Assembly (NCBI GenBank): GCA_028753945.1
Contig: JAPNXP010000015.1
Span: 2,294,001 to 2,358,000, forward strand
Length of the DNA: 64,000 nt
Source: Hexactinellida sp. DTS-2022
Lineage: Eukaryota > Porifera > Hexactinellida
Direction: 5' to 3'
Both the position numbers and the translations under genes were made by a program. Below, one piece after another: positions 1-64,000 of the stretch. How positions within the stretch are numbered: position 1 is the first letter of the stretch; each line of letters begins with the position of its first letter. The notes beneath the pieces were generated by a model, which was not told the origin of the DNA, did not search any database, and saw nothing but the letters and a program-made list of their open reading frames with translations.

Positions 1-295
1 CCGAGGTGACTCTATTAAGCGGAGTCGACTGTATTTGTATTCAGTTAATTCATAATGCAGACGTGTTTCTCAAAAGAACTCAAGCCAATATAAATGCTTC
101 AAATCCCCGTATTGGAATGTAAAATCTGGAACCAATGGATTCTCCAGGTATGACAATATAGATAGTATCAATGAAAAGATCGAAATCCCTGGAGAGTTGA
201 TAAGTATGAATTCTGCTTAAAATGCTCTTCCAGAGGTCAATTTGGTCCCACACCAGAAACTTACGCCTCTGGCTATTACAAATATTATATCTGGC

Positions 296-426
296 CAGGG
301 TATTTTTAAGGCTGATCTTGGTTTAAATTTTGCACCAAGATTTTTGAGAGTTACACCACGATCGGGTCGGCCGCGGCCACTGCAGCGCTGAATTACACCA
401 AGGTCTCAACCTAAAAATACCCTTGT
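296..426. mobile_element. hAT-type MITE (family with a second copy at 23051)
   Basis: 131-bp element with inverted ends CAGGGTATTTTTAAGG / CCTAAAAATACCCTTG and a perfect 8-bp duplication TATCTGGC (288-295 and 427-434). A close relative lies at 23051-23162. Confidence 0.85.
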
Positions 427-468
427 ATCTGGCTATTGTAGTGGGGTAAATTGTACAAAAATAAATAC

Positions 469-619
469 AACAGTGTTCGCCCTAATAGCAATAATGCTCT
501 ATTAGGATATTAATTTTCATCCCCGATTAATTGTTAAATATGCTCCTCTATTTGCAAATTAGCATAATAGCAGCAAGTTTCGTGCAAAATGGGGCTTGTT
601 ATCATGCGAACCCCACAAT
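469..619. mobile_element. Tc1/mariner-type MITE, degenerate copy
   Basis: Contains the family signature 'GTGTTCGCCCTAATAGCAA' at its left and 'ATGCGAACCCCAC' at its right, near TA dinucleotides. It is a diverged relative of the copies at 1796, 2139 and 7982. The ends are approximate. Confidence 0.55.
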
Positions 620-645
620 ATAATAAAAGGACAACAAAACATTAC

Positions 646-3600
646 CTGGGTAGAGGAGATCGGTATAATTGCCTGATGGCATACTAGTTTCACAGATTAT
701 TTCAGAATTAGATACACTGATAACGATACAATTAGAGTTCCATATGTCTATAGTTATTGCTACCATATCATCTCCGAAGTTATTGCCTAGTATATTCACA
801 CGAGTACCGCCTAAAGTTGATCCTTGTGAGGGAGATATCGAGTGGATGTCTAAAGGGAATATACAATCAGGTCTGCTTATTGCGAACAAGATTTCGTCTG
901 TATTAATACAAAAAACAAGCCATATGGCCCCAATTTAACAACTTACATTGGATTTGTATTAAGTTGAGTTCGCTTATTATAAAGTCTCTCGTGAATTACG
1001 TAGTTCACGAGTCTCTCTATTATGAACATAATTTTTTGGTCCCTTGAATGTACATTATAAAGAACCTGGCTACAGTAGTTCTCAAAGAATTGAAATAATA
1101 TTTAATACAATCAACTCTGCTCTGCTTAATGAGGTCATTTTTCCAGGAACTGAATTATGCCAATAGAAGCTAATACAAATATGTTCGGTTAATTCGTACA
1201 AATTTCGGTTAGTCGACTCAATATTCGCTTAAAAAATCTCAAATTTAAATTAATCGGGTCAATATTCTGCCTATTGTGTCTTATTCGTGTGCAAAAGTAT
1301 TTATAGCCAAAATATTATTACAGAGTTTCAGAACTAAATATCAAGCGAAATCGAATGGCCAATATAAAAGGGTTTATATGATCGAGGCAAATAATAACTT
1401 AAATTTTCAGTGCTGCCAGTGTTTAATTATGAATAAAAGTCATGAATGTGAAATTATAATTAAATTAAATTGGATAATTCATTTCATAATATGTAAGGTA
1501 GGCAAAAAATAATTTTTATTAAACTTACTCGGAATAATCTCGATTTGCGCAAATCCACCGCAGTCGCTCAGAAGCTGAAAGGATTGAGTTGTCGGCCAAG
1601 CTATTCCAGCGTCTGATGTAACTTTAACATTATATAATCCAGAGATTAGATTCTGAATACGGCATTTTATTTTTAGGCACCAACTACCACAAGAAGAGTA
1701 TCCATAATTCTAAAAAAGTGAATTATAAATTGTACGAATTGTTGAAATTGGAATTTGTTATACATATTTATTGATGACATAATGTACGTACTATAGAGTG
1801 GTGTTCGCGTAATAGTAAGTCGCATTTTGGACGAAATTTGCTTGGAAATATACGAACTTACTTTTAGATAAACAGAATTAACATGAAATGCACGCTTGGG
1901 GACTGGAAATAACTTGCTAATAGAGCAATATTGCTCTTAGAGCAAATGCTATTAGGAGAACACCACTGTATATGACAAATAGTATTGAGTTATATTTAAT
2001 TAAAAAGTGATCGACTACTAGAAACTAATAGAACATATAAACCCGCTATTAACCATAACCAGGTTGGGACAGATGAATTTAAATGGTTTGGATCAGAAAT
2101 GCAGATAGGTTATTGACCCATCAATAAAGAGATTAGTACAGTGACAATCGATTAATAGCAATTGCTCTACGTATTAGCAAGTTATTTTCAGTGCTCAAGC
2201 AAGCATTTAATGTTATTCTGTTTGTCTAACAGAAAGTTCGTCTATTAGCAAGCAAATTTCGTGCAAAATGCGACTTACTATTACGCGAACATCCACTGTT
2301 TAGTACTTGGAATAAACAATTAAGTTTTTGTACCTTAATATCCTCAAACCGATCATGTATAATACATTGGGAATTTAGAATAGCAATTAAAATTGTAAAT
2401 CAAAGAACTTCAAATACAAATATATTTTGACGTAAGTTTCCATATACTTCGTACATTGCTAATAGACTAACTCGCTATTAGACGAATTAAATGCTCGCTT
2501 GAGGACAGAAAATAACATGCTAATAGAGCAATTGATATTATGCGAAAGCCACTGTATACCGTATTTCTAGAGAGAGTCTATTTCCTAGAATAGCAACTAA
2601 TATTTTTAAAGCCCTTTAGGGAGAAAAATAAAAGAGAATAAATAATGAATCGAAAGGGACGATTTATTAATTTTTGCATCCCTCAGGGGATGGTTAATTC
2701 TAGATAGATTGTAACATTTAGAACCTCTCATCAAAGGCTAAGACACAAAATGACACAAAATAATAATCACATAAATTACTACTCTTATAATATTGTAAGA
2801 GGAGTTAGTCATGATGTGATTACAATATTCAAGGCATTAATTTATACATTATATTACAAGTGTATGCGTTATAACATAGAATCCGCTAGACATAGAAACT
2901 TACCAGGTTTGTGTTAGGATCAATTAGCTCGCATACTTGGTCTCCAATCATTATTCTTTCCATTCTATATGGGTCCCAATTGACAATATCATTTAACCAT
3001 ATTTCAATAACATCTTCATTTGAAGCAGATGAAGGGAAAAAATGATTTAACTAAAGTAATAAACATTATAGAAATCTATATAAGAGATAATGTAATAGTA
3101 TACGTATTGAACAAAAAGATAAATCACGAATAGAATTATAGTATGAAGCAATAAACAAAGCAAAGATAAATGCCCTAAAAGTGATGGAATAATCATATAC
3201 TAAGCAATGCAATTCTATTAAAATTTTACAACAGAGTACGTATTTATCAATTTTTTTGCAGTAGGATACATGGAAGAATTCCGCCAAAAGAGCCAAGTAA
3301 CTACTAACCGAGGTTACGGTTTAATCCGAGTATCTAACTGAGCTCTATCTTATCTCTATTCACACGTGTGCACTAAACATACCCAATTCCCCGAATAGTA
3401 TAGGTCCAATTGTTAATATTATTCTAATAGGAGACGATTTTTCGAAGATATACTACTTTTCGAGGTAATAAGATACTTATGCTATTCAGAAATACTGAGC
3501 CCAGTAAATATTATACAATTGTCTGTCATTACACAATTTAGGATATCCAATCCAGCTGTTAAATGTCTTGTAACCTTAAATAATAACAAATTACATAATG

Positions 3601-6600
3601 CACATTGCCAACCCTGCAGAGATTGTTGGATTAGAAAGGGATTTGACCTATAATCCATGTATTTCGAACTTTTTCAAAGACGCTATTAATCCAGGGATAC
3701 AGGGAAAATAAAGTGGTTCGGGACTTTTCAGGATTTATAGCATTTTTATTGAAATTAAAGTTATTTAATAAATATGCAATTGAATACAAATAATCTAATT
3801 CTTACAGAAAAAATGACTCGAAAAAAGCGCGATATAAAATTATTGTAAAGTATATAACAATGGAAATTCGTGTAAAATCCAGGAATTGTATAAAAATATT
3901 GGTAAGTATGAATGATTAAGATTATTACCTTTGGGGTATATCTGCCACGATAATCAAAAGTTCTCCAGCCTAATGTTGTTTTGTATGTTTTACCATTTGT
4001 AGTTATACTTGTTTCTGGATTGTAGATGTCGATTGGATATAATTCATCATAATAACGAAAGGGCGGTTTCCTGCTTAATTCATTTTCCTCATCGATTAGG
4101 GTAATTGAATATTTATCAAAATCATCAGCATATAATGATGTGGCAGTAGTAATACACTGAGTTTTATACTTTGATGAAGAAAACTCGACGAGTTTACATA
4201 TACTACTTCCAAATGTTATTTCATTAGTCTCAATAAACAAATCCTTGGCAAAATTATTCCCAGATAAAATGACCTTTGCTCCACCAAGATGGCTACCTTG
4301 TCTTGGCCAAATGCTATATATCACTATATAAATAAATAAAATAATAAAAGGAATAGAAGGAACTTTCAAAGTTTTAATACAATTGAATATAAGGGGTGTA
4401 CACTACCCGGATAAAAGTATTCGACCACCCAACATTTTCCCATTGAAAATAGTACTATAGTAGTTTTAACAATGTGTATTCAAATTACATTTTATAATGC
4501 TATTTCGATTCCAAATTCGTATTCTGCGCATTCGAATTATCAATTATAGAAGATTCAATTCAATCCTTTTTTGTTTGGTTAAAAATTATCATGCTGTGCC
4601 ACTATGCACCACTTTTCCAAAATTGCCACTATGGGAGAGATGGAAATAGGTGGCATATATTGCCATTTGATGATAAATCTTCCAATTTGAAAATTTGAAA
4701 GCATCTCCAATGGGTAATTCGAATGCGTAGAATACGAATCTCAATTCAAAATAGCAATAAGTAAAATGTTTTAAAACATTGAACATTTATTATTAGGCGT
4801 AATATAGTACTGTTTTCAAAGGGAAAATATTTTGTGGTCGAATACCTTTGTTCTGGTACTGTATATTACAAAATTTTTGTAATATGGCTTCCATAATCTT
4901 TTTAATAAATTTATATTTAAAAAGATTATCGAAGCCAACTTTTTCAGGAATTCGAATCAAAATATGGCAACTTCATCTAAATTCGATTATGCATTGTATA
5001 TCATATATTCAATACTGTTCCACTAACCTCATTTGCTAAAATTGATTATTCTTAAAGAAACATCCAATGCTAGCAAGCAAGCGCGGTAGAGTATAAAGCT
5101 GTTTGTATGTCCAGATTGATTGAAAAAACGAGAGACACCCTGGACTGATTTTGGGCATACATGGGCATTTATGAATTAGCGAAGCAAGTCTTAAAATGCA
5201 CATAACTGCTCATAACCTACACCCCAAAAGAGATAAGGGTGCGGGTGCGGTTTTGCAGGCCTGGAATGTTATAAGTAATCTGTTGTGGCGCTGAGTATAT
5301 TAGCCGGGGTTCATAATATAAACGTAGCAATTGCTAGTAGGTAGGTTATTCAACAAAACTTAGATTTTGATAATGCAGTGTAGAATTTGAGGAAAGTAAT
5401 AAAAAACCACTAGTTTCGTTATGATGTGTATGATGATTCAGTCGACAAGTTTTCAAAATCTGTTTCTTGACATATTTTGATGTTCCGGCGAAATGGAATT
5501 TCACACCTTCTATTATAGGAAATGTTACTTCTAACCCGAAATTTATTAGGTTTCGTGGGTATTAAGCCCACCATACACGATGCAACTGTTGCATGCAACC
5601 TTGTTGCATCGTGTATGTTAACTTTTCCCTGCAACAAAGTTGCATACAACATTGTTGCATGCAACTTAGTTTAATCGTGTATGTTGAAATATTGCGTGCA
5701 ACTTTGTTGCATGCAACAAAGTTGCACCGTCCGTGTATGTTGATTGTTGTACGCAATATTGTTGCATGCAACATGTTGCATGGAAATTGGACATGTTCAA
5801 TTTTCTTGCAACATTGTTGCACGAAAAAATAGAAATTCAGTACATATTTTTCAGATTATTTTCGTTGGCTTTTTTCACCTACTCAAAACAATTGAAAAAT
5901 ACACATGTTCTTTCTAATGTACCTATTTAATACTACTTACACTCCACGTCTCTCAGTACCCTTAATCAAGCCACCTATGATGCGAACACAAATGTATATA
6001 TTATAATTTTGAGCACGGTTTTAAAAACACTGATCGTATTGCTGCATATTCTTTTCCTAGAAATACTACACATCTTAAATTATCCACGACCCGTTAACGA
6101 CGTTTTTTTATTTTTGAATGAAACTAGAAAATATGGATTAGACACTTTGGGATTGCACATGTACTAACCATTGTATTTCTAAGATCCGGGTAAATTCTAG
6201 TTATGGGCAACTTCCGGAAGACAGTGCCCGAATAAGGGAGGTTTGGATGTATGTATATATAAATACAGTAGAACCTCGTTAGTACGAACACATTTAATTC
6301 GAATTTCCGGATAAGACGAACAAACAGATCCACAAATTCAAGTCCTACAATGGCTATTGAATGGGTATTACTCCGGTTAATATGAACTCCGGATAAAGCG
6401 AACAAAATTTATACCGTCCGTTGGTGTTCGTATTAACGAGGTTCCACTGTATCCAGTTCTAACTAAGAATACCAAAATGGCTATAGCTTATATAATACTG
6501 GACAGACGATCCATCCTTACGAAGTTTCTATAACTGGAGTTACTGGATGTATCAACTAAAAATTTATTTCATCAATAGATGAAATGCACTTTGCGTCTCT

Positions 6601-9600
6601 CGATTTTGATCCAATCCTTAACCCATGAGATCTCAATTTGCGTTGACGGATCAAGTGCTATTTCCTCCGGCGAAGTATAACAATTTGGATGCGGAAACGA
6701 CAACGTGTGTTTATCCACAATAATGAACTGGGAAATAACAAATCCATTGGGATTATACGTATACCGTATTTCCTTGAATAGTAGCCCCCCCTCGAATAAT
6801 CGCCCCCCCTAGAGGGGGCTTGAAATTAGTAATCGCCCGGCTACTATTCAAGACAATACGGTAGTGCTGATTTAAAATAATATTTTTACCACGTGTTATA
6901 GAGTAATTTCCATGCAACAATGTTGCGTGCAACAGTTTGATGCAACTATGTTGCATCGTGTATGGTGGGCTTAAGTGTATTATCAATATAAATAGAAAGT
7001 TTCCAATTCTGAATCTATTGGTATATAAAGCTTTTATAAGTAGATGGGTCTTCGAGAAATAAAATTTTACTAACACAGCAAAATCCAGAAAATTTCCCGT
7101 TTTTTCAAATTGTAGATTTTTGTACAATGATTGAACTTTGATAACTCACTGACTAATGTAACCTACAAAAGCTTTATTTACCAAAAGATGCAGAATTGGT
7201 GACATATTGTACATCGTTAATACACTTACGTCACATAAACTAATATGTGGAGTTATATTCACCATTTCCTGTTATGGAAGGTGTCAAATTCTTTTTCACC
7301 CGGAAATATTGAAATTTGTCAAGAAATATATTTTGAAAACATGTCCGCAGAATTCCACAATTCAACCCGAAACTACTCCAAGGATAGATTCGGTTAACCG
7401 GCTAACCGGTCAACTTTTGCTAATATCGGTTAACAGTTATAGATTATATTAACCAGGTTGTTGAATATCAGCAGTATAATATAATTGGAAAATTATTACG
7501 TAAAATATAAAATTATTTGAATTTTGTCAGAAAATGATAACCATAAATCCATTTCCCATCACCACTGAATATATTGTCAGGAACATCATTGTTTCTATGA
7601 TACCTAAATTACGAAATGTATCAGTTAAACAACATATGGGGAAATACTTTATAAAGTTGAGCATCGAGACCGTGGCGAGAAATCGAATCGTAACGGTTGC
7701 CCACAACGGTTAACCAACCCCACCCGTTACTATTCGTCACTTAATTGTCCAGCTCATAGTATAATAATTGTAATTGATTATTGATCTCTGAAATGAAGCC
7801 GAATACATAACGTAATTAAGTAAATTGAATTTTAATTTACATATTTTGTAACTATTGTAGTTGTGTAAGGAGAAATTAATTAATTAAAACCCTAAGCTGG
7901 CGTGGGGTCTGAAGTATAAAAACCCCCCGTTTCATTTAAACTTCAGTTTTCACATTTCGAGCCAGCATTGGGATTTATTTACAATGGTGTTCGCCTAATA
8001 GCAATTGTTCTAATAGAAATATATTGCTCTATTACCAAGTTATTTTTAGTCAAGTCCCCAAGCGAGCATTTATTGTTAATTCTGTTCCTCCAATAGCAAG
8101 TTCGCCTGTTAGCAATGAAATTTCGTGCAAAATGCGACTTGCTATTACGCGAACACCACACTAATTATTGATTGTGGCGCGAAAATACGAAATGGAAAAT
8201 CGTCAACAACCATCTGATGTAAATTTTGCCTGCATTCAACTCATATAAATTCATAGGCCACCATTAAAAATTTTGGGTTATAGACCAAAAAAATATTTTC
8301 AAGCGGTGTAAAATGTGTCGTAAAGTATTTAATCGATTAGCAGGCTTGCCGTGGATATGGATATCCATGGAGATCTCCATGGATGGATATCGTGTTTTTG
8401 TCATATCCATGGATATTGTGGATATCCATTTCAAATTTAACTTCGAATATTTTGTTGATATTAGGTGTTAAAAATATATCAATATTCAATGGATAACCAT
8501 GGATATCCACAAAAAATGGTCTGGATATGGATATGGTTGTGGATGCGATTTTTTATCTCCACGGCAAGCCTGTCGATTAGAAAACCAAAAGACCCTTGTC
8601 GCTATGCTAAACTACACATATATTTTAAAAAAAATCAGCTCTCTAGGTAGTATGGTCTCTTCCATTAATTTTGGACAAACATCCAAACAAACAAACAAAC
8701 AAACAAGAACAATTGTATTAAAAAAATAAAGATTAATCCAGTTTAGAGGTGCACCGGATCCGGCCGGATTTCCCCATTTGTGGAGGATCCGGGATCCTGC
8801 CGGATCCGAGATGAGGTTACCGGATCCACCGGATCCGAATCTGTATGTGTATCAACTATTTAATTGATTCTATTAATCCAAGTAACCTCTAATTACTTAC
8901 AAAAACTATTCAATAGTGACATACTCTACGCCAATTCAAATTTATTATAATTTTCATGAAGTAATAGGAGACATAAATTAATTAAATATCTCTGATTGAC
9001 AGATTGAGACAATTTTAATGTCTTCATACTAACGAAGTTTTACTTTACCATATATCAATTACTACAAACTTAATATAACTGTATTTTCTTTCCAAGCGGA
9101 TCCGGATCCGAAAATTCAGGATCCGGTGAGATCCGGATCCGGCCGGATCCAAAAAAGTGGATCCGGTGCATCCCTAATTCAGTTTGTATTTAACAAATTT
9201 AAATTCTTTAATTTGTTATTCAGTTTAAACTAGTAATAGTTGATCATGAATTAGCATAGCTATTTCAAACAAATACTACTGTATAATATCAAATAATATT
9301 TAGGTTTATATAAGGAGAGAAACAGTATACAATTACAGCTGTGTAGACAGCATATTCTTATAGAGGCCTATCCCAACCAACAAAATATAATGCTTTCAAA
9401 AGAAATTCGATCATATTATAATCATTTTCAAATGATTCCAAATCAAATCAAATCATGAAGTAGTTAAATTTTTAAACTGCAGTAAACTCTAGTCTCTAGC
9501 TCTCGTTAATACCAACACAAGAGGACCATATAAATTTGTTCGTATTATCCAGAATTCGAATTAAATGATGTAATTTGATTCTTTGTATAGACTAGGGAAA

Positions 9601-10727
9601 TTAAACCTTGTTCACATAAACCAATTTCCTTATCCGTGTTCATAATATCGAGATTCCACAGTAATTAATTTGATTTGATTTGAGTGAATAAAATAAGATT
9701 TATTTACAGCCGTGATTGGCAGATCCGCTTGTATTGCGTTTCAGAGGTTATTCCTTAACCATTTTACATTAATAATAAGTATCAAATCATCTTAATAATT
9801 ATTGATTTATAGTAAGAAATACAGCCAGGGTCTGCTTATTGTGAACAAGATTTCGTCTGCCTAATATGAAGTTTTTTTATTATGAACAAGCCCTATGGTC
9901 CCAATTTAACAACTTACTTAGTGTTTGTATTAAGTAGAGTTCGCTTATTATTAAGTCTCTTTATTATGAACACAATTTTTGGTCCCTTGAATGTTCATAA
10001 TAAAAGAACCTGACTGTATTTAGAAAGGTAAGAAATCATTGATAAATTATATTTAATCCTAACGTAATCAATTATTAATTAGTAATTTAGAACATGTTAC
10101 ATTGAAATTAGCTGTTATGAATTAATCTTGGTGAAATGAGGATGGAAAAAATTATTATCCATATTTTGAATATTATCGCAAAAATGAATTGAATTACACA
10201 TGATGAATTGATTATACAGTATTTATCTATCTATAATGCAATACTGGATTTAATTTAATAATATAAATATTTTGTTTGCATATCTAGTCGTAATTTTCAA
10301 TTGAAATACCCATTCCTGATTTCTGCCAAAGTACGTATCCCGGAGGTTGTAGCATTTAAGAGGTGCCGTATTTTAAGTTGGAAAGTATCAGTAGCATAGG
10401 GAAATTACTCGGTGGAATGGGTTGGTGCCGCTTTCGGAGGCTTACCAGTAGTTGAGTGAGATACTACTTATGTTGACCAATCTGATAAATGAATATACAG
10501 TATTTGTCAACGAAGTTAATTAAGATATATAAAGTATTTTTTTTCTGCCTGTATAAAGGCAACTACAGCCTAATTATTGTACACGTTACAGTATTCAGGC
10601 TGCTTTTATATTTTGATAGGACAGATTGCAAAAATTATAGTTAAACATATTTATTACCTGGAGTCGTTCCGCCATCAGTAACGAGTGTAATGAACAGCAA
10701 AAACAAAAATAGTTTATAGCTTTTCAT
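646..10727 (-). CDS. PKHD1L1-like: Fibrocystin/PKHD1L1-like IPT/TIG receptor, N-terminal part (5 exons, 3' end outside window)
   Basis: Large single-pass surface receptor of the fibrocystin family, represented here by its N-terminus only. Exons on the minus strand: 10658-10727, 3929-4323, 2904-3050, 1529-1709 and 646-849. All have GT/AG borders and compatible phases (1, 0, 0, 1, 1), giving about 332 codons. Exon 1 encodes a hydrophobic signal peptide (MKSYKLFLFLLFITLV). Exon 2 starts an IPT/TIG domain (IWPRQGSHLGGAKVILSGNN). Exon 3 (MIGDQVCELIDPNTN) and exon 4 (CRIQNLISGLYNVKVTSDAG) resemble the first TIG repeats of fibrocystin. Exon 5 opens another TIG domain (SISPSQGSTLGGTRVNILGN). The gene runs leftwards out of the window and no stop was found. 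Intron 1 is 6.3 kb, the others 0.7-1.2 kb, and all but one clearly carry MITEs. Plexin- or other TIG-containing receptors remain possible, but the order signal peptide, TIG, G.xxC/DP segment favours fibrocystin-L. Confidence 0.68.
864..1075. mobile_element. Pogo/mariner-type MITE in the intron next to exon 646-849
   Basis: About 210 bp flanked by TA, starting CAATCAGGTCTGCTTATTGC and ending in AAGAACCTGGCTACAG. A second, cleaner copy is at 9822-10016. Its left end lies 14 bp from the acceptor site of the neighbouring TIG exon, so it supplies the branch-point region of that intron. Confidence 0.65.
1796..1968. mobile_element. Tc1/mariner-type MITE
   Basis: 173 bp between TA dinucleotides. Ends are GAGTGGTGTTCGCGTAATAG and GAGAACACCACTG. 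Internal sequence alternates 'gctattag' and 'ctaatagag' motifs shared with copies at 2139, 2451, 7982 and 33089. Confidence 0.7.
2139..2298. mobile_element. Tc1/mariner-type MITE
   Basis: Same family as 1796-1968: starts CAGTGACAATCGATTAATAG and ends in CTATTACGCGAACATCCACT. TA is seen at the left; the right flank is mutated to TT. Confidence 0.6.
2451..2560. mobile_element. Tc1/mariner-type MITE, truncated
   Basis: Partial copy of the 'GCTAATAG' family, ending 'ATGCGAAAGCCACTGTA'. The left terminal repeat is missing or unrecognisable. Confidence 0.45.
3051..3928. other. Intron 2 of the fibrocystin-like gene; no other feature
   Basis: AT-rich intronic sequence between the exons ending at 3050 and starting at 3929. 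No repeat with clear ends and no convincing reading frame was seen. Confidence 0.55.
6266..6449. mobile_element. Pogo/Tigger-type MITE
   Basis: 184 bp between TA dinucleotides. Ends are CAGTAGAACCTCGTTAGTAC and GTATTAACGAGGTTCCACTG, a terminus widespread among Tc1/mariner-pogo MITEs. A half copy is at 32521. Confidence 0.8.
6764..6861. mobile_element. Short TA-flanked MITE
   Basis: 98 bp between TA dinucleotides, with inverted ends CCGTATTTCCTTGAATAGTA and CTACTATTCAAGACAATACG and a G/C-run centre. Confidence 0.7.
7982..8161. mobile_element. Tc1/mariner-type MITE
   Basis: 180 bp between TA dinucleotides, ends CAATGGTGTTCGCCTAATAG and CTATTACGCGAACACCACAC. It is the best-preserved copy of the GTGTTCGC family in this window. 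Confidence 0.75.
8341..8572. mobile_element. hAT-type MITE with GGATATCC-rich core
   Basis: 232 bp with ends CAGGCTTGCCGTGG / CCACGGCAAGCCTG and a perfect 8-bp duplication TCGATTAG (8333-8340 and 8573-8580). The interior is built of 'GGATATCCATGG' palindromes. Confidence 0.9.
8744..9176. mobile_element. hAT-type MITE with GGATCC-rich ends
   Basis: 433 bp with ends TAGAGGTGCACCGGATCC / GGATCCGGTGCATCCCTA and an 8-bp duplication ATCCAGTT/ATTCAGTT (one mismatch). The ends repeat the motif CCGGATCC many times; the centre is plain AT-rich sequence. Confidence 0.85.
9482..9660. mobile_element. Pogo/Tigger-type MITE, diverged
   Basis: Relative of 6266-6449: 'CTCTCGTTAATACCAACAC' near the left, 'TTCATAATATCGAGATTCCA' at the right. 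Ends are approximate. Confidence 0.5.
9822..10016. mobile_element. Pogo/mariner-type MITE
   Basis: 195 bp between TA dinucleotides, starting CAGCCAGGGTCTGCTTATTG and ending AATAAAAGAACCTGACTG. Second copy of the element at 864-1075. Confidence 0.75.
10658..10727 (-). CDS. Signal-peptide exon 1 of the fibrocystin-like gene
   Basis: Short exon from an ATG at 10727 to a GTAATA donor just below 10658. It encodes 23 residues plus one base: a charged start, a Phe/Leu-rich core and a polar end (TDGGTTP). Phase 1 joins to the exon whose acceptor (TTATATAG) precedes 4323, producing the junction TTP-VIYSIWPRQG, the expected start of a TIG domain. No other in-phase acceptor followed by coding sequence was found between them. 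Confidence 0.65.
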
Positions 10728-11231
10728 ATATCAAATGTATAAGTATACACTGAGAATTAAAACGAATATATTAAAAGGTAGGATTATTTAATAAAGTTAT
10801 TAGAAGCTACTGCTATTTATAATACAATTCTAATAGTAAATCGAACTATAACTACTTACTTATTCCAAGTATATGCATCAAAGGAATAATTTATTTAATT
10901 GAAAATAAATTGAGTATCATTTATCAATAGTGTACAGAATAAACATGATAGTTAGGAACCCATTGTTGTTTAAACGTACTTTTTAAGCAAGGATTGGTCT
11001 GTCTCATTGTTCAATAATTAAGTACTAGACAAAGCTTTAATTGAGCTACGCCCCAGTTCTGCAGGATATCATGACTTCCACGATTACATCATTATAAATT
11101 ATTTACTAGTAAAACGTCATGTATATTATTATTTAGATCAAATATACGTATTTAAATCTTAGCTCGTAATAAGTCCCAATAAGTTTTGTTAAAAATTTAA
11201 TTGTTTGAATGCAATTAGGACAAACACCGGG
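10728..11231. other. Upstream region of the fibrocystin-like gene; no gene seen
   Basis: AT-rich sequence 5' of the signal-peptide exon. It presumably contains the promoter and 5' UTR, but no motif stands out and no open frame looks coding. Confidence 0.4.
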
Positions 11232-11239
11232 CCAATGGT

Positions 11240-11580
11240 CAGGGGCGTAGACTTCGAGGTTGGTCATGGGGGTGCCAACATGGCACAAACCCACTTACAC
11301 CAAATAGAGACATTTGGTAGTGGATAGAACCAATGTATTACATCGTTAATTTAGATGACGTTAACTTGAATATTTAAAAAAAGAAATTATTCGCGTTAAT
11401 TTCATGTATTTTAAAAAATGTTCTTCCCTCAATCGCGTTAATTTCAAGTATTTGAAAATGTTTTTCTCCAAATCGGGATAATTCTACATCTTAGCACAAG
11501 CGGCACTACCAAGCATTTCGTCTTGGCAAGGCAATAGAAGATCATGGGGGTGCCATGCACCCCCCATGTTTACGCCACTG
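11240..11580. mobile_element. hAT-type MITE
   Basis: 341 bp with ends CAGGGGCGTAGAC / GTTTACGCCACTG and a perfect 8-bp duplication CCAATGGT (11232-11239 and 11581-11588). 'CATGGGGGTGCCA' occurs near both ends. Confidence 0.9.
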
Positions 11581-12040
11581 CCAATGGTGTACATAGGATG
11601 ATACACTAGGGGTACTACAGGCCGCACAAAGATCTTCATGCCCGCTAAACAGTTATACGATAATATAAAGTAGACCCTCGCTAATCCGAACAGCGGTGTT
11701 CTGGTTCAAAATTTTCTGTATCGATTAGTGAAGTATTAATACATTTTCTATAGGCATCTACGTATATAATTAGCTCATTATATAGATAAGGAGTTTGGCA
11801 CCTTCATAAATAAGTAAATTCAAAATTTTGATATTTTATTATACGTACTTTACATATCGTTTCATGTAAACAGCCATGTAAAAGACTTCTACAAATGTCT
11901 TATGCTACTAGAAGCTTGAATGCACGAATACAACTTATACATAGTAGTCCAAATACTTTTGGCCGGTTAGTGTATATAAAGAACCTTCTGATCCAAAGTT
12001 AGTAAACCTATGTAATTCGAACAAAACATCTAGTGTAATA

Positions 12041-12231
12041 CAGTAGATGTCGGATATAAGCACACCGGTTATAATAACATATCGGATATAAGCACACTAT
12101 GTTGGAAAACGGTTGCCATATACCCTATATTATTTATGTCGGTTATAAGAACATGCCGGTTATAAGAACATGCCGGTTATAAGCACATTAAGTACAGTTC
12201 CCGACGATGTGCTTATAACCGACATCCACTG
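12041..12231. mobile_element. Tc1/mariner-type MITE (GTCGGATATAAGCACA family)
   Basis: 191 bp between TA dinucleotides, ends CAGTAGATGTCGGATATAAG and CTTATAACCGACATCCACTG. The interior repeats 'GCCGGTTATAAGAACAT'. Fragments occur at 12530-12560 and 19805-19868. Confidence 0.85.
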
Positions 12232-12307
12232 TAGTACTTAAAAGAACAGCACTCATATACATGGGATATAATACTTTCAAGAAGAAGTATAATTACAAAG
12301 GTACTGG

Positions 12308-13561
12308 CAGAGTTGTGGATTTGATTGATATTTAATTCAAATCCAAATCAAATCAAATCAAATCAAATACAAATCAAATCCATCCAAATCAAATCCAAAT
12401 CTAATTCAATCCAAATCAAATCCATCCAAATCAAATCAAATACAAATCAAATCCATCCAAATCAAATCCCAATCAAATCCAAATCAAATCCAAATCAAAT
12501 CCAAATCAAATCCATCTAAATCAAATCCAAATACAGATGCCGGTTATAAGCAAGCTGTGGTACACTAATAAATTTCAGGGTTTCGTGTGGAGTAAGGGTT
12601 GGCATGGCAACCCTGTGGGCCGTGGCGGCGGGTAATAATAGATTATAGTTTCAATAATTATGCGACAGTGTACTTTATGACAGGGCTGTATCAACTCATT
12701 TTGAGTTGGCAAAATCAACTCATTTTTCTGAATGAGTTGAATGAGTTGGTAGTGGTCTAAATGAATGAGTTGAATGAGTTGATAGCTCACTTGAATGAGT
12801 TGAAATGAGTTCAACTCATTTTAGAAATGAGTTGGTTGAATCAACTCATTTTAGAAATGGTTGGTTTGAACCAACTCATTTCTAAAATTGGTTAAAATAT
12901 ATATCATAGACAATAATTGTCCTGCCATGTGGCATAAGTAGTATTTGCGTCAACCCATAGTGAGATGCAGATCCTATCTCAATACTCGAAAAATACTCGA
13001 AATCATGAAAATAGTGCTGAAGCAAGTTTTTTAGCAACAGTGGCTTGCATCGCATATGTATACAATTTTTTAAATGAGTTAATTGCATGTGAGTTACATG
13101 CATTTGAATGTGTAATTAAATGAGTCGAGTTGAACGAGTTTTAAAATGAGTTGAAATGAGTTGAATGAGTTGAAATGAGTTGGTTGCATAAAACTGGATA
13201 AATTGAATGAGTTGAATGAGTTGGTTACATCCAAATGAATGAGTTGAATGAGTTGGTACAATATAAATGAATGAGTTGGTTCCGAGGAAATGAGTTTTTT
13301 TACCAACTCAAAATGAGTTGATACAGCCCTGCTTTATGATATAGAAAGATCATAGCAACAGATGAATACGTACGTATAGCTAAATTAAATTTTTTAAAGG
13401 ATTTGACTCAAACATTAAATGAAATCCAAATCAAATCAAATAATAGTCAATCAAATCCAAATCAAATCAAATCATTTTCCTTTTAAAATGCATCAAATCC
13501 ATCCAAATCAAATCCAAATCAAATCCAAATCAAATCAAATCAAATCAAATCCACAACTCTG
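12308..13561. mobile_element. hAT-type element of ATCAAATCCA repeats, split by a second hAT element
   Basis: Ends CAGAGTTGTGGATTTGATT / AATCAAATCCACAACTCTG and a perfect 8-bp duplication GGTACTGG (12300-12307 and 13562-13569). Its arms (12330-12530 and 13420-13550) are tandem 'AAATCAAATCC' repeats. A 651-bp element at 12681-13331 is inserted inside. Confidence 0.85.
12681..13331. mobile_element. hAT-type MITE of AATGAGTTG repeats, nested
   Basis: Ends CAGGGCTGTATCAACTCATT / AATGAGTTGATACAGCCCTG and a perfect 8-bp duplication CTTTATGA (12673-12680 and 13332-13339). Both arms are runs of 'AATGAGTTG' or its complement, so the element can fold along most of its length. Confidence 0.9.
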
Positions 13562-13569
13562 GGTACTGG

Positions 13570-16150
13570 TAGTGCCTCAAAAGAAAAATGCTGTCTGCCC
13601 AGCTGCATTTTTAGATTTTTTTCGCCATGTCATCAACGGTTCAAGGAGTTTAGACATATTTATCAAGTTATCACGAGACAAAGGAACGATTCATAAATTG
13701 AAGTTTGTTTCTATCATAAACCATTATGAGTTTAATGACAATCATTAATTTTGATTAGATAATAAATTATAGAAATAGTTATTTATTTTAGCAATGTTAT
13801 CCACGGTGAGTTGAGTTAAGTCAACAAATCAATTATTTAATTTAATTTGCTTTAATCCATTGTATAATAATACTATAATTAAATAGAAGCCAGCTCGAAT
13901 TCACAAGTTAAATCAATTTAATTATCGCAAGTTGAAACAATAGAGCAAGATTTAATAATTAAATTAATATATGTATCAAAAGTTGAAACAATGGAATTAG
14001 ATTTAACAGTTTTTCTGAAACTGAAGTGTGTGGTAAACAAAGAAATTTCAACCCCCATTTATGGCATGAATTAAACCCTTTATTAAAATCTTTCTTCTCC
14101 CATCAGACGCATATTGTATAATGAATCCAATGGTAAATTAAAATTGGGGGTTTAGTATAATATTTTTGAGTTATGGACCAGACAAGTTTTGAAAGCTGTC
14201 AAAAATGTGTCCAAAACGCATGTTCCTTTGGAGGCACTATCTTCTGGTGGCTACTGATTGGTTTATTGATAGTGCCTCCAAAGGAAATGCTGTCTGCACA
14301 GCTGCAATTTTGGATTTTTTCGCAATGTCATCATCACTATAAAGGTGGTGTTAAACCATCCCAGCAAGGTTTTCGGAATGTAAAGACCCATAGCGAGTTA
14401 GAAGTTTCGTTTTAGCTCACTTTATTTCAGAGATATTCAAATTTCAGTAAGATCCCATTCGAAATATATAATTCACAAAATTGTAAAAACACATTTTTTT
14501 AACGATGTCATCATTACCTCAAGGTGTCAACACCCATTTGTAGAGGTGTTACGTGGCATAAGGAACAATTGATAAATTGAAAGTTTGCTTCTATCTTGTA
14601 TCATCTCTGAGATTTATGATATTTAGCGGAATTTTAGCCAATTAGTATAAATATTTATTAACATAATTAATAATTTAACACCAATTTCAAGGTCAACTTA
14701 CATTTATTAAGTTTATTAGTTGATATAAATAGTAATTTTAGATGAATCATGAATTTGTCTACCAAATTTTAATTCAGCACGTTGGACAACCTCCATAATC
14801 AAACTAGATGCTTCTCTATATATTAAATACAGTACTGACTAAATTAATTTTAATAAATTTACGTCAGTCATGGCCTACTTAATAAGTTAATATACGGCTA
14901 AATATGTCACCGAGAAGGCCAGTTTCTAATTTTCATTTTAGGATAAGCTATGCCTCCTATTGTTATTAATTGGGTTCATCAACCATTGCGAGTCCATTAG
15001 AACTTTTGACAATCTCAGATTTGTGGTTAAGCTGTTTAGGCGCCATTTAATGATGACGGTAACAATTTATGGTAAAATAAAAAATTTCAAATATCATAAA
15101 TTTCAGTTTCTTCCTACTTTCTAATAATTTTATAATAGGAATACTAATATAGGGATATATTTCATACCCCAAAGGCTATTAAATCACAAAATGGCGACAT
15201 TCTAAAAAGATTTTAAAATTATAAAGCAACCACATGCTAAAATACAAGTAGTATCCGAATTAAAACTATTTCCGTACATAAAACGTATATAATTGCTGGT
15301 TTATATAAATTCATTCTCATTATAGATTCTGAAAATGTATTCTAAGTATATTAGCAAAGTATTTTCATTTTCTCGCAGTTCTTTAGACTCGAATTTTATA
15401 TTTTGTATATTTGTGGTGTCATCATTAAATGGCGCCTAAACAGTTTAACCACAAATCTGAGATTCTCAAGTGGTTCTAATGGACTCGCAATGGTTGATTA
15501 CCCCATATACAACCCAAATAACAACAATAGGAGGCATAGTTTATCCTAAAATGAAAATTAGAAACTGGCCTTCTCGTTTCATGGCCTTCTCAGCTCGGTG
15601 ACATATTTAGCCGTATACTAAGTAGGCCATGCGTCAGTATATTATTATTACAAGAGTATTCTTGCAGAATGAAATATATTCACTTAATTAATTAATCTAT
15701 CGTTGTTATGGAATGTAAAATCTTAGTTTTCAATTAGAAAATAGAAGCCTACTCGATCCCTGAATCAATATAATTATCACAAGTTGAAACAATAGAATTA
15801 GACTTAACACTTTCAATTGAACTGAAGTGTTAATAAACAAAGGCAATTTGCAACTCAATTGTGGCACAAACTAAACCCAAATTGAAAATTTGTGCACTGT
15901 GAAAGGGTGTAGAATCAAAGTGTCTATCGAATGCATATAAATTGACTATTTATTGTTCCTTTTCTAACATTAAACAGGAGTAAAAATGAGTCCCAAAATT
16001 CAATCAAAAATCGTGACCCCAGGTGCACATCTGTAACCCATGAGACACCTGTCCTGAAAATTTCAGTTCTCAGTTAATAAAACTCTGTTCTGTGGAGGAT
16101 CTAAGGAAGAATAACTAACCAAGGCAGTCGTTTCAATACTGGGCCACTAT
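13570..16150 (-). repeat. Inverted copies of the 1.2-kb satellite-like repeat (main array at 40173-53822)
   Basis: Reverse-orientation relatives of the array units. 13570-14130 is a unit truncated at its hairpin end. About 14200-16150 is a second unit, carrying the hairpin arms (around 14210-14320), the 'GATGTCATCATTACCTCAAG' stretch and, at 16010-16100, the 'GTGCACATCTGTAACCCATG' start. It ends in the palindromic terminal motif GGGCCACTATACTATAG at about 16141. It is interrupted by a foldback element (14869-15631). Confidence 0.7.
14869..15631. mobile_element. Foldback element inserted in the satellite-like repeat
   Basis: Two inverted arms of about 190-220 bp (14869-15058 and 15414-15631) around a 355-bp centre, starting CATGGCCTACTTA and ending TAAGTAGGCCATG. 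A CGTCAGT duplication (7 bp; the eighth base differs) flanks it at 14862-14868 and 15632-15638. Removing it restores the neighbouring repeat's 'ATTACGTCAGTATATTA'. Confidence 0.8.
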
Positions 16151-16160
16151 ACTATAGTGG

Positions 16161-16316
16161 CATAGGCGTCGTAAACCGCCCGGGTGCCCGGAAATGTCCG
16201 GGCGGGCCGAAGGGATTGTCCCTATGCTACTAACACTAAACTCCGAGTTTACCCGGACATTACCCGGAATTTCCGGGCGGGCCGAAGGATTGACCTTTGC
16301 ATTTACGACGCCTATG
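16161..16316. mobile_element. hAT-type MITE inside the palindromic terminal motif
   Basis: 156 bp with ends CATAGGCGTCGTAAA / TTTACGACGCCTATG and a perfect 8-bp duplication TATAGTGG (16153-16160 and 16317-16324). The duplication lies within the CTATACTATAGTATAG palindrome of the satellite-like element. Confidence 0.85.
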
Positions 16317-16568
16317 TATAGTGGGCACAGTAAAAATCAAGTCTTAAGAACTGATTAGGTCTAAATTTGATCCCAAACAAAGAGTTTCCATATTTATAAA
16401 TGATTCGAAAAATCATGTACAGCCATAGAAAAAAAGATAATTAATGACAATCCACCAAAATAGAGAATAAAACTAGAAAATCATAAACATGAGGTACACA
16501 AAATGTTCTACTCACCAATTGTTGGGAAAAGAAAACGAATAAGAAAATAGAAATAAGATTAGAACTGG

Positions 16569-16603
16569 GCCACTATACTATAGTATAGTCGGCACAGTAA
16601 AAA
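16569..16603. repeat. Single copy of the CTATACTATAGTATAG palindrome
   Basis: GGGCCACTATACTATAGTAT...CGGCACAG, the same motif that is tandemly repeated six times at 39782-40165. Here it directly precedes the NHL pseudogene's 3' end. Confidence 0.7.
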
Positions 16604-16638
16604 TACAAGGGTCAATGAATCTATAGAAATATTAGCGT

Positions 16639-17885
16639 TTAGAAGATCTGTAGACATTTATTTCCAGTTTGACACACTACTATAACTCTTCCTTGTTGGT
16701 CTACTGTAACACCTGTTGGTTGGTTAGAGACTGGAATCTTATGAATCAATTGGAATTTAGTATTGGAAATATGAATAGAGTCAGAACCAGGATCTGAAAT
16801 GAGAATATTATCTGTTTGGTCAATGAAGAAGTAAAATGGATAATTAACTTCCATTCCTTTGCCTCGAGAAATAACACTCCTCTGTAGAATGTGATTATAG
16901 TCGTAGAGAAGGAGACAAGGATTAGATGTATCAAGAACATAAATGTATTCTTTGGTGAGTTTAACATCGCGAGGGTAATTTAGTGTATATTTCCCAAATT
17001 GAATTTTGAATGATAAATCTTCATTGAATATCTGAATACGTTTATTGTTTCGATGGTAAATGTAAATGTCTCCATTCGACTGATCGATTGTTAGACTAAA
17101 GAAATGGTTAAAAATTCTAACTCTCCTATTCCCTTTCCACACATTCTGGAAACAAACTTCACATTGAGTTGATAATTGAGAATACAGTCGTTACCTTGAG
17201 AAATAAGAATTCCATTTCCACAAATAGCTACACCAGTAGGCTTGTACATCTTTACTTTACCTTCATTGTCTCCAAATTTGAACAAATAATTATCAGCACT
17301 ATCGAATACTTTCACACAGTTTTTTAATTGATCTGCTATGAAAATATTTCCTGTTTTATTATCAACTGTTACACCTAGAGGATAGTTAAGTTGTCCCATT
17401 CGTTTTCCTCTCTCACAGACACTCACTAGAGGTTGGTTCGTGTTTTTATACACAATTCCACTTCTCACTTTCTCTACCAACTTACCTAACTTTTAAATTC
17501 AGCTAACATTTTGTTGCTGTCACACTCAAAAGTTAAAACTAACTATTTTAGGTTCTATTGGAGTTTCAACTTAACTAATTTATGTGTTCAATTGCGAAAT
17601 AAGGTTTTCATGAATAGACTTATTTGGAGAAGTTAGATGTTGATTTTTAAGAAATTATTTTGTCGTTCCCAGATCTCGTTTCTTACCATTGATTTTCTCC
17701 AATTCGCTTCGATAAGAGAGATAAGAAGATATAATATTATCCAACTCTCTCAAGAGCTCACTTCCTCTAGCTTTCAAGCAATCAATTAACTCAACAAATT
17801 TAGTTGTAATCTTCTCTCTCACTCGAATCAATTCTAACTCGTAATTATATGTATTGCCAGCTTCAATTGAATATGCAGTTGCCAT
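16639..17885 (-). pseudogene. Coiled-coil plus NHL-repeat protein (TRIM/NHL-like), pseudogene
   Basis: Reads from an ATG at 17885. The first 75 codons form a charged, Leu-rich coiled coil (e.g. RVREKITTKFVELIDCLKAR). NHL-type propeller repeats follow at 17142-17480 and 16639-17142; six can be counted, with signatures such as GVTVDNKTGNIFIADQ and GVTVDQQGRVIVVCQTGNKC. There is no RING or B-box. The frame is broken by a stop at 17655, further stops and shifts through 17490-17650, and a one-base shift near 17125 between the second and third propeller blades. The sequence between the pieces remains recognisable in other frames, which argues for decay rather than introns. NHL propellers usually bind RNA or protein; an active copy elsewhere in the genome is likely. 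Confidence 0.72.
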
Positions 17886-18017
17886 TCTCGCTAAATGTAA
17901 ATTAAAATACCGTTAATGTACAATAAAAATTGTACAAGAACAAACCTATCCTCCTTACTTACAAATTGTATATCCAATATGTGTAAACCCTTCAAGACCA
18001 ATTACCGAGCAGATATA

Positions 18018-18240
18018 TCTATATTATTAAAACTCGATTGTTGTTTGTGTGTCAGTTCGTCCGGATTGTATTTTAAAGTGATGGGGGAAAAGAAACCGCA
18101 TTTATATCTGAGATAGAAACTAACTTCCAAATATTATAATAAGTATGCTGATTAGTGATTACGAATTTCGCATTTATAGATTTACTAGCGCGCTTCACTT
18201 GCTAGGTCGCTTCGCGGCAGAAAACAACCACACACCAACC
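18018..18240 (+). mobile_element. Helitron-like non-autonomous element (fragment)
   Basis: Starts TCTATATTATTAAAACTCGA after an A and shares the following 'GATTGTTGTTTGTGTGT' and 'GAAACCGCATTTATAT' with reverse-orientation copies at 27021-27585 and 43400-43742. The other end, around GCTAGGTCGCTTCGCGGC, is hairpin-prone and not sharply defined. Confidence 0.4.
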
Positions 18241-18449
18241 GCTCCCTGGTTTGTGTGTGGTTTATACTTCTAACATGAACAGAAGTATATAGCAGAAATA
18301 GGCATAAAATAGTCGAATTTAACAATGAAATTTTAATGAATACGTCATCATGTGATAATGACTAAGCATATTGGTAATCTGGTGTGATTCACATGACCAC
18401 TTCATCAATGCACATGTTCTATTAAATTTCAGAATTATATCACTTAGAG

Positions 18450-18604
18450 CAGTGGTTCCCAACCTGGGGTCCATGGACCCCTTGGGGGTCCACGGACGGC
18501 TGTAGGGGGTCCACAGGATGTATTACGGACAATGGGAGGGGGTCCACAGAATGTCAAATATTTACTATAGGGGGTCCACGGTTGAAAAAGGTTGGGAATC
18601 GCTG
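18450..18604. mobile_element. hAT-type (Charlie-like) MITE
   Basis: 155 bp with ends CAGTGGTTCCCAACC / GGTTGGGAATCGCTG and a perfect 8-bp duplication ACTTAGAG (18442-18449 and 18605-18612). The interior repeats 'GGGGGTCCAC'. Confidence 0.92.
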
Positions 18605-18612
18605 ACTTAGAG

Positions 18613-19206
18613 GGATCGAATTATATGCGATTAAGTTAATTTTACGCTTCTCAAATGTGACAATGACGTCAGAACTAGATGAGGAGTGAAATATTTTTAC
18701 CGGAAAGCTAAAATTGTTGTCGGGCGCCAAAAGTTATCCATATATGCATTATCAGATTTGGAAACCGTTTGTTTATTCAATCAACTCGGAAGATAGAAAC
18801 AAATATATATACGTATATACATACCGTACATACAACCTTGCGTATTAAAATTTTGAGTATCTAGAGTTGATTTGTGAACTTAGATGATCAGAAAACAATT
18901 TGCAACAATAATATGTTCTTTAATATAAATTTGTGGTACTCCACGCAAATATATGATAACACTAAAACACTGATTTGTGTCAATTTATTAATTTACCAAA
19001 TCGATAATCGACCATTTTTATATCATAAAATAGATTTTGAGTGTAATTTTCAAAATTTACTGCCCTTTTCCAAGGTGGAAAACGCGTTTTTTCAGTGTTT
19101 ACCATAGACTAGCTAGTATGGAAGTTGTATTAATTGTGCTTTCAATCTGGTAGATATCTGAAGCACAACCTCAAGTGGTGAGAAAGGAAATAGTATATTA
19201 TTTAAT
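18613..19206. other. Intergenic; nothing recognised
   Basis: AT-rich sequence with a 77-codon frame at 18874-19107 that has no recognisable motif and no splice context. Treated as non-coding. Confidence 0.4.
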
Positions 19207-19214
19207 ACTATAAT

Positions 19215-19735
19215 CAGTGGCGTAGCTAAGGATTCGGGAGCCCCGGTTCAAAAGTATGTGCCGGGGCCCCTGGCCCCACTAGTTCAAATTGAAGTGGTAA
19301 ATTTTATGGATTGCATGCATCTGGATAAGTTTGGATTCGGAAATGACATTTCCCGAATTTTGACATCACTGTTAGAGAATATGTATATGGTTAATAAAAT
19401 TATAATTGTTTCTACTCGTTTTGCATAACCAGAAACATAAACTATCATCATGTTTCACTCGAGTAGTCTCAAAAGTAATGTAGCTATGAATCAAAAATAA
19501 TATTTCATCTAATTGATAACTGACAAACAAATAGTTATACTGTATGTATTATAATATAAATAAATATCAAATAAGTTTGAAATAACATAACAGTTAGTCT
19601 GTTATCATGAAGTACGTATGATTGAAGTATATCTGTATAAGGCTATAAGCGAAATTTGGATCCCTTGGGGGCCCTCCTGAACATCGGGGGGTCTGGTTCA
19701 ATGAACCGCCTGAACCGCCTATTGCTACGCCACTG
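19215..19735. mobile_element. hAT-type non-autonomous element
   Basis: 521 bp with ends CAGTGGCGTAGCTA / TGCTACGCCACTG and a perfect 8-bp duplication ACTATAAT (19207-19214 and 19736-19743). It is the intact reference for the copy at 38611-54094 that has been opened by later insertions. Confidence 0.92.
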
Positions 19736-19804
19736 ACTATAATGTGCATCAGTAAGCAATGCACGACTAACTTTCTTATTAATTAATTGTTTCGATATAT
19801 TATT

Positions 19805-19868
19805 TATGGCCAATAACCGGATATAAGAACATCGTCGGGAACTGTATAATGTTCTTATAACCGGCATA
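19805..19868. mobile_element. Fragment of the GGATATAAGCACA mariner MITE
   Basis: 'AACCGGATATAAGAACAT' followed by 'GTTCTTATAACCGGCATAA', matching the 12041-12231 family. Confidence 0.5.
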
Positions 19869-20600
19869 AATTATATAGGGCATATCAGGCATCCTGTATT
19901 CGGAATTCCTTATAATAATTCAATCTATAAATAATGCTAGTTCAGAAACCTAAAATAATGCTAGTTCAGAAACCTAAAATAAAGGAAATAATTTTTGCCA
20001 CGATCGTAAACGTATACAAAAGATTCTGATATACTATTTAACTTTCTTAATAATTTAATATACATTTTATATTGGTGTTAGGAGACAATCTAATTATCAT
20101 TTAAAAATGGATTAAAAATGAATAAAAATAGAATAATAAAATTACTTCATTAAATTAGCTGAGTTGTTAAACTCAATAACTATAATTTATTCAGACTTGT
20201 TGAAAACAATTAATCATTATGTGCTCTTTTGAGGAATTATCGATAACGGATAATTTGTCCTTTCAAAGTTTCAGTTTCATACTGAATATAATTAAACCTG
20301 GTTAACCTATGCTGTAATTTTAATACTAATTTTAGAAACGAATTTCTTAAAAGAACGTGAGGACAACCCAATAATGATTTAAGTTGTCTTGTCCAATATT
20401 TGCTAATGAGATAAAAATATGTATCACGCTTGTGATTGAACACTTCCGGAATAGAAATATTTTCAAATAATTAACGATACTGATACAAGGATTATGAGTT
20501 ATATCAATTAAACTTTTTAAACCCAGGTAATAGTATAAATAGTTTGAATTACAAATTGTGTCAAGTGTTTTTTATCGAATTAAATAAATTCAGTTCCTCG
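19869..20600. other. Upstream region of the bZIP gene; no gene seen
   Basis: AT-rich; includes a short direct duplication ('AATGCTAGTTCAGAAACCTA', twice at 19933-19976). Presumed promoter/5' UTR of the bZIP gene in its last few hundred bases. Confidence 0.4.
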
Positions 20601-20954
20601 ATGGAGACAGATTATCTGGAATTAATCTTAGTTAATGGTTGGAAACAAACCCTCAAAGATGACAATTTTCTTAGTCTACTAGATCCATTAAAACTTGTCA
20701 AGTTATCTACCGAAGAATTTAGTATGGTAATAACAAAAAGTTTGACTCCTTCTGAAATTGCATACATCAGGGAAAAGCGAATGAAAGCGTTAAATAATAT
20801 TGCAGCTAAAAGGCACAGGGAAAAAGAAAGGACGAATTATCAGAAATTCGAGCATGAACTTTCAAAACTTCAAATTGAGAGGGATGAACTAATACAAGAA
20901 AAGAAACTCTTACAAAAACAAATACACTCCTACATTCAACGACCAAGCATATAA
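20601..20954 (+). CDS. Small bZIP transcription factor, CNC-like
   Basis: 117-residue DNA-binding protein from the first ATG (20601). Residues about 40-70 resemble the CNC helix that precedes the basic region of NFE2/NRF factors (STEEFSMVITKSLTPSE followed by AYIREKR). The basic region is ALNNIAAKRHREKE, matching N-x2-AA-x2-R of the bZIP family. It is followed by a heptad Leu zipper (FEHELSKLQIERDELIQEKK) of roughly four heptads. There is no activation domain, so it would be expected to act as a small partner or repressor like small Maf; that is inference. No intron is visible. The protein is very short for a CNC factor, and upstream exons cannot be excluded. Confidence 0.7.
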   Translation: METDYLELILVNGWKQTLKDDNFLSLLDPLKLVKLSTEEFSMVITKSLTPSEIAYIREKRMKALNNIAAKRHREKERTNYQKFEHELSKLQIERDELIQEKKLLQKQIHSYIQRPSI

Positions 20955-21475
20955 AACAAGAAAATTGCATGAAAAAACAAGACAAATTTTGTATGGCATT
21001 TTGATGTTATGACATTATAATATACATATTATTAAATACCCGCTCGCGCTTGATATAACACTGCTTTCTTATAGTGAGTATTGGAATAATAATTGTTAAT
21101 TTGTTATTTTGTAATTTACATAAATCAGAATTATAATTTGAGTTAATTTATCTTCCTAGGGGGGTTTGAACAAATTTTAATAATAAAATTAATGCGAAGT
21201 TTTCGGTCTCAATCGCTTTGCGACCGAGCGGCCTTCCTCTCCTAAAAAAATAAGATTCATAATAAATTAGTTAAATATGTGGTTTGTAGTATAAACGTGC
21301 TTAATTCAATTCAGTATGGAAGCCAAGGTGCGTTAACTAATTAAATAATTTACTAACCCAGGATTTACCTTATATGTGTAATAATGGTTTAATTCGCTGT
21401 CTCAACATTAAACCATTAGGTCGAATTTAATTAATGGTTGGCATTAGGTCGAATTCTACTAGGTATATGTGCTAA

Positions 21476-21868
21476 GGCAATATGATAAATTGGCATTTTG
21501 CATAATGCCCAGGTAATATGCAAAATGCTGGTTTTTGTAGCAATTTGCAAGCTCTTTAGGCATTTTGGAAGATGTCTCCTTCGTGGAGCAATTTGCATAA
21601 TGCCATCATACCAACCAGACAATTTGCAAAATGTCCAGCAATATGCAAAGTTTTGTCATTGTGTCAGAATCTAAAAGTATCAATTGCATATTACCAATTT
21701 GGTGTGACAGCATTATGCATATTGTCTGGTTGGTATGATGGCATTATGTAAATTGCCCAACGAAGGAGACATCTTGTAAAATGCTTAAAGAGTTTGCAAA
21801 TTGCTACAAAAACCAGCATTTTGCATATTGCCTGGGCATTATGCAAAATGCCAATTTCTCATATTGCC
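21476..21868. mobile_element. Foldback element
   Basis: Inverted arms of about 180 bp (21476-21650 and 21690-21868), both rich in 'CATTTTGCATAATGCC'; ends GGCAATATGATAAATTGGCA / TGCCAATTTCTCATATTGCC. No clear target duplication was found. Confidence 0.7.
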
Positions 21869-21904
21869 CATAATATATGCATTAGTTTCGTACAATATAC
21901 CACC

Positions 21905-22345
21905 TAAATTGAATATCCAGCGGCTTGGGTGGGCTCCATGCCATCTGCTTGCAAATAATTTACTCATTGGAATTGAATATCCCGCTGCCTGGGTGGGCTT
22001 CAGGTCCCTCTTCGTTCATTGTTTCTATATCAGACAGTAAGTAACCAAAGTATCTGCTTGCAAATAATATACTCACCTAAATTGAATATCCAGCTGCCTG
22101 GGTGGGCTCCTTGCTCCTCTCCGTTCATTGTACTATATCAGACAGTAAGTAACCAAATAATCTGCTTGCAAAGAATTACTCAACGTAATTGAATATCCCG
22201 CGGACTGGGTGGGCTCCTTGCTCCTTTTCGTTCATTGTTTCTATATCAGACAGTAAGTAACCAAAGTATCTGCTTGCCAACAATATACTCACCTAAATTG
22301 AATATCCCGCGGACTGGGTTGGCTTCAGGTCCCTCTCCGTTCATT
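21905..22345. repeat. Minisatellite, about 108-bp unit
   Basis: Five occurrences of GAATATCC[A/C]GC..C.GGGT(G/T)GGCT at about 21911, 21976, 22083, 22191 and 22300. Each later unit carries 'TTCATTGTTTCTATATCAGA' or a variant of it and 'CTGCTTGCAAA'. The first spacing is shortened to 65 bp. Confidence 0.8.
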
Positions 22346-22359
22346 GTCTTTTACTATAT

Positions 22360-23042
22360 GTCACCTAAATACAATTTTAGTGTTTTAATTCATAATAAGA
22401 TTGATCCTATTGTTTAGTTGCTTATTTAGCTATGAATATAATCTATACTAATCATGATAATATATATGATATATATAATCATTCATAACAAAATTATGAT
22501 ACTTAACTACGTACCATATACGCAATTAAGGTAAAGTGGAAGAAAATAGCACCAACGCACGTGCAAAATCTTGAAATCATTAGCAGAATTTTAGGCAATA
22601 AAGAAACAAGAAACAATCTTTTCGGATAATTTTGATGTATTTGAGGAACCAGGATATCCTGATAAAACAGCATCAAATCAATGCATAGTTGTCTACAACT
22701 GAGGAGCAGCATGCAGCACCCTTCCAAGCAAGCAAATTGTTGCATATAGCAACAATAACATTATGTGAAAAACAATTACATGTGTTCAATAACCTAGTTC
22801 GAATAAATGAGTAGACGACCTAATGCATGAATATGAAATCGACCGAATGCTGCGCTCAAGTAAATGACTTAATTTCGGTAGTAGTATGACGTATAGGAAA
22901 CTAAAATAAGGGTATGAATGATAATTACACCAGATAATTGAATAGTTAAATATTGAAAAAATCAGTAATGTATGGAATATTACAAAAGCGAATAAGTGAA
23001 ATACCGTAAACTGAAGGGGCTTAGACCCATTGGTATACTTTG
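22360..23042. other. Intergenic; nothing recognised
   Basis: AT-rich; two modest minus-strand frames (22503-22745 and 22786-23094) lack motifs and cross into a MITE. Treated as non-coding. Confidence 0.4.
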
Positions 23043-23050
23043 GCCTAAGG

Positions 23051-23162
23051 CAGGTTTTTTTATAAGGCCGATCTTGGTGTAAATTTTGCACCAAGATTTT
23101 TTGGAGTTACACCAAGGCCGCGCTGAGTTGCACCAAGGTCTCAACCTTAAAAAAAAACCCTG
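23051..23162. mobile_element. hAT-type MITE (second copy of the 296-426 family)
   Basis: 112 bp with ends CAGGTTTTTTTATAAGG / CCTTAAAAAAAAACCCTG-type and a perfect 8-bp duplication GCCTAAGG (23043-23050 and 23163-23170). Contains 'GATCTTGGTGTAAATTTTGC' as in the first copy. Confidence 0.85.
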
Positions 23163-23415
23163 GCCTAAGGATTACTAAATTCAGGAAATTATTGAAATCA
23201 ATCATGGCCTTGAACTAATTGTATGTAAAGTAAATAGGTCCAAGATGAATTGATAATATATTTTAAAGATTTGAGCTTATTAAAAAAATCTAATAGTGTA
23301 CAATTGACTTAGCCGCCTGAAATGTGCCAGCTTTTGAATAGGACAGGAATTACAATAAAATATGAAATCTTGTAATTTATCTTTCTGAGTACACTTTAAA
23401 CAACAATTAATCCTG

Positions 23416-24183
23416 CTATAGAGGCTTGTATAACAGAGTTGTGTAGAACTTGTCCCTGTACCTCTGGGGCGTGGCTAGAACAGTGCAGCTCTTAAGGGAG
23501 ATGGCGTAGAGATGGTTCAGGCAGACGTGCGACGGCTCTTCGCCCAGAGAGGGCGCTGACCGGTCAACCGTCTCGCCAGAGACAGAAGTGTTGATGTGCA
23601 GCTGAGGCATCTGCGTCAGCTGTTTGGGGAACTCTGGAGGAGCGGGGGGTCCCATCTTGCCGAGTATCTTCGGTATTTCCTGTCCGTACTCCCCTTCGGG
23701 GCTCTCGGGCCTGTCCAAGTCTATGAGGGAGGGAGAGAGATACAGGCTGTCCAGCTGGGAAGAGGGCGCAACCACCTCAATAACATTGTTGAGTCCCCCG
23801 TAGGAGTCAGCCACTGCCCGCACGTCTGGGTCCTGTCTCCACGCCCCGTCCACGTAGAACTTGTACTCGTGCGTGCCCTCAGACAGCTCTACGATCGTAT
23901 TGAAGTCGTCAGTGCTCCTGTTGAGCGGGATTCGCGCCCAGTTGCTGAAGGTACCCGCTATGCACACCTCATCTGCGGGCTGTGACCACCTGAACACACA
24001 GGGGGTCTTAGGTGCGTCATCAGTCTCAGGCTGTTCTACAGGCGTGATAGCGCTCTGTCGCGTAGGAGCATGCTGTACTGGGGTGTGAGCGTCTATAACT
24101 GGAGTCTCCTCAGCTGATCGGCGAGACACAGGCTCCTCTGAATGCATACCGGGGTCTGGCTGGCTACTGAATTCGGTGCCCAT
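23416..24183 (-). CDS. PRKAB: AMP-activated protein kinase beta subunit
   Basis: Regulatory, scaffolding subunit of the AMPK heterotrimer that senses cellular energy and binds glycogen. The 255-residue protein starts at the ATG giving MGTEFSS. Gly2 with Ser at position 6 is an N-myristoylation signal, as in known beta subunits, so this start is chosen over the longer open frame. Residues about 60-145 are the glycogen-binding CBM48 (FRWSQPADEVCIAGTFSNW, then GTHEYKFYVDGAWRQDP). Residues about 165-255 are the AMPKBI domain, ending with HVCLNHLYAISLKSCTVL and the terminal TTLLYKPL typical of the family. Length fits (about 270 in vertebrates). The gene is intronless and strikingly GC-rich compared with the AT-rich surroundings and with NRDE2, suggesting a retrocopy, different codon selection or another origin. 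It looks intact. Confidence 0.93.
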   Translation of the reverse strand: MGTEFSSQPDPGMHSEEPVSRRSAEETPVIDAHTPVQHAPTRQSAITPVEQPETDDAPKTPCVFRWSQPADEVCIAGTFSNWARIPLNRSTDDFNTIVELSEGTHEYKFYVDGAWRQDPDVRAVADSYGGLNNVIEVVAPSSQLDSLYLSPSLIDLDRPESPEGEYGQEIPKILGKMGPPAPPEFPKQLTQMPQLHINTSVSGETVDRSAPSLGEEPSHVCLNHLYAISLKSCTVLATPQRYRDKFYTTLLYKPL

Positions 24184-25613
24184 TGAATAGGATGCTAACA
24201 GGCCCTGCGGTAGAAAATAAAATTGGTACATCACTACCGTACCAGATTCAAAAATTCATTTTAATTATAAACAATATAGAAGTAGTACAGTTGGCGTCCC
24301 ACGGGATTGCATTAGGCATAAGTTAACAAGGCAGAAAAAGAGGGCTGTTGCATCCTTCAGTACCGGAAGCATAGGTCTCGTTCCCCCCAGATTTCGGCCC
24401 CGCAGCTGGTGTTTGTCTTGAAAATTAGTTAGAACAGTGAAAGATAATAGGTTTTTAATTTGCCCCAAAAATGTCAAGTTGCATAAATGTTACTCCGTAA
24501 ATATACATCTTTATAATACTTACGTTATTAATTTAAAAATTATGTGCGATTTATTGCATATTAATTGCAACATAAAAATAAATGCATTTAAATGTTCTCT
24601 GGCTGCCCCCCCGAGATTTTCAGAAAAATTGGAAAGTTCGACGCCTATGACCGTAACGTCCTGCTAATTAGCAGTGATGAGAGTGGGTCTTATACAGTAT
24701 GGTTTTTATAAATTAATGTTCCAGCGTATTTTTACCTGATTGGTATTCTCCATATGGTTAAAGACTTTTGCAAAATTTTAACAAATGAGGTATATTCTCA
24801 ATAATGCCAATGCAATAATTTAATTCCTTAAAGATACCCCACCTTTAGCTGGGGCACACTAAAATTAATTTTACAACTATTACAACAAAGAAGAAGCACG
24901 ATATTTTTATAAAAAGTATGCCCCATTATAAATAGGCTGTGCCGCCCCGCTGCACACACAAATAACAATTGTGTTTTAAATAATAGAATACGTAATTTCT
25001 AACCCAGGATTTATACAATCAATTAAATTAAGTAATTTACTGAATGAATGAATTGTAAAAAACGTATAATTTACAAGCCACTTTGATTTAAAGGTTTAAG
25101 TTACTAGTATATAAATATGAGTGTTTACTTGAGCTAACGAGCTAATCTTATAACGTAGCTGAAATGAGATATTTATTGAGGTATTAATTAACTAATAAGT
25201 ATGAGAATTACTTATATAACATAATTCCCCATACAAATTACATTATGCAACATTAGTTATCAATGGTAACTTGAGGAAAGTAACGCCACGAATTGGTCTT
25301 TAATTTAAGGGCGCAAGTACGAACTAACTAAGGCCACAAAGTGGACTTTATGAAGAATATATATATATATATTCATATACACCAGAGAATTACACTTCTA
25401 AATATGGGCTAGCCGAATAAGTCAAACATTTCGGAAGGCGAGGTGAACTGGAAGAGTGGAGACCAACTTGTTATCAACCCAATTAGGAGAACGGTTAAAA
25501 TGATAATTTCTCGATTAATTGAAGTTCAATAGAATTATCATTGGTTCCAATTAGTAACACGAATTCGCTAAAAGTACTAAACGCATGCTCTGAATCAATT
25601 ATATGTATATGTA
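24184..25613. other. Region between AMPK beta and the Ginger element; no gene recognised
   Basis: 24265-24430 is less AT-rich and may be 5' UTR or upstream sequence of the AMPK beta gene. The rest is AT-rich, with a short (AT)n run near 25355. No element with clear ends was found. Confidence 0.4.
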
Positions 25614-27020
25614 TATATGTAACGGTCAATACCCGAAACCAGTCAATACCGGTACTGACTGGTCAATACCGGTATTGACCAGTAGCTTGGTTAGTTCGGG
25701 TATTAACTAGTCAATGTCGGTATTGACTATGCAACTGGTCAATATTCTTAAATGTACAGTTACTACGCGTACTGACTGGTCAATGGATACCCGTACTGAC
25801 TACCCTTCTAGTTATTACGCGTATTAAATGACTGAATTATTGTATTTACTACTTTGTCTTGAGGATAATTCATCTTATAATTAATGTGTCTAATAAGTAT
25901 AGGCTCCGATCTTTCCCGGGATCGGTTCTGTCTGGAGGCCAACTTTTTTTTTTAATTTCTTTTTAACTAGAATTTTGATTGACACTATAAACTACCGAGG
26001 AGTAGCATTAAATAATAAATAATCAAAACTGCAGAACAAAGTAAAAAATCAACTCAAGAATAAAGCATGCTAAATAAGTTAGTCTTAATGGAATTTAATG
26101 TTGATAGAGAAGTTATCAAGAAGTTAACAAAAAGAGGAACTCAATTGCGCTATGTTATGATTGAAGAATTATTGAACGTGATTCATTCATCTCACCTTGA
26201 AACTGGAAATGCAGGTAGAGATATGATGCATCGAAAAATAGGAGAAAAGTATACTAATGTTACAAAGGAGCAAATAAAAGTATATTTGGGTCCTGTGAAA
26301 CTTGTCAGTTAAAAAAACGGAGGCTCAAAAATCTTTAGTTGTAAAACCTCTGATTTCCAGCAATATGAACTCGCGTGGTCAGGTAATACAAATATTCAAC
26401 TAATAAAATGATGTATTGATCTCCAATTATCAACATACCTTCAATATATAGGTTGATTTGATCGACATGCCAAAAGGCAGATGGTGATTATCGAATATCA
26501 ATTCATTATGAACTATCAGGATCATCTCACAAAAATTTTTACGCTACGAGCTCTCAAGACTAAAAAGGCTGAAGAAGTTGCTTATCAGCTTTTAGAAATC
26601 TTTTGTGACAAGGGTGCACCTCACATCCTTCAGTCACATAATGGAAGAGAGTTCGCTAATCAAGTGAGTGTGTACAATATTAGTTATTCCTATATTATAG
26701 AATGATAAATCTGTAATAAACAATTTACCTATTAGAAATTAAAAGAAGTTTCGACGATGCGGCCCGAGTGTCGACTTGTACATGGAAAGCCACGCATACA
26801 CAATCTCAAGGCTCTGTGGAACGAGCGAACCAGGATGTTGAAATAGTTCTTGCTTGCTGGCAAAAGGAAACAAAACCACAAAGTGGTCAGAGGGGCTACG
26901 ATTTGTCCAATGGAAAAAGAATATCCGGTTTCATTCAGGTAAAAGTTAAAAATATTTATTAATCCCAGTATTGTCCAAGAAGTCGCAGACTTCTGGGATA
27001 TCCCTAGATTCCCTACTACA

Positions 27021-27585
27021 TATAACGAGCCCTTCGGTCTCGGTCGCTTTGCGACAGATCGGTGCTACGCACCTCAAGTTAACGGCCGCTGTGCGGCCTT
27101 ACACCTCACCCTTTCTGCCATGGAAAATGGTAGAAAAGGACGTTATATACAACCCTTTCTACCATTTTCCATAGTTTTAACTTGTTTACCAATAATACCC
27201 GTCAGAAGCTAACTTCTAGGTCGATTTTGAATTTTCATTAATTTGTTTACTTATTTGTGTCAACAACAACAACAAATATTCATATTATAAATTTATAAAT
27301 GCGAAATTCGTGTTCAGCATACTTGTTTACCTATAATACCCGTTGAAAGCTAACTTCTAGGTTGATTTTAAATTTTCATTTATTTGTTTACCTATTTTGT
27401 GTAAACAACAACAACAAATATTAATATGAGAAATTTATAAACGCGAAATTCGTGTTCAGCATACTGTTTACCTATATAACATTTGGAAGTTAGTTACTAT
27501 CTCATATATAAATGCGGTTTCTATTCCCCCATCACTTTAATACAATCCGGACAAACAAACAACAATCGAGATTTAATAATATAGA
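27021..27585 (-). mobile_element. Helitron-like non-autonomous element
   Basis: Read on the minus strand it starts TCTATATTATTAAATCTCGA. It contains two tandem copies of a block with 'AACTTCTAGG' and 'CAGCATACTTGTTTACC', and it ends in hairpin-forming 'GGTCGCTTTGCGAC' / 'CGAAGGGCTCG' sequence. Copies at 18018 and 43400. A 55-bp palindrome (27118-27174) is embedded. It sits in the last intron of the Ginger integrase gene. Confidence 0.45.
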
Positions 27586-28161
27586 TTACTATTTAAATTA
27601 GGTATTGGGAGATCACCTTATGAAGCTCTATTTGGAGGAAAGCCACAACTTGGAATTTCCCCTCTAAACATTCCAAATGAAGTGACAACTGAACTTCAAA
27701 CAGAAGAACAACTTGCACTAGCGATGGGCATAACTGAGGAAGTGGAAACAGTTGATATTGATTCAGATATTTGAGTATCGAATGCCTGCATTTCCTGCAA
27801 TAAACCCACCAGTGATGCACATTGTTGTAAGGACTAAGGACTGTGGTATGGTTTGTCATGCGATTTTACCCTGTGCGGTTAGTGACAGTCCAGATGAAGA
27901 AGGGGTTGGAGCGTCAGTTATCTGTCATTTGTGTGACAAAAAGAGGGAAATGGAGTTTGAAAGAATGGGCGCAATGAAACGACAACAGGACCAGGCAGGC
28001 TACTGAAAGAGAGATCAGTTAAGCGCTATAAACAAGCGGAAATTAGGGATAGCTTAATGATTCCTATTCCTGATGTTGATGGAGGCAAGGCTGAACTTAG
28101 AAACTTGAAGGGAGTGGTCGTTGAGATAGATGAGAGTGGAATGTACAAATGGGCACTGACT

Positions 28162-28411
28162 CAGAGATGGAACCGGTCGGGATTTTCATGACCCGACCCG
28201 ACCGGTGCAGTTGTAAATTTGACCCGACCCGACCGGCCGGTCGACCGGTCAATCATAGCTAGCAATAATTTATAAATAATAGAAAACAAATTATGATATT
28301 ATAATATCGAATAGATCATATAGAGATCTCGACCGGCCGGTCAAGGTTCCGACCGGTACCCGACCCGACCGGTCGACCGGTGCCGGTCAGACCCGACCGG
28401 TTCCGTCTCTG
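28162..28411. mobile_element. hAT-type MITE of CCGACCGG repeats
   Basis: 250 bp with ends CAGAGATGGAACCGGTC / GACCGGTTCCGTCTCTG and a perfect 8-bp duplication CACTGACT (28154-28161 and 28412-28419). It interrupts the 3' coding part of the Ginger integrase gene. Confidence 0.9.
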
Positions 28412-28975
28412 CACTGACTGCGGTATTCTTATGCACACGAAATCAGTTCCTTCTGTGCGAGCAGAAATTCCTCGTTATAGAAGATGTATATCTACGCCAG
28501 GTGGCTAGACTGAATTAAATTGGGAACGGACAATGCTATTTGAAATGTTACTGCGTAAATCATGCGATACTGGACGCTGCAGATGTTTAAAAATAAAGTC
28601 AGATGTAACAGTAAGTGCCACAACAGCACGAACTACAAAAACAAGTTTGATTGATTAATGACGTGATCGATGATTTTAGTGTTACTCTACTCCGTAGTTA
28701 GCATCAATCTATTAATTATACTTATTAGACACATTAACTATAAGATAAATTATCCTCAAGACAAAGTAGTGAAATACAATAATTCAGTCTTTACGCGTAA
28801 TAACTAGAAGGGTAGTAGTACGGATATTGACCAGTCAGTACGCGAACTAACTGTACATTTAAGCATATTGACCAGTCGCGTAGTCAATACCGACATTACT
28901 AGTTAATACCCGTACTAACCAAGCTACTGGTCAATAAGGGTATTGACTGGTTTTGAGTATCGATCGTAACATATT

Positions 28976-29417
28976 TACGTATATTATTAGTAATTAATAC
29001 AAATAAAAGAAGAGTTTGATAGAGGCTGGATAACTTAAATAATACAGTAATTTTAATAATTTTAAAGGAACTTGGGATCGTATGTTAATATACCAAATAA
29101 TGTATTAATAAAAAATAATTTTGAAAGTAAGAGGAAATATTCCAAAAAGCCCCTTACAAGCGTGATGGGAGTGTGCTTATTCGGTTGCTCGATAGTTATA
29201 ATACAGTAATAATTCTGTTCTGTATTAGAAGATCTTCTAATATTGTTTGCATAGTTGGATGTAAAACCGTTAAAAAGGTAGATTTGATTGAAATAGCAAT
29301 CTAACTCATGATCAAGTTTTAGTTTAAAGGAAATTCCAACTATTAATATAATCCATATTGCTCGTAAATTGTTTGTAATTAAGACCGAGGTTAAGTAAAA
29401 TATGACTCAAATATGAT
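28976..29417. other. Between Ginger element and NRDE2 3' end; no gene seen
   Basis: AT-rich; the last part is likely 3' UTR of NRDE2 (minus strand). Confidence 0.4.
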
Positions 29418-32400
29418 TCAAATAACTGCTTTTTGCATTAGAATGAACTCTTCAATCGGACAACAAATTCTAATTTCCTTTTCTTCCATGAGAGATATTA
29501 TGTAAGATATGCGTTCTGGATCAAAAGAGAGCCAATCTGTGTACAATTTCTTTACCCCAGGATGTTTTTTTATCGCCGGAAAAAAGGCACTATAATTAAC
29601 GTTATTTATTCCAACATATTTTATAAAGTCTAAATTAATCACCCATAATATTAAAGCACATGGATATTTGTGTAATGCATTCTGTAAGGTAGTATTCAAT
29701 TTGTTTATAATATATTGTCTGGACAATGGATCAAATTCCTGAGTTAGCATACTCATGTAGAAAGATAACTGGCATTTATAACCATTGAGAGAAGAATCAT
29801 TCCATAAAACGATATTAGTATAGTGAAGCCCAAATCTTCCCCGAAGCAATTTGTATAAATAAGGATTGTGGAGAACGTAAGGAAAGGCCATCTCAAGTAA
29901 AAAATTGGTCAAATATTTTGGAAGATAATCGCAACTTAGGCTGTGAAGGAGTAACTTCACAATTGTATACAGTAAGAAAGTCATAAATCTATCATTATTT
30001 TGAGGTAAAGAAGAAAGAGATGAACTATTACAAAAATTCCATAACGATTTGAATCCAACACAATATTCAACCAGCCGTTCTTTGTTTATAAGAAAATCAG
30101 TTTCTAAGTAAAATGAAGAATAAAGAAAAGAGAAGAGAGAAGAATGGTCTTTAGATAAACTCAATTTAGTTTTCTCCCATAAATTTTGTTTAATAATTAA
30201 GATTTGGGAATAAGACAAAGAGTATACATTTGATTCTTCTTGTAATAAACTCAACATAAAATCCAGTTGTGGAGTAGATTTAGAAGATATACATTCCAGA
30301 AGATATAATGTAAAGCTTGAAGTGTTAATACAAAAACGTTTTTCTAAAGTGTTGCATAAGTATAATGTAGAATGAAAACAAAATAACCTTTCAAATGATG
30401 ACATAGAATTAGAGTATTGTAAAAATATAGTTGCTGGTATCTTCAATAAATCTCTAATAGTAGATACATATGAATATATTATCATAAAAGCACCCCAAAG
30501 AGCGATGTTATTTTTATGAATTTCTACTAAAAGGATAGATTTAACTTGTTTCCTAAAAAACTTGTTAATTTTCAAGTAATCAAGACTATAACCGAGGCAA
30601 TTAATTTCATACTCTAACCAAGTGATTATTAAAACTGTTTGATGCTCATAATCAATAGTAGGTAGTATGTAGTTGAGTAAATTGCATATCAAAGTTGTTT
30701 GTTTAGTCGTTAGTATTGAAGTTTTATAATCCAGTTTGTGGGTATTCGTAGAGCTAATTATAAGTTTACCAGTAAAATTTATTGGAAATAAAGATATCCA
30801 CTCTTTAGCATCTACCTCGACAACAAATCCCTCCTCAACTAAAAAAGTACTGTCCACTTGAGATGTAATACTTATAGGTATTCCAAATAATAGCATAGTA
30901 TGCAGTACCAATTGAAATAAGTGTTTGTTTGAATGTATGGTAAAGAGCAGTGGAACCAGAACAGAAGCTGAAATTATCTTTTCTTTATCAGTGATATTAT
31001 TGTCAGTCATAAGAATTGGAGGAACGAGAGTCCATAGTTTGCTTCTATTTTGTTCAACAGTAACCCATGATTTATCAAAATCAATTATCGGATCAGAGAT
31101 CTTGACGTTAGAATCAGAACTATTTTTTTCTAATCGGCAAGGTGTAACATAAGAAAACAATTCATCTCTCATTACAAAATGGTTTGTATTCCAATTCGTT
31201 TCGAACTCAATAATTAATTGTTGCTTTTCATTTAGTGAAGTATGCATGGAATTAAATTGAATTAATGCTAACACAGAAGAAAAAGCTCTTTCGTCGTATC
31301 CTGCAACCTTGAGGAAGTGAGAATACTTAATAATCAGTGATACCAAGTTTTTCTCTGCATCCAATTCAGGAGTACTGGATAGAAATTCTTCATCTATAAT
31401 AGCGATTAGTGTTTTAAAGGCAGACTCGTATACTTTAATTAGTTCATTCGACTTGAAATGATCGAAAGATTGACTGAGAAAGTTTATATATTCGTTCCAT
31501 AAGATGGAAGATTGAGGAAATAAGAATAAAAATTCTCGCCACTTGAGTACTACCTTAGAATAATCATATACTTTGGCATATAATGTCATGTATTTAGATA
31601 TGATGCTAAAACTACTCGGGTGAATTGATAGTGCAGTCTTAAGTCTCTGTAAGCAATTCTCATTTAAAGTCCGTAACGTTTTATCAGTGATTCTACTCTC
31701 AAATCCATCTATATAATTGTATGATATGATCTCAAATTCAGCAAACTCAATCCAAAGAGCCATATTGTTTGCGTCAATAAGTAACCGTTTTTGATAATCA
31801 GATATTTTAATAGATAATTCTGTGTCTAATACTGGAGAAATTATATTTGGAGATGCATTAGGAATTTGAACGTCAAAAATAGGAATGTATTCTGAGGAGA
31901 AAGATAAGTCAATATTAGTAGTTTTACTATTCTTATGCCATGTATTATTGCTAACTCTTTGAACAGGAGTATTATAATACCTCTCATTACTGAAAACGCT
32001 TTTTTTAGAAAATTTAACATTATATAAAGCACGATAATCAAACAACTGAATATAACTTGGAATATCAATTTTAGCAATTGAAGAGTAGTATTTGGATACA
32101 GAGAATGTGCTAGAAGTATCAAATATGAAATCAGTGCATTCAGAATGGTTTGAACTTTGTAATAGTGTATTATCCCTTGACTTAATTGATTTAGAAAACC
32201 GTCTTTTTAAACGAGACCTTTTACGTGAGTGAGAGTTCTTAACAGATTTGAATTTTATAGAATTATAATTTTTCCTTTTGTTATCCTTAAGATTATGATC
32301 CTCTGATTTAGAATTCAATTCTAAAGTGAAACTCTTGTTATTGAGCCAAATCTTACTTTCAGTTTTATTATCATGAGGTAAATGGCTGTCAACCAATTTT

Positions 32401-32459
32401 CCTGAATGGGAAGTGGCGTTGAAGCAAGCAAAAGTTTGGTTTTCAGAAAATTCATTCAT
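29418..32459 (-). CDS. NRDE2: NRDE2 homolog (nuclear RNA-surveillance/RNAi factor)
   Basis: Nuclear HAT-repeat protein. In animals NRDE2 works with the exosome adaptor MTR4 and in nuclear RNAi and splicing control. An uninterrupted frame of 1013 codons runs from the ATG at 32459. The N-terminal third is basic and Ser-rich (DNKRKNYNSIKFKSV, HSRKRSRLKRRF). The conserved start of the helical-repeat domain follows about residue 220 (ISDYQKRLLIDANNMALWIE, then LKTALSIHPSSF and WREFLFLFPQSSILWNEYIN). Half-a-TPR helices continue to the C-terminus. Sequence upstream of the ATG stays in frame as ...RYW, and NRDE2 proteins normally have a W-hydrophobic-N motif there, so a small 5' exon behind the acceptor TTTTGCCTAG at 32468 is likely. 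No introns are seen in 3 kb, unlike vertebrate genes. AT-rich codon use matches the region. Confidence 0.88.
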   Translation of the reverse strand: MNEFSENQTFACFNATSHSGKLVDSHLPHDNKTESKIWLNNKSFTLELNSKSEDHNLKDNKRKNYNSIKFKSVKNSHSRKRSRLKRRFSKSIKSRDNTLLQSSNHSECTDFIFDTSSTFSVSKYYSSIAKIDIPSYIQLFDYRALYNVKFSKKSVFSNERYYNTPVQRVSNNTWHKNSKTTNIDLSFSSEYIPIFDVQIPNASPNIISPVLDTELSIKISDYQKRLLIDANNMALWIEFAEFEIISYNYIDGFESRITDKTLRTLNENCLQRLKTALSIHPSSFSIISKYMTLYAKVYDYSKVVLKWREFLFLFPQSSILWNEYINFLSQSFDHFKSNELIKVYESAFKTLIAIIDEEFLSSTPELDAEKNLVSLIIKYSHFLKVAGYDERAFSSVLALIQFNSMHTSLNEKQQLIIEFETNWNTNHFVMRDELFSYVTPCRLEKNSSDSNVKISDPIIDFDKSWVTVEQNRSKLWTLVPPILMTDNNITDKEKIISASVLVPLLFTIHSNKHLFQLVLHTMLLFGIPISITSQVDSTFLVEEGFVVEVDAKEWISLFPINFTGKLIISSTNTHKLDYKTSILTTKQTTLICNLLNYILPTIDYEHQTVLIITWLEYEINCLGYSLDYLKINKFFRKQVKSILLVEIHKNNIALWGAFMIIYSYVSTIRDLLKIPATIFLQYSNSMSSFERLFCFHSTLYLCNTLEKRFCINTSSFTLYLLECISSKSTPQLDFMLSLLQEESNVYSLSYSQILIIKQNLWEKTKLSLSKDHSSLFSFLYSSFYLETDFLINKERLVEYCVGFKSLWNFCNSSSLSSLPQNNDRFMTFLLYTIVKLLLHSLSCDYLPKYLTNFLLEMAFPYVLHNPYLYKLLRGRFGLHYTNIVLWNDSSLNGYKCQLSFYMSMLTQEFDPLSRQYIINKLNTTLQNALHKYPCALILWVINLDFIKYVGINNVNYSAFFPAIKKHPGVKKLYTDWLSFDPERISYIISLMEEKEIRICCPIEEFILMQKAVI

Positions 32460-32520
32460 CCAATATCTAGGCAAAACAAATAAATAATAATCGATTTAGT
32501 ATTTTAATTGATTTCTGAAT

Positions 32521-32610
32521 ACAGTAGAACCTCGTTAGTACGAACACTAGGGGACCGTAAACTGCGTTCGTCTTATCCAGAATTCGTATAAACCAAATGA
32601 ATTCGGAGTG
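32521..32610. mobile_element. Half copy of the pogo/Tigger-type MITE
   Basis: Starts ACAGTAGAACCTCGTTAGTA after a T, like 6266-6449, but the right end is not recognisable. It lies just upstream of NRDE2. Confidence 0.6.
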
Positions 32611-33088
32611 AGACACTTGTAACAGAAGGGGGACATTGTGTACAGAGACATTTTGTACAAATTTAGTGTTAGGCTCAAACTATTAAATGATGATTATTAG
32701 ATTAGTCCGAACAAATTAGTAGAATACATAATAAATAATTCATTTGTTTAATCAGTAATAAACGTTCAATCAATCTAAATTTCCTAAATAAAATGGATTA
32801 TTTGTCGATTCCTTGGCAAAAATATATAAATATATTCAGCTAAAATGTATACCACTTGAACACATAGCGGATCCAGATTGTCTTACAACCTCCGCGTCAT
32901 CTGATAGATGGTTGTCACAATTGTTGGAAACACCTTCAGAAATTTGATAGCGTTTTGTTAGCTAATACACAAGTACTGATACTCTTTTCGAACAATTCTC
33001 TTCGGTGCTAGATCATGGATTTATCAGACTTGGAAATCCGTATTTGGAAGAAGTATATAAATTGAAAATTTATATAAAAATTTATATA

Positions 33089-33242
33089 CAGTGGAATTGC
33101 TTTATTAGCAACTCGCATTTGCATGAAATTTGGTTGCTAATAGGCGAAGTTGCTATTAGAGGAACAGAAATAACATTAAATGCTCGCTTGGGAACTTAAA
33201 TAAGTTGTTAATAGGGGAGTTGCTAATAAAGCAATTCCACTC
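33089..33242. mobile_element. Tc1/mariner-type MITE
   Basis: 154 bp between TA dinucleotides, ends CAGTGGAATTGCTTTATTAG and CTAATAAAGCAATTCCACTC. Related to the GTGTTCGC family at 1796 and 7982. Confidence 0.8.
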
Positions 33243-33559
33243 TACTATAAATTTATATGAGGAAGGAGGGCTTATAGCCTGGACAGCAACAGGTGAAGCC
33301 AGTGTTGATCTGATTAACAGTGATCAAGCTTTCATACAGATCTCCATATTACTGCCATGGTAGAGAGCAACATAATGAGCAATTGAATAAGGAGGCTGAG
33401 GAAATGCATTAGGATTACAGCAAGTATTGCGTGAAATAATGTACCCAACAGCGACACCTGACAGTTGCGCTTAATCTGAAGATTCCATCCAATCATTACA
33501 ACCCAATAACGAGACAATATCCACACCAGACAATTCATGTCACGGTGTAATTGTTCCTG

Positions 33560-34810
33560 CCATAAGCCACCAAATCAAAGTATGTCCAATATTGATGGTC
33601 CTGAATTTAGGATAATCAAATCATCAATGGACGGGATAAATTATCGTTTGATGGATTTATCTACAATTTCCATCGCGACAGTAAAGATAAGAAACAATGG
33701 CGTTGTTAAGCGAAGAATTGTAAGGGCCGTATACAAACAGATCCATCAAATGTTTACAGAGGTTAGGTGAGCATAGTCACGGGCCAGAGTAGGAGAGATG
33801 AAATATTCGTGTTTTACGACAAGGCGTTAAGAGGCGTGCTCGAGAAACCCATGACAATCCTCAAGAATAATAGCAGAAGCTGTCAATAACTTGTCTGAAA
33901 CTGATAAGACCCTGCTACCACCTGAGAAAAGCCTGAAGAAATTATGCGGTAGAGCGCGGCCTACGCCATCATCTGCTAATCCGAAATCTCTATGCGATCT
34001 TCAAATTGATGAAAATTTCAGTACATTAGTTTGGAAAAGTTCTTGATTTATGATTCGGGCCCTGAATTAGATAGTATTATTATATTTGGCACAGAAGAAA
34101 ACAAGAATATCCTGTCATTTCTTCATTTTGGATGGCTGATGGTACTTTCAAGGTATAGGAAAGGGTAATGCGGAAATAGTTCGATTTTTCAAAATAGGAA
34201 ATAGTAGTTCGACTTTCATTTTTGTATTGTTGGACCATGGATTCAAGCGGGGTTTTCGAATATCCATGGTGTAGCAATACTGAAAAATTCGAACTATTAC
34301 CTATTTTAGTTTTTCGAACCATTTCCACCATACCATAGGAAAGTACAAGAATTAGGTCTACAAAATGGGTATTTGAACGATCCAGATTTCGCACTAATTT
34401 GTAGAAAGTTGTCTTCTTTGGCATATTTACCCCCGCACTATGTCGTAACAGCATTTGAACAGATTAAATCCCAATTTCCAACTGAAGCTTTGCCGCTTTA
34501 TTCTTATTTTGAGAATACTACCTATGCCGGGAAAAAGGATTAATTCGGATACCTACTGTGATTTGCATTTATTCCCAATTCCAATTTGGAATGACTTCAG
34601 TTAAGTTGCATACGGATTACCTACAACCAAGAACGCTGTAAAGCATGGCATCGTACATTTTCAGTAAATATTGAATGCCATCATCCCACATTCCATAAAT
34701 TATCTGATCCGCTAATCGTCGAGCAATCAAGCGTTGAGCTGAAGCAAGCACAATTTTACTGGAAAGCCACCTATTAAATCGAAAAGATCACTTGAAAACG
34801 AATCTATGCT
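33560..34810 (+). pseudogene. MULE transposase with FLYWCH zinc finger, pseudogene
   Basis: Remains of a Mutator-like transposase. At 33625-33750 a FLYWCH finger is readable (LSFDGFIYNFHRDSK, then QWRC, a stop, and KNCKGRIQTD). At 33990-34150 is the start of the MULE core (FLIYDSGPELDSIIIFG and the DGTF motif). After an inserted MITE (34164-34334) the core continues with LQNGYLNDPDF, LAYLPPHYVVTAFEQIK and LYSYFENT, and ends near 34790 with HPTFHKLSDPLIVEQ. In-frame TAA and TAG in the finger plus several frameshifts make it dead. Terminal inverted repeats were not identified. Confidence 0.78.
34164..34334. mobile_element. MULE-type MITE inserted in the MULE pseudogene
   Basis: 171 bp with imperfect ends GGTAATGCGGAAATAGTTCG / CGAACCATTTCCACCATACC and a perfect 9-bp duplication ATAGGAAAG (34155-34163 and 34335-34343). 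Nine bases is the usual Mutator duplication. Confidence 0.82.
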
Positions 34811-35867
34811 TGTACAACTAGTAATGAGCTACTATACTAAACCAATTCTCACTTATCTTAAGAGCTTTACCTTTCTAGCAACTTTTCTGTGTAGTTTATG
34901 CTAGCCACTATACATAATACAAAAATTATTGCTCAATTAATTATTTCATGAAAGTAAATATCAGCCCCATATTCACTAAATTAAGCAAGTATTTAAGACA
35001 TATTCACTAAGATGCAAGGATTTATCCAGAAGCGCGAGACGCTCCTTTTGGAGTATGATATTTGAGAAAATTTCAATTAGGAGAGCGAAAATTTGAAATC
35101 TTCTCCTATACCGTAACATTAATTTAGTATTTTTGGCGTATGAAAATTGCATCAGACCAGAATTAGGAGCGTATTTACAGATGGCTGTACTAGAATTTAA
35201 GTTAGTACATAATTACGACTAAGCAACTTATGTACATATGTTAGTTAATAGAATTTTCTTATTACAGTTTGTAAAAAAAGTTCGCACTTAAGTATGTACA
35301 TTGTACACTTAATTAATTAACTAAGTACATACTTACGTGTAGTACGACAATATTTATTATTCAATACGGCGGTAGATAATATCTACGTAATTAATCAATA
35401 AAATGTACAAAATATAATAACTCAATTGTTGTGTTTGTCTGTTTGTTCAGATTCTGTTGGTCAATTTGAATAAATAACAAATAACATTGAGCACTCACAA
35501 AAAGTTTGTAGTGAGACAAACCAACAAAATATGATAAATAACGTATGTTGATAGTTGATTACAATACAAATATATCATTGGCAACAACCTTATATGCATC
35601 TTTGTTGTCCACAAGGTAGTAAACATCCAGAGTAAACAATCAGAAGCCGCGGAGCGGGTGTGCTATAGAGAACTGCCGCAGAGCGACCAGACCAAAGAGC
35701 TCCTATAGTATGGAAATTCAACTCTTCTGATTTTCCTAACTATTTTCATTAATCAGAACCAATCTTGAAATAAGGAGTGCCGCGAAACCGCATCAATGAG
35801 ATAGGGTGCCAGAAGAACAAAATGTTGAGATACATTAACTTATAATAACTGTATGGCGTACGCAATG
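34811..35867. other. Intergenic; nothing recognised
   Basis: AT-rich, with short self-complementary stretches around 'AAGTATGTACATTGTACACTT' (35285-35330). No frame or element could be supported. Confidence 0.4.
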
Positions 35868-36167
35868 CTAATGAATTCGAGAATGAATGTCTCGCTTAAT
35901 AGCCATTATTTGTGTAATTACATTATATATTCGTCTGTTTTTTTGGATAAGTGTATTTTCTAACTGCAAATAATAAATTGAAGCGGAAGAATGTATTTCA
36001 ACCCTGTCATTTTGTTTTATATCAGAAATTGCCTCAATAATTTGTTCTTTGGCTCGATGTATATGATATTCATGACTGTTGTTAATATACTTAGAGGTGT
36101 ATTTCGAAGATATTTCGCAAATAATTGATTCAATTTCTCGGATATCAGTTATTGAGTTTGGCAGTAT
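35868..36167 (-). CDS. Unidentified open frame or exon, no Met start
   Basis: 99 codons open on the minus strand from after a stop at 36168 to a TAG at 35868. The product is charged and helical (e.g. ITDIREIESIICEISSKY, VEIHSSASIYYLQLENTLIQ, IMAIKRDIHSRIH). It has the composition of real protein in AT-rich sequence. There is no internal start before the last 13 residues, so it would be a 3' terminal exon. It lies 3' of the THAP gene remnant on the same strand and could belong to it or to an independent gene. No family was recognised. Confidence 0.35.
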   Translation of the reverse strand: MLPNSITDIREIESIICEISSKYTSKYINNSHEYHIHRAKEQIIEAISDIKQNDRVEIHSSASIYYLQLENTLIQKNRRIYNVITQIMAIKRDIHSRIH

Positions 36168-36429
36168 TTAGAAATATTTTGTCCATTCGCAAAACATTTG
36201 CGGATAGAAAACAATTAATTTCAAGATAGAGGTCAACTGATATATTCCGTTCTATCAGGTTGGGAGAATAAATGTTGTAAGATTATCACGGTACCATACT
36301 GACCAATTTTATTAGGTAAAGAGATGAAGTATATGTTTCATGTCTCAGTAATCAAACTCATCTGTATGGTTTTATTCAGAAATTCCTTTTCTTTTGAATC
36401 ATATAACTAGCGAGTCCGCTTCGTTAATT

Positions 36430-38048
36430 AAAGATGTTGTTGAATAATAAGATGGACATCCAGGCAGCAAACATGGAACAGCGCCTTCTTTCAACTTAGG
36501 CCGGCACGAGATACTTCTGTGAACGTCCCGTCTCCTTTGGGTATTTTATGGACATACCTAATTTCCGGAACGGGAAGGTATGGAACGGTACCATTCCGGA
36601 AAATCAAAGTACCTAAATTACGGAATTGCGCGGAACGGTTCCGGAAAATATGAATACCTAATTTCCGGAATGAAATTATTCCGGAAATTCAAATGCCTAT
36701 TTTCCGGAATATTCGATTCCGGAAATTATAAATACGTACCTAATTTCCGGAATTTTCGATTCCGTTAATTTTGATCCCTAATTTCCAGAACAAAGATACC
36801 TCCTTTCAGTTAAACCTCGATCGAAAGATATGTGCAATCCCGTGGATACCCTACCGAGACTCCGAGTAAACCAAAATAGTGATTCCAATTTCCAACCATC
36901 CTTTCCCGTCTAAAATTCCTATTTTATTTCTTTACCCCCGGCCCTAAATCACTATCCTTTCAGGGCCCGCTTAGTCCGAAATCGCTAAATGTAGGGATCA
37001 ATCCAGTGATATGGACTAGACCTCTGCGCGGGGTGGGTTAATAAATGCGGGTTACGGGTCAAAGGATCTGAATATTTTGTGGGGCGGGGCGGGGGAGGCA
37101 CCCGCATACGACCCGCGCAGAGACCCCTTAGGGATACCAGTGTTTCATTTAGACATTGACTCAAGTGATGGCAAAATTATCCTTTTCAGGAATAAGGGAT
37201 GGCGAGGATGTGACCGCGCACGAAAGCACGCTGTAAGGTAGGGGGTGCAAGGGCCCTAAATGAAGCCCTGGTTCCGTTATATATATTGTTAATTTAGGTA
37301 CTTGAGCGGTATAGATCAACTAAAGATTGATTAGATTATAAGTCTATAACAATATACTCACTCTATGCAAAAAGCGGGATCCCTAAATCGCTAGTGATTT
37401 AGGGCCCCACAAGAACACAATTAACACGGGCGTCGCACGGCTCTGAAAACTCTCCGGCCAAATAGTTAAAGTGGTCCGGCCAAAACCGGACCCTCCTATA
37501 TAATATAGTAGAATAAATGAAACTGGTCCGGCCATGGCCGTACCGCGTGCTACGCCTATGCTATAGGTTAGCTATTTCGGCCCCTGGGTCCCTAAACGCG
37601 CTTACGCCAGTTTGTTTCAATTTATCTTGATAATTTTGCACATTTAGTACAAAATAGTATATCAGGATGCAAGACCGAATGTTTCTAAAGTCTATAATAA
37701 CCAATACCTTGGGGGGCTATCCCGTTCCGTAATTTAGGTACTTAGATTTCCAGGAACGGTACCGTTCCGTAATTTAGGTACTTTGATTTTCCGGAATGGT
37801 ACCGTCCATACCGTTCCGTTCCGGAAATTAGGTATGTCCACTTTATGCGTCGCTTCTATGTCTTCTTCCCTGAAATGTTTAATACACACTCGCACTACCT
37901 TCATGTCATCAATATCATCACGACGTAGAGCCCGGATCCAAGCTTGTTTCAGTTCAGGTGATTTAGTTGGCATCTTGAATACGGGAACTCGGTCGTCTGA
38001 CTCGTTGTAGTTACTCTGGCAGCCCGGAGCTGAAAAACTGTTCGGCAT
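36430..38048 (-). pseudogene. THAP-domain gene (P-element-type), split by an insertion
   Basis: Starts at the ATG at 38048. The THAP zinc-binding domain is clear (SAPGCQSNYNESDDRVPVF, KSPELKQAWIRALRR, then VCIKHFREEDI), but the first zinc ligand is missing: MPNSF where the family has MPxxC. A 1289-bp element (36551-37839) is inserted right after the domain. Beyond it the coding sequence resumes (HKIPKGDGTFTEVSR) and, after a shift, shows GAVPCLLPGCPSYYSTT. That is the Pro-rich segment that follows THAP domains in P-element-like transposases. The lost Cys, the insertion and the shift mark it as a pseudogene. Whether it came from a transposon or a host gene cannot be told. Confidence 0.68.
36551..37839. 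mobile_element. Non-autonomous element with TTCCGGAA-rich ends
   Basis: 1289 bp with inverted ends GACATACCTAATTTCCGGAA / TTCCGGAAATTAGGTATGTC. Subterminal tandem 'CCTAATTTCCGGAA' and 'GGAACGGTACCGTTCC' motifs extend about 230 bp at left and 115 bp at right. The 8-bp flanks ATTTTATG/ACTTTATG differ at one position. Interior not recognised. Confidence 0.75.
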
Positions 38049-38602
38049 CTTGAATGTAAGAATTAGTCTCTAAGTCTAATAGCTAGGAACCCAAAATAAC
38101 AATAATATTAGGGAACAAGTTAAAAATATGTATTATCGCGTATATAATAGTAAATTATAAAGATAAGCATGTGAAAAATTAATTTTATTTTTGAAACAAA
38201 TATTACTAAAATTATGGTTGGTTATAAATGCCCAATTACTACTGCCTCCCTGTCTATATTTCAACTATAATTAATGTCTGGCCTTTTAGAGTAGGCTATG
38301 GTATAAGCTATGTATTTTTACTAGGGCAATAAATCGCTGCTCATGGTCTCGTGACTTTTGAGAAGTATTCAAAGATGTTGAGTTTTCGAAAATCGGACTA
38401 GTGGTTGAGATTCTACAGAACACGGCGAGCAAAATTTTTGGCTTAGAGATGTGGGAAGAAATGGGGAGGGTACCGTGCGGGAGATTAGTACCAAATTTTT
38501 TATACTTAATCTTTATGAACCCAGCATCAAGTTTTTCAGCGGCCCCACGACGAACGCATAATTTTCGATGTCATCTTGGATTTTAAAGATTACGGCTCTC
38601 TA
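38049..38602. other. Intergenic; nothing recognised
   Basis: Upstream of the THAP remnant. No repeat ends or coding frame supported; a 61-codon plus frame at 38401 has no motif. Confidence 0.4.
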
Positions 38603-38673
38603 CTAAATCCCAGAGGCGTAGCAATAGGCGGTTCATTGAACCAGGGCCCCCGATGTCTTAGGGGCCCCCAAAG

Positions 38674-39237
38674 GCATACCTGCAAACCTATTTGAGTCAT
38701 ATCCCTGTACAGGGCTCCCAATTTCTCCTGTACATTGGCCAAAATTCCTGTACACCTTCAAGAATTTTCTCGCTCGATGCAAGAGCGACGTCCAGGAAAT
38801 TACTATACACTTACATATAAAAAATTTGCACTTTGGAAAGGAGAAAGCATTGAATTATATACTGTACAGGGAATCCCTGTACGCTTGAAGAAATATATAA
38901 ATCAGTTGTGCCCAGGGGCGGTCGCAGGATCTGGCCAGCCCGGGGCAAAAGAGCAGCTTTTAGTATAAATCCGGGGCATGCTCCATATAATTATACTACC
39001 AATTGGGCTGGAATCCGGGGCAAAATATTTTAACCTGGGGCATTTGCCCCGGATGCCGCCACTGGTTGTGCCTTTATGGTCAATGCAGAATGCATGGCAG
39101 AATATACTATCATCACTGTAGACATTTTTAGGCATTATTTGACTCATAATTAGTAAATTAAAAATCCCTGTACGCCTTTCCAGAACAACCAAATAGTTAA
39201 AAATAACTTAAAATCCCTGTACGGTTGGCTGGTATAC
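38674..39237. mobile_element. GCATACCTGC/CCTGTACAGGG element, nested
   Basis: Ends GCATACCTGCAAACC / GGTTGGCTGGTATAC; the interior repeats 'CCCTGTACAGGG' and variants. A shorter relative with a clean 4-bp duplication is at 59359-59702. It contains a further hAT MITE at 38913-39064. Confidence 0.7.
38913..39064. mobile_element. hAT-type MITE, nested
   Basis: 152 bp with ends CAGGGGCGGTCGC / GATGCCGCCACTG and a perfect 8-bp duplication GTTGTGCC (38905-38912 and 39065-39072). Confidence 0.88.
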
Positions 39238-39781
39238 TAAAAGGTCCCAAAATTCTCCATATGCAGATATACTTCAATCATACTTCGTCAGAATGCGGGA
39301 AATGCCATTTCGAACCCAAATTTACCCAGATGCATGCCGCGAACCTCCTTAAAATTTACTACTCCAATTTGAACTAGTGGGGCTGTCACGAAAAAATTGG
39401 TCCGGGACCAATTTTGGCCTGCCACAAATGGTCCTAGGTTGCTAAAATAGGTCCGACCTAAACTTTTTGCTAGATCGCATTGTTAGATCGCACTAAAGTT
39501 GCTAAAACAGACCTCCCACTAGTGCGAAATTGTGTAGCACAATCAATAATTAAATTGAAAATGTATCTTTTTCTAATTGTCTACTATGGTTCAGGGGGAA
39601 AAGGAGTCCCTTGTAAGTATGAAGGCATGAATAATAGTGAAAAGAATTGGTTTTGTAATTGTGATATATGGAGTTACGGCGTAAAGAATCAACTTTGTAA
39701 TTGTGTATTATTGAATATTGTGAAAACATTTGCATCTCTATGTATTCTTGTGTTGATGAATGATAAAAGCTATATAATTAC

Positions 39782-40165
39782 TGTGCCGACTATACTACAG
39801 TATAGTGGCCCAGTTCTAATCTTACTGCCTTGGTTAGTTATTACTGTGCCGACTATACTATAGTATAGTGGCCCAGTTCTAATCTTACTGCCTTGGTTAT
39901 TATTATTACTGTGCCGACTATACTATAGTATAGTGGCCCAGTTCTAATCTTAGTGCTTTGGTTTGTTGTTATTATTATTATTACTGTGCCGACTATACTA
40001 TAGTATAGTGGCCCAGTTCTAATCTTAGTGCTTTGGTTAGTTATTACTGTGCCGACTATACTATAGTATAGTGGCCCAGTTCTAATCTTAGTGCTTTGGT
40101 TAGTTATTACTGTGCCGACTATACTATAGTATAGTGGCCCAGTTCTAATCTTAGTGCTTTGGTTA
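39782..40165. repeat. Six tandem copies of a 62-bp unit with a perfect palindrome
   Basis: Unit 'TTACTGTGCCGACTATACTA...' contains CTATACTATAGTATAG, self-complementary, followed by 'TGGCCCAGTTCTAATCTTA'. Spacing varies through a TTATTA microsatellite between units 3 and 4. Single copies cap the inverted satellite copies at 16.15 and 16.57 kb, so this motif appears to be the terminus of the satellite-bearing element. Confidence 0.85.
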
Positions 40166-42632
40166 GTTATTAGTCCGTAGCCTATCTACTGAACAGAGTT
40201 TTACTAACTAAGAGCCGAAATTTTCAGGATATGTGTCTCATGGGTTACAGATGTGCACCTGGGGTCACGTTTTATTATCACATTTTTTTGGACACATTTT
40301 TGCACCTGTTTAATATTAGAAAAAGAACAATAAATAGTGCGCGAATATTCTATTTATATGCATTCGATAGAGAATTAAATTCTACACCTTGTCACAGTGC
40401 ACGAATTTTTAAATTGGGTTTCGTTTGTGCCACAATTGAGTTGGAAAATTCCTTTGTTTACTAACACTTCAGTTCAATTGAAAGTGTTAAATCTAATTCT
40501 ATTGTTTCAACTCGTTATTATAATATTGATTCAACTTGTGAGATCGAGTAGGCTTCTATTTTCCAATTGGAAAAAAAGATTATATATTTCACAACAACGA
40601 CAGATTATGTGATTATATTTACTTCTGCGAGAATATTATTGCACTCTTAATATACTGACGTAATTAATTATAATTAATTCAGTCAGTATATTACTTATAT
40701 AGATGCTTATAATTTGTTTATTAGGGGTTATCGAGAGTGCTTAATTGAAATTTGATAACAAAATAATTAATTAATTATTCATGACAAAATAATTTAATTT
40801 AATAATTGTAAGTTGACATTGAAATTGGTGTTAAATAATAAATAATATTAATTATTATTTATACTAATTAATTAAATATCATAAATCTCAGAAATCAAAT
40901 AAGATAGAAACAAACTTCCAATTTATCAATTGATCCTTATGCCACGTAACACCTATAAAAGTGGGTCTTGACACCTTGAGGTGATGATGACATCGTAAAA
41001 AAAATGTGTTTTCACAATTTTGTGAATTATATAATTCAAATGGGTCGGTTCGTTTTGGGTGATGACCCAGAGCTCACATAAATAATGCTGAGTCATCAGC
41101 TATTATATTCTACTGAAACTTGAATATCTTTGAAATGAAGTGAGCATAAACGAAATTTACAACTCACTAAGGGTCGTTGCCTACAGAAACACCTTTTTGA
41201 AATAATTTAACACCTTCATAGTGATGATGACATGGCGGAAAAAAAAATCCAAAATTGCAGCTGTGCCGACAGCATGTTCCATTGGAGGCACTATCAATAA
41301 GCCACCACCAAAATATAGTGCCACCAAAGGAACATGCGTCGGCACAGCTGCAATTTTGGATTTTTTATTAGTCCGTAGCCTCTCTACTGAACAGAGTTTT
41401 ACTAACTAAGAGCCCAAATTTTCAGGATATGTGTCTCATGGGTTACAGATGTGCACCTGGGGTCACGTTTTATTATCACATTTTTTTGGACACATTTTTG
41501 CACCTGTTTAATATTAGAAAAAGAACAATAAATAGTGCGCGAATATTCTATTTATATGCATTCGATAGAGAATTAAATTCTACACCTTGTCACAGTGCAC
41601 GAATTTTTAAATTGGGTTTCGTTTGTGCCACAATTGAGTTGGAAAATTCCTTTGTTTACTAACACTTCAGTTCAATTGAAAGTGTTAAATCTAATTCTAT
41701 TGTTTCAACTCGTTATTATTATATTGATTCAACTTGTGAGATCGAGTAGGCTTCTATTTTCCAATTGAAAACTAAGATTCTACATTCCATAACAACGACA
41801 GATTATGTGATTATATTTCCTTCTGCAAGAATACTCTTGCACTGTTAATATACTGACGTAATTAATAATAATTAATTAAGTCAGTATATGACTTATATAG
41901 ATGCTCCCAATTTGTTTATTAGGGGTTATCGAGTGTGCGGAATTGAAATTTGATAGCCAAATTAATTAATTAATTATTTATGACAAAATAATTAAACTTA
42001 ATAAATATAAGTTGACATTGAAATTGGTGTTAAATTATAAATATTATTAATAATTATTTATACTAATTAATTAAATATCATAAATCTCAGAGATCATAGA
42101 AGATAGAAACAAACTTTCAAATTATCAATTGGTCCTTATGGCACGTGCCACCTATACAAGTGGGTCTTGACACCTTGAGGTGATGATGACATCGTTAAAA
42201 AAATGTGTTTTTACAATTTTGCTAATTTGATATTTAAAATAGGTTAGTTGATGTTGGGTGATGACCCAACACTCACATAAAATATGCTGAGTCATTAGCT
42301 ATTATATTCTACTCAAACTTGAATATCTCTAAAATTATATGAACTAAATGGAAACTTCCACCACTCTAAGGGTCGATGCCTTCTGTAACACCTTTTTGAA
42401 ATAATTTAACACCTTCATAGTCATGATGACATGGCGAAAATAAAATCCAAAATTGCAGCCTGCGCCGACAGCATGTTCTTTTGGAGGCACTATAAATAAA
42501 CAACCAACAAAATATAGTGCCACCAAAGGAACATGCGTCGGCACAGGCTGCAATTTTGGATTTTTATTTGTCCGTATCCTCTCCACAGAACAGAGTTTTA
42601 TTAACTAAGAGCCCAAATTTTCCATATATTAA

Positions 42633-42730
42633 AAAGTACACTGGACATGTCCATTAGGTACACTGGACATGTCCGTTAGGTACACTGGACATGTCCGTTA
42701 GGTACACTGGACATGTCCGTTATGTACATA
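42633..42730. repeat. Left subterminal 22-bp repeats of the KDZ element
   Basis: Four units GTACACTGGACATGTCC(A/G)TTAG; the palindrome GGACATGTCC starts at 42643, 42665, 42687 and 42709. Probable transposase binding sites. Confidence 0.9.
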
Positions 42731-42947
42731 GTGATAAGATGTTTGTGGTTTACAAACTGTGAGAAGATTTTGTTGTTTATCATATTTAATTAGGACTATA
42801 AATAGATCAAACTGAGCCTATATTGTGTCACTATACTTCATATATTAATAATTTCTTGCTATATTGACTAATAATCAAATTAAAATTTTGAACCTTCTTA
42901 TTCATCGAAAACAAATTTCTAAATTCAGTCAATCAGAATATTTTCGG

Positions 42948-45217
42948 ATGCCTCGTATAACCAAGGGTAACGCAAGGGAACATTTATCAGAAGCAATCCA
43001 AAGATTCCAAAAGGTTACAGGAGAATCCATCGGCGTAGTCTACTCCTGGAAGGGTGCATTATCAGTAATTGGTAACAATTATTTACGGGAACATATTTCT
43101 GAAACCAAAGAAATAGTTTGGAGATCTTTGACTTTCGAGCGATCAACAACACTAGACGACGCATCATACATTTTAGATAAAGAAGATGAAATGATGCATC
43201 TTCTAAAACAAGATCTAAAATCACTCAGTGTCTCGGTATTGAGGAAGATTTTGTCGTGGGCTACTCAAAAGGCACCCAGTGAGTTTTCCTGTTTTTCCAA
43301 CATGCACGATTCAACTGTGTTGTTCAACAATATTACATGAAACTAAATTAGTTGATGATCATATAAAGTTGCAACAAAGTATATCGTGCAATTTATATAA
43401 TTACGAGCCCTTCGGTCTCGCTTTTTTTAATAGCCAAAAAATATTAATTCGTAGTCTGCATACTTGTTTACCTTATAGGCTTATCCAACAAATGGAAGTT
43501 AGTCTCTAGTTCATTTCGAATTCTCCATAATTTGTTTACCTATTTTTGATAAACAACATCAGTAAATATTCATTTTTGAAATTTGTAAATGCGAAATTCG
43601 AAATCAGCATACTTGTTTACCTATAATAACATTTCGAATTTTTTTTCTCATATACGTATAAATGCGGTTTCTATTCCCCATCACTTTAATAGAATCTAAG
43701 CAAACAAACACACAAACAAACAACAATCGAGTTTTAATAAAATTACTTTTCCTAATGGAATATTTCAAATCAATTGGAATGGTAAAATCGTAATTCTAAA
43801 ATACTCGACTAGAATTAACTTAAATGACTTAATTATTGTAGGAAAACCGCGTAATTTTTGGGGGAACAGCGAATTTCAGCCTATATTTTGGCCTAAAGAT
43901 TTACCTTTTCTGAAAAAGTCAAAGAATTTGGACAGATCTACATTACTCATTGTAGTCCAATCAATACGCGAATATCTATACCCAGAACTTTGTGAGAGAG
44001 CTTTAACTGAGAGTTTTAGAGACAGGTCACCTATTCATTTAAAAACAAATAAAGATCCATTGGAAACTGAAATTAACGATGAAATTTTTACAAATCCAAC
44101 TGCTATTCCTTCAGTGATTTCCAGCCAGCAACAATCTCAAAATAATTCTCCCGGACCTAATTCTCTTGATCTTAATTTCAATTCAATTCCTTCTACTCCC
44201 ATTGTCTTATCTGGACTGCAACTCGATCACCCACGCTCCCCAGCTTTACTTATCCCTTTTTCGGATACTTCACCAGCTTCAATTATAAAACTATCTGGTG
44301 CAATTCCGTTAAGCCCTTTAAATGTAAAATTTATAACAATTTTAGATGAAAAAGTGAGGAAAGAATGTCTTAGAGAACTCTCAAATCCCAATACTTTCCT
44401 TAGTGATGTAACTATCAATGCTTTTGGGGTGAGTTTAATTAGGATAATGTTATTTTAAATAGCAATAATGGAATTTCTATTTCGTATTTTAGGTTCTAAT
44501 GAAAAACAACTACCCACACATTCTCGGACTTCAGGATACTATATTATCAGAGGTAATTATCGCTTTTTGAATGTACTTATACTACTAATATAATTAGAAA
44601 TGATACTTCATTTAATTTTATAGAATCGCCAGTTCATCAAAGCACCACTAACAAGTTTTCAAATCCATCATGATGGTGGATTACACTGGGTGTGCTCAAG
44701 GATTGATGATAAAGGAGATGTATCTGTTTACGATTCGATGTATCACCAGCACACTAGCGAAAAACTAGACATCCAGCTTGCACTTCTCTACCGTAGAGAA
44801 TCTGGAGATTTAAAAGTAACTGTGGAACCCCTACAACAACAAAGAGATGTATCGGATTGCGGAGTGTTTGCGATCACTGTTTGCATCGCATTGGCGAATG
44901 GTTTAGAACCTGACCAAATGAGATGGCGCCAAGCAAATATGAGAAAACAGCTCCAGAGTTTTATCAATTCGGAAAAGATATCACCCTTACCTACGCTTTC
45001 AAATCGACTGGCTTCAAATGTGAGTAGTACAAAACACGTTTATACCATCAAGTTATGGTGTCTGTGTCGGTTACCCGAATTCGCTTACAAAAACATGGTC
45101 ATGTGTCCAAGCTGTCATATATGGTTTCACAAACCATGTATTGGACTCAAGGATACTAGTCAAAAGGTACTCTCGTTTATATGCAGAAAATGCCAAACTA
45201 CAAAGATGAAAGAGTAA
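42948..45217 (+). CDS. Ulp1-like cysteine protease with C-terminal PHD finger, encoded by the KDZ transposon
   Basis: Exons 42948-43278, 43842-44428, 44493-44552 and 44624-45217, with GT/AG borders and phases 1, 0, 0 that join into 523 codons without a stop. The C48 (Ulp1/SENP) triad is complete: His in LHWVCS, Asp in VYDSMY, then the Q of LQQQRDVS and Cys in SDCGVFAI. A C4HC3 PHD finger follows at residues about 478-520 (LWCLCRLPEF, VMCPSCHIWFHKPC, FICRKC). The N-terminal 110 residues (GNAREHLSEAIQRFQ) are unrecognised. Such a protease could remove SUMO or another ubiquitin-like tag from the transposase or from chromatin at the target, and the PHD finger could read histone tails; both are inference. 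Intron 1 contains a Helitron-like repeat (43400-43742). Confidence 0.8.
43400..43742 (-). mobile_element. Helitron-like non-autonomous element in intron 1 of the Ulp1/PHD gene
   Basis: Shares 'ACGAGCCCTTCGGTCTCG', 'CAGCATACTTGTTTACC', 'AAATGCGGTTTCTATTCCCC' and 'AACAATCGAGTTTTAATA' with the copies at 27021-27585 and 18018. The TC end is eroded. Confidence 0.45.
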
Positions 45218-45268
45218 ACATGTGATCAAGTTATTTATTTAATGATTTAGTGAACTAAATTCAATTTA

Positions 45269-48200
45269 TTATAATTTTTCTAATTCTTGTTTATTCAAAC
45301 AATACAAAAAATATCGGACATTGTAAAATACGTTTTCAATCCGCATGAAAGATACTTGAGTAGATATTCTTCTGAGCGTAGAGAATAATTGCTCGCAAAC
45401 TTGAGAATTAATTCTCTTGAAATCTTCACTTTTGACAGATTTCAAAGAATAAGATGGGTTGCAGCAATGATTCTTCCAGTGAAAGCGGTCAACCAGGAAT
45501 GTTGTATCTCTGAAAAGTTGAGGGTCTCTAAAATAACAATTGATTCATACAGTAAAACTAGGTGATAACGTACCACCAGGGGAAAGCAAAAAGTACGTAC
45601 TAACTAGTTCTACTAATATTAATAGAATTGGACATCCAACTGAAAAAAATTGCATAACTTATGCCTAAATGTTTTAGAGATAGTTTTCTCATCTGTGAGG
45701 GAACTTATTATTTTGATCTAGGTTCTAACCTGATAATGCATGTGGTATGTAAATTACACGCATTGTCGTATATAATTATACGTGGGGGGGTTTGAAATAA
45801 CGTCAGCAATAGATTGAATACTGTTGTTGTGGACTCTTTAGAACGAAGAATTTCAAATCCGTAGCATACTTTATGCTTACAAACTAGAACTAACAGTCCC
45901 GGTGATAGCCTTTGGTGTTTTGGATATACTTTTGTACATCTTTTAATACTTTTCTCTTCATTCTCGTCTTCATAAATAGGTAATCTATTGGATAAATCAT
46001 TTAACAGGAGTTCATACTTGTATACATTAACATATAGTAAGATACCTGTAACGTCTTGCTATTGCTGGAAAGTATTGAATAAAATTATTAGATGATGCTG
46101 CCTCAACTAATTTCCTTCTATCTCTATGAGAATTGAGTGCCTCAATTTTGAACAGAATTGACTTTAACAAACCAGCTAGAAGAGGATTAAGAGTCAACGC
46201 CGTGTTCAGTTGTTCATTTACTTCAGAAAACGAATTAATGAGAAACTTGAAAGTGTAAATTTTGCCGCAAATCTCGAATAGTATTCCTGGATTAATTGGT
46301 GTTCCATCAGAAAGCTGGACAATAGCTTTCATTTCTTCATCATCGAGAATTGAAATAGGAAATAGGCCAGTAATCGGCTCGGATCGGGACAAGAGTTCGA
46401 TGACAACTTTGGCGTTGGGATAACTATAGTTAACTGCATAAATCTCTTCTCTAACACTATTAGCAAAGATTAAATAATCGCTAAATTCTTTGAACTCTAG
46501 AGAACTTATCATGGCATGAAATGCGCCTTCTAACAATCCATTTTCACAATATTCTCTGAGATTTTTTCTGTTTTTTAGATCAGAAATGAATAATCTTTTT
46601 GACATAGGGACTAATGGGTATCTCTGATTCTCATCATATTCTTGTTGTGAATCAGGAAGTTCTTTGATTGTCCCCATTGTGATTCCATCTAAAACCAATA
46701 TTTCCGGAGCATCTCTACACCTGGGGCAAATAAAGCTGTTTGTGTAGTTAATATCTAACATTCGTAAATATCCATTCCATCCGTGTTGCAAAATGTGGTA
46801 ACTAAAGCTGAGTTCTCTGCCCATCCTGTGGAATTTATTATTCTTTGCTCTAAAATTATAGGAAGATGATATTTAACCTTTAAATTACGTACATAGACTT
46901 TATGAAAATACATACCTCATGTATCCATGAAGTGTATTCCTTGACATAGTCATAAATTCGCTGTATTCGTATAGGACTCCGTAATGGATAAAGTACCGAT
47001 TGTTAACATTGAGTAATAAATATTTATCACCCTCAAAGACAACTTTGCAATTACACTTCCCTTCGCAGGTTGTAGTATACACTAAATATATGACAAATTA
47101 AGTCTGCATATCGGAAAGGTAAACAACATAAATTATACATACCTGTATGTTCTTTTAAGTCAAGTATATCATTTTCTGTGTAAACAATGATGCCCTTCTT
47201 TACTGCAACTAAATTTTTCTCACTATATTTATGGCCTTGCTCGCAAAAAGAAATATCCGATTTGAGATTTATGGGTAGCATGATTCCTTGTGTAAGCTGT
47301 TCATTATAAATATTTGCTAAGTTCTTACTTAGTTTAAATGGAATTTCTCGAGTAGATATTGTTGAATAGTCAAGAGCCTTCGGGGCTATAGGTATTTGAT
47401 CTATGTATTCAGAAAGAATCTTCTGTAAAGTTGACTTTTGTTTGCACATTCCGCTACAGTTATCGCAATACCACTTTCTTTCTTTCATATAAAAGCAGTG
47501 ATATCCATTCCTAATGAGAAAGATTGTATTAGCATCTATTGTAAAATAGGTACTGTCTGCGTGTGATTTGGATTCTGCTAAAGCCAAACTTTGGAACTCT
47601 AAGCACATGTTATATGCTTGATAATGTAAGCATGAATTTAGGTGACAAGATAAACATATCTCCAAACTTGTTTCAATCAAAACCCTCTTCTTCGTTAACA
47701 ATACTTCACCTAACATAGGAAAATAAAGTAATTAAAAAAATCACAGAAATTCAGTGAACTTATTTACTTATATTACCATTAGTGACATCAAAATCTGACA
47801 TAAATATGACTGAGGAATCCTGCAAACGCCAGGCCTTCTGTTTGTCGGATAGAATATGTACATATTGGTCTAGTATTGGAATATTTAATATCAGCTCTCC
47901 TTGTGAACATATCTCAGTACTTTCTTCTTCTTTATGTTCTCCTAAAAATAAAAAAAAGTTAAGTGTATTTCTTACTTGAATTATTTAAATAATTATATAT
48001 ACGTACATGTTTTGCCTGGAAAGAAATAACATTCGAAATGACATTGAACAGTTATAATAAATTCCTCATTTTATTTTTCAAATTAGAATTAGAATTAGTC
48101 CTCAATTATGAATTAATTAACCCCGAAAATCGAGCTTGTTAACTCGACCCAGTTGATTGGGCCAAGTAGACTTGTATTAATCATCTTAGATAATTATTCC

Positions 48201-48531
48201 TTGAAAAATGGCAAGCCAACCAATTTCATGGACTCATCAGGGGGTAACTCTCTTGCTGAGTCCCTGAAATTGGATGCAGAGCAACCAGTTTCACACTGGG
48301 TCGTTGTTCACATAACATTTTGATCTACAATAAAATCAAAACTCGTATATGAAACTTACTAGATGCAATTGCAAATTGCTGTTCAGATATTGTAGTCATA
48401 TTTGTGGATTTAGAAATATCAATTCTTTCGATATAAAGGGTTGCTGGAGTAACGTCAAATTTCTCCTCAACTAGTCTTCGTTTTCTCGGGTGGTTAATAT
48501 CAAACGTTGAGGTAGAGAGTTTTTCAGCCAT
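45269..48531 (-). CDS. KDZ-family transposase (HMGXB3-related), seven exons, apparently intact
   Basis: Exons 48360-48531, 47777-47941, 47143-47709, 46916-47081, 46046-46825, 45730-45984 and 45269-45527. Phases fit throughout, giving 787 residues; most introns are 61-90 bp, the first 418 and the last 202. Visible elements: a basic patch (HPRKRRLVEE); a SWIM-like finger C-x2-C...C-x-H (LSCHLNSCLHYQAY); a second Cys pair WYCDNCSGMC; TCEGKCNCK; then a C-x2-C just before a DG motif (FICPRCRDAPEILVLDGITM). Further on is IIIYDNACNLH with the YDxAC hallmark of KDZ transposases. The C-terminal block is VDRFHWKNHCC ... SQVCEQLFSTLRRI. The Asp residues and the Glu of CEQ are the candidate RNase H-fold catalytic set. 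It would cut and join the element's ends, probably through the 22-bp repeats. The first ATG is 48531; an upstream TTG is ignored. Confidence 0.82.
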
Positions 48532-48671
48532 TTTGATTTGTATCGATGTCAAATAATACTTATGAATAGAAATACAGAAATTTTCATTTATTTATATACT
48601 TTACGCGATTCAAATTAAAACATGTGACTATTGATGCTTTGCCTTGAGATTGGGGGGTCGACTGTCTACCT

Positions 48672-48806
48672 AACGGACATGTCCAGTGTACCTATTGGAC
48701 ATGTCCAGTGTACCTAACGGACATGTCCAGTGTACCTAATGGACATGTCCAGTGTACCTAATGGACATGTCCAGTGTACCTAATGGACATGTCCAGTGTA
48801 CTTTTT
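48672..48806. repeat. Right subterminal 22-bp repeats of the KDZ element
   Basis: Six units in the opposite orientation to the left set; GGACATGTCC starts at 48675, 48697, 48719, 48741, 48763 and 48785. Units differ only in the TAACGG/TAATGG/TATTGG spacer. Confidence 0.9.
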
Positions 48807-51800
48807 AATACCTCAAATTTTCAGGATATGTGTCTCATGGGTTACAGATGTGCACCTGGGGTCACGATTTTTTATTACATTTTTTTGGACACATTTTTGC
48901 ACCTGTTTATTATTGAAACAGGAACAATAAATAGTACCCGAAAATTAAATTTATATGCATTCGATAGAGAATTAAATTCTACACCTTTTCACAGTGCACG
49001 AATTTTCAAATTGTACTTAGTTTGTACCACAATTGAGTTGCAAGTTTCCTTTGTTTACTAACACTTCAGTTCAATTGAAAGTGTTAAATCTAATACTATT
49101 GTTTCAACGCGTTATTATTATATTGATTCAACTTGTGAGATCGAGTAGGCTTCTATTTTCCAATTGAAAACTAAGATTATATATTTCACAACAACGACAG
49201 ATTATGTGATTATATTTATTCTGCGAGAATATTATTGCACTGTTAATATACTGACGTAATTAATTATAATTAATTCAGTCAGTATATTACTTATAAAGAT
49301 GCTTATAATTTGTTTATTAGGGGTTATCGAGAGTGCGGAATTGAAATTTGATAACCAAATTAATTAATTAATTATTCATGACAGAATAATTTAACTTAAT
49401 AATTGTAAGTTGACATTGAAATTGGTGTTAAATTATATATAATATTAATTATTATTTATACTAATTAATTAAATATCATAAATCTCAGAAAACAAATAAG
49501 ATAGAAACTTACTTCCAATTTATCAATTGATCCTTATGCCACGTAACACCTCTACAAATGGGTCTTGACACCTTGAGGTGATGATGACATCATCAAATAA
49601 ATGTGTTTTTACAATTTTGGTAGTTCGATATTTAAAATGGGTTAGTTGATTTTGGGTGATGACCCAACACTCACATAAAAAATGCTGAGTCATCAGCTAT
49701 TATATTCTACTGAAACTTGAATATCTTAGAAATGTAGTGAGCAAAAACGAAACTTCCACCACTCTAAGGGTCGTTGCCTACTGAAACACCTTTCTGTAAT
49801 AATTTAACACCTTCATAGTGATGATGACATGGCGGAAAAAAATCCAAAATTGCAGCCTGTGTCGACAGCACGTTCCTTTGGAGGCACTATCAATAAACCA
49901 CACCAAAATATAGTGCCACCAAGGAACATGCGTCGGCACAGGCTGCAATTTTGGATTTTTTTATTTATCCGTAGCTCATCCACAGAATAGAGTTTTATTA
50001 ACTAAGAACCCAAAATTTCAGGACAGGTGTCTCATGGGTTACAGATATGCACCTGGGGTCACGATTTTTTACTACATTTTTTTGGACACATTTTTGCACC
50101 TGTTTAATATTAGAAAAAGAACAATAAATAGTGCACAAATATTTAAATTATATGCATTCAATGGAGAATTAAATTCTACACCTTTTCACAGTGCACGAAT
50201 TTTTAAATTGAGTTTCGTTTGTGCCACAATTGAGTTGCAAGTTTCCTTTGTTTAATAACACTTCTGTTCAATTGAAGTGTTAAATCGAATTCTATTGTTT
50301 CAACTTGTAATAATTATATTGATTCAACTTGTGAGATCGAGTAGGCTTCTATTTTCTAATTGAAACCTAAGATTTTACATTCCACAACAACGACAGATTA
50401 AGTGATTATATTTATTTCTGCGAGAATATTCTTGCACTGTTAATAGACTGACGTAATTAATTATAATTAATTCAGTCAGTATATGACTTATATAGATGCT
50501 TCCAATTTGTGTATTAGGGGTTATCGAGTGTGCGGAATTGAAATTTGATTACCAAATTAATTAATTAATTATTTATGACAAAATAATTTAACTTAATAAC
50601 TGTAAGTTGACATTGAAATTGGTGTTATATTATAAATAATATTAATAATTATTTATACTAATTAATTAAATATCATAAATCTCAGAATTCAAATAAGATA
50701 GAAACAAACTTCCAATTTATCAATTGATCCTTATGCCACGTAACACCTCTACAAATGGGTCTTGACACCTTGAGGTGATGATGACATCGTCAAAAAAATG
50801 TGTTTTTACAATTTTGTTAATTCGATATTTAAAATGGGTTAGTTGATATTGGATGATGACCCAACACTCACATAAAAAATGCTGAGTCATCAGCTATTAT
50901 ATTCTACTCAAACTTGAATATCTCTAAAATTAAGTGAACTAAATGGAAACTTCCACCACTCGAAGGGTCGTTGCCTACTGAAACACCTTTCTGTAATAGT
51001 TTAACACCTTCATAGTGATGATGACTAGGCGAAAAAAAATCCAAAATTGCAGCTTGTGCCGACAGCATGTTCCTTTGGAGGAACTATCAATAAACCACCA
51101 CCAAAATATAGTGCAACCTAAGGAACATGCGTCGGCACAGGCTGCAATTTTGGATTTTTATTATTATTAGTCCGTAGATCGTCCACAGAACAGAGTTTTG
51201 TAAACTAAGAGCACAAATTTTACTATATGTGTCTCATGGGTTACAGATGTGCACCTGGGGTCACGATTTTTGATTCAAAATTTTTGGACACATTTTTACA
51301 CCTGTTTAATGTTAGAAAAAGAACAATAAATAGTGCGCGAATAACTAATTTATATGCATTCGATAGAGAATTTAATTCTACACCTTTTCACAGTGCACGA
51401 ATTTTTAAATTGGGTTTCGTTTGTGCCACAATTGAGTTGCAAATTCCCTTTGTTTACTAACACTTCAGTTCAAATGAAAGTGTTAAATCTAATTCTATTG
51501 TTTCAACTTGTAATAATTATATTGATTTAACTTGTTAAATCTTACTCTATTGTTTCAACTTGAGATAAATATATTGATTCAACTTATAAATTCCAGCTGG
51601 CTTCTATTTAATTGTAGTATTACTATACAATGGATTAAATAAGATATAATGATATAAGGAATTTGTTGACTAAACTCAAATCACCGTGGATAACAATGCT
51701 AAAATAAATAACTAATAAATTAATTTATTATCAATAAGTAATGAATGAATGGCATTAAACTAAAGATGGTTTATGATAGAACCGTTAAGATTTTACATAC

Positions 51801-52573
51801 CACAACAACGACAGATTATGTGATTATATTTACTTCTGCGTTAATATTATTGCACTGTTAATATACTGACGTAATTAATTATCATTAATTCAGTCAGTAT
51901 ATGACTTATATAGATGCTTCCAATTTGTTTATTAGGGGTTATCGAGGGTGCGGAATTGAAATTTGATGGACAAATTAATTTATTTATTATTTATGACAAA
52001 ATAATTAAACTTAATAAATATAAGTTGACATTGAAATTGGTGTTAAATTATAAATAATATTAATAATTATATATACTAATTAATTAAATATCATAAATCT
52101 CAGAGATCATAGAAGATAGAAACAAACTTTCAATTTATCAATTGGTCCTTATGGCACGTGCCACCTATACAAGTGGGTCTTGACACCTTGAGGTGATGAT
52201 GACATCGTTAAAAAAATGTGTTTTTACAATTTTGTTAATTCGATATTAAAAGTGGGTTAGTTCATGTTGGGTGATGACCCAACACTCACATAAAAAATGC
52301 TGAGTCATCAGTTGTTATATTCTACTCAAACTTGAATATCGCTAAAAGGAAGTGAACTAAAACGAAACTTCCACCACTCTAAGGGTCGATGCCTTCTGTA
52401 ACACCTTTTTGAAATAATTTAACACCTTTATAGTGATGATGACTTGGCGAAAAAAAAATCCAAAATTGCATCCTGTGCCGACAGCATGTTCCATTGGAGG
52501 CACTATCAATAAACCACCAACAAAATATAGTGCCACCCAAGGAACATGCGTCGGCACAGGATGCAATTTTGGA

Positions 52574-52576
<3 letters not shown>

Positions 52577-52617
<41 letters not shown>
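52577..52617. repeat. (TTA)n microsatellite
   Basis: Thirteen or so TTA/ATT triplets directly after the hairpin of the fifth satellite unit; shorter versions occur at the same place in other units. Confidence 0.9.
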
Positions 52618-54189
52618 TATCCGTAGCCACTCCACAGAACAGAGTTTTATCAACTAAGAGCCCAAATTTTTAGGATGGGTGTCTCATGGTATACATATGT
52701 ACACCTGGGGTTACGATTTTTGATTAACAAATTTTGGACACATGTTTAACACCTTTCAAAATTTGTCTGGACCATAACTAAAAAGATGTTTTACTAAACT
52801 CCCAAATTTTATTTCATATTTGGCTTCACCATAAAATTCTGCGTCTGATGGGAGAAGAAATTTTTCAATAAAGGGGTCAATTTCTGCCATAAATGGGGGT
52901 TGAAATTTCTTTGTTTACTCACACTTCAATTTCAGTAAAGTGTTAAATCTAATTCTATTGTTTCAACTTGTAATAATTATATTGATTCAACTTGTGAGAT
53001 CGAGTAGGCTTCTATTTTCCAATTGAAAACTAAGATTCTACATTCCATAACAACGACAGATTATTTGATTATATTTATTTCTGCTTAGAATATTCTTGCA
53101 CAATGGATACATAACATATTTAATTCTAATTAATTCGCTCTGTGTTTAACGTATAGAGACGGTTCCAAATAGATTATTGGGGTTATCGAGTGCGCTGAAT
53201 TCAAATATGATAATGGAATTCAATTTAAATTAATAATTATTGCAAATAATTGAACTTAATTTATTTTGATGTACATACTATTGGTGTTAAATTATTAATA
53301 GATTAATTAAATATTTATACTAATTATCTAAATTTCATTAATCTCAGAAATGATATAAGATAGAAACAAACTTTAAATTTATCAATTGGTCCTTATGGCA
53401 CGTACCACCTATACAAGTGGGTCTTGACACCTTGAGGTGATTATGACATCGTCAAAAAAATGTATTTTTACAATTTTGTGAATTAAATAATTCGCATGGG
53501 TTGGTTGGAGTTGGGTAAACACCCAACACGCACATAAAAAATGCTGGGTCATCACAGATTATATTCTACTGAAACTTGAATATCTCTTAAATATAGTGAG
53601 CTAAATTGAGACTTCCAACTCACTAAGGGTCGTTGCCTTTTGAAACACCTTTCTGAAATAATTTAACACCTTCATAGTGATGATGACTTGGCGAAAAAAA
53701 TCCAAAATTGCAGCCTGTGCCGACAGCATGTTCCTTTGGAGGCACTATCAATAAACTACCATCCAAATATAGTGCCACCAAAGGAACATGCGTCGGCACA
53801 GGCTGCAATTTTGGATTTTTTATTGTCTTGGAATGGCTGTCCGGCGGGGACCACCTTTGGCCAATGGGGACCGCCTTTGGCGACCAAAACTGGTCCGGCC
53901 GGACCATTTTTGGCGACCAAAACTAGTCCGACCGGACCATTTATGGCCAGCCAAAATTGGTCCCGGACCATTTTTGGCAGTCAAAAGTGGTCCGACCGGA
54001 CCAGTTTTGACCCGGACCAATTTTGGCGTGACAGGGCCTGGGGCCCCGATACATACTTTGAACCGGGGGCCCCGAAAAATTAGCTACGCCACTGCTAAAA
54101 CCCCGAGTTCCCGAACGGGAACTTTTCAAAATCTATTCTGGCAAACTTTTAAACACTATATTCTACGATCACTTTACGTGCACCTAACA

Positions 54190-54347
54190 CAGGCCCGGCG
54201 GAAGCTCGTGAGAGGTGGGGCGGCCTTGTGAGATGTGGGGCAGCCTTGTATAATAGTATTACGAACCACGCCCGCGAAATTTCAAAGTACCATACAAATC
54301 ACAGAAAAAGTGGGGCGGCCCAGGCCGCCCCTCTTCCGCCGGCCCTG
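54190..54347. mobile_element. hAT-type MITE
   Basis: 158 bp with ends CAGGCCCGGCGGAAG / CTTCCGCCGGCCCTG and a perfect 8-bp duplication ACCTAACA (54182-54189 and 54348-54355). 'GTGGGGCGGCC' repeats inside. Confidence 0.92.
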
Positions 54348-54438
54348 ACCTAACATAACTAGTATTTGGTCCTATCTGTGATGGCTACGCCACTATCGAT
54401 CTCCATTCCGCTGTTAGGAGAAAAGCAAACTATTGAGG

Positions 54439-54599
54439 TGTTATATTTTCAGAGTATACAAAAGATAATCTAATAAACACAAGATAATCCTATATAAATA
54501 GTACGTCAATACTGACGTTTACAAGTTACTAAGGTTACTACTAAACATTAGACGATAACACAATTACAAGAGATTCTAGCAAGGACTAAGGATACTACA
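54439..54599 (-). repeat. 3' LTR of the Gypsy element
   Basis: 161 bp, minus-strand reading TGTAGTATCC...TATAACA; no difference from the other LTR was found by eye. Confidence 0.92.
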
Positions 54600-54637
54600 T
54601 TCCTTTCCACTAATAGAAGACGAAGTTTGTTGACTAA

Positions 54638-57390
54638 TTATAGAGATTCTGGCCGATAACGATCTGGAGCATTTCGTATCCAGCATGAGCGCCGCAAGGG
54701 AGGGCTTAGGACTTCTTCGTTGTCTTGAGTATGATCAACGATTGGCTGGGGACCTTCATCAATAATATCCGTCGGTATATCTGTATCTTGAATCTGATCA
54801 CTCGTACTTGAGACTCCATATGACTGAATATGGTCGATATGCCGTCGTACAATCCGGCCGTCATCCAATTCGAAGTTGAAAGATTGCGGCCCACTTTTGT
54901 CTTTCACGATACCTCTTACCCAGGAGGTACCTTCTGGAAAATTACGTACTAAAACGCGATCACCAATTGCAAATTCTCTTTCCTTCGCCCTCTTATCATA
55001 GCGTTCTTTTTGAGAGATTTGTTTATCCCTTACTCGAGTAGCAACGTTAGGAACGAGGAGACTGAGATGTGACCTTAATTGTCTCCCCATTAGCATTTCG
55101 GCTGGAGTGATCCCTGTTGTAGAATGAGGAGTGGTTCGATAGTGGAAAAGGAACCTTGAGACCCTCGTTTCTAACGACTCTTCTTGGTTCTTTTTCATTG
55201 CTTCTTTGAATGTTTGAACCGCTCTCTCGACCTGTCCATTCGAAGAGGGGTGGTAAGGAGCCGTTCGAATAGGCGAATACAATTTCTTGTGGTAAAGTTT
55301 TTGAATTCAGCACTTGTAAATATAGTACCATTGTCCGACACTATCATTTCGGGTAAACCATGCGTGGCAAACATCGATCTAAGTTTCTCAATCGTAACAC
55401 TTGATGTTGCTGAGGAAACAATGACAACTTCCATCCATTTGGAATGGGCATCCACAACTAAGAGGAACCACTTTCCCAATAATGGTCCAGCATAATCTAT
55501 GTGTATGCGTGACCACGGACGTTCAGGCCATTCCCATGGACGTAGTGGCACTTTGGCTGGTAAATGTTGAGAAAACTGGCATTGTTCACACTGCTTGACT
55601 TTTTTCTCAAGTTGTTCATCCAACTTTGGCCACCAAACAAAACATCGCGCCAAGGATTTCATACGTGATAAACCTGGATGTCCTTGATGCAAGATGCTGA
55701 TAACCAGTTCTTGACCCTTTTGTGGTACCACGATTCGACTACCCCAAAGTACGCACCCATTCTGTACACTTAGCTCATTCTTTCTACGTTGTTATGGTAG
55801 CAGTTCTAGGTCGACTTTTTCTGGCCATCCGTTAAGCAGGAAACGGCGAACATTTGATAGTATTGGGTCATTGTTAGTCCATTGCTTAATTAGCTAAGCA
55901 CTGACATGTGACCGCTCAAGGCTGTCTAAGAGTAATATCGTTTCCCCTGGTAGGGGAACTTCACTAGGAGATTGGGGTAAGGGCAAGCGACTTAAGCAGT
56001 CTGCGTGACCAATTTCTGATCCCGGTTTGTACACAATTGTGTAATTGTAAGCTCCTAAAGTCAAATCCCATCTCTGTATTCTTGCAGATGCCAAAGGTGG
56101 AACTGGGTGAGTGTGTCCAAATATATATTGAAGTGGCTTATGATCAGATTTGATTACAAATGAACGCCCATAGAGAAACTGGTGAAATTTCTTTACCGCG
56201 AATATAATAGCTAAACCTTCTTTGTCAAGCTGTGAATAATTCTTTTCGGCAGCAGCTAATGAACGTGAAGCGTAATAGATCGGTCGTTCAGTACCATCGC
56301 CCCATATATGAGATAATACGGGCCCGACCCCATATGGTGAGGCATCGCAAGTGATGGTTAGTTGTTTATCTGGATCAAAATGATCAAGTAACTTAGTTGA
56401 CGTTAATAAGCTTTTAGCTTTTTCGAATGAGTCCTTATGTTCAATATCCCAACGCCATTTCGCGTGTTTATGAAGCAAATCGTGAAGCGGAGCCAATAGG
56501 GAGGAAAGGTTAGGTAGAAACTTCCCATAATAATTCATTAAGCCCAAAAATGACCTCAATTGTTGAACATCAACTGGAGTTGGGGCCTCCTTTATTGCTT
56601 TCACCTTTTTATCGCTAGGTTTCAATCCTTGAGGCGTGATAACATGCCCGAGATACTCAACTGTTGATAATAGGAAAGAACACTTGGCTCTTTTAAGTCG
56701 GAATCCAGCTTTCTCGAGGCGCTCCAACACATTCTTCAAGTTGGTTAAGTGTTCTTTCTCACTAGATCCAGTAACCAGTATGTCATCGAGATACACACAT
56801 ACTCGTGGTAAACCTTGCAATATGCCTTCCATTGTTCGCTGGAAAATTGCTGGAGCGGAAGATAGTCCGAAAGGTAACCTGTTGTATTGGAATAATCCTT
56901 TGTGTGTCGATATTGTGGTGTACTTCTTTGATTGTTCTTCCAAAGGAACATGTAGGTATGCGTGAGCTAAGTCTAACTTGGAAAAAGAAACGCCTCCTGA
57001 TAATGTAGCAAACAAATCGTCAACACGAGGTAGGGGGTATGCGTCGACCTTAGCAGAAATATTCACAGTTATCTTGTAATCTCCACAAATGCGGACCGAG
57101 CCATCACCTTTAACAATTGGGATAATTGGAGTAGCCCACTCAGAGGAGGGAACAGGCTCAATTACACCCTGAGCCTCTAATCGTTCAAGTTCTTGCTCTA
57201 TTCTCTCGCGCAGAGCAAAAGAAACAGTCCTTGGACGGTAGAACTTAGCATGAGCATCTAGGTTTACGATAATCTTTGCACGAATCTCCTTTGCACAACC
57301 GAGTTCGTCCCGAAACAAGGAAGGATAAAAACCCAAAACCTTATTCAAATCATTTGTGGCTCTGATTTGATGAAGCTGAGACCAGTCCAA
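54638..57390 (-). pseudogene. Gypsy polymerase: RT, RNase H and integrase, broken
   Basis: 57390-55894 is one long frame with reverse transcriptase (LPFGLSSAPAIFQ, VYLDDILV) and RNase H (TITCDASPYG, QLDKEGLAIIF). In-frame stops follow near 55894 and 55797 in the linker. The integrase (55731-55195) has an HHCC zinc domain and the Asp pair in HIDYAGPL and VSDNGTIF. It shifts frame near 55285, and the Glu region NGQVERAVQTF lies in the next frame (55282-54638). The C-terminal tail has a chromodomain-like GPQSFNFELDDGR stretch. Confidence 0.85.
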
Positions 57391-57487
57391 TCTAACTTTC
57401 TTTAGCCAATCTCTTCCAAGTAACTGGGACCATCGCCCTCTACAACTAATAAGCTGAGGCTTTCTTGCTGTTTGTTGAGGAATACGT

Positions 57488-58509
57488 CTACTTCAAGCTG
57501 GCCGACAACCTTGATATTTCGCCAGTATAGGTTCTAAGACGAGCACCTGAAGGTTTTATTTGGGGAGCGTTGTTTTTATCCCATAGCCGATTAAATGTTT
57601 TCTGACTTATAATTGAGACTGTCGCCCCTGTATCTACTTCTAATGGAAGTTCCACTCCATTAATTATCGCTGTCACCTGCAATGGTTTATTATCTGAGTC
57701 GTTTACATTGAATAGGGCGTATTCTTCTGACTCCTGATCGCCACTAGTATTGTCGGAGTGTACCTGATGTGTTTCTTTCCTATTGAAAAATGGTTTTGAT
57801 CGCTTTTCTTTTCTCCGGAAAACTCTGGATAGGTGGCCTTGTTTGCCACAACTATGACAGTGAAGCTCTTTATAGCGACATTCATTTGACCAATGATTCG
57901 CGCCGCAGCGGTAACACCTGATTTCCTGACTTGTTTGTGAACTTCCTTTCACCAAGTATGTCTTCTCTACTCCCAACTTTGAACCCTGTAAATCGTGGAC
58001 ATAACGCTCCGCGGTTTCCATTGCCTGGGTTAGGTCGAGAGCTTTCTTATAAGTTAAGTCCGGCTCAGAAAGTAAACGACGTTGCTCCCTCCATCGTTGA
58101 TACCGCAGACGAGACGGTCACGAAGCATGTCATTAAGGGTGTCACCAAAACCACAGTGCTCGGATAATTTCTTTAATTCAGCAACAAATACAGCAACTGA
58201 TTCGCCCTCCTTACGAGAACGAGAATGAAAAGTAAATCTCTCAACAATGATCGACGGCTTAGGTTGCAAGTGATCTTTCAGCAACTGGACCAGCTCCGCA
58301 AAACTCTTATCCGTCGGCTTCTCTGGGGTGAGTAAATTCTTTAGGAGCTGATAAGTCTGTGCTCCGCACATGCTGAGAAGAATAGCTTTCTGTTTCTCTA
58401 CAGAATCCACATCATTTGCCGCAAAATACTGCTGTAAACGCTCAGCGTACGAGGTCCAGTCTTCTCTGCTTGCCTCAAACTCGTTAATGACTCCGTGCCT
58501 GGATGCCAT
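57488..58509 (-). pseudogene. Gypsy gag and protease, frameshifted
   Basis: Starts at the ATG at 58509 with a retrotransposon gag core (to about 58060), then shifts frame. The continuation (58021-57488) has two CCHC knuckles: CYRCGANHWSNEC is intact, while CHSCGKQGHLSRVF has Phe in place of the last Cys. The retropepsin has its active site VDTGATVSI. A further stop or shift separates it from the polymerase. Gag packages the element RNA and protease matures the particle. Confidence 0.82.
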
Positions 58510-58534
58510 TTGAAATTTTTACCTTCGTCGCCAA

Positions 58535-58695
58535 TGTTATATTTTCAGAGTATACAAAAGATAATCTAATAAACACAAGATAATCCTATATAAATAGTAC
58601 GTCAATACTGACGTTTACAAGTTACTAAGGTTACTACTAAACATTAGACGATAACACAATTACAAGAGATTCTAGCAAGGACTAAGGATACTACA
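58535..58695 (-). repeat. 5' LTR of the Gypsy element
   Basis: 161 bp, the same sequence as 54439-54599. It contains a TATA-like TATATAAATAG on the plus strand. Confidence 0.92.
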
Positions 58696-58853
58696 TGAGG
58701 AATACGAACCTCTTTTTACAGCTGCAGTCAGCACGTACCTAGTCACTGAAGAAGGTAGGGCAGCTATAATCAAGACGCTGCCACCTGCCAGCATACATCG
58801 CGAGGCGAGAAGCGGAGAGGGCTATTGCGATTGAAGCAGCCAAGAATGGCACG

Positions 58854-60110
58854 TTGGAGGAGGCCTTTAAGTTATTAAAGGAAAGTCTGGACCCACCAGT
58901 AAATGTCTATGAAAGACCAGAAAGTATTACGATATGCATTGGACCGCTGGTCAGTGCGTGGACGATTACTTCATCCGAATGTGGAAGGAGGCGAAACGCG
59001 CCAAACATAACACTCGCCAAGCATGTACCAATATGATTTCTCAGTTGCCAGCTAAGATTGCAGTCTCGATGAAGACTTGGATTGAGAGAAAGGATGACGA
59101 GTTATCGGATGAAGACGCTCGAGTGTTCATGGTTAGGGTACGAACAATATTAATGGAGGGTGGATTTCCCATAGATTATGGATGGCGCCAAAGTACATCA
59201 TGAAAACGTCCACATGATGGAGGATAAGGATGGTGGGAAGGAAATTCCTAGTGATGACACAGAACCAACCTCAAAACGGGATGAGGTTCAGTGGGTGCGT
59301 ACGCATCGGAGGGGACGCGGAGGTCCCATCAAAGAATCTCGTAGGAGTAACTTCAACTGCATACCTGCCAACCGTACAGGGATTCCCTGTACAGTACAGG
59401 GATTTTAGCCATTTTGCTGTTCTGTACAGGGAATTATTACATTTGTACAGGGATTTTTAGTCGGGACAAAATTAATGATTGTAGGTCAAATACACCTAAA
59501 AAATGTCTTTACTCTCAAAATGTAGCATTTTGTTAAAGTAACAATTCCTAATCAAGCGTATAGTGTTTGTCTCGCTCATGTAGGGAAATTTCCCTACATG
59601 AGCGAGATAATGCTTTTTGGGTGTACAGGGATTTTTGCCAATGTACAGGGGAAAATTGGAGCTCCGTACAGGGATACGACTCAAATAGGTTGGCAGGTAT
59701 GCAACTGTTATTGCTGCAAACGACCTGGACACGGATGGATAAATTGCCCAGACAGGGTGTGTAACAAATGTGGCAATAAAAGGCCATGACCCTGCAGACC
59801 CCCATTGCCCGTTGAGCTACGAAGAAAAGAAGTCCCAAAGCCGATACGGAGCCCGACGAGGGGTGTACCTATTAAACGAAACTGACAAAGAAGAAAAAAT
59901 TAACGCCGTTACGGTTACAGGCAATGCCTTCGGCGATCGAGAAGGGTCTGTTACTTTAGAAATTATGATCGAAGGGAATAAGAAGGCGGCGCTTTTAGAC
60001 ACAGGGGCCAGGCCCTCTATAATTGATATACGTACATTGGCGCAGTTAGGACTAGAAGATAAGCTAGTGAAATCGCCAGACAAAGTTTTGGGCTGTGTAA
60101 GTCCCCGGTG
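58854..60110 (+). pseudogene. Gag-protease of the older Gypsy, frameshifted and MITE-interrupted
   Basis: The frame changes around 58930. The CCHC knuckle begins at 59351 (SNFNC) and continues at 59703 (YCCKRPGHGWINC); the two parts are separated by a 344-bp MITE with an AACT duplication. Protease motif LLDTGARPSII at about 59993-60025, then the flap and the ILLGREFLRKFG stretch of retropepsins at about 60210-60245 after another shift. Confidence 0.72.
59359..59702. mobile_element. GCATACCTGCC MITE inside the gag zinc knuckle
   Basis: 344 bp with ends GCATACCTGCCAACC / GGTTGGCAGGTATGC and a 4-bp duplication AACT (59355-59358 and 59703-59706). The interior repeats 'GTACAGGGAT'. The flanking zinc-knuckle codons are contiguous when it is ignored, proving the insertion boundaries. 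Relative of 38674-39237. Confidence 0.9.
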
Positions 60111-60426
60111 GAGGTAAGAGGCTACGTCGATGTCGAAATCCAGATCGCAGACGAAGCCCCCGTAGTAACACGTATGAAGGTACTCAACAGCCAAGAGACG
60201 ACTATCTTGCTTGGGCGCGAATTTCTACGGAAATTTGGGAGTGTAACCTTCGACTTCGATAGGGGAATTATCAGTCTGGGGAGATCGCGTGTCCCGATAA
60301 AAGCTACTATGATGGGAGGTACCCCCATATTTCGAGCCGAAACCGCTATGAGAGAAGAATGTATCGCTCAGGTTGAAGAAACACAGACCAAGATAAATAT
60401 CAACAAGGAGCTAGGTAGAGAAGATC

Positions 60427-61725
60427 ATGAGGAAAATATTGCAACTGTGTCACACCTTCTCGGACAGATTCGCGGAAGACCCAAAACGACCACAGCGAAC
60501 TGAGAAGGAAAAACACTACATTATCACTGGTGACAACACACCAGTGAAGTCGCGCCCCCGGAAGTTTCCCCCCAGCTGGGAGTGTGAAATAGAGAGACAG
60601 GTGTCTAAAATGATAGGCAATGGCATTTGCAGGGAGTCGAAGTCTCCTTGGGCCAGTAATGTAGTTCTAGTAAAGAAACGAGACGGGTCCTTACGTTTTG
60701 CCATAGACTACAGAGGATTGAACGACGTAACCAAGAAAGACGCGTACAGCCTTCCTAACCCACAACATATATTGGACAAGTTTTACGGCGCTTGTTACTT
60801 CACTTCACTGGACGTAGCGAGTGCATATTGGTGTGTCCCGGTGCATGACACTGACATAGAAAAGACGGCATTCTATACACCGCGCGGGCAGTATGAGATG
60901 TTAGTTATGCCGTTTGGGTTGTGTAACAGTCAGGCTACCTATCAACGTCTCATGGACCACACACTGGCTGGCCTAGAATTCGTGGAATCGTTCGTAGATG
61001 ATTGTTTGATATTTTCGAAAACCCTCAGAAAAGAAGCTATAGGAAGGATCCACCGATCATCACATTTTGGTCAAACTCGAACCATAGAGTTAATGAAAAG
61101 GAATTATTTCTGGGCAAGGATGGCACGAGACGTCAAACAATTCTGTAGAAATTGTCTAATCTGTCAAAAAGTGAAAGCGAAATCCCTTCCTGCCCAGCCC
61201 ATGGAGCAGTTTAAGGATGAAGGCTGGTTACCAGGCGATGCAGTAGCGATGGACGTCGCCACTCTTCCATGGGGGGATGGAGTATTTCGTTATTTCATAA
61301 TAATGGTAGATCTCTTCTCCCATTATGTCGAACTTGCCCCTCTCGAGGATCAAACTGCAGAGTCAGTCGTGCGCGAATTTAACAGATCCTGGAACTATAG
61401 AGGCCACGGTGTTCCAAAAGTTTTGCTAACGGACCAAGGACCGAATGTAGATGGTCAAAAAGTACGCGAGATGTGTTGGCAACTGGGAATCGAGAAACGC
61501 CACACCACAGCCTACACCCACAGGCAGATGGGATGGCTGAGCGGGGTATCGGTACTGTGAAGCAAACTGTCCGTTGTTTACTGTTGGATAGGGAAATGGA
61601 ACAAGCATCATGGCCAGTGTTGCTTCCCGAAGTTAGTTTCTTACTAAATAACGTTCACAATGCTTCAACGAAATTATCCCCTCACATGCTCACTTTCGGA
61701 AGAGAAAATCTAAGTATCTGTAGTT
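60427..61725 (+). pseudogene. RT-integrase of the older Gypsy, RNase H deleted
   Basis: The frame 60427-61560 has RT motifs (LRFAIDYRGLND, MPFGLCNSQATYQR, ESFVDDCLIFS). It then passes directly into the integrase zinc domain (HRSSHFGQTRT...CRNCLICQK) and core (AMDVATLPWG, LLTDQGPNVDG). The RT thumb, connection and whole RNase H domain are missing, an in-frame deletion of several hundred codons. A frameshift near 61530 moves the ADGMAERGIGTVKQ block (with the catalytic Glu) into another frame (61473-61763). Confidence 0.82.
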
Positions 61726-61734
61726 TTAGTTTTT

Positions 61735-63760
61735 TGAATATCGTAGGCTCCGCAACAAAGTGATCAGAACTGCTGAATCTATCCGTTCTTCTTACTATCT
61801 GGAGCAGCTCAGTTCTCTGCGCAACTGTGATCCTCGCCGTTGGTGGAAGCATACCAAAGCCCTCACCGGCCTAGGCAAAGCTTCCTCCAACTTGCATGCA
61901 ATGGCAAATTCACTGTGTAGTGGTGATCTCGGTATTCTCGCGGGAAAGGTAAATTCCTTTTTTGAGTCGGTCTCTAGATACCTGGTGCCCTTGGACGCGG
62001 GTATGGTTCCGCTTGATTGCCCAGTCCCTGTGCATTATATAATCGATTCTGAGACCGTATTTAAATTGCTTTCTAAGATAAATGTAAACAAAGCCATAGG
62101 CCCGGATAATATTCCTAGTTGGATACTTCGCGATCATGCTCTTATCCTAGCGCACCCAATTAGCACGATATTTAATGCATCCATCAGAGAGGGTTACCTA
62201 CCCGCCATTTGGAGATCTGCTATCGTTATTCCCATCCCAAAGGTTAACCCTCCTCGCATAATCAGTAAGGATTTGAGACCGATTTCATTGACTGCCGTCT
62301 TGTCGAAACAATTAGAAAAGATTATAGGAGGATGGATGCTTGATTATATTGTCGATAGGTTAGATGTGAATCAATATGGCGGACTTAGAGGTCTATCTAC
62401 TACCCATGCATTGGTTGATATGGTCCACACCTGGCTCCTTACGGCAGAGGAAAGGAAAGCTTCTCACGTGGTCCTTTTGGACTATCGTAAAGCTTTCGAT
62501 CACGTAGATCATACAGTGTTAGTCACCAAATGCAAAAGTTATAACCTCCCCAATTTTATCATTCGATGGTTATGCGCCTTCCTATCCGATAGATCCCAAA
62601 GGGTCAGACTTGGTCAGGAGTTGTCCGATTGGGTTATTTTGAAGGGATCTGTACCCCAAGGTTCGTGGCTGGGGCCCCTCCTCTTCATTGTACTAATCGA
62701 CGATCTGCACCCCCCATGTATTATGCATAAATACATGGATGATACCACCTTCACAGTAAAAGTCCAGAAGGGGAGCTCAGGCTCTATGCAAACTCATGTG
62801 AATCAAGCGGTCTCGTGGTCCACTACCAACAAAATGATACCTAACGTGGACAAAACTAAGGACATGGTTATTTCGTTCCATAAGCAGCCAATAGATATCT
62901 CGCCCATTTGTATCGAAGGGATTGAAATTGAGCGGGTGAAGAGTTTTAAGCTCCTAGGCATAATTGTTACCGACAAAATCACTTGGAATGAAAATACCAC
63001 CTATATCTGTTCCAAAGCTTCCAAGCGATTATACCATCTTAAACAGCTGCGCAGGGCTGGGCTTGACAGTGTGGACTTGCTCGCGTTCTATGAGTCTGTA
63101 ATCAGGTCAGTGCTTGAGTATGCTTGCCCTGTATGGCATACATCGCTGACTGTAGCTGACTCCTCCAGAATCGAATCGATCCAGAGGAGGGCCATGAAAA
63201 TAATAGAACCCGAGTTGGGTTATGATGCGGCATGTTCGAAACATCACCTAGATAAGACTACTGTTCGGAGGGAGAATTTATCTAAGAAATTTTTCACCTC
63301 CATCAATTCCGCATCACATAGATTACACCATCTGCTACCGCAACCGAAATCGAAACGATACTCCTTCCGGAATTCACCTAAATTACCTGTCCCGAAAACC
63401 AACACCAACCGGTTTAAGAACTCTCTAATACCCTATGGATTATTTCATTACCAATAATTATAGCTAACACCCTCTAGAGTTCCTTTTTTAGATATCACCG
63501 AGAGAGGATTCTTATTGTTATTTTTCCTATTTTCCTTTCCTGTCCTCTTCGTCGGGGCTTCTGTCTAACAGGTGCTATCTGGTTAAAAAACTACCTGGTC
63601 AGATAGCTAGTTGACTCTTTTCAAGATCAGCGACAACCCTCCAGGGGACCAGAAGCATGGCTAACATATCAGCCGCCATTTTACTATTATCTCATATTTC
63701 TCCTTTTTTTTCTTAATACTATTTCTGTATGGGCAATTTAGCCTAAGGGCTACAAATAAA
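61735..63760 (+). mobile_element. 5'-truncated LINE (jockey/CR1-like)
   Basis: Begins inside the ORF2 linker (RRLRNKVIRTAESIRSSYY), lacks the endonuclease, and runs through RT and a 3' UTR to about 63760, where 'AGGGCTACAAATAAACTC' precedes T-rich sequence. It abuts the end of the older Gypsy element without a visible target duplication. Confidence 0.72.
61760..63457 (+). pseudogene. LINE reverse transcriptase, C-terminal part of ORF2
   Basis: 565 open codons without frameshift. RT blocks are in order: NKAIGPDNIPSWILRDH, PISLTAVLSKQLEKI, VVLLDYRKAFDHVDH, GSVPQGSWLGPLLF and KYMDDTTFTV. A C-terminal region typical of jockey/CR1 elements follows (LLGIIVTDKITWNENT, LEYACPVWHTSL, IQRRAMKII). The start is truncated and the apurinic endonuclease is absent, so it is listed as a pseudogene although the frame is intact. 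It copies its own RNA at nicked DNA in complete elements. Confidence 0.85.
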
Positions 63761-64000
63761 CTCTTTTTTCCTTTTTTTTCCTTTAAATGGAAAAGAAAAT
63801 TCAAAAGCTTTGAATATTCAGAGGTATTAATTATAGTATGTGATTTCTTAATCAAGACTATAATTTGTGTACTTACTTAAATTGATGAGTAGAATAAAAT
63901 AAATAATATAAATGAATTACCATTTCCTATATTGAATACCTACTGTTTGTATTAATCAAGTAGAAGAAATAAATAAACCATTAAAAGTGCATAGTAATCG
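63761..64000. other. Window end; nothing recognised
   Basis: AT-rich sequence downstream of the LINE; no coding frame or repeat end supported. Confidence 0.4.

Follow-up and report, generated by a model that had tools for sequence, protein, structure and literature searches.

A two-gene KDZ transposon of a glass sponge with an NRF1-type region in its partner protein and palindromic arrays at its ends

The window, the whole stretch of 64,000 nucleotides of Hexactinellida sp. DTS-2022 that was analysed, contains a KDZ (Kyakuja-Dileera-Zisupton) class DNA transposon that has been recently mobile. Next to its transposase, the element encodes a partner protein that combines an Ulp1-like protease domain and a PHD finger with an N-terminal region remotely similar in sequence to the dimerisation and DNA-binding regions of NRF1. 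This region, together with palindromic arrays at the transposon termini, is the surprising part of the element and suggests that the partner recognises the transposon's own ends. As both features were missed in the initial annotation, the interpretation given there was incomplete and is partly supported. In our reading, which we consider probable, this is a two-gene, Zisupton-like cut-and-paste transposon whose partner acts as a terminus-binding adaptor that brings the Ulp1-type protease and the PHD finger to the ends.

The element, its copies and its two genes

The element spans 6,192 bp (42623..48814, one base off at each border from the initially proposed 42622..48813) and has the ends CATATATTAAAAAG ... 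CTTTTTAATACCTC. As initially described, it is flanked by a perfect 8-bp target site duplication (8/8), AAATTTTC, at 42615..42622 and 48815..48822, and carries matching terminal inverted repeats of 102 nt with 97% identity. The tandem array of the window that received the insertion also contains five paralogous uninterrupted sites, at which AAATTTTC is exact in two cases, one base off in two and interrupted by a one-base gap in one. A twin copy elsewhere in the genome is 99.87% identical over 6,166 bp, and three further copies retain both ends; the proposed recent activity, and the genomic copies and empty sites by which it could be checked, are thus borne out. Among nine copies examined, the target duplication is 8/8 in the window, L009, L011/L012, L057 and L059, 7/8 in L013 and L056, 6/8 in L010 and unclear in L058, the best border of L056 and L057 differing by one base. 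A genome search with the whole element returned 127 matches, about 90 of which fall at query positions 779-1131 and represent a dispersed repeat in intron 1 of the partner gene, not copies of the element. A comparison of the right terminal array with a plasmid collection gave no match.

The transposase gene (45269..48531, minus strand) comprises seven exons (48531-48360, 47941-47777, 47709-47143, 47081-46916, 46849-46046, 45984-45730 and 45527-45269) encoding 795 aa, and the partner gene (42948..45217, plus strand) comprises four (42948-43278, 43842-44428, 44493-44552 and 44624-45217) encoding 523 aa. All exon borders are GT-AG, the exons join in phase and both spliced frames are open, in agreement with the initial annotation, as is the convergent order of the genes, with the partner stop ending at 45217 and the transposase gene at 45269, 51 bp apart. 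The exon chains are supported by annotated proteins of Oopsacas minuta, a glass sponge that provides the nearest proteins, in keeping with the early-animal setting proposed for the element. P0016 aligns with the partner along 99% of its length at 60% identity, and P0001 is 59% identical over its share of the searched transposase residues 350-795 and can be followed by eye along the transposase from the N-terminus almost to the last residues of exon 5.

The transposase matches the KDZ profile PF18758 with 33.4 bits (curated cut-off 26.6), which upholds the initial family assignment. Its KDZ catalytic region (45344..46689, minus strand) contains D411, D698 and E755, which are unchanged across eight aligned transposases and, by analogy, probably represent the DDE-type catalytic residues; a CxC4-like cysteine cluster (46804..47269, minus strand) scores 23.3 bits, below the Pfam cut-off of 26.9. 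HMGXB3, an animal host gene with a KDZ-related region, probably derives from a KDZ transposase. The KDZ domain, inverted ends and 8-bp duplications resemble those of Zisupton/KDZ elements, for which target duplications of 8 bp (PMC12730594) and, as here, a multi-exon transposase gene (PMC9297572) are described.

In the partner, the Ulp1/C48 protease domain (aa 274-445, exons 2-4, 44330..44980, plus strand) and the PHD finger (aa 470-518, 45053..45199, plus strand) both score above their cut-offs (23.8 versus 20.7 bits and 26.2 versus 24.0 bits, respectively), so that the Ulp1-like protease and PHD finger recognised at the outset stand. The full H-D-Q-C site is present, as claimed (H347, D363, a Q397-Q399 run and C405), with Q399 presumably the protease glutamine, picked by its spacing from C405 after the SENP1 pattern. 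The solved structures nearest to the PHD finger by sequence are those of PHF2, BPTF and PHF8. The description of the element as "intact" needs softening: at position 401 the window partner has D, in contrast to G in its twin and in the majority of the relatives compared, and transposase residue C139 is Y in the twin copy.

Ulp1 with PHD in a transposon is less novel than was suggested, since both are carried by Ginger1-9_HM (PMC2836005), and plant CACTA and MULE families are described as containing Ulp1-like regions, in opposite orientation in some MULEs (PMC2528002). Ginger1, Mutator-like and CACTA-ULP elements share the Ulp1 domain with the window element but differ in transposase class, and the available parts of their descriptions mention no NRF1-type module. 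In Ginger1, as there described, Ulp1 and PHD are part of the transposase, whereas here they reside in a separate gene; furthermore, a Pfam scan of transposase and partner at E up to 1 returned no integrase family, and thus not the Gypsy-type integrase that characterises Ginger1. Fungal TET/JBP-carrying KDZ transposons likewise possess a second gene, which is thought to counter host silencing (PMC12730594), but their cargo is a dioxygenase, in contrast to the protease found here, which is joined to DNA-binding and PHD domains.

The NRF1-type region and the terminal arrays

The NRF1-type dimerisation and DNA-binding region of the partner (42948..43990, plus strand) consists of aa 1-75 and 91-160, with intron 1 between them. 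A partner profile retrieved the solved NRF1 structures 8k3d (3.5e-7) and 8k4l (8.3e-7), the next match being at 0.82, and hhalign of the region against NRF1 gave 5.1e-9. The Pfam family Nrf1_DNA-bind scores 12.6 bits on the window partner, under the gathering cut-off of 23.5, and we therefore class the sequence only as a remote NRF1-type region and not as an NRF1 protein. Among eight partner homologues, P0019 (24.4) and P0020 (25.4) pass this cut-off and six fall below it; across the genome, it is passed by nine frames (24.9-25.7 bits) besides the genuine NRF1 gene, L060, which reaches 176.5 bits and matches 8k4l with an E-value of 1.8e-36.

NRF1 contacts bases through R206, N242 and R244 (human numbering, from PMC10810270). 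R99 of the partner is the counterpart of R206, and an R occupies this position in all 19 alignments that reach it, a figure that comes from alignment, as a pattern search requiring R is no test. At the counterparts of 242 and 244, N and K are found in L042-L044, L046-L048, L005, P0017 and P0018; the window family appears to differ at both positions, with a K-x-S loop that L039/L041 also have, the loop register being unsure. Compared with NRF1, P3A2 and EWG, the partner thus shows remote homology over the dimerisation and DNA-binding regions and keeps the R206 counterpart, but is transposon-encoded and fused to a protease and a PHD finger. Among the open-licence papers listed in literature searches, we found none that describes NRF1-type domains or NRF1-site ends in KDZ elements.

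The left terminal array (42636..42723, plus strand) has four units of 22 bp and the right array (48664..48801, minus strand) has six, all with GGACATGTCC, whose ten occurrences in the window compare with an expectation of 0.01; the 30 close pairs of this motif in 112 Mb all lie at the ends of five copies, and are thus confined to the window family. The arrays of some sister families contain instead GCGCATGCGC, the published NRF1 site; according to PMC10810270, NRF1 binds palindromes of this kind as a dimer. The number of spaced GCATGC pairs is 44-fold that in the control.

Sister families and competing explanations

The convergent two-gene layout, initially regarded as unusual, is present but common: it was found in seven of seven KDZ-profile matches among those listed and in 11 of 13 retrieved loci that were located through the partner and do not belong to the window family, counts that include near-identical copies and one place that belongs to both sets. 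It represents the standard arrangement in a large, old lineage of the host genome and is not specific to the window copy. Most sister families combine it with different palindromes, the array motifs varying between families but the outermost terminal sequence hardly at all. Where loop and motif were both seen, exact GCGCATGCGC occurs in three of three families with the N-x-K loop versus one of six others (one-sided Fisher ~0.05; for one of the three this rests on just one exact site). The N-x-K rows in the tree form one clade (98/93) and are therefore not independent, so the link between loop residues and array motif is only suggestive. Deep relationships in the protease-exon tree have little resolution, 9 of its 15 inner branches being open.

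It is usual for a transposase to bind the ends of its own element, and it is possible, if rather unlikely, that the transposase itself binds the arrays, for example through a zinc-binding N-terminal part, leaving the NRF1-like region of the partner to another job such as host promoter targeting. Cys/His clusters do lie N-terminal of the catalytic core, and paired arrays also border short stretches without a listed partner gene. Conversely, L054 and L055, which represent one family, retain arrays and partner with no detectable transposase, and both the identity of some array motifs with the NRF1 site and the company of the N-x-K contact loop with GCGCATGCGC point to the partner.

We regard as unlikely the explanation that the arrays are host transcription factor sites, serving as promoters rather than in transposition, for NRF1 in the GCGCATGCGC families and perhaps for a p53-type factor in the window family, GGACATGTCC fitting the p53 half-site, RRRCWWGYYY. 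The presence of a genuine host NRF1 gene and the position of the arrays directly upstream of both transposon genes are in its favour, but family-specific motifs with near-constant outermost ends are easier to reconcile with a binder encoded by the element than with a single host factor, and GGACATGTCC departs from GCGCATGCGC at positions where NRF1 bound double mutants less well in the assay of PMC10810270.

It is very improbable that the arrays are spacer satellites without protein specificity that resemble NRF1 sites by chance. In favour of this view, DNA transposons commonly have subterminal repeats in tandem, several individual units are only marginally palindromic and ACATGT pairs, scanned against the control, are not enriched. 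Against it stand the excess of spaced GCATGC pairs, the restriction of close GGACATGTCC pairs to termini and the exact NRF1 palindromes in families with the N-x-R/K loop of NRF1 in their partner.

A model of the partner as an end-binding adaptor, and its implications

Under the preferred reading of the partner as an adaptor, the transposase would cut and join through its D411-D698-E755 site, leaving 8-bp duplications, while the NRF1-type module, as a dimer, would bind the palindromes spaced every 22 bp at both ends. The Ulp1-class protease could then strip SUMO, or a related tag, from end-bound proteins, candidate targets being the transposase and host silencing or repair factors, and the PHD finger would probably read methylated histone H3. 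Since each of the two genes has an array directly upstream of it, the partner may also control their transcription.

More broadly, an animal transposon lineage may share with its hosts the NRF1 DNA-binding module and its palindromic response element, the module and the terminal palindrome having since diversified in step, a proposal whose prospects we judge to be evenly balanced. The module may have been taken up by the transposon from a host NRF1, or NRF1 may itself descend from such a partner by domestication. If the module and the palindrome are indeed shared, NRF1-type specificities would form a natural series in these families; with each insertion, a GCGCATGCGC family would add a group of potential NRF1 sites to the genome of its host. 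Should the partner bind the ends, transposition of KDZ elements would use a dedicated adaptor delivering a deSUMOylating enzyme together with a histone reader, and the role proposed for Ulp1 proteases in transposition would become directly testable. A conserved animal transcription factor module and its response element would then be linked to a mobile element, which poses the question of the direction of transfer, and related proteins with differing palindromes would form a set for decoding NRF1-type DNA recognition.

A recently moved two-gene element

The element lies between positions 42623 and 48814 of the window, one base off at each end from the borders proposed in the initial annotation, and is flanked by a perfect 8-bp target duplication, AAATTTTC, at 42615–42622 and 48815–48822. 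The exon chains proposed earlier hold: the transposase gene (seven exons, minus strand, 48531–45269) and the partner gene (four exons, plus strand, 42948–45217) have GT-AG borders and in-phase joins, encode 795 and 523 residues, respectively, and converge with a gap of 51 bp, the same figure as previously noted. A search for empty sites returned five uninterrupted paralogous sites within the same window, in which the flanks are joined without the element (88–93% identity over 113–120 aligned columns); AAATTTTC is present there exactly (two of five), one base off (two) or with a one-base gap (one). These sites show that the element was inserted. The host site is a tandem array of ~1.2-kb units (40158–53820), ~91% alike among the nearer units and 80–84% for those beyond 51786, and a 63-bp tandem repeat occupies 39777–40172. 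Partner intron 1 carries a dispersed, often tandem repeat (43446–43743) that a whole-genome search located almost 30 more times, spread over many contigs, with 72–91% identity.

The whole genome (112.4 Mb, 18 contigs) was searched for copies, and their flanks were then inspected. Five copies have both ends: the window element, L009 on contig C6, L010, an interrupted copy on contig C2 (L011/L012) and L013, which has an internal deletion. The anticipated near-identical copy is L009, with 8 mismatches over 6,166 aligned bases and seven differing positions in the 5,920 bases of the interior. Target duplications are exact in three of the five copies (AAATTTTC in the window, CAATTAGT and CAAAATAC) and match at 7/8 positions in L013 and 6/8 in L010. 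The window element has moved, and recently, as the initial annotation had suggested. Both reading frames are open in the window copy and in L009; yet each is altered at one conserved position, the window partner having D401 in place of the G found in L009 and in most of the relatives compared, and the L009 transposase having Y at residue 139, a cysteine of a Cys/His cluster. Stop codons interrupt both genes of L010; the C2 copy has a single stop, in its transposase gene, and roughly half of its partner gene is unaligned. Relative to the window copy, dN/dS for partner and transposase is 0.61 and 0.56 in L010 and 0.51 and 0.21 in the C2 copy, all point values from few changes. Repeats longer than 6.4 kb (L014, and L015 and L016, each >99% identical to it) contain pieces of the window transposase gene (~94% alike, within 47097–48633), a captured fragment inside another repeat.

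Class and gene layout across sister families

As expected from the earlier reading, the transposase matches the Pfam KDZ profile (33.4 bits, cut-off 26.6); its CxC4 cluster scores slightly below the Pfam cut-off. Aligning the transposase with seven database proteins shows no variation at D411, D698 and E755, nor at C398, C401, H726, H730 and C732. On the basis of the profile score and these residues, the element was filed as KDZ. Zisupton elements, described as making 8-bp target duplications (PMC12730594), share this length with the window element. The proteins closest to the transposase and the partner are from the glass sponge Oopsacas minuta (59% and 60% identity, respectively), suggesting that the host belongs to the glass sponges or is closely related to them.

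Searching the genome with the partner protein gave at least 86 exon-level matches, and the KDZ profile gave seven loci among the matches listed. A convergent partner accompanies all seven of these KDZ loci, four of which are near-identical copies, and a convergent transposase is present at 11 of the 13 fetched partner-found loci outside the window family (L039–L048 and L051–L053; several of them are copies within a single family, and L044 coincides with KDZ locus L023). Across families that have diverged, transposase and partner genes move as a pair. The two remaining loci, L052 and L053, belong to one family; longer stretches from the same places, L054 and L055, contain the partner, with no transposase detected in them. 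This sister family, at least 4.3 kb with a partner gene and arrays (L054 1–4334, L055 1–4324), may have moved in trans.

Terminal palindromes and the NRF1-type region

Arrays of a 22-bp unit form both ends of the window element, with four units in the left array and six in the right, and every unit includes the 10-bp palindrome GGACATGTCC; the left array lies 0.1–0.3 kb upstream of the partner gene, and the right array likewise upstream of the transposase gene. Pairs of GGACATGTCC spaced 9–15 bp occur 30 times in the genome, every one of them at an end of one of the five copies, versus zero genome-wide for the reversed sequence at that spacing; these palindromic ends are confined to the window element's family. 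Families resemble one another in their outermost termini (CATATATT(T)AA on one side, TTTAATACCTC or close variants of it on the other) but differ in the array palindrome: GCGCATGCGC at L046/L056 and L048/L057 (a single family at two places), TGCGCATGCGCA at L051, GAGCATGCTC at L045, TTACATGTTG at L054, TTCGACAGTCGAA at L058 and L059, and GGCGCTAGCGCC at L061. Genome-wide, spaced GCATGC pairs number 971 versus 22 in the reversed control; spaced ACATGT pairs (727 versus 1,426 in the control) are therefore not enriched. At the start of contig C1, below 6.676 Mb, where the listed positions of arrays and partners overlap, CATG-centred arrays flank all six partner loci among the matches listed, five at both ends (1385129, 1929268, 1955162, 2313177 and 5032863) and one at its single listed end (4762700); arrays away from any listed partner also occur there. 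Paired CATG-centred arrays surround short stretches with no listed partner at C1:752371–755912 and C1:3940844–3942091, perhaps non-autonomous derivatives. In the C5:4229418 element, a 25-bp array with ATTTCATGAAAT (L040 331–416) is internal rather than terminal, ~700 bp from the left end.

Judged from its sequence, the partner combines three domains: an NRF1-type region, a Ulp1 protease and a PHD finger. The NRF1 homodimer is reported to bind GCGCATGCGC, with R206 contacting the TpG of the site centre and N242 and R244 the outer bases (PMC10810270). The counterpart of R206 (R99 in the window partner) is arginine in 19/19 alignments reaching it among the 22 sister-family loci searched. The N242-x-R/K244 pattern is found in L042–L044, L046–L048, L005 (the C2:991185 element) and the Oopsacas proteins P0017 and P0018. 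All three N-x-R/K families with ends seen carry GCGCATGCGC there: L042 (by position), L046/L056 and the C2:991185 element, which has one exact GCGCATGCGC and one variant site beside it. Loop and ends were both seen in six more families (window, L045, L051, L054, L058 and L061), of which only L051 has the exact GCGCATGCGC palindrome. The association of this loop pattern with GCGCATGCGC ends is only suggestive, because the N-x-K rows of the tree form one clade (support 98/93) and loop lengths differ, making the residue register outside that clade uncertain. Rows from Oopsacas and from the window genome are interleaved in this tree, so the families would either be older than the divergence of the two hosts or have moved between them. 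The host NRF1 gene itself (L060 1009–2538) has its dimerisation and DNA-binding regions in one intronless open frame.

Precedents and a proposed role for the partner

Ulp1 and PHD domains, as in the window partner, are described in Ginger1 elements (PMC2836005), Ulp1 in MULE and CACTA elements (PMC2528002), and second genes in fungal KDZ elements (PMC12730594); these features are already known. Querying a 5.8-billion-protein set with the partner, by a search that relies on short shared words and that distant relatives can escape, returned 13 distinct proteins, among which the NRF1-Ulp1-PHD combination occurs in Oopsacas only. Database proteins P0025 and P0027 are Ulp1-PHD pieces lacking the N-terminus, and P0023 combines SWIM with Ulp1; P0028 has Ulp1 and PHD, both slightly below Pfam cut-offs, no NRF1 match, and an N-terminal Cys/His pattern resembling, by eye, a SWIM finger. 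P0028 and P0023 may represent partners whose DNA-binding part is different. No earlier report of a KDZ element with an NRF1-type domain or NRF1-site ends was found in the library of openly licensed papers searched; the window element is a KDZ transposon whose partner has an NRF1-type region and probably binds the element ends.

The partner would bind the terminal palindromes as a dimer, its protease may act on SUMO or a similar modifier of proteins at the element ends, and the PHD finger could provide a tether to methylated histone H3. For other elements, Ulp1 has been suggested to take part in transposition (PMC2836005). As such an adaptor, the partner might aid synapsis, counter silencing, or regulate both genes.
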